DNA from: Pseudomonadota bacterium
Lineage (GTDB): Bacteria; Pseudomonadota; Gammaproteobacteria; JAKAQQ01
Direction of reading: 5' to 3'
Length of the DNA: 41,342 bases
Assembly: GCA_021798795.1 (NCBI GenBank)
Contig: JAJZBR010000010.1
Span: 1 to 41,342, forward strand
Shown here: in pieces, positions 1-41,342 of the stretch
Layout of the letters: each line of letters begins with the position of its first letter
Position numbering within the stretch: the stretch's first letter is position 1
Notes under the pieces: model-generated
What the model saw: the letters and a program-made list of their open reading frames with translations, nothing else
Databases searched by the model: none
What the model was told of the DNA's origin: nothing
Program-made: the position numbers and the translations under genes

Positions 1-23
1 ATGGAATATGGAGTTCATGGATC

Positions 24-431
24 ATGAACACTCAAATGACTGAACCTCTCTTGGACACCCCTGCCCTGGCCGAGCTCCTCGGCCTCACGGTGGGCGGAAT
101 CCGCAACATGCTCTGCAGGAATCCCGAACACCTGCCGCCCCCGGTCCGGATCGGCCGGCGGGTGCGCTGGCGGCGAACGACCGTGGAGCGCTGGCTCGCC
201 TCCCGGGAACCCCCCATCGAGCCCCTTCCCCCTCCCCGCGGACGGCCCCGCAACGGTCCCGACGGCTTCCCGGCCGGCGGCCGGAGACGGCCACCCACCC
301 GGGTACACAAAATGGAATCACAAGTGCAGCTTTCGGGTACACAAATTGCTACACAGTCTGGTGGTACGGCTGGTCGTCCTGTCGGTGGGATGGCTGGGTC
401 CTCCGCTGCGATCAGGAGGGTGAAACCATGA
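24..431 (+). CDS. AlpA/excisionase-like helix-turn-helix DNA-binding protein
   Basis: A 135-residue protein. Residues about 10-62 look like a MerR-type winged helix of the AlpA/excisionase class: a helix starting at LLDTPALAELLGL, then a turn, then the VRIGRRVRW hairpin and a VERWLASR helix. Such proteins direct excision or transcription of integrated elements, which fits the integrase 300 bases away. The rest (about 65-135) is a Pro/Arg/Gly-rich tail with no recognisable fold and may be partly spurious. In another frame a short open stretch ends at base 27 and overlaps this start as ATGA, which hints at an upstream gene cut by the window edge. The gene overlaps the next start by four bases. 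The domain call is fairly sure; whether it is excisionase or activator is not. Confidence 0.6.
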   Translation: MNTQMTEPLLDTPALAELLGLTVGGIRNMLCRNPEHLPPPVRIGRRVRWRRTTVERWLASREPPIEPLPPPRGRPRNGPDGFPAGGRRRPPTRVHKMESQVQLSGTQIATQSGGTAGRPVGGMAGSSAAIRRVKP

Positions 432-733
432 AAACACCCCCCTGGTTCTTGGCAAACGAAAGACACTATCAACGCCTCGAGCGCATCCTGCGCGCATGGC
501 AGAAGGATGACCGGACCTACGTCTACCGGGCCAGCGCAGACGGAAAACAGGTGATGACCCCGAAAATCGCCAAGTACTACCCCGGCCTCTGCGAATCCGC
601 CGGGGGACTTTTCGAGATGATTCAGCACCAGTTGGGAGCCGGGGTCTACCGGATCATGATCCGCCGCGGGATCCGACTGCTCATCTCCGGCATGATCTCC
701 ATTGGACCGCCTCCACGGGAGTTCACCTCCTAA
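428..733 (+). CDS. Hypothetical small protein of the integrative element
   Basis: A 101-residue protein that I do not recognise. The start ATG overlaps the stop of the AlpA-like gene (ATGA), which suggests translational coupling in one element operon. The sequence is basic and has no signal peptide or clear membrane segment; a hydrophobic stretch near residues 83-91 is too short to span a membrane. The 3' end overlaps the convergent integrase end by about ten bases, so the reading frame may run past the original stop. Reality of the gene is supported only by the coupling and the open frame. Confidence 0.45.
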   Translation: MKTPPWFLANERHYQRLERILRAWQKDDRTYVYRASADGKQVMTPKIAKYYPGLCESAGGLFEMIQHQLGAGVYRIMIRRGIRLLISGMISIGPPPREFTS

Positions 734-1769
734 CGGGGGTCATCCCCGGGGATCCCACGGGGACCCGTCCCATCCCCGCCAGCCGGTCGGCCAGGCGGTG
801 GGTCCGGAGGTGGGTATAGCGGGCCAGCATCTGGAGCGTCTTGTGCCCCGTAATGGCCCGGATCTCCATCACGTCGAGATCCGTCTCCTCGAAAAGCCGC
901 GAGATGGCCTCATGCCTCAGATCGTGGAACCGGAGCCCCATGATCCCGGCCTTGGTAACGGCCCGTCTCCAGGCCAGCTCGATCGCATTCGGCGAAAGCC
1001 CGAACACCGCCCCGTCGATTCTCCGGGGAAGTCCTTCCAGGATGGAGAGGGCTTCCGGGGAGAGCGGCACGCTCCGCGCCTCCCCGTTCTTCGTCAGGGG
1101 CAGGAGGACGGAGCGTCTCGGCCGGTCTACGTGTTCCCACCGGAGTCCCGCAATCTCCCCCCGTCGCATGGCCGTGGCCAAGGCCCAGCGGATCACCACC
1201 CCAAAGGCGGGAGAGGCTGCCTCGAGGAGTCTCGTCTCCTCCCCCTCGAGAAATCTCCGTTCCCGGCCCCGGGGGACCTTCGGCCTCGCGAGTTTGGCCA
1301 AGGGGACCGGATTGACCAGATACTCCATCCCCCAAGCGCTTCGTGCCACCGAGTAGAGGTGGGAGAGAAGGGTGAGGTCCAGCCGGACCGTATTGGCACT
1401 GGCCCCGCCTTCCCCCCGCCAGCGGATGTAATCGGCTACCTGCCGGCCCGTGATCCGGCTGAGCGCCAGATCCCCGAGAAAACTCCCACTCACCGTCCGG
1501 ATCCGGCTCCGTTCCGAATCCTGGGAGGCCTTCCTCGGCGTGATCTCCCGCTCGTAGCGGACGAGGGCCTCCCGGAGGGTCGTCCGGTCGCCTTCGCTTC
1601 GGTCCCGCCACAGACCCTCGTCCATGGCGGCCTCGGTGATCCGGGCCCAGCTCTCGGCCTGCTCTTTGGTATTGAAGGTCCGGTACTGGGCCGGGAACCC
1701 CTGCCGCACGATCTGGACCTGCCAGACGTTCCGGCCATTCGGTCCCTTGCGTTTTCTCAATGAGGCCAT
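723..1769 (-). CDS. Tyrosine recombinase/integrase
   Basis: A 348-residue site-specific recombinase that cuts and rejoins DNA at attachment sites. The order is an N-terminal Arm-binding type segment (residues 1-50), a SAM-like core-binding domain (about 60-160) and a catalytic domain (about 170-330). Visible catalytic residues are Arg202 in TAMRRGE, His282 and Arg285 in HDLRH, His309 in GHKTLQM and the nucleophile Tyr318 in ARYTHL, so the enzyme looks intact. I chose the start MASLRKRK because 12 residues upstream are Cys-rich and atypical. The gene begins 95 bases from the 3' end of tRNA-Lys, which marks that tRNA as the likely attachment site. It is transcribed in the same direction as the tRNA. 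Confidence 0.93.
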   Translation of the reverse strand: MASLRKRKGPNGRNVWQVQIVRQGFPAQYRTFNTKEQAESWARITEAAMDEGLWRDRSEGDRTTLREALVRYEREITPRKASQDSERSRIRTVSGSFLGDLALSRITGRQVADYIRWRGEGGASANTVRLDLTLLSHLYSVARSAWGMEYLVNPVPLAKLARPKVPRGRERRFLEGEETRLLEAASPAFGVVIRWALATAMRRGEIAGLRWEHVDRPRRSVLLPLTKNGEARSVPLSPEALSILEGLPRRIDGAVFGLSPNAIELAWRRAVTKAGIMGLRFHDLRHEAISRLFEETDLDVMEIRAITGHKTLQMLARYTHLRTHRLADRLAGMGRVPVGSPGMTPVRR

Positions 1770-1864
1770 AGCAAAACCCTCGCAACTATGGCAAGAGTAT
1801 GGCATAGAGCCTGTTTTACATCAATCCAATATGCTTATGTCATGTAAGTATATGTTTTTATTGA

Positions 1865-1937
1865 TGGGCCGTGCAGGAGTCGAACCTGCGACCAATGGAT
1901 TAAAAGTCCAGTGCTCTACCAGCTGAGCTAACGGCCC
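1865..1937 (-). tRNA. tRNA-Lys (anticodon TTT)
   Basis: A 73-base cloverleaf on the minus strand. The acceptor arms GGGCCGT and ACGGCCC pair, the D-arm reads GCTC..GAGC, the anticodon loop is CTTTTAA with anticodon TTT, the variable loop is TGGTC and the T-arm is GCAGG-TTCGACT-CCTGC. The CCA end is not encoded: TCA follows the discriminator A. The first anticodon-stem pair (27-43) is C opposite T, where many bacterial tRNA-Lys have G-T. The sequence is otherwise very close to enterobacterial tRNA-Lys. Confidence 0.97.
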
Positions 1938-2092
1938 AACACTTCTTCCCCCGAAGCTGAAACGCCAACCCGGGCTTGTGCCTCGTCATTGATGCGGGGG
2001 AGTTGACCCGGTTCATTTTACCCGAACCTCTGATTATATGAGTCTACTCTGGAGCGAACTGAAACACCTTTGCTCATTCAGAGCGAAATCCG

Positions 2093-2593
2093 GTGCGTTA
2101 TCGGCCTCAACTTCAATCGCCGGATCGGGCCCTGCTGCTCTGCTGTGACCAGAAGTCCCAGTGCCCAGCGCTCGAGCGTACCCAGCTCGGGCTGCTCTTG
2201 GGAGGCGGCCACATCCGCACCCAGACCCATGAGGATATCCGCCACGGCACCATCACGCTTTATGCCGCGCTCTCCTACCTGGACGGCAAAATCATCCGCC
2301 GTATCGCCCCACGCCCGACGCACCTCAAGTGGCTCGCGTTTCTGCGCCACATCGACCAGGAAATCCCGGCGCAGCTGAGCGTGCACCTGATCGCAGATCA
2401 CTCCAGCACCCACAAGCACTCCCAGGTCAAACGATGGCTGGCCCGGGATCCACGCTTTCACATGCATTGCGTGCCCACCTCCGGATCCTGACTGAATCTG
2501 GACGAGCGATTCTTCTGCGACTTGAGCGAAGGGATCCTCGTCACAATCCAGAGCGCTCGCAAAAACATGGCGCAGCAGGGCCATGCCGCATAG
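2093..2593 (+). pseudogene. IS630-family transposase remnant
   Basis: The translation matches the DDE domain of IS630-type transposases: LLLCCDQKSQC (first Asp), then RHGTITLYAAL, then HLIADHSSTHKH (second Asp), then HVQVKRWLAR-like text and PTS. After PTSGS an in-frame TGA at 2489-2491 sits where the family usually has Trp (SSSWLNL). Reading on in the same frame gives LNLDERFF, which contains the expected Glu, and then diverges to a stop near 2593. The N-terminal helix-turn-helix half is missing. This is a dead fragment with a nonsense mutation and a lost 5' end; no inverted repeats could be seen. Confidence 0.8.
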
Positions 2594-2782
2594 TCATTTG
2601 TGAGACGCTACATTTGTCTTGATTCGGCCTGCAGGTTTGGCACTGCGCACTGATGCCGCCTGGTTTGTAGCCACCCCCACGCCCGCTTGAAACGCCGCAA
2701 CAAAACCTGCACACTGACGATCCATGCGCCTGATCCGTTTCTCAATAACGCCCGCTTCCAGTCTCTGTCTGCCGAGGGTCAC

Positions 2783-4120
2783 GTGACCGAAAATACCGAT
2801 ACGCCCCGAAAACCTTGGCGCGCCGAAGACTTTCCCCAGGCCGATCTTACCGACCAGATCGCCGTATTGGTAGCAGGCGCCAATGCCTTGGTTCGCGAGG
2901 GACGCCTGGAAGACGCCGAGGCCGTCTACCGGCGAATCCTCAAGACGGCACCTCACAATCTCCAGGCCATCACTTTCGTCGCGCTGCGCGCTTTCGATGC
3001 GGGCCGCTACGAGGAAAGCATCGTGCACCTCAAGGAAGCTCTCGTCCTGGATCCGAACCGGGACAGTCTTCACCGAAATCTGGCCCTGGTCCGACTGGCA
3101 CAAGGGCTAAACGGCAAGGCGCTTCAGGCGATCGACCGGGCCATTGAGCTCAATCCGGACTCGGCCTTAAACCACCTCCACCGAGGCGTCATCCTGGAAA
3201 GCCTGGATAGGAAGAGCGAAGCCCTCGCAAGTTACGGGCGCGCGCTCGCGCGGGATCCGGTCCTGAGACACTTGCCATCTGGCCTCCCACCCAAGATCCG
3301 CGCGCTGGCCCACCGCGCCATCAGCCACCTGGCTCCGATTCTTCTCGCCCGGATCGACGCTGCCCAGCGCGAAGTCGAGACCGCCTCAGGCGCTCCACTC
3401 CCCGCCCGAGCAAGAGATTTCCTCGAGATCTTCAAGGGACTCAAGCCACGGGTTTACGAGGATCCCAACCAACGCCCCGAGTTCTTGTTCTACCCGGGGC
3501 TCAATCCACGACCCTGGTTCGAACGCGGCGAATTCAGCTGGATCCGTGCACTCGAGTCAGCCACCCCGGCAATCCGTGCCGAGTTCGAAGCACTCGATGC
3601 CGGACTCGAAGAGCCTCACCTGCCAGCTCAATCCGCCTGCCCCAAGCACTGGCAACATCTGGCCGGATCCCTTGCTTGGGGTAGTTTTCCTCTGTACCGA
3701 TCCGGTGTCCCGGTACCCAAAATCCTCCACGTCTGTCCCGGAACCTTTACCGCACTCAAGTGCCTGCCCCTCGCGCAGGGACGCGGTCATTCCCCCGAAG
3801 TATTTTTCTCGACTCTGACACCGGGAACCCACCTGCCCGCTCACCATGGCCAATCGAATGCCTGGGTCATGATCCATCTCGCTCTCATCGTGCCAGACGA
3901 ATCTGCCATCCAGGTCGGCGGGGAAACCCGGCACTGGCGGAAAGGTCGTACGCTCATCTTCGATGACAGCTTCAAACATGTGGCCCGGAACGAGGGCTCG
4001 GCCGCTCTCACGGTTTTGACCGCGAATATCTGGAATCCCGCTCTCAGCGCGATTGAACGTGAACTCATCGAACGGGTTATCGATGCGCATAGCCGGTTTA
4101 GCGAGGAATATTTCACCTGA
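2783..4120 (+). CDS. TPR protein with aspartyl/asparaginyl beta-hydroxylase-like domain
   Basis: A 445-residue protein. Residues about 23-160 form tandem TPR helices (for example ALVREGRLEDAEAVYRRIL and ALQAIDRAIELNP). The C-terminal 200 residues match the AspH family, whose members are Fe(II)/2-oxoglutarate dioxygenases that hydroxylate Asp/Asn side chains. The two iron-binding histidines are His354 (PGTHLPAHHG) and His399 (FDDSFKH); AspH enzymes use two His without a carboxylate. No signal peptide is present, so it should act in the cytosol. I prefer GTG at 2783 because GAGGG lies four bases upstream; a TTG at 2687 would add 32 residues. It faces the TonB receptor gene and shares TPR architecture with the two sulfotransferases beyond it. 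The family is fairly sure; the substrate is unknown. Confidence 0.82.
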   Translation: MTENTDTPRKPWRAEDFPQADLTDQIAVLVAGANALVREGRLEDAEAVYRRILKTAPHNLQAITFVALRAFDAGRYEESIVHLKEALVLDPNRDSLHRNLALVRLAQGLNGKALQAIDRAIELNPDSALNHLHRGVILESLDRKSEALASYGRALARDPVLRHLPSGLPPKIRALAHRAISHLAPILLARIDAAQREVETASGAPLPARARDFLEIFKGLKPRVYEDPNQRPEFLFYPGLNPRPWFERGEFSWIRALESATPAIRAEFEALDAGLEEPHLPAQSACPKHWQHLAGSLAWGSFPLYRSGVPVPKILHVCPGTFTALKCLPLAQGRGHSPEVFFSTLTPGTHLPAHHGQSNAWVMIHLALIVPDESAIQVGGETRHWRKGRTLIFDDSFKHVARNEGSAALTVLTANIWNPALSAIERELIERVIDAHSRFSEEYFT

Positions 4121-4186
4121 TTTACAGGATGGATACCCCGGATGCTTCAATCCAAGTGGCAGGACTCGCCTCCCCACGCGTGAAAG

Positions 4187-4220
4187 AAAACCCGTGGCCC
4201 CTTTCGGAACCACGGGTTTT
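4187..4220. terminator. Bidirectional intrinsic terminator between convergent genes
   Basis: A perfect 11-pair stem (AAAACCCGTGG against CCACGGGTTTT) with a 12-base loop. It has T runs in both directions, so it can end the hydroxylase gene (plus) and the TonB receptor gene (minus). Confidence 0.85.
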
Positions 4221-4238
4221 ATGCTTTTACCTTATTTT

Positions 4239-7200
4239 TCAGAACCGCACGCCGATCCGTCCATAGATGAAGCGGCCTGGGACCAGGTAGCCCAAGAAAG
4301 GTTGGTAGCTATTCTTGAAGGCCGTCATCGAGATCGGTGGATTCTTGTCGAACAGGTTCCGCACCCCGATGGTGAAGTCCGTGTTCCAGGCAGCCAGATC
4401 ATAAGTCACCTGGACGTTGTTGTACACGGTCGTCCCGAGCCGGTTCAGCCCCTGAAAGGGGCCTGACGGTTTGGAACTGCCGGGACCGGACAGCACGTCA
4501 CTGCACCAGCCGGTTCCGACCTCGGGGAGGCTGATGAAGGGCGAGACGGCCGAGTTCTGGCACACCTCGTACATCGGGCCGATGATATCGACAGTCCAGT
4601 TGGCCGACCAGGGGCCATAATCCCAGTCGAGGTAGATATTGTATTTGTGTTTCGGAATAAGCGAAGTCACTGAACCCGCGACCTCCTTCGTGAACTCGGT
4701 TGGGACACCTTGGGGGTTCACGCCCAAAAACGAAATGACAAAGTTCTGGGTAAACGTGAGATCAGCAAGGATCTTGAAATCGCCGATCGGCGTCGAGGGA
4801 AAACGATAGTCAAGATTGACGTCCCAGCCCTCGGTTTTGTCGGCACCCACATTCTGGTTGAGCGACAGGATGTCCGTGATCTCACCATTGGTCTTGTAGG
4901 TCGCGTTCGAACGCTGGATCAGGTTGCAATCGAGGTTCACGGCGCTGTAGCAGAAATCCAGAATGTTTTGCGGACCGATGCCGCCCGGGGTGATGGCGTT
5001 GACTACCTCCACCTTGTAGTAGTCGGCCGAAATATCGAATCCGGGAAGATAGGTCGGACTGTAGACAAACCCGATCGTACGCGAAATTGCCCGCTCCGGC
5101 GTCAGATTGGGGTTGCCGCCCACCGTTACCGGGAGCTGAGTAACGGTCTGAACCGCGTGGGCCGGGCAGTTCGGCAGAGCCGGATCCGGAACGCACGGAT
5201 CGACCAGGGGATCGAAACTCTGGCCCTGTCCTGCGAAAAAGTCGCTGATCGTTGGAATGCGGAACCCCTGTGACCAGCTCCCCCGGAAGAGCAGGGACCG
5301 GATCGGGGCATACTTGAATGCAATACGCCCCGAAGTGTTGGATGCGCTACGGTTGACAGATGTAGTGGAGTTGATGGCTCCCGACCAGTTTGCCTGCGTC
5401 CAGCGGTTCGCGATGTCAAAAGAGAGCCGGTGCACCATGAATATGTCGCGCACGAGAGGAACGTCAAACTCGATAAACTCGCCGCTCTGGGCTTCGCGCC
5501 CATTCGTCGGTTCGGCAATGTTGGTTGTGGCGTCGCCCACGGCAACGAGCGGATCGGGAGTGAAGAACCCGTTGTCCTCAAGGTATTCGTAGCCCACCGC
5601 GACACCCAAGGGACCAGCCGGGAGATTGACGAGCGTCCCGGTGAGATTGCCGGAGTAGTCGCGCTGCGTGACACCATCCTTGTTGACGCCTACATAGGAA
5701 ATGTAGTTGGCTTGAGCCGGGGTGATGGTGCCCTGTCCGGTTCCCAGGTTGTATCCGCCGAAAAGATCGAGCGGAACGCAACCGGGAGTGTCCTGGCATG
5801 TTGCGAGTGGCCCCAAAGCGAGTGCCATGTGGGTCGTATCCTCCAATCCGTATTCCGTCCCCACATTGGTGCGATCGGAATAGGAGTAGTGGGTATTCCA
5901 GTACCAATCGTGTCCGATGGCCCGGAAATAGCCCTTGAGTCCGCTTTCGAAAAAGAAGGTCTTGACATCCTGCCCGAAAATACGCGGGCCGGTCTCGATC
6001 ATCCGTCGAGTCATAAACAGCATGGCATCGCTCTGGCTGTTGCATTGAGCCGTACCATAGAGTGCGCACCAATTCGCATAGCCTGTGCTTCCCGGGATAT
6101 AGGGAACGAGGTCAACCCCGAATGGGTTGTAGGGATTCGTGGCCGAAACACCCAGAAAGGTTCCGTTGGCTGAACCATAGCCGATCGCTCCGAATGCACC
6201 CATAACGAGTGGAGTCGCGGCCAGTTGCGTTTGTGAGGTGCGGTCATTGTAGAGGACGGTGGTGTCGAACTCGAGGTGTGAGTTGAACTTGTAATGGCCC
6301 TGGCTGTAGGCATACCACTGTTCCTGGGGCGCCTGGAGATAATAGTAGGGGGCCCAGTTCCAGTTGTCTGCAGCACTGAAGTTGGTCGGATTGGCAAAGG
6401 GTCCGTTAAGCGGCCCAGCGAGATTGCAGCCCAGGCTCGTGTTGCCAGGGGAGGCTCCCGACACGCTTGAAGGCAGGCAGTTTCGGCCGGGGAGCGTATT
6501 CGGACCGGCCTGACCCTGGATGAGGAACTCACCACCCGCAGTGAACGGGTTGCCAGCCAGATCTCCAGTGCCGATCACGGGTACCTGACTGATCGTGGCA
6601 TCCGAGGCCATGACCGGGCTCTGCTCACTGTAGCCCACACTCAAAAGCACTCCGGCCCGCTTGTTACTCGCACCGATCGTGAAGTCATACTCCTGAGACT
6701 TGCCGGTCCAATGGGTTGCACCCTGGATCGGCGAGAAGAGACCCAAGGTGGGGTTCGCAGCCAGGGAGCCATTGGACACCTCACGGATTCCCATGTAAGC
6801 ATGGGCTTCCGCACCGTTGAAATCCTGCTCCGTGATGATGTCGATCACGCCCGCGATGGCATCCGATCCGTAAATCGGCGAAGCGCCGTCGAGTAGGATT
6901 TCGATCCGGGAGATGATTGCGGATGGGATTGTGTTCAGGTCCACGGAACCGCCTAGCGTCGGAATCCAGCGGTGACCATTGACCAGAACCAGAACCCTCG
7001 CCGAGCCCAAATTGTGCAGGTCGATGAAGGTATCGCCGTCATTACCGTTGTCGGTCTGTGTATTGAGAGCCGCCCCCGACTGCGAGATCGACTGGAGAAT
7101 GTTTCCAATCGTGACCTCGCCGGTCAGGTTCAACTGCTGTCGGGTCAGCACCACGACCGGCTGCGCGGTCACCGTGCTGGTTCGCAGGATCCGCGAACCC

Positions 7201-7337
7201 ACGACCTCGACTTTGGCGAGTTTCGTGGAATTCGAACCGGGCTGCGCCAGCGCGGCAGGTGCGGCGACCACTGCGGCTGACGCGCTGGCTACGAGCGCCC
7301 CGCGTACCGCTTGCCACACAAGATTTCGCTGTTTCAT
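4239..7337 (-). CDS. TonB-dependent outer membrane receptor
   Basis: A 1032-residue receptor that would import a ligand across the outer membrane using TonB energy. Residues 1-32 form a signal peptide ending in APAALAQ. A TonB-box-like KVEVVGSRI follows, then a plug domain (about 50-170) with the motifs LVLVNGHRWIP, DLNTIP and ILLDGASPIYGSDAIAGVI. The rest is a beta-barrel ending in the aromatic GRIGVRF. The barrel has several closely spaced Cys pairs (for example CQDTPGC and CVPDPALPNC), probably disulfides in surface loops. The start ATG at 7337 has GGAGG nine bases upstream, and a promoter lies further up. The ligand cannot be read from the sequence. Its neighbours are a TPR-hydroxylase and two TPR-sulfotransferases rather than transport genes. 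Confidence 0.95.
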   Translation of the reverse strand: MKQRNLVWQAVRGALVASASAAVVAAPAALAQPGSNSTKLAKVEVVGSRILRTSTVTAQPVVVLTRQQLNLTGEVTIGNILQSISQSGAALNTQTDNGNDGDTFIDLHNLGSARVLVLVNGHRWIPTLGGSVDLNTIPSAIISRIEILLDGASPIYGSDAIAGVIDIITEQDFNGAEAHAYMGIREVSNGSLAANPTLGLFSPIQGATHWTGKSQEYDFTIGASNKRAGVLLSVGYSEQSPVMASDATISQVPVIGTGDLAGNPFTAGGEFLIQGQAGPNTLPGRNCLPSSVSGASPGNTSLGCNLAGPLNGPFANPTNFSAADNWNWAPYYYLQAPQEQWYAYSQGHYKFNSHLEFDTTVLYNDRTSQTQLAATPLVMGAFGAIGYGSANGTFLGVSATNPYNPFGVDLVPYIPGSTGYANWCALYGTAQCNSQSDAMLFMTRRMIETGPRIFGQDVKTFFFESGLKGYFRAIGHDWYWNTHYSYSDRTNVGTEYGLEDTTHMALALGPLATCQDTPGCVPLDLFGGYNLGTGQGTITPAQANYISYVGVNKDGVTQRDYSGNLTGTLVNLPAGPLGVAVGYEYLEDNGFFTPDPLVAVGDATTNIAEPTNGREAQSGEFIEFDVPLVRDIFMVHRLSFDIANRWTQANWSGAINSTTSVNRSASNTSGRIAFKYAPIRSLLFRGSWSQGFRIPTISDFFAGQGQSFDPLVDPCVPDPALPNCPAHAVQTVTQLPVTVGGNPNLTPERAISRTIGFVYSPTYLPGFDISADYYKVEVVNAITPGGIGPQNILDFCYSAVNLDCNLIQRSNATYKTNGEITDILSLNQNVGADKTEGWDVNLDYRFPSTPIGDFKILADLTFTQNFVISFLGVNPQGVPTEFTKEVAGSVTSLIPKHKYNIYLDWDYGPWSANWTVDIIGPMYEVCQNSAVSPFISLPEVGTGWCSDVLSGPGSSKPSGPFQGLNRLGTTVYNNVQVTYDLAAWNTDFTIGVRNLFDKNPPISMTAFKNSYQPFLGYLVPGRFIYGRIGVRF

Positions 7338-7407
7338 TATTGTGAGCCTCCACATGTGATTATTGAGGATCGTTGTATAAGCCTTGGATAAGTCAAGGTC
7401 AGTTGTG

Positions 7408-7435
7408 AACATACCACTTGCTGGTAGATAGTCAA
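7408..7435 (-). promoter_or_regulatory. Sigma70-type promoter for the TonB receptor gene
   Basis: On the minus strand TTGACT (7435-7430) and TATGTT (7413-7408) are separated by 16 bases. This gives a leader of roughly 65 bases to the receptor ATG. The DNA from 7440 to 7505 is markedly AT-rich and separates this gene from the divergent sulfotransferase gene. The match is by eye. Confidence 0.5.
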
Positions 7436-7605
7436 GCGTATGTCGAAAAACCCTGCAATTTAGTTGTAACTTTATAATATTATTATATTTAGTATAGTAA
7501 CCGCCTTTCAGATTCTCCATGGAATACCCATCTGGCGTCGCATGGATACAACAGGCGAGCCTGTTACAATCCCCTCTTCACGATCCAGGATCCAGGAATC
7601 GTCTC

Positions 7606-9153
7606 ATGCCCCAAGCCCCACCCCATCCCCCGGCCTCCGAGTGGACCGGCCGGGAAAATCCCTTACCCCGGGTGCTTTCGGCTGCAGAACAGTATGCCTT
7701 GGGCAATGAACTTAGACGACTTGGAGATCATCAATCCGCCGAAGAAGCGCTACGGGCGGCACTGGAGCAGGATCCAGCACTTTTCGATGCCCGGCTGAGC
7801 CTCGCCTTCCTCTATCGGGATCTTGGCCGCATCGGAGAGGCGGGAGCCCTCTTCGATCCTTGGCTCGAGTCCAACCCCGACGATGCCATCCTTCTTGGGC
7901 GAGTAGCCCAGCTGCTCGATGCAATCGGAGACCCTGGCCGGGCACTTGCCTGCTATGAGCAGGCGACTCGTCTGGACGTGGACCTGGCCCCCGCCTGGTT
8001 CGAGCGCGGGCGTCTACTCTTACAGTCGGGATCCTTCGAAGAGGCAGCGCAAAGTCTCGCCCGCGCCCTCGCCATCAACCCCGAGCAGGGGGCAGCCTAC
8101 CTGCTTCTCGCACAGACCCGCCGGTTCACGACCGGCGATCCGCTGATCCTTTTCTTCGAGAACCAGCTCACCCAAGGCAAACACCCCGCATCGACCCAGG
8201 CGTGCCTGCACTTTGCCTTAGGCAAAATCCGTGACGATCTCGGTCAGCCGGAGCGGGCGTTCGCCGAGATCGAGGCCGCCAATGCCATACGCCGCAAAGA
8301 GGTCCGTTTCGACCGGGCCCCTTGCGCAGAACGCCTGCAACGTCTGCTCGCCGTTTCGCCCGGATTCTGGATCCCGCCCGAACCCCACCCAGCTCAAATC
8401 AGCCCGGAACCGCTTTTCATCGTGGGTCTGCCCCGGGCAGGGACCACACTCCTCGAGCGGCTCATGGCGACCCACCCGGCTATCATGACCGCGGGCGAAA
8501 CCGACACCTTGTCGCACCTGCTTGAAGCACTCCGGCTGGCAGCGCGCTGGCAGGAACCCTGGGATCCGGGCCGAACGTTCAGTTCGAGCACACTCGCAGA
8601 AGAATGTTCCGATGCGGCAGCCTACTACCGAACCGAGCTCACCTGTGGATCCAGACCTGGCGTGCGCTACCTCATCGACAAGAATCCGCTTAACTTTTGG
8701 CACTTGGGACCCATCCGGCGACTCTTCCCCCACGCTCGGATTCTTGCCGTGGAACGTGATCCGCGCGATGTCCTGCTCTCTCTCTATTTTCAAAACTTCG
8801 ACCGACCGGAACTTGGCTTCTCCTACGCAATCGACGATATCCGGTTCTACCTCGAGATGCACCAGATCCTGATGACACATTGGCAGCGTTGCACAGGATC
8901 CCTCCTCCGAGTGATACGTTACGAAACCCTGGTTCAGGAGCCCACGACGGTTGTGGGCGAGCTCCTGGATTGGCTCGGTCTTGATCCGTCCCTCCGAGAC
9001 ACCGTGGATCGGGATCAGGCGGTCATTCGAACCGCGAGCGCCTGGCAGGCGCGCCAGCCCGTTTATCTGCGATCGGTCGGCCGCTGGAAGCCATATGCCA
9101 GGGTTCTCATCGAGCGCTACCCTGAGCTGGCCCAACTGGGATTTGGCACGTGA
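7606..9153 (+). CDS. TPR-repeat sulfotransferase (first of two)
   Basis: A 515-residue protein with N-terminal TPR repeats (about residues 25-190) and a C-terminal PAPS-dependent sulfotransferase domain, which moves a sulfate group to a hydroxyl or similar acceptor. The 5'-phosphosulfate loop is FIVGLPRAGTTLLERLM (about 270-285), and the 3'-phosphate region is AVERDPRDVLLSLYF (about 380). No signal peptide is seen, so it should act in the cytosol, where PAPS is made. I chose ATG 7606, preceded by AGGA; an in-frame ATG at 7519 would add 29 unremarkable residues. It overlaps the second sulfotransferase as GTGA and is divergent from the TonB receptor. The family is clear; the acceptor is unknown. 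Confidence 0.88.
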   Translation: MPQAPPHPPASEWTGRENPLPRVLSAAEQYALGNELRRLGDHQSAEEALRAALEQDPALFDARLSLAFLYRDLGRIGEAGALFDPWLESNPDDAILLGRVAQLLDAIGDPGRALACYEQATRLDVDLAPAWFERGRLLLQSGSFEEAAQSLARALAINPEQGAAYLLLAQTRRFTTGDPLILFFENQLTQGKHPASTQACLHFALGKIRDDLGQPERAFAEIEAANAIRRKEVRFDRAPCAERLQRLLAVSPGFWIPPEPHPAQISPEPLFIVGLPRAGTTLLERLMATHPAIMTAGETDTLSHLLEALRLAARWQEPWDPGRTFSSSTLAEECSDAAAYYRTELTCGSRPGVRYLIDKNPLNFWHLGPIRRLFPHARILAVERDPRDVLLSLYFQNFDRPELGFSYAIDDIRFYLEMHQILMTHWQRCTGSLLRVIRYETLVQEPTTVVGELLDWLGLDPSLRDTVDRDQAVIRTASAWQARQPVYLRSVGRWKPYARVLIERYPELAQLGFGT

Positions 9154-11009
9154 ACCGAACGGAAACCGAATCCGCCCTGCGAAGATCATGGAACCGAAAC
9201 CTCGGTGAGGCGGTGTCATTCATGCAGCGCGGGCAATACGCCGATGCCGAGCGGATCTTCACCCATCTTCTCGCCCAGCCGGGCACTCCGCCACCGGTGC
9301 TGCATTTCGCGGGTCTCAATGCAATCGAACTCGGCAGGAATGAGGAAGGCTTAGGCCTCTTGCGTCGCTCGATCGAACTCGCGCCAACCGATCCCGCTTT
9401 CCAGGCCAACCTCGCCACTGCGCTCATCCGGCTTAAGCGATTGGACGAAGCGGAACCGCTCCTTCGCGCCCTGCGTCTGCGTGATCCCGGGAATCCCAAG
9501 CCTGCCTTCGTTCTGGCCAATCTGCTCCATCTCAGTGCACGCGAGGGTGAGGCGGTTGCCCACTGGAAGGAGTGTCTCGCACATGCTCCCGAGTGGGCAC
9601 AGGCATGGCTCGGACTGGGCGAAAGCCTGAGCGAACTCGGTGATCGGGCGGGAGCCGATCAGGCCTATGCGAGAGGACAGATGCTCCTGCCCGAAGATCC
9701 CCTGATCCGTGTGGCCCGCGCGGATCTTGTCGTACAAGACGAACAGGATGATGGAGGATCCGAAACCGCCCGCGAGCTCTACGAGGAGGCGCTCAGGTTG
9801 AAACCCCATTTCGCCCCGGCCGAAGCAGGCCTCGCAAGCCTTGAGGGTCAGGCCGGTGCATTCGATGCGGCGCTCGGGAGGCTCCGCACGCTACTTGAAC
9901 GCGATCCGCGCGCCTACTTTGCCTGCTGGCTCATGGCCCGCTTCAAGACCTACCCAGCCCACGATCCGGACCTTTCTCTCATCGAACGGACGGTTGCCGA
10001 AGCTGGGCGGGAGCCTGCTTCCGAGACGGCGCATCAGGCCTTTTTCGGGTGGGGAAAGGTGCTCGAAGACCTCGGAGAATACGATCGGGCGTGGGCGGCC
10101 TTCAGCCGCGGTCACGAGCTCAAACCGGTTAACCGCGCCTATAACGAATCCACTCAGCGCCAGTACATGCGGCTCCTTCTCAAATCGACGGATCAATCCT
10201 TTATTGAGAAAAATCGCGTGAAGGAACCCGGACCCATCCGACCGGTCTACATCGTGGGCATGCCCCGCTCCGGAACGACACTCGTCGAGCAGATGCTTTC
10301 GGTACATTCCGATATCACGGCTTGCGGAGAGATGGTGGCTCTCCAGAGCGCCCTCTGTCGCGGACTTGAAATCCTCGACATCGGCCTATTGCCCTTCGCC
10401 TTTCATCCCCTGAGTCCGGCCGCCTGGAGGCGTCTCAAGGGCGAAGTCGACTACCTCTACGCCGAACGGAGCCGGGGTCGGCAGATTTTGACCGACAAGA
10501 TGCCAAGCAACTTCATGAACCTGGGATTTCTGACCGCACTCTACCCGAATGCCCGCGTGATCCACATCCAGCGAGAGGCACGCGATACCTGCGTATCCTG
10601 TTATACAACACTTTTCCGCAGTAGCCAGCGGTTCAGCTCTGATCTCACCCATCTCGGCCATTACTTCCGGATGTATGAGGCCGTCATGGAATACTGGCGG
10701 ACCATTCTCCCTGCTACGACACTACTCGAGATTCGCTACGAAACGCTTGTCGCAAACCCGCGCGCGACTCTGGAATCGATTCTCGACTTTATCGGGCTGC
10801 CCTGGCAGGAGGCCTGCCTCCACCCCGAGCGCTCCGGCCGGCATATCCGGACAGCGAGCCTCTTCCAGGCCCGCCAGCCGATTGGCACAAACTCCATTGG
10901 CCGCTCGCAACACTATGCCCGCCACCTCGTGCCTCTTGATGCCGCACTTGCCATTGCGCAACCTCTTGAGGATCCCATGCCGGATCTTTCGGCTTCGATC
11001 TCCGGGTGA
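9150..11009 (+). CDS. TPR-repeat sulfotransferase (second of two)
   Basis: A 619-residue protein with a longer TPR region (about residues 20-330) and a C-terminal sulfotransferase domain. The phosphosulfate loop is YIVGMPRSGTTLVEQML (about 366-382) and the 3'-phosphate region is IQREARDTCVSCYT (about 472). The C-terminal FQARQPIGTNSIGRS is shared in pattern with the first copy (WQARQPVYLRSVGRW). The GTG start overlaps the previous stop (GTGA), so the two are translationally coupled and probably work together. The two are clearly diverged rather than a recent tandem copy, which argues for different acceptors or steps. No signal peptide is visible. Confidence 0.9.
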   Translation: MNRTETESALRRSWNRNLGEAVSFMQRGQYADAERIFTHLLAQPGTPPPVLHFAGLNAIELGRNEEGLGLLRRSIELAPTDPAFQANLATALIRLKRLDEAEPLLRALRLRDPGNPKPAFVLANLLHLSAREGEAVAHWKECLAHAPEWAQAWLGLGESLSELGDRAGADQAYARGQMLLPEDPLIRVARADLVVQDEQDDGGSETARELYEEALRLKPHFAPAEAGLASLEGQAGAFDAALGRLRTLLERDPRAYFACWLMARFKTYPAHDPDLSLIERTVAEAGREPASETAHQAFFGWGKVLEDLGEYDRAWAAFSRGHELKPVNRAYNESTQRQYMRLLLKSTDQSFIEKNRVKEPGPIRPVYIVGMPRSGTTLVEQMLSVHSDITACGEMVALQSALCRGLEILDIGLLPFAFHPLSPAAWRRLKGEVDYLYAERSRGRQILTDKMPSNFMNLGFLTALYPNARVIHIQREARDTCVSCYTTLFRSSQRFSSDLTHLGHYFRMYEAVMEYWRTILPATTLLEIRYETLVANPRATLESILDFIGLPWQEACLHPERSGRHIRTASLFQARQPIGTNSIGRSQHYARHLVPLDAALAIAQPLEDPMPDLSASISG

Positions 11010-11087
11010 TCCGGAGCTGATTACGCGATTGCCCCCCCTGTCGCTCACCCCACACCGGGAGATCAGGGTTTCCGCACGGAGCCCCGC

Positions 11088-12752
11088 TTATCCCGAAGGG
11101 CAAACTGGAGCGACTGAAACCCTCAAGGGCGCAGGCGCATCCCCATCCAGCTCAGCCTGGGTCGGTACCGTCTCCTCAATCGGTGCGTGTGGAAGGAAAT
11201 GCGGACGGATCCGTTGCTTCGTAGCCTGCTCAAAATCATAAGCAATCTCAATGAGGGTGGGCTCGGCCCATTTGCCTGCAAAAAATGTCATGCCAACCGG
11301 CAGACCATGCACGTTGCCGGCGGGTACCGTGACGGATGGATAGCCAGCCACGGCTGCCGGGCTGTCGCCACCGGCACATCCGTGATCCCCGTCGACGAGA
11401 TCGATGCTCCAGGCCGGGCAGGATGCCGGCGCGAGGAGTGCCGCAAGGTCGTTGGTTTTGAGTGCCCGATCGATCCCTTCAGGACCAGTCAGCAACTTGG
11501 CTTGGGCCAGAGCTTTTTTATAGGCCGGGCTGCTCAGCGTTCCCATACGGTTCGCCATAAGAAAAATATCCTGACCGAACCAGGGCATCTCCTGACGCCG
11601 ATGCCTGCGGTCAAAAGCGATCAGCTGGGTCAGGGTCTTGACCTTGAGCCCGTGACGGTGCGCCAGATAGGTATTGAGATCGTTCTTGAACTCGTACAAG
11701 AGGCTCGTAAACTCAGCCTTGCCATACGCATGGAGATGGGGTAGCCGGACGGGTATGACGCGAGCGCCCTGGCTGCGCAGGGCGGCGACGCTATAGTCCA
11801 GTATCCGTCGGATTTGGGGATTGGGTCCGACAAGTCCGCAGACGACCCCAATCCGTTTGCCTTTGAGCTGCCCTGGCTTGAGATACCGGGTGTAGTCGGT
11901 TCTGTGCCGATTGGCGTTGCGGGTCCAGGGATCGCGTGGATCGGAACCCGCGATGACGGTCAGCAGGGCAGCTGCTCCGGCCACACTTCGCGCCATGGGC
12001 CCAGGATCATCCTGGCTTTCCGCAATGGGGACGATTCCAGAGCGGCTGACCAACCCGAGTGTTGGTTTGATATCCACAATACCGTTCATGGAAGCAGGAC
12101 AGGTCAGCGAACCGTCCGTTTCGGTACCGATGGCCAACGGAACCAACCCGGCGGAGACCGCGACGGCCGAACCCGAACTGGATCCGCAGGCACTGCGGGT
12201 CAACACATAAGGGTTGCGGGTCACTCCGCCCACAGCGCTCCACCCGCTCGTGGAGTGAGTGGACCTGAAGTTCGCCCACTCGCTGAGGTTGGCTTTCCCG
12301 AGAATGATCGCCCCGTGCTGCTTCAGCCGGGTAACAATCGTCGCATCGCGTGACGGGGGCGGGCCTTCCAGGGCCAACGATCCGGCCGTGGTCGGCATCG
12401 AGCGGGTATCAATATTGTCCTTGAGGAGTACCGGGATTCCGAAAAGGAGGCCGTGACCGTGACCCGAACGGATCGCCTGTTCCCGCTCACGGGCAATCCG
12501 GATGGCGTCCGGGTTGATGAGAATGACCGCATGGAGCTTGGGCCCCTGCCGGTTCAGAAGCTCAATCCGGTTGATCAACTCCCGAACCAGCTCAGGGTCG
12601 GTAATCTGTCCCGACTCGAGTTCCCGATGCAGGGTGGCAAGAGATTGGAAGTAGGGTGTCACAGGGCCCGTCAACGGCGGCAGGCGCGGGTAGGCCGAAA
12701 CGGCCGCCGTCACCCCGAAAAACATGAAACCGATGAAAATGGATGATTTCAT
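11088..12752 (-). CDS. Secreted amidase (amidase signature family)
   Basis: A 554-residue enzyme that hydrolyses amide bonds by a Ser-cisSer-Lys triad. The residues seen are Lys111 (VLLKDNID), Ser191 (ACGSSSGS) and Ser215 (GTETDGSLTCPAS), with the Gly/Ser-rich signature between them. Residues 1-20 form a signal peptide ending in VSA, so it acts in the periplasm or outside. That, with the TETDGS signature, places it nearer to exported peptide amidases than to GatA. GAGG lies six bases before the ATG. It converges on the sulfotransferase gene with a 78-base gap in which I see no clear terminator. It stands alone in its strand block. Natural substrate unknown. Confidence 0.9.
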   Translation of the reverse strand: MKSSIFIGFMFFGVTAAVSAYPRLPPLTGPVTPYFQSLATLHRELESGQITDPELVRELINRIELLNRQGPKLHAVILINPDAIRIAREREQAIRSGHGHGLLFGIPVLLKDNIDTRSMPTTAGSLALEGPPPSRDATIVTRLKQHGAIILGKANLSEWANFRSTHSTSGWSAVGGVTRNPYVLTRSACGSSSGSAVAVSAGLVPLAIGTETDGSLTCPASMNGIVDIKPTLGLVSRSGIVPIAESQDDPGPMARSVAGAAALLTVIAGSDPRDPWTRNANRHRTDYTRYLKPGQLKGKRIGVVCGLVGPNPQIRRILDYSVAALRSQGARVIPVRLPHLHAYGKAEFTSLLYEFKNDLNTYLAHRHGLKVKTLTQLIAFDRRHRRQEMPWFGQDIFLMANRMGTLSSPAYKKALAQAKLLTGPEGIDRALKTNDLAALLAPASCPAWSIDLVDGDHGCAGGDSPAAVAGYPSVTVPAGNVHGLPVGMTFFAGKWAEPTLIEIAYDFEQATKQRIRPHFLPHAPIEETVPTQAELDGDAPAPLRVSVAPVCPSG

Positions 12753-12920
12753 TGGATACCTCAGTCAAACAGACCACGAAGCTCGCCTTGGAAACCTAAC
12801 AGCGAACGGAGCTTTGATCGAGAAGGATACCGCATACTGACTCCGGTATCCCGGGCGCCACTTCGGGCGGGGCAGACCCGTTCCTGGCCTCGCCTGAGGC
12901 AGTGTTAATAAATAGGGTAT
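12753..12920. other. Upstream region of amidase with a hairpin
   Basis: No gene seen. It holds a hairpin at 12825-12851 (stem GGATACCG/CGGTATCC, 11-base loop) without a T run, and a smaller GCCTC/GAGGC hairpin near 12890-12905. The left border of the inserted segment that follows may lie here, but no inverted repeat or target duplication could be matched. Confidence 0.35.
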
Positions 12921-13049
12921 TCGTAAAAGTGTGTTGGGCAGTTCTGTACTAAATGCAAAGCGGCAAGCTCCTTACAATCGCAAAAGTGTGTTGCTTTCTC
13001 AACTTTGCTCGCGTAAGATGCAGCTATCGACAATCGTAAAAGTGTGTGG
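12921..13049 (+). repeat. Three direct repeats spaced about 57 bases
   Basis: The motif TCGTAAAAGTGTGTTG occurs at 12921-12936, as TCGCAAAAGTGTGTTG at 12978-12993, and as TCGTAAAAGTGTGTGG at 13034-13049. Start-to-start spacings are 57 and 56 bases. The last copy ends seven bases before the ATG of the small gene at 13056. The DNA between copies is not repeated. The placement suggests binding sites for a regulator of the small gene and AbiEii-like pair, or element-end binding sites for a transposase. Confidence 0.8.
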
Positions 13050-13055
13050 TTCACC

Positions 13056-13283
13056 ATGCTTCATCGCCACCTCAACCATGAGCGCTTCACCCTCGCCGCT
13101 ATCGACGACGTGATCTCACGCGGTCGGTGGCAGGATTGGGCGGAACTACGGCGGGCGGCTTTGTCCGACCGCGCCCTGCTCGACAAAGTGGAGCGCGTGT
13201 GCCGCCCTTACGTCTCCGACCCCTATGCTCAACGCCATCACTTCTGGATGCACTATGCCGAAGAACACCGCACCGCTCCCTGA
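13056..13283 (+). CDS. Small protein upstream of AbiEii-like gene, possible antitoxin
   Basis: A 75-residue protein starting MLHRHLNHERF. It is predicted all-helical with no membrane segment. I do not recognise the family. The 3' end overlaps the AbiEii-like gene by 29 bases, the arrangement of two-gene toxin-antitoxin modules where the small gene comes first. It does not look like a typical AbiEi antitoxin, which is longer and has a winged helix. A GTG at 13044 could add four residues but lies within the third direct repeat. The antitoxin role is inferred from position only. Confidence 0.6.
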   Translation: MLHRHLNHERFTLAAIDDVISRGRWQDWAELRRAALSDRALLDKVERVCRPYVSDPYAQRHHFWMHYAEEHRTAP

Positions 13284-13980
13284 CTGGGAACTCGTCTTGT
13301 CTTCTGCCGCACGGCTCCAGCGCATCCTGCCAGATGCCGTGTTGGTTGGGGGAACCGCCTCGGCAATCCACGCCGAACACCGCTTCTCCCATGACGCCGA
13401 CCATGTGCTGACCGATCTGTGTCACCGCTTTGACGAAGTGCTGGCCGAGCTTGAATCGGTCGCTGGCTGGAAAACGGCCCGTGTGCAGCGCCCCGTGCAA
13501 ATCCTTGGCAGCCTCGACGGCATCGAAACCGGGGTTCGCCAGCTTGTTCGGGATGAACCATTGGAAACGGCTGTGGTGGACTACCATGGGGCGCGAATCA
13601 CCGTTCCGACCGAGCGTGAGATTTTGCGCATCAAGGGGGTGTTGATCCTCAAGCGCAACGCTACGCGGGATTACCTCGACTTCGTGGCTTTGGCCGATCA
13701 CATGGGCGATGAGAGCGTTGCCCATGCGCTGCAATCATTCGACCGGCTCTACCAGCAAGAGAGTGGTGAATCTCCGCTACAGCAGTTGCAAGTCCAGCTT
13801 GCCAACGCGCTGCCCTATGACTTGGAAGAAACTGAACTCAGCGAGTACAAGAACCTCGATCCTCGCTGGCATGACTGGCGGGGGGTTCAAGCGGCTTGTT
13901 CCCACCTCTCAGCCGTCATCTTCGACCGAGTGTGCAATATGGAAGAAGATCGTTCTGATGATTATGGGACGGATCCATGA
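13255..13980 (+). CDS. AbiEii/AbiGii-like nucleotidyltransferase (putative toxin)
   Basis: A 241-residue protein of the DNA polymerase beta-like nucleotidyltransferase fold. The signature is LVGGTASAIHAEHRFSHDADH, that is GG-T followed by HRxSxDxD with both metal-binding Asp present. A later KGVLILKRNATRDYLDF segment matches the Lys and (K/R)DYxD motif of AbiEii-type proteins. In known systems such enzymes are toxins that transfer nucleotides to RNA and are held in check by a partner. I chose MPKNTAPLPDW; an ATG at 13225 lies deeper in the upstream gene. An ISL3-type transposase follows in the same direction 67 bases later, so the pair may be a passenger of that element. Confidence 0.75.
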   Translation: MPKNTAPLPDWELVLSSAARLQRILPDAVLVGGTASAIHAEHRFSHDADHVLTDLCHRFDEVLAELESVAGWKTARVQRPVQILGSLDGIETGVRQLVRDEPLETAVVDYHGARITVPTEREILRIKGVLILKRNATRDYLDFVALADHMGDESVAHALQSFDRLYQQESGESPLQQLQVQLANALPYDLEETELSEYKNLDPRWHDWRGVQAACSHLSAVIFDRVCNMEEDRSDDYGTDP

Positions 13981-14047
13981 ATCCGGCTGGAAGGGTCTTA
14001 GTGGCGTAAGGCTGCTTCGTGGCACATCTGGCAAAGCGCGTCCTGAA

Positions 14048-15445
14048 ATGGCTGCCAACATCCTGAACCTCCCGCAGTACCGGGTGCTGCACGTGGGGGA
14101 AACCAACCACGACTACCACGTTACCGCCGAGCCGGTGGACGTGGCCTCAGTCTGCCCGCACTGCCAGTCCGACCGTCTGACCTCGTGGGGCACCCGCGAG
14201 CAGGTATTCAAAGACATGCCGATGCACGGCAAGCGTGTGGGCATCTACATCGACACCAAGCGGCTGCGCTGCCAGTCCTGTGGCAAGACTTTTTCGCAGA
14301 CGCTGCCTGTGCTTGCAGTGAACCGCATGATGACCGATCGGCTGGTGAAGTGGATCGGGCAACAGGCGTTGAAACGCACTTTCGTCTCTCTGGCCGATGA
14401 AACCGGCGTGGTCGAAGGGACGATCCGCAACATCTTCCGCGGCTACATCAACGAGCTTGAGCAGACCGTCCGCTTCGAGACGCCGAAGTGGATGGGTATA
14501 GACAAAATCCACATCATCAACAAGCCGCGCTGCGTCGTCTCTAACATTCAGAACAACACCATCGTGGACATGCTCCACAACCGTGACAAGGACACAGTTG
14601 AGAAATACCTGTGCAAGATGCCGAACCGGAACCAGGTACAGTACGTAGCGATGGATATGTGGGCGCCCTACCGCGATGCGGTAAGTGTGGTACTGCCCGA
14701 GGCGACCATCGTCATCGACAAGCTCCACGTCGTCAGAATGGCGAACGACGCGATGGAGAAGGCACGCAAAGACTTGCGAGGCGAACTGACGATCAAGCAG
14801 AAGCGCGGACTGATGCACGACCGATGCGTGCTCTTGAAGCGCGAGCGCGACCTGAACGATGAAGAGCGACTGAATCTCGACGGCTGGACGAAGAATTACC
14901 CAGCCTTGGGTGAGATGTACAGGCTCAAGGAGGACTTTTACGGCATCTATGAGGCCGCAACGCCAGAGGACGCCATGCGGCACTACGAGGCGTGGCATAG
15001 GGCCGTCTCGACCGATATCAGACCCTACTTCGCCGAGCTGATCCGCACCTTCACGAACTGGCAGCCGTTCATTCTCAACTACTTCGAGCACCCAGTGACG
15101 AATGCCTACACGGAGTCGCTGAACAGCCTGACTCGGATGATGAACCGGCTAGGCCGGGGCTACTCGTTCGAGGCATTGCGGGCCAAGGTGCTGTTCACCA
15201 AGGGCATTCACAGCCACAAACAGAAGCATCCAAGGTTCGAGCGAAAGCGCGAGCCGGAACCGGTCGCAGCGGGTTATGGCCTGCCGGATGATGCCATCGG
15301 CTACGGCTTGCCGGTGATAGAGAAAGAGCGTCCGATGCGTCCGCCCGAAGCCTACAACCCACACAATCATGAGAAGCTAGAGAAGAACTACGGCGTGGAC
15401 ATTTCAACACTCATCCGCATGATTGAGGCGGGAGAGGATGTCTAG
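14048..15445 (+). CDS. ISL3-family transposase
   Basis: A 465-residue transposase. The N-terminus has a zinc-ribbon (CPHCQSD near residue 37 and LRCQSCGKTF near 77), then a helix-turn-helix (LADETGVVEGTIRNIF). A DDE domain follows with Asp in WMGIDKIHI, Asp in YVAMDMWAPYRDAV and the Glu in a region containing NAYTESLNSLTRMMNRLGRGYSF. The enzyme appears full length for the family. The start MAANILNLPQYRV has no strong ribosome-binding site. I could not match the terminal inverted repeats: GGGTCT at 13993-13998 and AGACCC at 15537-15542 are a possible but weak pair. Confidence 0.9.
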   Translation: MAANILNLPQYRVLHVGETNHDYHVTAEPVDVASVCPHCQSDRLTSWGTREQVFKDMPMHGKRVGIYIDTKRLRCQSCGKTFSQTLPVLAVNRMMTDRLVKWIGQQALKRTFVSLADETGVVEGTIRNIFRGYINELEQTVRFETPKWMGIDKIHIINKPRCVVSNIQNNTIVDMLHNRDKDTVEKYLCKMPNRNQVQYVAMDMWAPYRDAVSVVLPEATIVIDKLHVVRMANDAMEKARKDLRGELTIKQKRGLMHDRCVLLKRERDLNDEERLNLDGWTKNYPALGEMYRLKEDFYGIYEAATPEDAMRHYEAWHRAVSTDIRPYFAELIRTFTNWQPFILNYFEHPVTNAYTESLNSLTRMMNRLGRGYSFEALRAKVLFTKGIHSHKQKHPRFERKREPEPVAAGYGLPDDAIGYGLPVIEKERPMRPPEAYNPHNHEKLEKNYGVDISTLIRMIEAGEDV

Positions 15446-15457
15446 CCCAACTGGAGC

Positions 15458-15474
15458 ACTGGGTGCCCAGTTTT
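15458..15474 (+). terminator. Intrinsic terminator after ISL3 transposase
   Basis: ACTGGG and CCCAGT form a six-pair stem with a two-base inner loop, opening to a larger AACTGG/CCAGTT form, and a TTTT run follows. It lies 12 bases after the transposase stop. Confidence 0.55.
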
Positions 15475-15578
15475 CCTCATATTCTCAAACCCGCTCCCAA
15501 TAGCATCAGAAACCGACCTCTTAACCGAACGGGCCCAGACCCGGATCACGATTGGGCGCTGCCAGTGCCCGGAGCGGA

Positions 15579-16256
15579 TCAGGACACGTAACGGGTCGGA
15601 TCCGGAATACCCGCATCCAGAAAGCCTTGCCTTCGTATGCAGCAGGCATCGCACACCCCACAGGCCACCCCGGATGCATTCGCAGCGTAGCAGGAAACCG
15701 TATCGGCATAATCGATTCCAAGATCCCTCCCCTTCTGGATGATCTCCGCTTTCGACCAGTTGATAAGAGGCGCCTCGATTCGGATCGGCCGCCCCTCGAC
15801 ACCGGTCTTGGTGGCACAAGCTGCAAGATCCGCAAAGGATCGGATGAACTCGGGCCGGCAATCCGGGTAGCCGGAATAATCCACCGCATTGACTCCGATG
15901 AATATCTCCTTTGCATCGAGAGTTTCGGCCCAACCGAGCGCCACGGCCAGAAAGATCGTATTGCGCGCAGGAACATAGGTTATCGGTATCCCCCGCGTGC
16001 CTGCTCGTGGAATGGGTAATGCGGAATCAGTGAGCGCCGAGCCTCCAATACGGTCGAGGGGGACATGAAGGACCCTGTGCTCCCGGGCGCCGTATTTTCG
16101 GGCCAGCCGCTTGGCCGCCCGAATCTCGGCCCGGTGGCGTTGACCATAATCGATGGTCAGCGCATGACACTCGGATCCCCGCTCCCGAACTGCAATCGCG
16201 AGCGTCGTGGTCGAATCGAGCCCGCCAGAAAAAAGAACGACCGCCCGGTTGCTCAT
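15579..16256 (-). CDS. queC: 7-cyano-7-deazaguanine (preQ0) synthase QueC
   Basis: A 225-residue cytosolic enzyme that uses ATP and ammonia to turn 7-carboxy-7-deazaguanine into preQ0, a queuosine precursor. The PP-loop is [10 protein letters not shown] at residues 8-17, and the zinc site is the C-terminal CYAAN...[11 protein letters not shown] cluster. The length fits the family. I chose the start MSNRAVV because the upstream extension of the open frame overlaps queE. The gap to the queE stop is two bases. It is the last gene of the ruv-tol-que block. The 106 bases after its stop hold the right border of the IS-containing segment. Confidence 0.96.
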
Positions 16257-16258
16257 GA

Positions 16259-16954
16259 TTAGCGGCCCGGAACTTCTCCCCAAAGCACCTTGTGGAGCTG
16301 CAGCTGGAAACGGACCGGCAGACGATCGGCCAGAATCCACTCGGCAAGCTCGCGGGGAGCCAGGGATCCCGAGACCGGAGAAAAAAGCACCTCGACCCTT
16401 CGGGCGAGTCCGTATTGATCTACCATGGATCGGGACCATTCGTAATCGTTGCGATCCGCAATCACGCACTTGACCTGGTCATGCGGTGCGAGGCATGCGA
16501 GGTTTTCATAGCGGTTACGTGTCACCTCGCCCGAGCCCGGAGGCTTGAGGTCGACCACACGGATCACCCGCGGATCGACCTCATCGATCGGCAAGGCACC
16601 GCTCGTTTCAAGCGAAACCAGAAATCCCCGATCGGCAAGACGAGTGAGCAGCGCGAGGGTGGTCTTCTGGGCGAGCGGTTCCCCGCCGGTGACACAGACC
16701 CGCGGGACAGAAAACCCGGATACCCGATCCAGCACCTCATCCTCCGTGAGGAAAATCCCGCCCTTGAACGCATAGGCGGTATCGCACCACACGCAACGGA
16801 GCGGACAACCGGTGAGACGCACAAATACCGTGGGCCAGCCCGTTTCACGAGCCTCTCCCTGGAGGGAAAGGAAGATTTCGCTCACGCGCAGACGTGCCGG
16901 AACCGTTTTTTCCCGAATCCAGGCATGCGCCTTCTTGGCTGCAGCAACGCTCAT
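16259..16954 (-). CDS. queE: 7-carboxy-7-deazaguanine synthase QueE (radical SAM)
   Basis: A 231-residue radical SAM enzyme that converts 6-carboxytetrahydropterin to 7-carboxy-7-deazaguanine. The cluster motif is Cys-x3-Cys-x2-Cys in [11 protein letters not shown] (residues about 50-57), followed by VTGGEPL, the SAM-binding GGE. The N-terminal [10 protein letters not shown] is the family opening. Start and stop of neighbours are tight: it overlaps the cpoB-like gene by four bases and ends two bases before queC. queE-queC after cpoB is the usual gammaproteobacterial order. Confidence 0.96.
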
Positions 16955-17739
16955 GGATGCCCCGTGGATCCTCCCAAGGCGAGCTTGTTGAGCTTTTCAT
17001 GCGCGAGGCGTGCGGAACTCGATTCGGGATACTTCCGCACGACCCTCTCAAGCGTCTTTTTGCCAGCTGCGACCTCTCCCATCGCAAGCTGGATGAGCCC
17101 GGCCTGGAACAAAGCGGCCGGTGCCTTCGGGGATTGCGGCTGGTCTTTAAGCACCCGCAACGAATCCCTGAGCGCACCGGAAAAATCCTGAAGTTGCAGT
17201 TTCGCGGCGCCTTCCCAGTAATCGGCGTTCGCCACGAGCGGGCTTTGCGGGTAACTTTGCCGAAATGCTGAAAATGCCGCTATGGCCGCATGGTAGTGTC
17301 CTGCCTCGACCAGATTGAGGGCACTTTGATAAGCCGTCGTGTCTGTCGCGGCTTCGGAGGCCGGCGTGGTCGTTACCGCAGTCGGCATCGGCGCGGATGA
17401 CAAATCGGCGGCGGCCGATCGCATCTGGCTGAGCCGCCTGTAAACCTGGATCCAGCGTGCGCTTTCCGAATGGCGGAAATGCCGGAGTTCATGACGCAGG
17501 CTCGCGAGAGCGCCATTCAGTTTGCGAATCTCCCCACGCTCGCGCTGGGCCTGGGCGGTGAGTTTGAACAGGCTCCGCCCCTGGAGCACATGTTCGAGAT
17601 GGGCAACCCGCAGAGCGAGTGCATTGATTTTGGTATAGACCGGATCGGTTAGAGGAACGGGCTTGGGCTTCGTGGCGCAGCCGGCTAGCGCGAGCGCCAG
17701 AAGAGGTGGGCCGAGTACGAGAACGATCTGTCTTTTCAT
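16951..17739 (-). CDS. cpoB: CpoB/YbgF-like cell division coordinator with lipoprotein signal
   Basis: A 262-residue protein. The C-terminal half (about 135-255) has TPR-type repeats typical of CpoB (YQSALNLVEAGHYHAAIAAF, ANADYWEGAAKLQLQDFSGAL). The N-terminal part after the signal (about 35-110) is a helical coiled-coil segment, as in the trimerising region. In E. coli CpoB links Tol-driven constriction to septal cell-wall synthesis. The signal ends LALALAGC with Cys21, a clear lipobox, whereas CpoB is normally a soluble periplasmic protein. AGGAGG lies seven bases upstream of the ATG. It directly follows tolB with only 28 bases between, where pal is normally found. It may be a membrane-anchored CpoB variant; see findings. 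Confidence 0.85.
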   Translation of the reverse strand: MKRQIVLVLGPPLLALALAGCATKPKPVPLTDPVYTKINALALRVAHLEHVLQGRSLFKLTAQAQRERGEIRKLNGALASLRHELRHFRHSESARWIQVYRRLSQMRSAAADLSSAPMPTAVTTTPASEAATDTTAYQSALNLVEAGHYHAAIAAFSAFRQSYPQSPLVANADYWEGAAKLQLQDFSGALRDSLRVLKDQPQSPKAPAALFQAGLIQLAMGEVAAGKKTLERVVRKYPESSSARLAHEKLNKLALGGSTGHP

Positions 17740-17767
17740 ATGGCTGCCTCCTGATCCAAGGGGGGGT

Positions 17768-19108
17768 TCAATGGGGCGTCCCGGGAAGATCCGGGCCCCA
17801 TATCGGAGTCGTGACGGAATCGGATGGTCCAAGCGGTATGCGAATGGGCCAGATGGCATGCCCGCGAGTTGAGACGGTCTCGAGGATCCGCTGCCCCCCT
17901 CGCCAGGCACTGAACAGAATCAGTGCACCACCGGGCGCAAAGCTCGGTGAATCATCAAGTGGCCCGGGAGTCAGAACCCGGATGACGCCGGTCTTCAAGT
18001 TCATGCGCGCAATGCGCAGGAGACCCTCCTGCCGTGCGACATACGCCACATACTGACCGGTCGGCGAAACCGCCGGCGCTGCATTGTAATGCCCCTGAAA
18101 GGTCAGCCTGCGGGTCTCACTCGAATGCAGACGCTTCACATAAATCTCGGCGCTGCCCCCGCGATCCGAAGTGAAGGCAATGCGTCTGCCACCCGGGAAC
18201 CAGGCCGGCTCCGTGTTGATCCCGGGCGCACGGGTCAGCATCTCGAGCGACCCACTCCGGAGATTGAGCCGGGCGAGATCGGCATTGCCACCAGATCCGC
18301 TGACCGTGACGAGAAGCGCCTGTCCACTTGGGGTAAATGCCGGTGTTTCATCGAGGCCCGTGCGTGCCAAGACCCGCTGGCGCCGACCGGTTTTGAGGTT
18401 TTGCACATAGATCGCTGGAAATCCGCTTTCGAAGGAGACATAGGCAATACGGTTTCCGCCCGGCGAGAATGTGGGCGAGACGATCGGCTGGTTTGACCGG
18501 AGGATCGCTCGGGCATGATGACCGTCATAGTCGGACACCATGAGCGTGTAGTGATGCCCGAGACCGACTGCCTCGGATTCGACATAGGCGATCCGGCTCG
18601 TGAAGGGAGCCTTCTGACCTGTGAGTTTCTGAAAAATGAGGTCACTCACATAGTGGGCAGCGAGTCGGAGCTGCTTCGGATTCGTGGGCACGGCATAGGC
18701 CAGGACCTGATTCTCGGCGGGCACGTTGTAGAGATGAAAAACGAGAAGCCACCCCAAACCGCCCCGCCTGGGCTGAATATGACCAATCACGAGATAATCC
18801 ATGCCGAGCGCTTTCCAGTTCAAAAAGTTGATCTGGTTCGGACGGGTCGGATGCTGGATGAGATCGTGCCGGTCGAGGGCCTTGAAGAGGCCGGTCCGGT
18901 CGAGGTCATGGGCGATCACGGTCGCAATCGAGACCCCATGCGGCCCCGGTACCCTCCAGGCAAACGGCACGATCGCAATGGGCGTTGCAACCCGGATCCC
19001 CCGGGTGATCTGGATACGAAGGGAGGCCCAGGCTGCCCCTGATCCGATCAGACTCAGGAGGAGACAGATTCCGGTCAACCGCCTCAAGGCAGACAGGTAT
19101 CGGTTCAT
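17768..19108 (-). CDS. tolB: Tol-Pal system protein TolB
   Basis: A 446-residue periplasmic protein. It has a signal peptide (to about residue 29, ending AAWA), an N-terminal alpha/beta domain (about 30-165) and a C-terminal beta-propeller built of WD40-like repeats such as AFTSDRGGSAEIYVKRL and AYVSFESGFPAIYVQNL. TolB shuttles between TolA and Pal during envelope constriction. The chosen ATG lies two bases from the tolA stop; the longer open frame upstream is inside tolA. The C-terminus ends LPGTPH, and no pal gene follows. Confidence 0.94.
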   Translation of the reverse strand: MNRYLSALRRLTGICLLLSLIGSGAAWASLRIQITRGIRVATPIAIVPFAWRVPGPHGVSIATVIAHDLDRTGLFKALDRHDLIQHPTRPNQINFLNWKALGMDYLVIGHIQPRRGGLGWLLVFHLYNVPAENQVLAYAVPTNPKQLRLAAHYVSDLIFQKLTGQKAPFTSRIAYVESEAVGLGHHYTLMVSDYDGHHARAILRSNQPIVSPTFSPGGNRIAYVSFESGFPAIYVQNLKTGRRQRVLARTGLDETPAFTPSGQALLVTVSGSGGNADLARLNLRSGSLEMLTRAPGINTEPAWFPGGRRIAFTSDRGGSAEIYVKRLHSSETRRLTFQGHYNAAPAVSPTGQYVAYVARQEGLLRIARMNLKTGVIRVLTPGPLDDSPSFAPGGALILFSAWRGGQRILETVSTRGHAIWPIRIPLGPSDSVTTPIWGPDLPGTPH

Positions 19109-19110
19109 GA

Positions 19111-19956
19111 TCAGGACCCCGGGTGAAACACGAAGGTGATGTGCGAGCGGAAAACGGCCGGATCGGCCGGCATGGGTAACGGCGATGCGCGGAAAACGGC
19201 AGCCAGGATCGATTGGCGCACGGGTGCCCCTCCATTGCAGTGCCCCACATGGGCATTGAGTACGTCCCCTCCTGCGGCGAGTGTGACCGAAAGCGAACAA
19301 CTCAAGGAGGAGTTCACACCCGGAGGATGGATCCAGGCATTCTCAACCCGATTCCGGATGGCTGCAACCCAGGCGCCCAGTTGGGACTCGCGCCGCAAAG
19401 CCGCTGCAGCGGACTGTCTCGCCCGGAGCCGCGCGAGCGCTTGGGCGCGCGCCGCCCTCGCCTCACGCTTTTTCGCTGCGCGCAACCGGGCCAGCGCATG
19501 AGCGGCCGCCTGCTCCGCAAGCCGGGCGGCGGCCTGACGGGCGGCCATGGCGCGGATGGCACGCTCTTGAGCTTTCTTTTGCGCTTCGAGCCGCGCTACC
19601 GCTTCCTGCTGCATTTCGAGGGCATGGGCCTGCTCGGCTTTGAGAGCCTGTAGTTTCGCTTCCTGAATCCGTTTCTCGGCCCGAGCCGCCGCTGCCTCCT
19701 CTGCGAGCTTCTCGGCCCGCTTCTTTTGCACGAGGGCGCGGGCAGCCTTCCGTTTTGCGTACCCCTTCCACGCTTTTTCAATGGCTGCTCCATTCACCAC
19801 GCGGGCTTGAACGGGATGGATCACCGCATGGGGGCGGCCCGAGCCATGCGTGATGGCGCCCTGAAAGCCGATAAAAAGAAGAGCCAGGACGCATAGATGG
19901 ACCAGGATGGATTGGGTCCAGGCCCAACCCTGTCTCGAACGGCGCGTGATCTTCAT
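19111..19956 (-). CDS. tolA: Tol-Pal system protein TolA
   Basis: A 281-residue inner membrane protein. It has a short basic N-terminus and one membrane segment (about 14-34, SILVHLCVLALLFIGFQG). A long Ala/Lys/Arg/Glu-rich helical domain (about 55-195) spans the periplasm. The C-terminal domain (about 195-281) contains the Cys pair CSLSV...GHCNGG and resembles the TolA/TonB C-terminal fold. It transmits proton-motive energy from TolQR to TolB. The start overlaps tolR by four bases. Confidence 0.92.
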   Translation of the reverse strand: MKITRRSRQGWAWTQSILVHLCVLALLFIGFQGAITHGSGRPHAVIHPVQARVVNGAAIEKAWKGYAKRKAARALVQKKRAEKLAEEAAAARAEKRIQEAKLQALKAEQAHALEMQQEAVARLEAQKKAQERAIRAMAARQAAARLAEQAAAHALARLRAAKKREARAARAQALARLRARQSAAAALRRESQLGAWVAAIRNRVENAWIHPPGVNSSLSCSLSVTLAAGGDVLNAHVGHCNGGAPVRQSILAAVFRASPLPMPADPAVFRSHITFVFHPGS

Positions 19957-20384
19957 GGCTGTCTGTGAGCAGCTCGGGGCTGGGTCATGAGACCGATCCC
20001 ATGTGCGCCGGCACGCTGCAGGAGTACCATTGCCTGAATCACCTGCCCATAAGACGTTCGCTGATCGGCCTTGACCAGCACCGGGGTACCGGGTTCGTGT
20101 CGCAAAACGGCAGCCACGAGCGCTTCGATGATCCGGGGCGCGGACGGCCGCCTCGGGTGGGCCGAGATGTTCAGGAACAGATGACCGATCCGATTGACCG
20201 TGAGGACGATGGGGGTGAGATTCGCGTGGACGGCCAAGGGTTTGGCTGCAGCCTGGGGCAGTCGCACATGAACGCCTTCCTGCAGCAAGGGCGCCGTGAT
20301 CATGAAAATCACGAGCAAAACCAGCATCACATCGATATAGGGCACGATGTTGATCTCACCGAGTACCCGCCGACGATTTCTCAT
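19953..20384 (-). CDS. tolR: Tol-Pal system protein TolR
   Basis: A 143-residue ExbD/TolR-family protein. It has a single N-terminal membrane segment with the essential Asp in YIDVMLVLLVIFMIT (residues about 16-30) and a periplasmic domain to the end. With TolQ it forms the proton-driven motor of the Tol complex. It overlaps tolQ by four bases and tolA by four bases, which suggests translational coupling. Confidence 0.95.
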   Translation of the reverse strand: MRNRRRVLGEINIVPYIDVMLVLLVIFMITAPLLQEGVHVRLPQAAAKPLAVHANLTPIVLTVNRIGHLFLNISAHPRRPSAPRIIEALVAAVLRHEPGTPVLVKADQRTSYGQVIQAMVLLQRAGAHGIGLMTQPRAAHRQP

Positions 20385-21076
20385 CGGCTCTCGCTCCCCG
20401 TACCCAGGGCCGGCTGGTAGCGCTGGAGGACAGAGGTGAACTCATCGACAAAACTGTCCATCCGGTTTTCCAGGCGGATGACCTGGGTCTGATAGCGATT
20501 GTAGGCAATCACCGCCGGAATGGCCGCGAACAACCCCATCGCGGTGGCGATGAGCGCCTGGGAGATGCCAGGTGCCACCATGGAAAGGGTGGCTTGCTGC
20601 ACATTGCCGAGTGCATGGAAGGCCGTCATGATGCCCCAGACGGTGCCGAAAAGGCCGACATAAGGACTGGTTGAACCGACCGTCGCGAGAAAAGGCAACT
20701 GCTCCTCGATCCGGTCGAGCTCCCGTCGCTCGACGGCCATCATGCTCCGGCGGGCCCCATCGAGTGCCGCTGCGGGAGTGCCTAAACGAAGCAGCCTCGC
20801 GTATTCGCGGTACCCGGTCTGGAAGAGGGATTCGAAGATACTGGGTTCGGGCTCGTTTTCGCTGATCTGGCGATAGAGTTTTCCGAGATCCGTGCCCTGC
20901 GTTTCGTAGCTTTTTTCGAACTGCCGTACCCCGATCCACACCTTGCGGAAAATGGCCCGCTTCTGAAACATGACAGACCAGGACGTGACCGATGCGGCCG
21001 CGAGCAACAGGAGCACGAGTTTGACGATCCAACTCGACTCGAGAACGAGATGCCAGAACGATAAATGGGTGGTCAT
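20381..21076 (-). CDS. tolQ: Tol-Pal system protein TolQ
   Basis: A 231-residue ExbB/TolQ-family inner membrane protein with three membrane segments (about 15-35, 130-155 and 165-190) and the conserved stretches FLATVGSTSPYVGLFGTVWGIM and GISQALIATAMGLFAAIPAV. It forms the channel part of the Tol proton motor. Gene overlaps of four bases occur on both sides (ybgC and tolR). Confidence 0.96.
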   Translation of the reverse strand: MTTHLSFWHLVLESSWIVKLVLLLLAAASVTSWSVMFQKRAIFRKVWIGVRQFEKSYETQGTDLGKLYRQISENEPEPSIFESLFQTGYREYARLLRLGTPAAALDGARRSMMAVERRELDRIEEQLPFLATVGSTSPYVGLFGTVWGIMTAFHALGNVQQATLSMVAPGISQALIATAMGLFAAIPAVIAYNRYQTQVIRLENRMDSFVDEFTSVLQRYQPALGTGSESR

Positions 21077-21495
21077 GGATCAAGCGCCCTCAGCAAGGTT
21101 TCAGGAATGGGTTTGGGACGGAACGAATCGGGTCCCACCGCAACCAGGTGGATCGAGCCCTCACAAATCGCCGTTCCGCCCATCCGGACGACCGGCTGAT
21201 CGAGCCTGAGACTGACCGGCCGCATGGATTCGACCCGTACGCCGACTTCAAGTTCATCATCGTGATGGGCAGGATGGCGGTAGCGGACATTGACCTCAAC
21301 CACGACAAAAAGCAGGTCGAGCTCGGTGGCCAGCCGTCTCACCGACCATCCGAGGCTCCTCAGCCACTCGGTACGCGCCCGATCCATGTAGCGCAGGTAA
21401 CTCGTATGGTATACGACCCCCGCGGCATCCGTATCCTCGTAATAGACCCGGACCCGGTGCTGGAATGCCGTCTTTTGCCTCTTCGACCCACTCAT
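21073..21495 (-). CDS. ybgC: Acyl-CoA thioesterase YbgC (hotdog fold)
   Basis: A 140-residue hotdog-fold thioesterase. The motif [20 protein letters not shown] carries the catalytic Asp and the helix start typical of the YbgC/4HBT family, followed by [10 protein letters not shown]. It hydrolyses acyl-CoA or acyl carrier substrates in the cytosol and is regularly the first gene of tol operons. It overlaps ruvB and tolQ by four bases each. Confidence 0.94.
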
Positions 21496-22511
21496 GTCGG
21501 GAAAAGCCCGCCTTCACGGGCCTTGGGGTCAATCCCGAGATGCCGGTAGGTCGCCAAAGTGACGAGCCGCCCCCGGGGTCCGCGCTGGAGGTATCCCCTC
21601 TGGATGAGGAAGGGCTCGACGAGATCCTCAAGTGTTCCCCGGTCTTCTCCGAGCGTCGCAGCCAGCGTATCGATGCCGACCGGTCCCCCGTCATGCTGTT
21701 CGATGATCGTGAGGAGAAATTTGCGATCCAGGGGATCGAAGCCCGCACAATCGACTTCAAGAAGGCGCATGCCTTCGCGAACGGTTTCCGGCTCGATTCC
21801 GCCAGTCGTCCGCATTTCGGCGAAATCCCGGATGCGCCTGAGAAGCCGGTTCGCGATCCGTGGTGTTCCGCGGGATCGTTGTGCGATCTCCAAGGCCGCC
21901 GGATCCGTGATGGCAATCTCGAGGAGGCGAGCCGATCGGGTCACGATTGCGGCAAGATCCTGAACGTCATAGAACTCAAGCCGTGCGGTGACCCCAAAAC
22001 GGTCTCGAAAGGGCGGAGACAGAAGATTGGCGCGGGTGGTCGCCCCGACCAGTGTGAACGGGTGCAGGGGAATCCGAATCGAACGCGCACCCGGCCCCTC
22101 TCCGAGCAGGATATCGAGCGCACGATCTTCAAGGGCAGGGTAGAGAATCTCCTCGACCGAGGCGGGCAGGCGATGGATTTCATCGACGAACAGGATGTCA
22201 CGGGGTTCAAGGTTCGTGAGCAGCGCAGCGAGATCCCCCGGACGTTCGAGAACCGGTCCCGAAGTCACACGGATATTTACGCTGAGCTCATGCGCGATGA
22301 TATGGGCCAAGGTCGTCTTGCCGAGACCGGGTGGTCCATAGAGCAGGACATGGTCGAGCGCCTCTCCTCGCTTGCGCGCCGCACCGATGAAAATCTCGAA
22401 CTGTTCGCGTACCCGGGTTTGTCCGATGTATTCGGCAAGCGAGCGGGGTCTCAGACTCTGTTCAAAATCCGGTTGCGGCGCATCGCCTGGGATGGAGGCC
22501 ACCGATTCCAT
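21492..22511 (-). CDS. ruvB: Holliday junction branch migration ATPase RuvB
   Basis: A 339-residue AAA+ ATPase that drives branch migration on RuvA-bound Holliday junctions. Walker A is [14 protein letters not shown] (about 59-72), Walker B is [10 protein letters not shown] (about 112-121), and the sensor 1 region is [20 protein letters not shown] winged-helix domain fills the last 80 residues. Length is as expected. The start shares one base with the ruvA stop (TGATG), and the stop overlaps ybgC. Confidence 0.98.
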
Positions 22512-23086
22512 CAGGCGTGCCTCCCCAGTGCGAGTTTCAACGACTCCCGGATGAGTTCTGTGGTGGGCAGTCCAGGATCCAGGCGGGCCAGGAGACGGTC
22601 GGCCTCTTCCCGGCGATAACCGAGCGCCATGAGGCCAGCGACCGCCTGATCGCGACCCGACCCGCCCGGTGTGGAAACCGTGAGATCCTGGATTCGGTCC
22701 TTGAGCTCCAAAACCAGCCGCTCAGCCGTCTTTTTTCCCACGCCCGGGACACGGGTCAGCAAGTCGGCATCCCGATCGCGAATCAGGCGCACAAACTCCG
22801 CAACCGGAAGAGTCGACAGGATGGCCAGCGCCACCTTGGGACCGATCCCATTGACGCGCAAAAGCAAACGGAACAGAATCCGTTCCGATTCATCGATGAA
22901 ACCAAAGAGGAGCGTGCCTTCCTCTCGAACCAAATCATGGATGACCAGGAATGCCTCGCCTCCAATCGGTGGCAGATGAGCTGTGGAAAGAAGCGGCATC
23001 TCGATTTCATAACCCACACCCGACACTTCCAGGACGACCCGCGGGGGCGCCTTGAAAACGACCCGGCCGCGCAGGGATCCGATCAT
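22511..23086 (-). CDS. ruvA: Holliday junction DNA-binding protein RuvA
   Basis: A 191-residue protein that tetramerises on Holliday junctions and recruits RuvB. It has an N-terminal OB fold starting [11 protein letters not shown], two helix-hairpin-helix motifs ([15 protein letters not shown] and [14 protein letters not shown]) and a C-terminal RuvB-binding domain (about 142-191). The chosen start gives the canonical N-terminus; the open frame extends 18 codons upstream into ruvC. The start overlaps ruvC by four bases. Confidence 0.97.
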
Positions 23087-23592
23087 GCCCGACCCGCCTG
23101 CCGGGTCCAGCGCCGCCAGCGGACCTGATGGGCATGACAAAGCGCCACCGCGAGCGCATCCGCCGCATCCACCGATGGAAGCTCGGCCAGCCCGAGAAGC
23201 AGCGCAACCATTTTCTGGATCTGGTTTTTCTGTGCGCTGCCGTAGGCCGTAACGGCCTGCTTGATCTCACGGGGCGAATACTCGGTCACGGATGGCGGTT
23301 CCGGTTGGTCCATTGCCGCGGCCAGGGCCGCACCACGCGCCTGACCCAGAACGAGAGCGCTGTGGACGTTGCGGTGCACGAATACCTTTTCCGCCACAAC
23401 CTCGCTCGGGTGCCACGTGCAAACCAAATGGGCGACCTGGCGATGAATGTGTGCCAGCCGCACGGGCAGGGGATCGGTTGCTGCGGAATCAATCGTCCCG
23501 CAATCGAGCAGCCTGGGCCCCGCGCCTGAGCAGTCGATCAATCCGTAGCCCGTGTGGCGCGAACCCGGATCGAGCCCGAGAATCGAACTCAT
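23083..23592 (-). CDS. ruvC: Holliday junction endonuclease RuvC
   Basis: A 169-residue resolvase that makes paired nicks at Holliday junctions. The RNase H-like fold opens with ILGLDPGSRHTGYG (catalytic Asp8). Other acidic residues are in VVAEKVFVHRN and in the C-terminal VDAADALAVALCHA. Length and motif order match the family. It overlaps yebC and ruvA by four bases each. Confidence 0.97.
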   Translation of the reverse strand: MSSILGLDPGSRHTGYGLIDCSGAGPRLLDCGTIDSAATDPLPVRLAHIHRQVAHLVCTWHPSEVVAEKVFVHRNVHSALVLGQARGAALAAAMDQPEPPSVTEYSPREIKQAVTAYGSAQKNQIQKMVALLLGLAELPSVDAADALAVALCHAHQVRWRRWTRQAGRA

Positions 23593-24344
23593 GGGGCATC
23601 CTGGAACTGACGCGCGATCTCATCGGATACATCCGCATTGCTGTAGAGATTCTGGACATCATCCAGCTCCTCGAGCGCGCCGAGGAGCTTGAGAACCGAC
23701 CAACCCTCCTCGCCCGTAACGGGAACCCGAGTTGAAGCCAGCTGGGTCATCTCCGTCGTCTCTGGCGTAAATCCATCCTCAGCGAGTCGCGCTCGTATCG
23801 TCTCGAAACCCTCGGGGTCGACGATCACGGTCAGTGTACCATCCGGATGGGATTCGACATCCTCGGCTCCCGCATCCAAGGCAAGCTCGAAAAGCCTCTC
23901 CTCATTCGCGCCTGTGGCGTAACGAAGGAGACCCACTCGCCGAAACAGGTAAGATACCGCACCATCCGCCCCGAGATTGCCCCCGTGTTTGGAAAACGCG
24001 TGGCGAATCTCAGATACCGTGCGTTTGCGGTTGTCGGTCAGGCATTCGATGAGCACGGCAACCCCGCCGGCCCCGTAGCCTTCGTAGCGTACTTCCTCCA
24101 AGCCATCTCCCGCCCCAGCTCCCTGCATGCGCCGGAGCGCCCGTTCGACGGTATCCTTGGGCACATTGGCGGCAGTCGCCCGTTCGATGGCAAGCTTGAG
24201 CCGGCCGTTGGCTGCGGGATCCGTCCCTCCGTGACGAGCCGCACTCGTCACCTCGCGGATGATGCGGGTAAAAAGACGTCCCCGCCGGACATCCTGGGAT
24301 CCCTTGCGGTACTGGATATTGGCCCACTTGCTATGACCGGCCAT
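23589..24344 (-). CDS. yebC: YebC/TACO1-family protein
   Basis: A 251-residue cytosolic protein opening with MAGHSKWANIQYRKGSQD, the family signature. The three-domain YebC fold is present, including RALRRMQGAG and YEGYGAGGVAVLIECLTDNRKRT. Family members act in translation of difficult sequences or have been described as transcription regulators. It heads the coupled yebC-ruvCAB-tol-que block, with the YfaZ-like gene seven bases upstream on the same strand. Confidence 0.97.
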   Translation of the reverse strand: MAGHSKWANIQYRKGSQDVRRGRLFTRIIREVTSAARHGGTDPAANGRLKLAIERATAANVPKDTVERALRRMQGAGAGDGLEEVRYEGYGAGGVAVLIECLTDNRKRTVSEIRHAFSKHGGNLGADGAVSYLFRRVGLLRYATGANEERLFELALDAGAEDVESHPDGTLTVIVDPEGFETIRARLAEDGFTPETTEMTQLASTRVPVTGEEGWSVLKLLGALEELDDVQNLYSNADVSDEIARQFQDAP

Positions 24345-24351
24345 ACGTTTT

Positions 24352-24942
24352 TCAAAATGAGATGCGAAAGCCTACATTGAGTCCACTATCCAGAGTCAGC
24401 GTGGGCACTCCGGCAAACGAAACCCCGATGTGCCGATAGGCCAGGTAAACCATCCCGTGGCGCAGGAGATAATACTCGACGCGCGCTTCATATTCGAGAT
24501 AACTACGGGCAGCGCCGAATGAGGTGACCTGTGGTGCGTAGTAAACATGCCCACCCACTCCCAGCCGGTTATAGCCGATCCAGGTGGTATTGACGGAAGC
24601 TCCAAGACCGAGGACTGCCGCACTTTTGTGGATGATGCTCGCATCGACCAAAAGCGCACGCGCGCCAAGCCCAACCCGGATGGGGTGCCCGCCCGGATTG
24701 GCGTTGGCCACAAGAGACAAGCCGGCATCGGCAGCACTGCCACGACCGGTATGGATGAAATATCCCAGACTGCCCTCAAGCCCGGATGAAGTCAGATCCG
24801 TGCCGAAACTGACACGCGCTGCGCGCTCGCTCACGTTGAGATTGAGATCGCCATGCGCAAAAACCGGCCGGATGGCCGCGAGACTGAAAATCAGCACCAG
24901 AAATCCTATGGTCCTAATGAATCCACTCGTGGGTCGCATCAT
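24352..24942 (-). CDS. YfaZ-like outer membrane beta-barrel protein
   Basis: A 196-residue protein. It has a signal peptide (about 1-30, ending RPVFAHG) and a series of short amphipathic strands ending in Phe (NVGFRISF), the form of small outer membrane barrels. The layout SERAARVSFGTDL, GLEGSLGYFIH and ARVEYYLLRHGMVYLAYRHIGVSF matches the YfaZ family, whose role is not known. Two adjacent ATG codons (24942, 24939) fit the signal peptide. An ATG at 24972 is possible but abuts a C/G-tract palindrome. It is followed after seven bases by yebC and may be co-transcribed with it. Confidence 0.75.
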   Translation of the reverse strand: MMRPTSGFIRTIGFLVLIFSLAAIRPVFAHGDLNLNVSERAARVSFGTDLTSSGLEGSLGYFIHTGRGSAADAGLSLVANANPGGHPIRVGLGARALLVDASIIHKSAAVLGLGASVNTTWIGYNRLGVGGHVYYAPQVTSFGAARSYLEYEARVEYYLLRHGMVYLAYRHIGVSFAGVPTLTLDSGLNVGFRISF

Positions 24943-24970
24943 GATTGGGGGAACCTCGATAGTAAAACCC

Positions 24971-24989
24971 ATACCCCCCTGGGGGGTGC
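24971..24989. promoter_or_regulatory. C-tract/G-tract palindrome resembling a CsoR/RcnR-type operator
   Basis: ACCCCCCTGGGGGGT (24973-24987) is a perfect palindrome around one base and is flanked as ATACCCCCC...GGGGGGTGC. Operators of the CsoR/RcnR/FrmR family are of this form (AT-flanked C and G tracts). It lies about 30 bases upstream of the YfaZ-like start. No regulator of that family is encoded in the window. Confidence 0.4.
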
Positions 24990-25105
24990 CCCAAGGATCC
25001 CAACTATGATACCTGTTACAAGGCCCCGCCGGACAGTGCAAACCTGTCGATTCCCGCACCCAAAGGTCGCTCCGGACCGGATCGTCGACCGCTTCGGTGA
25101 CCGCT

Positions 25106-26185
25106 TCAGGATTTCGGGTGATGGATCCGTACCATGGCCACGCGGGTCAGGGAAGCAGGCTTGGTCCCGATTATCCGGCCGCGCTTCTCAACAATGAGAT
25201 CGGCCAGCACACGGGGCGAAACAAGCGCGAGCCGTCCGAGATGAGCGGAACGGTCCAAGGTGGGAAGCATCTGCTGGATTGACAGGACATAATCCTGGCC
25301 CTGTTGGGAATAAAGATCGAGACCCTGGGCCAGGAGCTCGGGATTGAGCGGCGCCCGCACAAGACGCATCCTTGCGCGAATGGCGCGAAATGGAGCAAAA
25401 GGCCTCCGGGTATTGATGGCTTTGAGGTAGTGCCGGACCGAGCTCCGGATATTCGCAAAAACCCTGACAAAGTGGGTTGGATCCCCCCGCAGGGCACGTG
25501 GCACCATGCCCAAGAAGGGGTTATCGGTCCACATTCCGAAGAGGTCATTGCCCCGGAGTGCGAAGCGTGAGGTCCCCCAACCGCTTTCCTTGGCCGCCTG
25601 AGCCAGCGCCAAGATGGCTGGAACCACATCAACACGTTTGAGCAACCGGGCCTGGACAGCGGATTGGGTCAGGGATCCACTCACCCGGTATTGCGCCTCG
25701 ATCTCGCGTGCGAGCGCCCATGACTTGGGTTGCACCTTCCTGCCTGGACGCCGATAAGCGGCAAAGAGGCGGATCAAAAAGCGCCTTTCGCGGCTGATTT
25801 TCTGGTTTGCAGCCAGAATAATTGGTAATAGGGTTTTGAGAAACAGAACTTTTTTCTGATGGACCGGCAAGGCGGACAACCCCTCCGGCAAATGGTTCAC
25901 ATCAATGGCCGGGACAAGCCGGTGCGGCGGCCAGTGGTAACCGTATGCAGCGTAGAGCGCGGTCAGGGTTTTGACGTTTTGGGCGTGAATGGAATCCAGA
26001 GTGGGGCCGGCAAAGGTGCGATCCTGCGGGATGGAGACGGAATGAGACCAGTCGATGGCGAGGTGCCAGAAGAAGAAGGCGGGTAGAACCAAGAGAGCCA
26101 CGAGAATCAGTCGCTCGCGGAGCGACTCCCGAAGCCCGCCACCTCGTCGAACACAGGATATGAAAGATTGATTCGGGTCGTGCAT
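25106..26185 (-). CDS. Bax-like N-acetylglucosaminidase, membrane anchored
   Basis: A 359-residue protein of the glucosaminidase family (Mannosyl-glycoprotein endo-beta-N-acetylglucosaminidase domain), close in layout to E. coli Bax. It has a basic N-terminus, one membrane segment (about 27-45) and an extracytoplasmic catalytic domain. The motif ALAQAAKESGWGTSRFAL holds the probable catalytic Glu200, followed by NDLFGMW. Such enzymes cut peptidoglycan glycan strands. I chose ATG 26185 with GGGGG seven bases upstream; a TTG at 26191 would add two residues. A promoter-like pair and a palindrome sit just upstream. Confidence 0.85.
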   Translation of the reverse strand: MHDPNQSFISCVRRGGGLRESLRERLILVALLVLPAFFFWHLAIDWSHSVSIPQDRTFAGPTLDSIHAQNVKTLTALYAAYGYHWPPHRLVPAIDVNHLPEGLSALPVHQKKVLFLKTLLPIILAANQKISRERRFLIRLFAAYRRPGRKVQPKSWALAREIEAQYRVSGSLTQSAVQARLLKRVDVVPAILALAQAAKESGWGTSRFALRGNDLFGMWTDNPFLGMVPRALRGDPTHFVRVFANIRSSVRHYLKAINTRRPFAPFRAIRARMRLVRAPLNPELLAQGLDLYSQQGQDYVLSIQQMLPTLDRSAHLGRLALVSPRVLADLIVEKRGRIIGTKPASLTRVAMVRIHHPKS

Positions 26186-26202
26186 ATCCAACCCCCGATT
26201 TT

Positions 26203-26242
26203 TAGACTATGTAGTCTACAATGAACATGAATTGTCTGTCAA
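26203..26242 (-). promoter_or_regulatory. Promoter with overlapping palindromic operator for the bax-like gene
   Basis: On the minus strand TTGACA (26242-26237) and TAGACT (26218-26213) are 18 bases apart. The inverted repeat TAGACTA-tg-TAGTCTA (26203-26218) covers the -10 and the start site, as expected for a repressor operator. The region from 26219 to 26340 is strongly AT-rich and holds no gene. Confidence 0.5.
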
Positions 26243-26340
26243 ATGAATATGCATAAACTGAATTCGTAACTACAACTCTGAATAAAAATAAAAATACTTG
26301 AATATAACGCATACTTATGTAATAAACATAAAATTTCACT

Positions 26341-27162
26341 TCATCCGTATCGTCCCGTAATGTAGGCGTCAGTCTGCTGCGAGCTCGGATTCGTAAATAG
26401 TGTATCGGTATCCTTATATTCGATGAGATCGCCCGTAAAGAGAAATGCCGCATAATCTGATACTCGGGCCGCCTGCTGCATATTGTGCGTGACGAGAACA
26501 ATCGTGTAATCAGCCTTGAGTTCGGTAATCAGTGCCTCGATTTTGAGGCTCGAATAGGGATCAAGAGATGAGGCCGGTTCATCGAGCAAAAGGACTTCGG
26601 GACGAATGGCGATGGCACGGGCAATGCAGAGGCGCTGCTGCTGCCCACCTGAGAGCCGTGTCCCGCTTTCGAGAAGCTTGCCTTTGACTTCTTCCCAAAG
26701 CGCTGCCTTGTTCAGGGCCCACTCGATCCGATCATCCATGGCCCGGCGCGGGAGACGCTCGTAGAGCTTCACCCCGAATGCGATGTTGTCATAAACCGAC
26801 ATCGGAAACGGAGTTGGTTTCTGGAAGACCATGCCCACCTTGGCCCGGAGCGCATGCACGTCCTGCCCCTTGGCCAGAATATTGTCTCCGTCGAGAATGA
26901 TCTCACCGCTCGCCCGATGCCCGGGATGCAGCTCGAATATGCGATTGAAGCAGCGAATGAGAGTGGTTTTACCGCAGCCTGAGGGCCCGATGAAGGTCGT
27001 GACCTTCTTTTCCGCTATATCCAGGCTGATATCGTGCAGCGCATGAGAGGATCCATAGTAGAAATTGAGACCCCGCACCTGGAATTTTGGATTTTCAATG
27101 ACCGGCGCCCCCTGCACGGGCCAACGTTCGCCCTTGGGCAGCTTCACGTCAGATTCAGGCAT
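26341..27162 (-). CDS. pstB: Phosphate ABC transporter ATP-binding protein PstB (orphan)
   Basis: A 273-residue ABC ATPase. Walker A is GPSGCGKTT (59-67), the Q-loop region is [11 protein letters not shown], the signature is [14 protein letters not shown] and Walker B is [28 protein letters not shown] and the overall length are characteristic of PstB, which energises the PstCA phosphate importer at the inner membrane. The usual LDEPxSALDP reads ASSLDP here. GGAG lies eight bases before the ATG, and a -10 match TATAAT is at 27287-27282 on the minus strand. No pstS, pstC, pstA or phoU lies in the window. Confidence 0.92.
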
Positions 27163-27485
27163 CCGGCGGGCTCCATCACAACTAACAGAGGGGCGCCTTC
27201 CGGATCACCAAGGCGAAACCCGGCTGCACCCAAATAAATAAGGTCAGGCATCCGGCCGCTTCCGGTTTGATTGGCTTGATTATTATAGGGCCTGAAACCC
27301 AAAATGTCTCTGCAAAGCTGCCATCGGGCGGGTGCCGACCCGAAAGCGGCTTCCGATCCGCACCAGCAGCAACTCGACATAACCGGCTTATGAATCAGAA
27401 TCTTAGGGCACCTTTCATCGGCCGAAACATGCCGCTCGTCAGAACCGCCTCAATCTGTCCGTCCGGCGGGGCTATGATGGGCGCC
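27163..27485. other. Divergent intergenic region pstB / fimT
   Basis: No gene seen. On the minus strand a TATAAT (27287-27282) is the best candidate promoter element for pstB, giving a leader of about 110 bases; its -35 is poor. On the plus strand TATGAT near 27473-27478 is too close to the fimT start to serve it. I see no convincing sigma54 site for the pil operon. Confidence 0.4.
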
Positions 27486-28031
27486 ATGAAACATCGTACG
27501 GCCGGGTTGACCCTCATTGAACTTCTGGTCGTGATCGCCCTCGCGGGGATTCTCATCACGATAGCGGTCCCGAGTTATACCCAGTTCATGACCGAAAACC
27601 GCATGGCGTCCGAAATGAACGACTTCGTGACCGCCTTGATGCTGGCTCGAAGCGAAGCCATCAAGCGGGGGCAGGAAGTCACCGTTTGCGCGAGCAGCGA
27701 TGGAAGCGACTGTTCGGACGGGGCCTGGAGTGCGGGCTGGCTGATCTATCGCAACCCGCAAAATGCGGGCCAAGTACCCGCGAGTGCCGATATTATCCGC
27801 GTGCACGCGGGTTTTTCGAGCACGGACTCCCTGAGCGCGAGTTCGCCCTTCAACACGGGTCAAAGCGTGAGCTTCACGCCGCTTGGGATCCTCATCTCCT
27901 CCGAGCTCACGGGGGGAACCTTTACCCTCACGGATTCCCCGGCGCAATCCTTTCTCACCCGCTGTCTCGCACTCGGCCCGGGCGGACAGCCCATGGCGGC
28001 CGAGCCGGGCGCACCCTGCCCCACGCCATGA
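27486..28031 (+). CDS. fimT: Type IV pilus minor pilin, FimT/GspH-like
   Basis: A 181-residue prepilin. A short leader (MKHRTAG) ends in Gly and is followed by LTLIELLVVIALAGILITIAVPSY, with Glu5 of the mature protein. This is the type III signal cut by the PilD peptidase. The Cys pair CASSDGSDC and the GspH-like C-terminal domain (RNPQNAG...SFTPLGILIS) fit FimT. First gene of the minor pilin operon; its stop overlaps the pilV start as ATGA. The open frame extends further upstream, but this start gives the proper leader. Confidence 0.9.
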   Translation: MKHRTAGLTLIELLVVIALAGILITIAVPSYTQFMTENRMASEMNDFVTALMLARSEAIKRGQEVTVCASSDGSDCSDGAWSAGWLIYRNPQNAGQVPASADIIRVHAGFSSTDSLSASSPFNTGQSVSFTPLGILISSELTGGTFTLTDSPAQSFLTRCLALGPGGQPMAAEPGAPCPTP

Positions 28032-28528
28032 GTAACGTCCACCCCGTACCCCGGCAACCGGCTGGATTCAGCCTGATCGAGGCGCTCGTGGCCATGGTCG
28101 TGGTCGCGGTCGGTCTATTGGGTCTCGCGGCGATGATCACGGCGGGACTGCGTTCCAACCAGATTGCTGCCCTTCAGGGACTCGCTGCAATCGACAGTGA
28201 AAACATCACGGGACTCATGGCGGCCAATCCGGCCGGAGTCGAGGCCGGGAACTACATCATTTCAGCCCTGCCGACCAGCGCACCGGGCAATCTCTGCGAA
28301 TCGGAGACTGCGCCCTGCTCGCCCTCGGAGGAAGCCCAGGCGGATCTCTGGAGCTTTGCCGAGACTCTTCAAAACAACCTTCCCGACCCTACGGCGCAAA
28401 TCCAATGTGCGGTTCCCTGCTCGAGCACCGGCAACACGCCTATCGTTGTGACCGTCTCCTGGAGCACGGTCACGCCCAACGGGAAAACCCAATCCCAAGC
28501 CACCTACAGCACGGTATACCAGCCATGA
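28028..28528 (+). CDS. pilV: Type IV pilus minor pilin PilV
   Basis: A 166-residue prepilin. The leader ends PAG before FSLIEALVAMVVVAVGLLGLA, with Glu5 and the PilV-type pattern of small residues and VGLLGLA. The Cys pairs (CESETAPC, CAVPC) probably form disulfides in the periplasm. PilV is part of the minor pilin complex that primes pilus assembly. It overlaps fimT and pilW by four bases each. Confidence 0.92.
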   Translation: MSNVHPVPRQPAGFSLIEALVAMVVVAVGLLGLAAMITAGLRSNQIAALQGLAAIDSENITGLMAANPAGVEAGNYIISALPTSAPGNLCESETAPCSPSEEAQADLWSFAETLQNNLPDPTAQIQCAVPCSSTGNTPIVVTVSWSTVTPNGKTQSQATYSTVYQP

Positions 28529-29358
28529 CCCGCTCCCTGCGTACCCGGGGATTGAGTCTCATCGAACTTCTGATTGCACTCGCGATCACGCTATTTTTGG
28601 TCATGGGTCTTGCAACCGTATACTTGAGCAATGAAGCGGGCTCGGTCGCCCAGCGCGCTGAAGCCACCCTCGATGACAACGTGCGCCTCGCCGTGACCCT
28701 CCTCACAACCGACATCCGCCAGGCGGGCTACCGCTTTAACCTCGCGATTCCGGCGAGCCAACTGTTCACGATCATCCCGGACAATGAAGCGGATCCCGTC
28801 GCCTTCCTCGCAACTCCGAGCAATCCCCTCATGATCGGCGTCTGGCATGGGAGTCCCGCGCCCCCCTACGGGTTCGCGGTGAGCTTCCAGTCCGATGGAA
28901 CACTCAGCAACTGCCTTGGGCAGCTGATCCCGATCGGTTCGATTGCGACCGACGAGTGGAAAGTCGATACCTCAACCAACCAGCTCGAATGCCGGAGCCG
29001 GATTTCGACGATCGCAGGCAACGCCTTCGGAAGTTACGTCCCGCTCGTGAACGATGTGGAGTACATGATGGTCCGCTTCGGCGTCGACACGTTGGGCGAC
29101 GGATCGGTCACGGCCTACGTGACTCCCTCCAAGGTGGTGACCTACAGCCAGATCCAGGCGATCCAGGTCGCGCTTCTCATGGCGAGCGGGGATTCCGTCG
29201 ACCCGCAAGGCGATCTCGGCGATGTGTTGCCAAAGGCGAGCCAGGCGAACTACAACCTTCTGGGGTATACCCTTTCGAGTTGGCCCCTAACGCCCGACCG
29301 GTATCTTCGGGTCGTCATCGTGCGCGACATCGCGCTCAAAAACCTGATCCCGGACTGA
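28525..29358 (+). CDS. pilW: Type IV pilus minor pilin PilW
   Basis: A 277-residue prepilin, the longest minor pilin as usual for PilW. A seven-residue basic leader ends in RG, then LSLIELLIALAITLFLVMGLATVYL with Glu5. The globular domain carries LTTDIRQAGYRF, the PilW family motif. It overlaps pilV by four bases; pilX starts four bases after its stop. Confidence 0.93.
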   Translation: MTRSLRTRGLSLIELLIALAITLFLVMGLATVYLSNEAGSVAQRAEATLDDNVRLAVTLLTTDIRQAGYRFNLAIPASQLFTIIPDNEADPVAFLATPSNPLMIGVWHGSPAPPYGFAVSFQSDGTLSNCLGQLIPIGSIATDEWKVDTSTNQLECRSRISTIAGNAFGSYVPLVNDVEYMMVRFGVDTLGDGSVTAYVTPSKVVTYSQIQAIQVALLMASGDSVDPQGDLGDVLPKASQANYNLLGYTLSSWPLTPDRYLRVVIVRDIALKNLIPD

Positions 29359-29362
29359 ATCC

Positions 29363-29971
29363 ATGACCCGATCCCACCCGATCCCACCCAACGCCCAAGG
29401 TTTCGCACTGGTCACCGCGCTGGTTTTCCTGGTCGTCCTGACGATCCTTGGCGTGACGCTCATGGAAGGCGTCACCCTCGAGCAGCGCATGGCCCACAAT
29501 CTGCGCGAAAAGCAGCGCGCCATCGCGGCCGCATCCGATGCCGTGAACGGAACCGGTGCCTGGCTCTCGAATCTTGCCGTGATTCCGATCCCGAGTGCCA
29601 CAGCCGCGGCCATCGACGGACCGTTCTCGATTTATGCCTCGACCGATCCCACGGCCAGCGCGGCCAACTTCCCATCAAACACGTTCTGGTCGTCCGGGGT
29701 GAGCTCGACCTACAACCAGACCTATCCGTTCAACGATCCCTCGGTCACGAGCGGCGGCCTGAGCTTCGACGGTGGCCAGCTCCTCTACGCAGACGAGCCG
29801 CAGATCTTCATGGTCGAGCTTCCGACCGCTCCGCTTCCGGGCGACAATCTCGCCGCGATGGGAGCGACCTATGGCGTCGCAAGCGTGCCGCGGACCTTCC
29901 AGATTACCGCCTGGGCCACAGGGGGCAGTGCCAACGCAGTGGCTGTCGTTCAGGAAACTTACCGGCCCTGA
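29363..29971 (+). CDS. pilX: Type IV pilus assembly protein PilX
   Basis: A 202-residue protein. The N-terminal ends QGFALVTALVFLVVLTILGVTLMEG, then TLEQRMAHNLREKQRAIAAAS, the PilX N-terminal pattern. As usual for PilX, position 5 of the mature protein is not Glu (Thr here), so it enters the pilus as a non-standard minor pilin. It sits directly before pilY1, matching the fimT-pilV-pilW-pilX-pilY1-pilE order. Confidence 0.9.
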   Translation: MTRSHPIPPNAQGFALVTALVFLVVLTILGVTLMEGVTLEQRMAHNLREKQRAIAAASDAVNGTGAWLSNLAVIPIPSATAAAIDGPFSIYASTDPTASAANFPSNTFWSSGVSSTYNQTYPFNDPSVTSGGLSFDGGQLLYADEPQIFMVELPTAPLPGDNLAAMGATYGVASVPRTFQITAWATGGSANAVAVVQETYRP

Positions 29972-29987
29972 TCCGGAGGGAGACCCC

Positions 29988-32900
29988 ATGCACAAACCTC
30001 ATCCGTTTCTGACCCGCCTCGCCATCGCCCTGCTGGTCGATTGCTTCATCTGGTTCCAGGTGCCCCTGGTCCAGGCCGCCGTTCCCACGGTATCGATCTC
30101 GAACGTCCCGCTCACGCTCGTCAATCCCACGCACCCCGAGGTGCTTCTGGCCGTGGCCAACTCCGAGTCAATGGACGGCGATCTCGACGGCGCCATCATG
30201 ACGGGATCCGGTATGGTCTCCGGACTCTCGAGTTCGAGCTCTCCCGTAGACTACACGGTCCCATCCGGTTTCACGCCGCCCTGCGCTCCAGCCGACGCGT
30301 CGGGATCCGCTCCCTACACGGTTCTCGGCAACGCTTCCAGTCCGGTCTGCTCGAACCCGGGCGACGAGTATGACAACTCGGCCAGCCGGCTCAACGTGGC
30401 CAAGGCGGCACTCAGTCAGGTCATTTCCTACTATGCGGCCAACTTCGACATGGGACTCATGGACTACTCGGCCTCGGCAACAGACAATGGGACCCTGGAA
30501 ACCTGGCTCTACATGATGAGCGAGCCCGGTGGATTCACCTTCGGTACGAGCACCTCCACCCCTCCTGCCGATGGCGGCACCTGGCACCCCAACCCCTGCT
30601 ACGGTTCGACCCTGAGCTCGTGCACCACAATGGAATCGCAAGCGGCGACCACTCCGGGAATCCTGAGCGACCCCTCCGCGCTTCTCTTGGATCCCTATAT
30701 CTCGACTCTCGCCACCTCCGACAATCCCTTCATCAACGATGTCTTCTACACAGGGCCGGGCGAGTACACCCGCGCCTTCCTGAACTATGACGGTCCCTAT
30801 TGCAGCGACGGCGCTCTCTGCACCGGAAGTCTCATCTATTCGAACTATACGCTCGCAGATTACAACAGTGGCGGGGTTTCAACATCCTACAATGGCTCGT
30901 CTCCGGGGGGCGAGGGCCTCTCCACCACGCCAACCAATGCAGGCTATATCCCCCATAGCACCGAGGTGTTTTACGCCGAACGCGGCTTTGGATACGATGC
31001 CAATGCCGCATCAGACGCCGGGCATCTTCTCGTCCCCATCGCATCCTATACCACGGCGACCGGATGCAGCGGTCTCACCGATCTTCAATGCTACATCCAA
31101 GAGTTCACCCCCGCGCTTGCTCCCGAAACCAATGATGCGGCGAGCCAGGAAATCAAGGCAGTGTCCGTGCAATCACCGATCGCGGGCATCCTTAAGGGGG
31201 CTTATGACTACTATACGGGTACGGGGGGCTACACCGCTCCCGTATCAAATACCACTTGTGCGGCGAGCAAGAATGTGGTTCTCATCACCGATGGCCTGCC
31301 GACACAGGATCTCAGCAATCAGGTCTGGCCGCCCTTGGGCTCGCGCTCGGCAGTCGGTTTTGGCGAATCGGCCACGTTCTACCTGGCCGGCGGCGGAACC
31401 GTCTCGACCACCGATGCCTCTTTCGCAAGCGATGTCCTCGCGGGCGAGACCACGACGCTCTACTCTACCAACGACCAGGCACTCCAGGATACGATCACCG
31501 AGCTCACGGATCTAAAGAGTGACCACGTCACAACCTATATCGTCGGCATGGGCGCGGGTGTGGACCCCGCACTCAACCCATCCGCCGCGGCCACCCTCAA
31601 GGCCATGGCCATCGCAGGCGGCACCTCGAACTATTTTCCCGGAATCAGCCCGCAGGCGGTGACCAACGATCTCGAAACGATTTTCGGTGCAATCAACGTG
31701 AACAACGTGAGCACCACGGCCGCCTCGGTCAACTCCACCTCCCTCAATACGGGTACCGTGGTCTACCAGGCCAAATTCAACTCATCCGCTCTTCCCTATG
31801 GCGATTGGACCGGCGAGCTCCAGGCTTTTCCGGTCTCAGCGAGCGGAACCGTGAATATCACAACCGGCGCACTCTGGAGTGCCGCAGCCGAACTCGGCTC
31901 GTCCCTGTCCGGAACCGGTTGGCAATCCCGTGCGGTCGCGACCTGGAACCCCACGGCCGCGAGTGGCGCCGGAGCCGGCGTTCCCTTCGCCTGGAGCGAT
32001 CTCTCGGCAGCCCAGCAGAGTGCGCTTGAAACGCTTTGGGGAACGCTTTCGACAACTGAGCAATCCGAGTTCAGCGACAACGTCGCGACCTATGGCCAGG
32101 CGGTGCTCGATTACCTCATGGGTGATACGGCCGACCAGCAACCGAGCGGACCCTTCCGCGATCGCTCCGCACTTTTGGGCGATATCGTCGACAGCAATCC
32201 GGTTTACGTGGGTCCCCCGGATGGTACCTATACGGCCCCATCGTACCAGACGTTCGCAGAGAGCCTGGCCAGCCGGATGCCGGTCCTTTACGTGGGCGCC
32301 AATGACGGCATGCTCCATGCCTTCAATGCCCTGACCGGTGAGGAGCTTTTCACCTATGTGCCGAACGGGGTGTTCGCCAACCTCGCCAATCTCACGAATC
32401 CCATCTACAACCAGGCACACGAGTTTTACGTGGACGGGTCACCCACGGCCGGTGACGTCCAGTTCAGCGACGGAACCTGGCACACCATCGTGACCGGAGG
32501 GCTGAACGCCGGCGGCAATAGCATCTACGCCCTGGACGTCACACACCCCTCCCTCCTCGGGACCGCATCCGGGCTCGCGAGCCATGTCCTCTGGGAGTTT
32601 TCGAACCCCTATCTCGGACTCACGTACAGTCAGCCCCAGATCGCCCAGATCGACCTGGGCGGCATCCCGACGTCGGTGGTCATCTTTGGCTCCGGTTACA
32701 ACAACTCGGACGGCAACCCCTATCTTTTCGTGGTCAACGCTCAAACCGGCGCCTTGATCGACCAGATCTCACTTTGCTCTGATGTCCCGAGCGCGTGCGC
32801 GAGCAGCGCCCCGAACGGGCTCGCCACCCCTGTCGTGGTTCCGAGTGCCGGCACCGGATATGACGATCTGGTCTACGTGGGCGACCTTCAGGGCAATCTC

Positions 32901-33707
32901 TGGCGCGTGGACCTCTCCTCGACCGCACCGATCAACTGGAGTGCATCGGTTCTCTATCAGGCCGTGCAGTCCGGTGTGACCCAGCCGATCACGACCAAAC
33001 CGATCGTGAGCCTGGCCCCTCCGGGCGCCCCTGCGGGTTCACTCCTCGTCATGTTCGGGACCGGACAGTTTTTGGGCACTCCGGATCTCACCACCACCGC
33101 AACCCAGAGTTTCTACGGCGTACTGGATCAGACGCCTCCAGGCGGAACCCCGCCCGCCAGTCCACCCAGCATTCACAAACTGGTCGAGCAGGTTCTCACG
33201 GATACGACTTACAGCTACACGAACTCGAGCGGGACAACCATCACGCTTCCCGTCCGTACCATCACCAGCAATACGATCAACTGGAGCTCCGATAGCGGGT
33301 GGTACGTGAATCTGGATCCGGGTGAACGGGTCATCACGAATCCCACGATCGAAGGGGGGGGCGTCATCTTCACGACCTATATTCCCGATGCGTCGAGCTC
33401 GACCAGCTGTTCAAACGGCGGCACGAGCTACCTCATGGTTCTCGACTACGAATCCGGCGGAGCCTTCCCCGGCCCCGAGCTGGATCTGAACGGCGGCACG
33501 ACGCTCAATGCTTCCGACCAGGTGGGAGGCGAGAATCCAGTCGGCATCGGACTCGGGAACGGCTTCGCCGCGGCGCCGACCCTGATCCGCACCCGCCCGG
33601 GCGTGATCGGCGACGTCAAGCTCGTCACCCTCTCGACCGATACCATCGCTTCCTGGAAAGAACGCGGCGGAAATCGCGGCCGTCTCAACTGGAAAGAAAT
33701 TCGATGA
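29988..33707 (+). CDS. pilY1: Type IV pilus tip/assembly protein PilY1
   Basis: A 1239-residue exported protein with a signal peptide (about 1-31, ending VQAA). The N-terminal half contains a von Willebrand A-like region with VVLITDGLPTQD. The C-terminal 500 residues form the PilY1/PilC beta-propeller, seen in SALLGDIVDSNPVYVG, PVLYVGANDGMLHAFNALTGEEL and LVYVGDLQGNLWRVDL. PilY1 sits at the pilus tip and is needed for assembly, adhesion and surface sensing. At the expected MIDAS start the sequence reads ANSESM, with Ala57 where DxSxS begins, followed by DGDLDG (63-68), an EF-hand-like calcium motif. The ribosome site GGAGGG precedes the ATG. The gene overlaps the next one as ATGA. Confidence 0.93.
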   Translation: MHKPHPFLTRLAIALLVDCFIWFQVPLVQAAVPTVSISNVPLTLVNPTHPEVLLAVANSESMDGDLDGAIMTGSGMVSGLSSSSSPVDYTVPSGFTPPCAPADASGSAPYTVLGNASSPVCSNPGDEYDNSASRLNVAKAALSQVISYYAANFDMGLMDYSASATDNGTLETWLYMMSEPGGFTFGTSTSTPPADGGTWHPNPCYGSTLSSCTTMESQAATTPGILSDPSALLLDPYISTLATSDNPFINDVFYTGPGEYTRAFLNYDGPYCSDGALCTGSLIYSNYTLADYNSGGVSTSYNGSSPGGEGLSTTPTNAGYIPHSTEVFYAERGFGYDANAASDAGHLLVPIASYTTATGCSGLTDLQCYIQEFTPALAPETNDAASQEIKAVSVQSPIAGILKGAYDYYTGTGGYTAPVSNTTCAASKNVVLITDGLPTQDLSNQVWPPLGSRSAVGFGESATFYLAGGGTVSTTDASFASDVLAGETTTLYSTNDQALQDTITELTDLKSDHVTTYIVGMGAGVDPALNPSAAATLKAMAIAGGTSNYFPGISPQAVTNDLETIFGAINVNNVSTTAASVNSTSLNTGTVVYQAKFNSSALPYGDWTGELQAFPVSASGTVNITTGALWSAAAELGSSLSGTGWQSRAVATWNPTAASGAGAGVPFAWSDLSAAQQSALETLWGTLSTTEQSEFSDNVATYGQAVLDYLMGDTADQQPSGPFRDRSALLGDIVDSNPVYVGPPDGTYTAPSYQTFAESLASRMPVLYVGANDGMLHAFNALTGEELFTYVPNGVFANLANLTNPIYNQAHEFYVDGSPTAGDVQFSDGTWHTIVTGGLNAGGNSIYALDVTHPSLLGTASGLASHVLWEFSNPYLGLTYSQPQIAQIDLGGIPTSVVIFGSGYNNSDGNPYLFVVNAQTGALIDQISLCSDVPSACASSAPNGLATPVVVPSAGTGYDDLVYVGDLQGNLWRVDLSSTAPINWSASVLYQAVQSGVTQPITTKPIVSLAPPGAPAGSLLVMFGTGQFLGTPDLTTTATQSFYGVLDQTPPGGTPPASPPSIHKLVEQVLTDTTYSYTNSSGTTITLPVRTITSNTINWSSDSGWYVNLDPGERVITNPTIEGGGVIFTTYIPDASSSTSCSNGGTSYLMVLDYESGGAFPGPELDLNGGTTLNASDQVGGENPVGIGLGNGFAAAPTLIRTRPGVIGDVKLVTLSTDTIASWKERGGNRGRLNWKEIR

Positions 33708-34006
33708 GAGGACTCAACATGAAACACATTCTGATAAACTCCACGGCAGCCCTGGCCCTTCTCGGCGCCTGCCTCCTGCCCATCTGCCGGGCGAGCGCTC
33801 CCGTCCTGATCCTCCCGAACGGCACGATGGTCAACCTCAATACCGGGATCGCGACCGAACCCGATGGCGCCCACTATGTGCTCAGCCACGCATCTCTGCT
33901 TGCGCTCGAAGCGTTACAGGCGGCGCGGCAGAAGGCAGCCCTTCTCAATCATCCCCCGCACGTGATCCATAAGCCCATCCCGCATGAATCCGGGGATCGG
34001 ACATGA
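33704..34006 (+). CDS. Small exported protein between pilY1 and pilE (PilY2-like by position)
   Basis: A 100-residue protein. A signal peptide spans about residues 6-30 (HILINSTAALALLGACLLPICRA), with a later in-frame ATG at 33719. After APVLILPNGTMVNLNTG it has a helical end with LLALEALQAARQKAALL. I do not recognise the family. In Pseudomonas a small gene pilY2 lies between pilY1 and pilE, and this gene has the same position. It overlaps both neighbours by four bases, which favours a pilus-related role. Similarity to PilY2 has not been checked. Confidence 0.6.
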   Translation: MRGLNMKHILINSTAALALLGACLLPICRASAPVLILPNGTMVNLNTGIATEPDGAHYVLSHASLLALEALQAARQKAALLNHPPHVIHKPIPHESGDRT

Positions 34007-34416
34007 ACACCAGGACAGGTGGCTTCTCGTTGATCGAGTTACTCGTGGTCATGGCCATTGCCGGCATCCTGCTGGTGATCGCCGTCCCCGCCTACGAGCA
34101 ATATCTCCTCTCCGCCCACCGGACGGATGCGATCAAGACCCTTCTCGAGGTCTCGAATGGCGAAGCGGAATATTACACCGACCACAACGTCTATGCCGGG
34201 AATCTCACAAGCCTGGGATACGCAACGGACAGCGTGACCAGCGAAAACGGCTACTATGCGGTCACGGCCACCTCCTCAACCCCCCAGACTTTTACCCTGA
34301 TGGCCACACCGGAAGGCGGACAGACACGGGATACCCACTGTGGAAGTTTCACGCTCAACTCGTTCGGTCAAAAGAGCGTCACAGGCACAGATACAGCAAC
34401 CCAGTGCTGGCAGTAA
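34003..34416 (+). CDS. pilE: Type IV pilus minor pilin PilE
   Basis: A 137-residue prepilin. The leader ends TGG before FSLIELLVVMAIAGILLVIAVPAYEQYL, with Glu5. A short globular domain follows, including the C-terminal disulfide loop CGSFTLN...TQCWQ. It is the last gene of the minor pilin operon, overlapping the preceding small gene by four bases. The next gene is gshA, 74 bases on, with no clear terminator between. Confidence 0.92.
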   Translation: MNTRTGGFSLIELLVVMAIAGILLVIAVPAYEQYLLSAHRTDAIKTLLEVSNGEAEYYTDHNVYAGNLTSLGYATDSVTSENGYYAVTATSSTPQTFTLMATPEGGQTRDTHCGSFTLNSFGQKSVTGTDTATQCWQ

Positions 34417-34490
34417 GGGCACCGAGCGGCGTTCACAGACAGCCGATACAATGACGAATCCCCGCCAGGATCCGTCCCTTGCCGATAGAC

Positions 34491-36041
34491 ATGCGCCTAG
34501 CCGACTTCCGGTCCTGTCCGGATGAGTGGATACAGAAAACCCTGAAAGGGATTGAGCGGGAAGCTCTCCGGATCGATCCGGAGGGCCGGATTGCCCAAAG
34601 TCCCCACCCCTCTGCCCTGGGTGCTCCCCTCACCCATCCCGCATTCACGACGGATTACTCGGAAGCACTTCTCGAGATCGTGACCTGCCCCCATGCCACC
34701 CTGCAGGCACTTTATTCCGAACTCGAAGGGCTGCACGCATTTGCCAGCCGACACCTCGACGGTGAACGACTCTGGCCCCTCAGCATGCCCCCGCCGATCC
34801 GCTCGGAGGCGGAAATACCGATCGCCCGCTATGGCACCTCACCCCAGGGTCTCATGCGTCATCGCTACCGGATCGGGCTCGGTCACCGCTATGGACGGGC
34901 CATGCAGATTATTGCCGGGATCCATTTCAACTTTTCCTTCAATCCGGATATGTGGATCGCGGGAGCCAGGGGCGAGCGCTACACACGAGATCCAGTCAGG
35001 ATCCGCAATGAAACCTATCTCGGCATCCTTCGGAACGTCTCCCGTCAGGGTTGGGTTTTGGCGTATCTTTTCGGAGCCTCACCCACGCTTTGTAAAAGCT
35101 TCGCACCCGAATCCCCTCTTCAACCCATGCCCTGGAGTCCAGATTCGCTTTACGACCCGTTGGCAACCTCGCTCCGGATGAGCGATCTCGGCTATCGGAA
35201 CAAGAGTCAGCAAAAACTCAGAATTTCACTCAATTCGCTTGACGAATACATCAGAACCTTGACCTGCGCAACGGAAACGCCCGATCCCGACTATCGGCGA
35301 CTCGGTATCCGGAGCGCAGATGGCGAGTGGCTCCAACTGAACGACCATGTGCTTCAGATCGAAAACGAGTATTACAGTATCGCCCGACCCAAACCTGCAA
35401 AAATAAGTGGCCAGCGCCCGCTCAGGGCCCTGCGCGAGGGCGGTATCGACTACCTCGAAATCCGTATCCTCGATGTCGATCCCCGTTGCCCCGTTGGGGT
35501 CGCACCTGACACCCTCGCGTTCCTGGAGATCTTTCTCTGGTGGTGCCTGATTGAAGAAAGCCCCCCTCTCGGCGATACCGAGCGTTTCATGAACGAAGCC
35601 AACCTGAGACTTGTGGCGTACGAAGGACGCAATCCCAGCCTGCCGCTCCAAACCCTATCCGGCCCGAAGCCTCTGGGTTCGAGTCTCAGGAGCTTTCTCG
35701 ACGCACTGGAGCCCATCGCCGAGCGACTTGGCGCCGCAACGGGTGAGGGACTCTACCGGCAATCCTTGGAAAGGGCCCGCTCGAGGAGCCGCCAGCCGGA
35801 CGAGACGCCTGCCGGGTGGGTCATCCAGGAAATGAGCGAACACCGCATGGGGCATCGAGACCTGGGAATCCGGCTTGCCGCAAGGTACCAGAATGCCCTC
35901 ACCTCGATTCCCATCGACGAGGCGACACAGAACCGGCTCGTCGCATCGGTTGGGCAATCTCTCGATGACATGCAACGCATCGAGACCGCACCCAACCGGG
36001 ATTTTGAGGCCTATCTGGCTCATTATTTCGGACACACATAA
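34491..36041 (+). CDS. gshA: Glutamate-cysteine ligase, proteobacterial type GshA
   Basis: A 516-residue cytosolic enzyme that joins glutamate and cysteine, the first step of glutathione synthesis. The N-terminal GIEREALRIDPEGR is the substrate/ATP-site motif; further signatures are TTDYSEALLEIVT, QIIAGIHFNFSF and YLEIRILDVDP. Length fits the family (about 518). I chose ATG 34491; a TTG at 34479 with AGGA upstream would add four residues (MPID). It stands alone after the pil operon. Confidence 0.96.
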   Translation: MRLADFRSCPDEWIQKTLKGIEREALRIDPEGRIAQSPHPSALGAPLTHPAFTTDYSEALLEIVTCPHATLQALYSELEGLHAFASRHLDGERLWPLSMPPPIRSEAEIPIARYGTSPQGLMRHRYRIGLGHRYGRAMQIIAGIHFNFSFNPDMWIAGARGERYTRDPVRIRNETYLGILRNVSRQGWVLAYLFGASPTLCKSFAPESPLQPMPWSPDSLYDPLATSLRMSDLGYRNKSQQKLRISLNSLDEYIRTLTCATETPDPDYRRLGIRSADGEWLQLNDHVLQIENEYYSIARPKPAKISGQRPLRALREGGIDYLEIRILDVDPRCPVGVAPDTLAFLEIFLWWCLIEESPPLGDTERFMNEANLRLVAYEGRNPSLPLQTLSGPKPLGSSLRSFLDALEPIAERLGAATGEGLYRQSLERARSRSRQPDETPAGWVIQEMSEHRMGHRDLGIRLAARYQNALTSIPIDEATQNRLVASVGQSLDDMQRIETAPNRDFEAYLAHYFGHT

Positions 36042-36116
36042 TCCGGGAGATGCGGATCGGACCTAAATCGTCAATCCGTGCCCCTTTTGATCCCCCCCGG
36101 CCAGAGGATGTGCGGC

Positions 36117-36122
36117 TATAAT
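36117..36122 (+). promoter_or_regulatory. -10 element for the small gene at 36154
   Basis: A consensus TATAAT, preceded by TGCGGC (partly extended -10). A convincing -35 is not seen at the usual distance; TTGATC lies 24 bases upstream. Confidence 0.4.
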
Positions 36123-36153
36123 GCCCGCATCACAGCAGGCCTCTTGAGGACCC

Positions 36154-36390
36154 ATGAAACGTTACGGCATTCGTGCAAAAATGGATCCATCGGATCCCAT
36201 GGCCGCGCCCCACCTTCTAGGCCCTGATTTCCAGGTCGACCGTTGGTACGCGAGCCGCGAGGAACGCGATAGCGCTCTCGTCGAACTGCAATCCGGCCGC
36301 CCCTATTACCGGAGCGGAGACGCACCCAGCATTCTTTACGAGCCGATCGAGGAAGCGGTCCTGAACTCCGCTCCAACTGCCCCCACCTGA
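36154..36390 (+). CDS. Conserved small hypothetical protein
   Basis: A 78-residue soluble protein starting MKRYGIRAKM. The pattern DPMAAPHLLGPDF, then ERWY-like DRWYASREERDSAL, then YYRSGD resembles a small family of unknown function that I recall from gammaproteobacteria. GAGGA lies four bases before the ATG. It ends 31 bases before the minus-strand terminator and is convergent with the BNR protein gene. Confidence 0.75.
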   Translation: MKRYGIRAKMDPSDPMAAPHLLGPDFQVDRWYASREERDSALVELQSGRPYYRSGDAPSILYEPIEEAVLNSAPTAPT

Positions 36391-36420
36391 CTGGCGCGCC
36401 CACCCGGTTGGACAAGGGCT

Positions 36421-36454
36421 TTAAAAAAGCCCGCCGCCTGTGGGCGGCGGGCTT
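36421..36454 (-). terminator. Strong intrinsic terminator for the Asp-box protein gene
   Basis: AAGCCCGCCGCC (36427-36438) pairs perfectly with GGCGGCGGGCTT (36443-36454) around a short loop. On the minus strand the stem is followed by a TTTTTT run (36428-36423). On the plus strand no T run follows, so it acts in one direction. Confidence 0.9.
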
Positions 36455-36504
36455 GGGTTGGGCCCCCCGAAGGGCGTGAACCCGGAGGGATCTATCTCCG
36501 GGCT

Positions 36505-39500
36505 TCAGAGCTCCGGCAGGGCCGGTACCTTGGGAAAGGTCACCTCTGAGCCATTCGGAAGTGTGGCCATACCTTGGGCATACGCCTGACGGTTCCAGTT
36601 CGCGACCGCCGTGCGGATGGTGGTGTTGAACGTAGCCAGAACCCCGCTGATCAGATGATGATCCTCGCGGATCAAGGCCAGCGTCTGCAGACGCGGCTTC
36701 TCGCCCCATCCGAATGCAGACATGCCGTAGAGCGCTGCCACATGCATGTGCAGCCTTGTATAGTGTCTCAGGAAATCCTCCGCAACCGTGTGCTGGGTTT
36801 TCGAGTTCCAGAGCGGAGCCTCAAACTTGACAAGCATCTTGTTGAGAGCGACCGCACCCTTGACGAGCGCTGCGTGGGCGTGCCGGAAGGCCGCATCCTG
36901 ATGTGCCCGTGCCAGAACCGCGCCGAGCCCGACCTCGATCGCATGCGTGCGATTGAGAACCCGGTTCAATGCTGAAAGTTCCGAGCGCATCTTAAGTCCG
37001 GCTTCGGTATTGGCCCGATAGGTCGAAAGCGGTACCGAATAGCGCGGATCGGGGTGCACCCTTGCCGTAACAACCGCAGTCTTGCCAAGCGCAGTCACTG
37101 CGATACGGTAGGTTCCCGGAACAACGCGGGGGCCGAAACTTCCACCGAAAAACCCGCCCCGGGTCACTGGCATGAGCGTGAGCGCTGTAGGACCCTTATA
37201 GGTGAGATTCCAGACCGCCTCGTTGACCCCGGATTTGGCCGTGCCCCAAAGAGTATCGATCTTCTGGCCGGCGGAATCTGCAATCACGATCTTGACGGGT
37301 GTCTCATGGCGCATCCGCTCCTTTGGAGTGGGCTTGAGGGCTTTTTTCAGATAGTAGCTGATGACTACACCCGTTGTGGCATTGCGTCCACGGAAGTGGC
37401 TCGGACCGACTCCATTCGTGTGGCTTGCGTAAAGGATATAGCCGGCCGATGCATGAAACAGATGGAAAGTCTCGCGGGCGACTCCCGGGGTCAACTCTTC
37501 GATCGGCCTCAGATTGTCCAGGATCCACATACCCCGGCCGTGTGTCGCGAGCACCAGACTGTGAAGCGGTTTGACGAACTGCAGATCAAAAACCGCCGCA
37601 GTCGTCAGGTTCGCGTGGAGCGGTTTCCAGAGCCGTCCGCCATTCTGCGAGTAATAAAGCCCCCGCATGGTTCCGGCCATCAGGAGATGGGGATCGTTCG
37701 GATCCTGGCGCACCACGAGAACCGATGCATCGGGCAGTCCCCGGGTGATGCGATGCCAGCTCCGCCCATAGTTATCGGTCTGGAAAACATAGGGTCGGTT
37801 ATTGCCGAGCTCATGCGCGTCGAAAGCCGCGAACGCCATCCCCGCGTGGAATGGAGAGACGGTGACGTGATAGACACGGGCCCACTTTGGGGCACCCGAT
37901 GGCGTGACTTTCGTCCAGTGCCCGCCGCCATTGCGCGAGACCCAGACCCATCCATCGTCTGTCCCGACCCAGATGACGTGGGGATTGGTCGGCGCGAGGG
38001 TAATCGACTGGATCGTGTCATAGGTCTCGGCACCCGACAGATCCTTGGTGACAGGTCCGCCGGTCGGCCCCTGTTTGACCTTGACATCCCGCGTGAGATC
38101 GGGGCTGATCACGCTCCAGTGGCGGCCGCCGTTCAGGCTGTGAAAGACCACATCGCCGCCGATATAGATGCTGTTCGGGTCGGTCGGAGAAACCGCGATC
38201 GGCGACGTCCAGTCGAACCGGTACTTCTGTTTGGCAAGAATCTTGCCTGAAAGAATATCCCCGGTCAGCTCATCCCGAAGGTAGGGATTGATGCTCCGTG
38301 CACGACGGGTCAGCCGGTTGTAGCGGGTGAGAAAGCCGTCATCAGTCGTGGCATAGATGATATTCGGATCGCTCGGCGCGGGAACCACGTATTGGCCATC
38401 ACCACCCGAGATCTGAAACCAGTCCTGGGATCCCACAACCCCGCCCCGGCGATAGTCGCTCGAGGCGCCGCACCAGGCATTGTTGTCTTGCAGTCCCCCG
38501 CAGACGAGGAACGGCATGATGCGATCCGCGACCGCGACCTGGTAGAACTGTTCGATGGGAAGATTGCCCAAGAAACGCCAGTGTTTCCCTGCGTTGGTCG
38601 AGAGATACACCCCGCCATCGTTGCCCTGGATGATCCGGTCGGGATCATGCGGATCAATCCAGATCGCGTGATGATCGACATGCACACCCGGATCCGCGTA
38701 AAACGAAGTTCTCCCGCCATTCGTGCTCTCCATGAGTTTCATGGAAAGCATGAACAGGCGCATGGGATTGTTGGGCATGACGGCGAGATCGGTGAAATAG
38801 AATGGCCGGACGTCGTCATTGTGGTTGTCGCTTACAAGCTGCCAGTCTGATCCTCCGTCGCGGGAGACCCAGAGTACCCCTCCCTTGGCCTGGATCACGG
38901 CATAAACGGTATCCGGCTGGCTTGGAGCAAAGGCAATGGCGGAGCGTCCGATCGGACCCTTTGGGAGTCCCTGTTTCAGTTTCTTCCAGGTCTGTCCGCC
39001 ATCCAGTGACCGGTACAGCCCGCCCGCGCGACCCCCGCTGACGAGCAGCCAGGGATACCGCTCGAGCGGCCACATGCCGGCAATCAGAACCTTCGGGTTG
39101 CCGGGTTCAAAGGCAATGTCCGAGCAACCGGTATGGGCGTTGAGATAAAGAACTTTCTTCCAGGTCCGTCCGCCGTTACGGGTCATAAAAACCCCGCGCA
39201 CCGGTCCCGGTTTCCAGACATCGCCCAGAGCACAGACGAAGACATTGTTGGGATCAGCCGGATTGACGGCGATGGCGCCGATCTGACCCGCCTGGTTCAA
39301 TCCCCTGTTTTCCCAGGTCTTGCCACCATCCGGCGAAAAATAGATTCCCGCGCCGTCGATCATGTCGTTTCTCGGATTGGCCTCTCCCGTTCCGACCCAG
39401 ACCCAATCCGGGTGACCGGGATCAAGTGCGACTGCGCCGATGGACATGGTCGACTCGTGATCAAAAACATTGCTCCAGCTGTCTCCTCCATTGATCGTTT

Positions 39501-39711
39501 TCCAGACCCCGCCGCCTGCGGTTCCGACAAAGTAGAGATTGCGGTTTCCGGGTACGCCAACCACGCTGGTCACGCGGCCTCCGGCAACGGCCGGACCAAT
39601 GTTACGGAAAGTCAAATTCCGGAACGGCCCATGCGCCCAGACGGCCCATGTAGGCAGCGCTGCCGTCAGCATGGCAACACCCAGAATCGCGGGAAGGATG
39701 ATTTTTTTCAT
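36505..39711 (-). CDS. Secreted Asp-box/BNR repeat (sortilin-like) beta-propeller protein
   Basis: A 1068-residue protein with a signal peptide (about 1-23, ending LPTWA). It carries about eleven Asp-box motifs of the form S-x-D/N-G-G-x-x-W (for example YFSPDGGKTWEN, YRSLDGGQTWKK, VSRDGGSDW, VSRNGGGHW). This gives two stacked beta-propellers up to about residue 690. The last 350 residues hold a fibronectin-like segment (ADSAGQKIDTLWG, VPGTYRIAVTA) and a helical end. Such proteins are often annotated as glycosyl hydrolases, but the sialidase catalytic residues cannot be recognised here, so the activity is unknown. It is probably periplasmic or outside the cell. GAGG precedes the start, and the gene ends at a strong terminator. 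Confidence 0.85.
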   Translation of the reverse strand: MKKIILPAILGVAMLTAALPTWAVWAHGPFRNLTFRNIGPAVAGGRVTSVVGVPGNRNLYFVGTAGGGVWKTINGGDSWSNVFDHESTMSIGAVALDPGHPDWVWVGTGEANPRNDMIDGAGIYFSPDGGKTWENRGLNQAGQIGAIAVNPADPNNVFVCALGDVWKPGPVRGVFMTRNGGRTWKKVLYLNAHTGCSDIAFEPGNPKVLIAGMWPLERYPWLLVSGGRAGGLYRSLDGGQTWKKLKQGLPKGPIGRSAIAFAPSQPDTVYAVIQAKGGVLWVSRDGGSDWQLVSDNHNDDVRPFYFTDLAVMPNNPMRLFMLSMKLMESTNGGRTSFYADPGVHVDHHAIWIDPHDPDRIIQGNDGGVYLSTNAGKHWRFLGNLPIEQFYQVAVADRIMPFLVCGGLQDNNAWCGASSDYRRGGVVGSQDWFQISGGDGQYVVPAPSDPNIIYATTDDGFLTRYNRLTRRARSINPYLRDELTGDILSGKILAKQKYRFDWTSPIAVSPTDPNSIYIGGDVVFHSLNGGRHWSVISPDLTRDVKVKQGPTGGPVTKDLSGAETYDTIQSITLAPTNPHVIWVGTDDGWVWVSRNGGGHWTKVTPSGAPKWARVYHVTVSPFHAGMAFAAFDAHELGNNRPYVFQTDNYGRSWHRITRGLPDASVLVVRQDPNDPHLLMAGTMRGLYYSQNGGRLWKPLHANLTTAAVFDLQFVKPLHSLVLATHGRGMWILDNLRPIEELTPGVARETFHLFHASAGYILYASHTNGVGPSHFRGRNATTGVVISYYLKKALKPTPKERMRHETPVKIVIADSAGQKIDTLWGTAKSGVNEAVWNLTYKGPTALTLMPVTRGGFFGGSFGPRVVPGTYRIAVTALGKTAVVTARVHPDPRYSVPLSTYRANTEAGLKMRSELSALNRVLNRTHAIEVGLGAVLARAHQDAAFRHAHAALVKGAVALNKMLVKFEAPLWNSKTQHTVAEDFLRHYTRLHMHVAALYGMSAFGWGEKPRLQTLALIREDHHLISGVLATFNTTIRTAVANWNRQAYAQGMATLPNGSEVTFPKVPALPEL

Positions 39712-39823
39712 GTGAGGAGCCCCTCTAGGTAGCGGGATTTATTGAGTGGACGGAGTCAACCTTCGTTGGACTCTTCAATCTCGGAAAAGTTCAAAAGATC
39801 AGGAACCCATGCTCAGGCAAGGC

Positions 39824-40120
39824 TCAGGGAAGAAGATTACGGACCACCACATAGTGACGTTCGCCGGAGGACGGGTCGTAATACACATCGACGGTTTCCC
39901 CGCCAACAGCCTCGGAGAAGCGCTCGCCCGTGCGTTGCCATGATGGATCCGGCTGCATATATTTCGGCCGATAACGCCAACGTTCAAAAATCAAGGCGGC
40001 CACACCGATCCCACCGATCAGGAGACTTTCGATCGCCCCGACCCAGAAACCTGCCAAGAGGAAGCCCACTCCAGCAATCAGCAGGAGAGCAGCACAGGTG
40101 ATGAGCGCCGCACGCAGCAT
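39824..40120 (-). CDS. Small membrane protein next to YbjQ-family gene
   Basis: A 98-residue protein with two adjacent membrane segments (about 4-22 and 27-45) and a soluble C-terminal tail (FERWRYRPKYMQ, then VDVYYDPSSGERHYVVVRN). I do not recognise it. It starts three bases after the ybjQ-like stop, so the two are probably one transcript. The tail has no cysteines, so it does not look like a metal-binding domain. Confidence 0.7.
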   Translation of the reverse strand: MLRAALITCAALLLIAGVGFLLAGFWVGAIESLLIGGIGVAALIFERWRYRPKYMQPDPSWQRTGERFSEAVGGETVDVYYDPSSGERHYVVVRNLLP

Positions 40121-40123
40121 GTT

Positions 40124-40447
40124 TCAGGCTTCTTTTTCCAAGACCACTGCCGTGCCATACGCCACGATCTCGCTCATGGTCTGCCCGATTTCGGAGGAAT
40201 CAAAGCGCATCATCACGACGCCGTTCGCCCCCATCAGGCTCGCGTTCTTCACCATGCGATCGATGGCATGACGCCGGGCTTCCTCCAGCATGGCGGTATA
40301 TTCCGTGATTTCCCCGCCGACCAGGGAACGGAGACTGGCCATGATGTTGCCGCCGATGCCGCGACTGCGGACCACCACGCCAAAGACCTGGCCTTTCACT
40401 TCCTGCACTCGGTACCCGACGACCTGTTCCGTTGTTGTGATAATCAT
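40124..40447 (-). CDS. YbjQ/UPF0145-family protein
   Basis: A 107-residue cytosolic protein that matches the YbjQ family along its whole length. It opens MIITTTEQVVGYRVQEVKG, continues with SRGIGGNIMASLRSLVGGEITEYTAMLEEARRHAIDRM and ends GANGVVMMRFDSSEI...EIVAYGTAVVL. Family members form ring-like pentamers; the function is unproven, although heavy-metal binding has been proposed. AGAAGG precedes the ATG. It is the first gene of a two-gene unit with the small membrane protein. Confidence 0.93.
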   Translation of the reverse strand: MIITTTEQVVGYRVQEVKGQVFGVVVRSRGIGGNIMASLRSLVGGEITEYTAMLEEARRHAIDRMVKNASLMGANGVVMMRFDSSEIGQTMSEIVAYGTAVVLEKEA

Positions 40448-40808
40448 GATTCAAACCTTCTCTGCTTGTGATAACGCGTTCTCCAGCCTACACCAAAAAT
40501 CCGTCCCGTGGCGTCGGCAAGGGAGTTCGATCTCCTGCCTCACGATCCTTGCGACGGGGATATGAGCCCCCTCCCGGGGACGCGTTTGCTGTGATGACCG
40601 AGACCACCCTCCCGAGATCATCCAAGCAGAAGGCCCGAGATGGTGACTTATACTGGCACCTTGGTTCCGCAGGATGCGATGAGCGGATGCCTGCAAAGCC
40701 CGGTACCCGACCCGGCAGGGTAGCGTATGCAGCCCTGACGCATCCACGCCCAAACCCTACGGGCAAAACCCGAGGAAAGACCTCCTGTCCATTCCCATTT
40801 CACCGCTC
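40448..40808. other. Gene-free region with possible RNA structure
   Basis: No supported gene; the open frames here are low in coding character. Two stems are visible on the plus strand: GGAG/CTCC with GGCA/TGCC near 40517-40541, and CAGGG/CCCTG near 40716-40738, preceded by a GCAGG/CCTGC stem and GCAAAGCC. The last part recalls pieces of c-di-GMP-I riboswitches, but conserved elements are missing, so I do not assign it. Confidence 0.3.
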
Positions 40809-41102
40809 GTGATCGCCGCATCCCTACCGGGATACGGGTCGCCCCGCATCATCGGTGAGGTGAAAGGTGCCCATGTCAAGGTTGCCAAGGTAAAGCGTGG
40901 GCTCCCCTGGCATGACCCAGAAGGCGATGACGAACTCTGCTGCGTGCTGGCGGGCCGACACCGCATCGAGCTTGCGCATGAGGCGATTGAACTCGACCCG
41001 GGTGAGATGTGGATTGCACCCAAAGGCCTGCGATACAACCCGGTGCAAGCTCGCGCAGGGCGCAACCACGCAGGCCGCCCAAAAGATTACAATCCGGTCT
41101 AA
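40809..41102 (+). CDS. Cupin-domain protein, possibly decaying
   Basis: A 97-residue frame. Residues about 12-78 read as a small cupin barrel (RIIGEVKGAHVKVAKVKRGLPWH, then DDELCCVLAGRHRIELAH, then LDPGEMWIAPKGLRYNP). Cupin proteins of this group usually have WHxH with two metal-binding His; here it is WHDP, so the second is lost. After YNP the sequence no longer fits the fold and turns basic, which suggests a frameshift or a damaged end. The GTG start has no clear ribosome site. Function cannot be inferred. Confidence 0.5.
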   Translation: MIAASLPGYGSPRIIGEVKGAHVKVAKVKRGLPWHDPEGDDELCCVLAGRHRIELAHEAIELDPGEMWIAPKGLRYNPVQARAGRNHAGRPKDYNPV

Positions 41103-41147
41103 GACAGCCAGAGCGAATCCGCTTCTCCCTCAGTGGCCCGTTCCACT

Positions 41148-41342
41148 ATGACCCGGATGATGAACACCATTCATTCTTCGCCCTTCTCCAGGCCCAAGCC
41201 CGGCTTGGATGCCAAGAAAGACAGGCTTTGCATCCTTGTCGCCTGCGACTCGCATGCGTGGGGTGGGCTCGAACGGGAAGTCGTCTGGCTGGCAGACACC
41301 TGGCAGGAACGGGGTCACCGGGTGATGCTCTTCGTTCCACAT
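41148..41342 (+). CDS. Glycosyltransferase (group 4 type), N-terminal part cut by window edge
   Basis: The first 65 codons run open to the window end. After a 27-residue basic lead the sequence LCILVACDSHAWGGLEREV and LADTWQERGHRVMLFVP matches the N-terminal Rossmann domain of GT-B glycosyltransferases of family 4. These have a short first strand, a GG(L/I)E turn and a helix ending ERGHxV. They transfer sugars from nucleotide donors, often for lipopolysaccharide or exopolysaccharide. Two further ATG codons at 41157 and 41160 are possible starts. Confidence 0.75.
   Translation, partial: MTRMMNTIHSSPFSRPKPGLDAKKDRLCILVACDSHAWGGLEREVVWLADTWQERGHRVMLFVPH

Follow-up and report, generated by a model that had tools for sequence, protein, structure and literature searches.

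A recurrent gene module joining a TonB-dependent receptor to TPR-type hydroxylases and sulfotransferases in proteobacteria, and a putative reduced copy in an uncultured gammaproteobacterium

Genes encoding a TPR-containing aspartyl/asparaginyl β-hydroxylase (TPR-AspH), a TonB-dependent receptor (TBDR), and TPR-containing sulfotransferases form a recurrent and widely conserved module. The 41,342-nt contig that was analyzed over its whole length (the window) carries one such set of genes, which we favour as a reduced version of a protein-modification cassette linked to the receptor. Judged by homology, the enzyme classes resemble eukaryotic protein modifiers, and the module suggests that the receptor, or a protein working with it, is decorated by an undescribed route. 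We infer the chemistry of the cassette from this homology, and we put forward its substrate and purpose as hypotheses. A search of openly licensed literature turned up no paper describing TPR-sulfotransferases next to TonB receptors.

The window is one contig (C77) of a fragmented genome (100 contigs, 1.76 Mb, about 80% complete). The isolate names of its relatives, which are uncultured proteobacterial assemblies, might hint at a mine-drainage origin. The four-gene set described in the initial annotation was borne out by Pfam. The TPR-AspH gene (positions 2783-4120, plus strand; likely GTG start at 2783, in a frame open from 2687) encodes N-terminal TPRs and an Asp_Arg_Hydrox domain (E = 8e-34), which we also aligned with human ASPH and compared across 97 homologues. 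The TBDR gene (4239-7337, minus strand; likely ATG start at 7337, in a frame open to 7520) encodes a protein with Plug and TonB_dep_Rec β-barrel domains, as expected of a TonB-dependent receptor; it was placed in a tree, and its closest solved relatives are BtuB/Cir plug domains only. A divergent intergenic or promoter region (7338-7605), in which the small-ORF comparison turned up no conserved small ORF, separates it from the first TPR-sulfotransferase gene, ST1 (7606-9153, plus strand; likely ATG start at 7606, in a frame open from 7519), which is followed by the second, ST2 (9150-11009, plus strand). Both products combine TPRs with a Sulfotransfer_3 domain (E = 5e-35 and 7e-43, respectively), and the reported GTGA-type overlap is indeed present at 9150-9153, where the TGA stop of ST1 overlaps the GTG start of ST2. 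On visual inspection, the three TPR enzymes lack any N-terminal signal or membrane segment, in agreement with the earlier reading, and the receptor, counted from the ATG at 7337, has a signal peptide. The TPR enzymes would act in the cytosol.

Remnants of IS elements flank the cassette on both sides (a DDE_3 fragment at 2093-2491 and an ISL3 transposase at 13709-15445). A secreted amidase encoded at 11088-12752 was considered as a further member of the system and rejected, as it does not lie beside the related cassettes that we compared. The cassette was also rejected as cargo of an integrase/tRNA-Lys element, because the integrase is on the 3' side of the tRNA, the side distant from the cassette, and the tRNA-Lys end was not found a second time within the window.

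The gene neighbourhood comparison proposed in the initial annotation gave a strongly positive result. Of 274 gammaproteobacterial genomes, 10 encode a TPR-AspH, 12 encode this receptor type, and 9 encode both (Fisher, 1e-13); with one genome per family, 6 are shared between 7 and 7 carriers (1e-10). For the locus level, a profile made from a five-sequence AspH alignment was scanned over 84,980 genomes and the best 80 loci were taken with flanks of up to 10 kb. Among these, 49 TPR-AspH loci had enough flank: 24 contain both a TBDR and a sulfotransferase, 24 contain neither, one contains only a TBDR (the contig ends there), and none contains only a sulfotransferase, a zero that refers to strong matches; if very weak sulfotransferase matches are counted, two exceptions are added. 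The corresponding Fisher value of 4e-13 comes from family profiles built from the same loci, and loci inside one clade are not independent. Chance adjacency of the cassette genes is rejected by the tests at both levels.

Receptors of the subfamily (at least 42% identity) are usually flanked by TPR-sulfotransferases, whereas relatives of 37% or less mostly are not, and the linkage to the receptor changed at least 9 times on the AspH tree. Linked loci are found in Xanthomonas (L103), Pseudoxanthomonas (L091, L095), Silanimonas (L077), Chiayiivirga (L078), Colwellia (L093), uncultured gammaproteobacteria (L044-L054), and Sphingomonas (L079, L083-L092, L114, L123). Enzyme sets swap between these loci while the receptor stays. 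In Pseudoxanthomonas L091, for example, the genes around the receptor encode a methyltransferase, a TPR-GT41 protein of the OGT family, a TPR-2OG oxygenase, a TPR-sulfotransferase, and a small 2OG oxygenase, with the AspH gene placed divergently. Larger cassettes elsewhere include P4H-like and other 2OG oxygenases, a methyltransferase, a TPR-OGT-like protein, an unannotated sulfotransferase family (c3), and AspH-sulfotransferase fusions. Some TPR-sulfotransferases are encoded apart from this receptor type (L136, L137, L139-L143, and contig C58 of the same genome) and AspH subfamilies without the receptor exist, as would be expected if several envelope or secreted proteins were modified and the receptor linkage reflected shared regulation instead of an enzyme-substrate pair. 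We consider this unlikely, given that at AspH loci the receptor and the sulfotransferase are so tightly linked in their presence or absence, and that the receptor stays when the enzyme sets swap.

The sulfotransferase domains are, by sequence, nearest to the animal protein-tyrosine sulfotransferases. In a profile search of the PDB, the top seven matches are all enzymes of this type (E = 3e-30 to 2e-27), followed by CurM (1e-18) and then by small-molecule sulfotransferases. An Arg, a Glu, a Lys, and a Ser are invariant in our sulfotransferase alignment (A5), which was aligned to TPST1/2; we take the invariant Arg, Glu, and Lys, together with the PAPS-binding loops, to be the catalytic and binding elements of TPST, and a motif check found the motifs of the window sulfotransferases intact. 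The AlphaFold model of ST2 (pLDDT 89) matches the TPR superhelices of OGT and the TPST2 domain in Foldseek (fold match probability 1.00). TPST1 and TPST2 are the closest solved catalytic domains by sequence and are among the fold matches; unlike them, the window enzymes carry a long OGT-like TPR superhelix and are expected to be cytosolic. Family c3, which has no Pfam match and is paired with AspH and the receptor in Sphingomonas and clade B, is a divergent sulfotransferase family: its AlphaFold model (pLDDT 89) best matches CurM and TPST2, and its profile matches that of the TPR-sulfotransferases with E = 3e-6. Hydroxylase and sulfotransferase domains are fused in two lineages, namely in clade B (L056:2898-4757, L051:3407-5251) and, in the opposite order with Asp_Arg_Hydrox at the C-terminus, in Colwellia (L093:8064-9473), where the N-terminus is of c61 type and sulfotransferase-like according to its motifs and profile score.

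The AspH domain of the window aligns with human ASPH, the EGF-domain hydroxylase type, with E = 5e-52. The two share the domain order, with TPRs N-terminal to the oxygenase, and the two-histidine iron site; they differ in that the window enzyme has no ER targeting or membrane anchor, and that human ASPH hydroxylates Asp/Asn of EGF domains whereas no EGF-like substrate is known in these bacteria. The TPR domain of human ASPH binds the protein substrate and is required for EGF-domain hydroxylation (PMC6817910). The AspH domain of the window, in addition, weakly resembles the lipid hydroxylases OlsC and LpxO. In the window AspH (numbering from 2687), both iron histidines, His386 and His431 (ASPH H679 and H725), and the Ser668 equivalent are kept. 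The equivalent of Arg735, which binds the 2OG C5-carboxylate and is kept in 95 of 97 homologues, is however replaced by Leu441 (codon 4007-4009), a further difference from the human enzyme, and that of Arg686, an R or K in 94 of the 97, is replaced by Trp393 (codon 3863-3865). Substitution of Arg735 in human ASPH lowers kcat/Km for 2OG more than 3000-fold (R735Q) or leaves the enzyme inactive with 2OG (R735W), and R735 variants accept hydrophobic 2-oxoacids in its place (PMC12816917). An active window AspH is thus not to be assumed: from its sequence, it probably hydroxylates poorly or not at all and may be inactive, although by analogy with the human variants an altered cosubstrate is possible.

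These results bear on the earlier claim that the enzymes hydroxylate and sulfate a protein or peptide. The part concerning a protein target is supported by the TPST-like domains, the ASPH-type AspH, and the P4H- and OGT-like partners, but hydroxylation by the window AspH itself is probably poor or absent. PAPS sulfotransferases and 2OG oxygenases often have small-molecule substrates, and the similarity to OlsC and LpxO would also fit a small molecule, lipid, or glycan that is tailored by the enzymes and is either imported through the receptor or shown on the surface. We regard such a target as very improbable, as the sulfotransferases are nearest to protein-tyrosine sulfotransferases and the AspH to human ASPH, an OGT-family protein joins the set in Pseudoxanthomonas, and the loci have no biosynthetic or catabolic genes in common.

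The same genome contains a second locus, which is fuller than the window cassette and is split over two contigs. On contig C34, sucA-sucB-lpd adjoin genes for a P4H-like Sel1-2OG oxygenase, a PF13759 2OG oxygenase, a TPR-AspH that is 55% identical to that of the window and retains the Arg735 equivalent, and another PF13759-type 2OG oxygenase; contig C50 encodes three TPR-sulfotransferases together with a receptor (66-68% identical). These contigs most likely represent two halves of one locus, since a single contig of the same genus (G234) has the order sucA, 2OG oxygenase, AspH, 2OG oxygenase, P4H-Sel1, small 2OG oxygenase, receptor, sulfotransferases, and the closest relative (L044) shows nearly the same order. 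The nearest kin of all four window genes belong to the L046-L048 lineage (AspH 63-64%, receptor 72-75%, ST1 55-58%, and ST2 62% identity), and the window genes are farther from the second locus of their own genome than from this lineage. This shared kinship indicates that the four genes moved or were duplicated as a unit and that the other oxygenases were lost. The missing partner oxygenases, the loss of the Arg735 and Arg686 equivalents, and the flanking IS remnants could also mean that the window copy is a functionless duplicate in decay, which would be compatible with any role of the module elsewhere. Such decay seems quite improbable in view of the four intact reading frames, the intact sulfotransferase motifs, and a receptor that retains 74-75% identity to its nearest kin.

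A search for conserved ORFs of 18-120 aa in the loci of the closest relatives gave, in the cluster interior, only antisense shadows of known genes; the Sphingomonas loci are too alike to inform this search, so that the result refers to the clade with enough divergence. It agrees with the absence of a small precursor gene reported from the window, and a tandem RiPP precursor was rejected on this basis. None of the genes seen in the loci encodes a dedicated peptide exporter, no protease or MNIO enzyme was noticed in those examined, and PF05114 (MbnB) is absent from the approximately 80% complete genome. As no conserved small precursor gene was found, the receptor is usually the sole non-enzyme product of these loci. 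The analogy drawn earlier with RaxST of Xanthomonas consequently does not hold: RaxST is likewise a PAPS sulfotransferase of bacteria for which action ahead of export has been proposed, but it is encoded beside the RaxX precursor and the RaxAB exporter (PMC4216712, PMC6637879), whereas the present loci have a receptor and hydroxylases and neither precursor nor exporter.

Some methanobactin operons combine a receptor (MbnT), a sulfotransferase (MbnS), and an oxidising enzyme in one locus (PMC3621798), and a modified peptide or small protein encoded elsewhere could similarly be secreted and, serving as a metallophore or signal, re-enter by way of the receptor, as sulfated methanobactin does via MbnT. 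The weak resemblance of a 2OG oxygenase family of related loci (c26) to the RiPP enzyme YhhC is in line with such a ligand. We consider this possible but rather doubtful: beyond the negative results for a small ORF, exporter, protease, MNIO enzyme, and PF05114, the large TPR grips are better suited to a protein than to a short free peptide. The methanobactin-type reading in particular is not supported, as the cassette has no MbnA precursor and no MbnB, and its enzymes are TPR fusions.

We tentatively favour the precursor of the co-encoded receptor as the substrate, because no conserved small ORF, exporter, or PF05114 was seen and the receptor is usually the only shared non-enzyme product; a protein or peptide encoded elsewhere comes second, followed by a range of envelope proteins. 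The cassette enzymes would modify the receptor in the cytosol before its export. In each enzyme, the TPR superhelix would grip one common protein substrate, the unfolded receptor precursor, and the joined domain would modify it ahead of Sec export; AspH and the other 2OG oxygenases would hydroxylate side chains, and the PAPS sulfotransferases would sulfate tyrosines or possibly the newly made hydroxyls. The receptor surface would then bear negatively charged sulfated or hydroxylated residues, whose charge could tune ligand binding or hide the receptor from phages and bacteriocins. For the window copy, sulfation should still work, whereas hydroxylation is probably weak or supplied by the paralogous C34/C50 locus. 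The receptor as substrate, the order of reactions, and the benefit are what we infer; counted against the receptor are the 24 AspH loci without it and the window AspH without its 2OG-binding Arg. A column comparison yielded no site that all linked receptors conserve and unlinked receptors lack. An additional Cys-Cys loop at 485-493 came closest, but it was rejected as a target-site signature, since it is confined to the gammaproteobacterial clade and is shared by L124 and L125, two receptors that have no enzymes nearby; unlinked receptors also contain Cys loops, such as CQDTPGC.

In a more elaborate and improbable scheme, these loci are receptor-dedicated islands in which 2OG oxygenases make hydroxyls (e.g. 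β-hydroxy-Asp/Asn), TPR-sulfotransferases then sulfate these or neighbouring tyrosines, and the enzymes (2OG oxygenases, sulfotransferases, OGT, methyltransferase) are interchangeable and chosen per receptor. The AspH-sulfotransferase fusions are a physical hint of this hydroxylate-then-sulfate order. The adhesins HMW1A and AIDA-I, paired with the cytosolic glycosyltransferases HMW1C and Aah, are comparable in that an outer-membrane or secreted protein is modified in the cytosol by a neighbour-encoded enzyme, but there a sugar is placed on adhesins and here a hydroxyl or sulfate would be placed on a TonB receptor. Such glycosylated adhesins are loose precedents for the modification of an exported barrel precursor by an enzyme in the cytosol, and we know of none for TonB receptors.

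Protein sulfation and hydroxylation are regarded as mainly eukaryotic. Here, one receptor subfamily of alpha- and gammaproteobacteria goes together with a conserved set of ASPH-, TPST-, P4H-, and OGT-like enzymes, and bacterial protein sulfation and hydroxylation thereby become directly testable in cultured Pseudoxanthomonas and Sphingomonas. Such modifications would bear on receptor specificity and on escape from phages or bacteriocins, and the enzymes could be a source of soluble catalysts for producing sulfated proteins.

AspH-type hydroxylase and sulfotransferase domains are joined in one protein in three of the compared loci (L056:2898-4757, L051:3407-5251 and, from Colwellia, L093:8064-9473), and both domain orders are found among these fusions. 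AspH genes are also adjoined by those of a protein family (cluster c3: L053:8677-9735, L086:8808-9833 and 16 other proteins) in which Pfam matched no domain; its predicted structures show a divergent PAPS sulfotransferase fold (AlphaFold, Foldseek). A small SseB-like protein (cluster c50), encoded between TPR-sulfotransferase genes (L017:5478-5966), is kept across clade A and is apparently joined to a sulfotransferase in L054.

The Pseudoxanthomonas receptor is adjoined by genes for a TPR-GT41 protein (O-GlcNAc-transferase family; L091:18146-20086), a TPR-2OG oxygenase and a methyltransferase. Near the AspH/receptor loci of Xanthomonas-type genomes lies a gene for a protein of about 295 residues (cluster c41; L040:11681-12574, L103:16680-17567), which had no match in Pfam and likely carries a signal peptide.

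In the window, the cassette is adjoined by an amidase gene (11088-12752; NCBIfam PRK08137), whose product likely has a signal peptide; no such gene was found when related cassette loci were compared. Remnants of mobile elements lie on both sides: a DDE_3 transposase fragment (2093-2491) directly upstream of the AspH gene, and an ISL3 transposase (13709-15445) downstream of the cassette. An AbiEii-like nucleotidyl transferase is encoded at 13225-13980. At 723-1938, a phage-type integrase abuts a tRNA-Lys gene on the 3' side of that gene, and the integrase's element should run out of the window in the direction away from the cassette.

Separately, sucA-sucB-lpd, encoding 2-oxoglutarate dehydrogenase, adjoins the large cassette in two clades (L019, L034, L044-L053). 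This placement of 2-oxoglutarate-using oxygenases beside a 2-oxoglutarate-consuming enzyme may be a coincidence or may reflect co-regulation.

Follow-up and report, generated by a model that had tools for sequence, protein, structure and literature searches.

Results

The tol operon of the window

The stretch of DNA analysed here, in the following called the window, is 41,342 nucleotides long and carries on its minus strand the genes ybgC, tolQ, tolR, tolA, tolB, cpoB and queE (Table 1). This order had been proposed in a preliminary description of the locus, and it is confirmed by NCBIfam models, with TolR marginally below its cut-off; tolQ, tolR, tolA and tolB are thus all found together in the window, by Pfam as well as NCBIfam models. 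The genes and their order are like those of the Tol-Pal system of E. coli (ybgC-tolQRAB-pal-cpoB), with pal as the exception and with queE next in the window. The likeness extends to the proteins, in that TolQ, TolA, TolB and CpoB/YbgF pass equivalog models which TolR slightly misses. There are two differences from E. coli: tolB and cpoB have no pal between them, and CpoB has a lipoprotein signal.

Table 1. Features of the tol operon in the window, and the pal loci of six relatives
Feature	Position	Strand	Evidence
ybgC, acyl-CoA thioesterase	21073..21495	-	TIGR02799 143.9 bits, cut-off 141.35
tolQ	20381..21076	-	TIGR02796 254.8 bits, cut-off 221
tolR	19953..20384	-	TIGR02801 125.1 bits, slightly below cut-off 127.3; ExbD/TolR PF02472 76.9 bits
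tolA	19111..19956	-	TIGR02794 81.4 bits, cut-off 59.45
tolB, 446 aa	17768..19108	-	TIGR02800 396.5 bits, cut-off 343.15; TolB_N PF04052
tolB-cpoB spacer, 28 bp, with AGGAGG ribosome-binding site; place of pal in most of the class	17740..17767	-	sequence and class survey
cpoB/ybgF, ATG start, 262 aa, lipoprotein signal peptide	16951..17739	-	TIGR02795 108.2 bits, cut-off 90.1
CpoB signal peptide through Cys21 (lipobox)	17677..17739	-	translation MKRQIVLVLGPPLLALALAGC
queE	16259..16954	-	TIGR04349 338 bits, cut-off 300
Relocated pal genes of relatives	L060:18690-19352, L061:1948-2613, L062:12724-13392, L063:9418-10068, L064:6503-7153, L065:10061-10732
Tricorn-like gene beside pal	L060:15135-18431 and counterparts in L061-L065

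That tolB and cpoB are separated by so short a gap, with no pal in it, is borne out by the coordinates and by a Pal profile search in six frames. Within the spacer, AGGAGG stands directly ahead of the ATG of cpoB. When the six frames of the whole window are searched with a Pal profile specific to the order, no Pal-like protein is found, the best match having an E value of 0.15.

The N-terminus of the CpoB protein, MKRQIVLVLGPPLLALALAGCATKPKP, has the form of a lipoprotein signal, with LAGC as lipobox, the cysteine in position 21 and Ala at +2. CpoB of the window is thus predicted to receive a lipid. By the rule known from E. coli, Ala at +2 gives no inner-membrane retention signal, which Asp would do, and the predicted destination of the protein is the outer membrane. 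The tetratricopeptide (TPR) part of the protein, residues 133-256, is matched by the solved CpoB/YbgF chains 6g5s and 2xev, and residues 42-111 match the trimerisation coiled coil PF16331 with 27.6 bits, below the cut-off of 30.1. Apart from these TPR and trimerisation matches, the Pfam and NCBIfam family scans gave no peptidoglycan-binding domain, from which follows that this CpoB could not tether to peptidoglycan in the way that Pal does.

Gene order and the position of pal in the order

The order was sampled with nine genomes, G000-G008, from one family and three genera. Each of the nine has cpoB as the next gene after tolB, without pal between them, the genes of G007 lying on two contigs, and in the eight contiguous cases the spacing is 28, 26, 26, -4, 22, 23, 22 and 21 bp. 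Alignment of the nine CpoB proteins shows that the lipobox cysteine is invariant and that it is followed in every case by a conserved segment, VPL[TS]DPVY. The invariance of the cysteine means that the lipobox with Cys21, as first read from the window, is real and not a matter of chance. Since both the tolB-cpoB junction without pal and the lipobox are present in nine genomes out of nine, they are fixed in the order and no accident of this genome.

Pal is encoded at another locus in six of the nine genomes, where it is recognised by TIGR02802 with 118-126 bits; the equivalog cut-off of this model is 125.35, which one of the six exceeds and the other five slightly miss. The genomes with pal are 94, 96, 89, 94, 86 and 85% complete, and those where it is not found are 80 (this one), 73 and 65% complete. 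In each of the three relocated Pals that were scanned, TIGR02802 is the top NCBIfam model and the OmpA domain PF00691 is matched with 57-64 bits. All six have the lipobox cysteine and the Pal-type OmpA motif in an alignment, and the Pal of G002 matches solved Pal chains. They also have a C-terminal tail with two invariant cysteines, which measures 47-51 residues when counted from the NRR motif onwards. By the same measure, the tails of Pals in the class (100 of 105 measured) have a median of 10 residues and a maximum of 19.

The neighbourhood of relocated pal is also conserved, in that pal is divergent from a tricorn-like gene in all six relatives that have it, across three genera. The product of this gene, about 1,100 aa long and with an apparent signal peptide, consists in G002 of a PD40 propeller, Tricorn_C1, PDZ_Tricorn and an S41 peptidase, and its propeller is TolB-like, with 93 bits to TIGR02800. 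In the same genome, mfd and a gene for a CsiV-family protein come after the tricorn-like gene. The CsiV-family (peptidoglycan-binding) gene, at L060:10657-11592, lies between an mtnP-like gene and mfd.

A contig scan returned 11 loci, eight of them on contigs of unclassified Proteobacteria MAGs that resemble the known members of the order with 50-81% identity.

Gene order and CpoB signals in the class

Across the class, presumably Gammaproteobacteria, 124 genomes were searched, and TolB was found in 116. When G000 and G003 are set aside as members of the order, and G036, G054, G057 and G104 are left out because of a partial match or matches under the cut-off, 110 regions downstream of tolB remain. 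In the stretch read, pal is found downstream of tolB in 105 of the 110 regions, and tolB followed by cpoB without pal occurs in none of them. From this follows that a split which concerns pal alone is rare in the class. One region, L090, is cut by a contig end. Four others (L153, L166, L182 and L196) have TolB but neither pal nor cpoB downstream, and these may include other split loci.

CpoB was detected in 102 of the 110 regions; in L117, L162 and L177, where pal is present, it was missed by the search, and CpoB-like starts are recognised by eye. With a revised simple lipobox rule, which as a positive control recovered 99 of 105 Pals, a lipobox is present in 11 of the 102 CpoBs (nine with the first rule), of which L171 is doubtful, and in all 11 cases pal is in the operon. 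The view that CpoB normally has no lipobox thus agrees with the majority of CpoBs in the class, of which 91 of 102 are without one, but lipoprotein CpoBs have been described in the available text of PMC12204202. The occurrence of lipobox CpoBs with pal in place means, further, that lipidation of CpoB is neither caused by the departure of pal nor dependent on it. To exemplify, the CpoB of L135 (L135:659-1462), from outside the order, has a lipobox and the same DPVY segment, and here pal remains between tolB and cpoB.

In a tree of the TPR part of 111 CpoB sequences, the nine members of the order form one clade with support 0.993. The place of this clade among the other CpoBs is unsupported, the neighbouring nodes having values of 0.30-0.36, so that the tree gives nothing on where lipidation arose. 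A search with the glycine-zipper family PF13488 gave no match and is uninformative.

The missing pal of this genome

Family profile searches of the whole 1.76-Mb assembly, which is 80% complete, gave no OmpA domain and no Pal, so that no homologue of Pal is found in the rest of the genome either. The question is then whether the gene is absent from the cell or from the assembly, and this can be judged from what else is missing. A 19.8-kb stretch of G002, a relative of the same genus, reaches to a little beyond pal, and a search of this genome with it gave no match at the DNA level. In G001, the remaining genome of the genus, parts of 7.7 kb and 7.6 kb of the same stretch are matched at 71-72% identity. 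Of the adjoining 19.9 kb of G002, just two short matches are found here, both on one 3-kb contig. Two genes, mfd and acpS, are present on this stretch in G002 and on the matching contigs of G001, and neither was found in this genome by protein-family search. The single match to the mfd model here, with 354 bits, covers the helicase part in a frame of 714 aa and is read as RecG. AcpS is essential in well-studied bacteria, and the absence of acpS therefore makes a gap in the assembly or the bin far likelier than a loss. With mfd, acpS and nearly all of the surrounding 40 kb missing as well, the absence of pal is most simply put down to a gap in the assembly.

The two other genomes without pal have contig ends near the gene: a contig of G001 terminates inside the tricorn-like gene that adjoins pal, and in G007 a contig has its start about 5.8 kb away from where pal would be.

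We infer that pal is present in this strain too, in a part of the genome that was not assembled and at the locus of its relatives. The suggestion that pal sits elsewhere, one of three that had been made from the window, is in this way supported, by a second pal locus which six of nine members of the order share and which is wholly missing from this assembly. The combination that had been named beforehand as a refutation, a normal pal elsewhere and a CpoB that is regularly a lipoprotein in relatives, is what the order shows; for this genome the presence of pal is deduced from its relatives.

Alternatively, pal may have moved here to some other place than in the relatives, on a contig that was not assembled. 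One finding speaks for such a move and against the shared locus: a permease homologous to the neighbour of pal in G003, G006 and G008 is present in this genome, on contig C72, and pal is not beside it. The identity of this permease is 52-55%, to be compared with 61-66% between the other two genera, and it is for this reason probably a paralogue. As the tricorn-like neighbour is common to pal in six relatives from three genera, and the whole tricorn-like/pal stretch is what this genome lacks, a separate position is very unlikely.

A real loss of pal from this species, with lipidated CpoB taking over its role as outer-membrane anchor, is highly improbable. Such a loss would account for the absence of Pal and of any OmpA-domain protein from the 1.76 Mb, but so does an assembly that is 80% complete and lacks the entire neighbourhood of pal, with mfd and acpS. 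The same lipobox CpoB is, moreover, fixed in relatives that keep Pal, six of them in this sample, and a CpoB with no match to a peptidoglycan-binding domain could not take over the tether.

The remaining early suggestion, that the signal peptide and lipobox of pal were joined to cpoB when DNA between tolB and cpoB was deleted, can draw on the absence of pal at exactly this place and on the apparent likeness of LAGCAT in CpoB to VSCAT, ASCAT and AGCAS in the relocated Pals, but its probability is close to negligible, for lipobox signals of this type are generic, CpoB continues after the cysteine into its own VPL[TS]DPVY in all nine genomes, the related DPVY lipobox CpoB of L135 still has pal ahead of it, and lipobox CpoBs with pal in place recur (11 of 102).

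Discussion

The results make it highly probable that a split Tol-Pal system has been inherited across an uncultured order, with tolQRAB and a lipoprotein CpoB in the operon and Pal at a second locus. In such a system the operon would encode the TolQ-TolR-TolA motor, TolB and a CpoB predicted to be anchored in the outer membrane, while Pal would be supplied from the second locus, divergent from the tricorn-like protease gene. The set of proteins would then be that of an ordinary Tol-Pal system, the parts of which are encoded at two places. By analogy with E. coli, from which the division of labour among the parts is taken, TolQRA would drive TolB, TolB would still mobilise Pal, and Pal would remain the tether between outer membrane and peptidoglycan. 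CpoB would not work as a soluble periplasmic protein but would be held in the outer membrane by its lipid.

Tol-Pal components at two distant places are known from published split loci, and to this extent the present case is like them. The available text of PMC12204202 describes tolQRAB apart from pal-cpoB in P. arcticus, L. longbeachae and S. fumaroxidans, and tolQRA apart from tolB-pal-cpoB in A. avenae. The difference here is that pal alone is apart and that cpoB stays with tolQRAB, a type which is not named in the available text of PMC12204202. For CpoB, the same source, in its available part, gives an outer-membrane lipoprotein signal in 20% of 70 proteobacterial and in 28 of 34 non-proteobacterial proteins, and puts forward a lipoprotein as the ancestral form of CpoB (PMC12204202). 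These are the same TPR protein with a lipoprotein signal, and nothing essential is different, except that in the present order the lipobox is fixed throughout and followed by the conserved VPL[TS]DPVY. As both lipidated CpoB and split tol-pal are published, as far as the available text of PMC12204202 goes, the locus is a lineage-stable variant that is largely explained and largely precedented. The part that seems new is modest, and consists of the order-wide split of pal alone and the C-terminal tail with two cysteines that relocated Pal carries.

With this, the locus no longer counts as an example of Tol lacking Pal, and it illustrates how a gene missing from a draft genome can mimic loss. 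The order-wide split of pal alone, combined with a CpoB predicted to be lipidated, is at the same time a natural setting for the question whether anchoring of CpoB and co-expression of Pal with TolB matter for division. One may imagine that Pal has been placed outside Tol expression control and is co-regulated with the periplasmic tricorn-like protease and its TolB-like propeller, that this protease and the two-cysteine tail would adjust the abundance or turnover of Pal, and that lipidated CpoB would keep cell-wall coordination at the outer membrane; we regard this whole scheme as unlikely.

Further along the window, next to queC, the frame at 13225-13980 is nucleotidyltransferase-like and the one after it, at 13709-15445, reads as an ISL3-type transposase, both labelled by eye from their translations.
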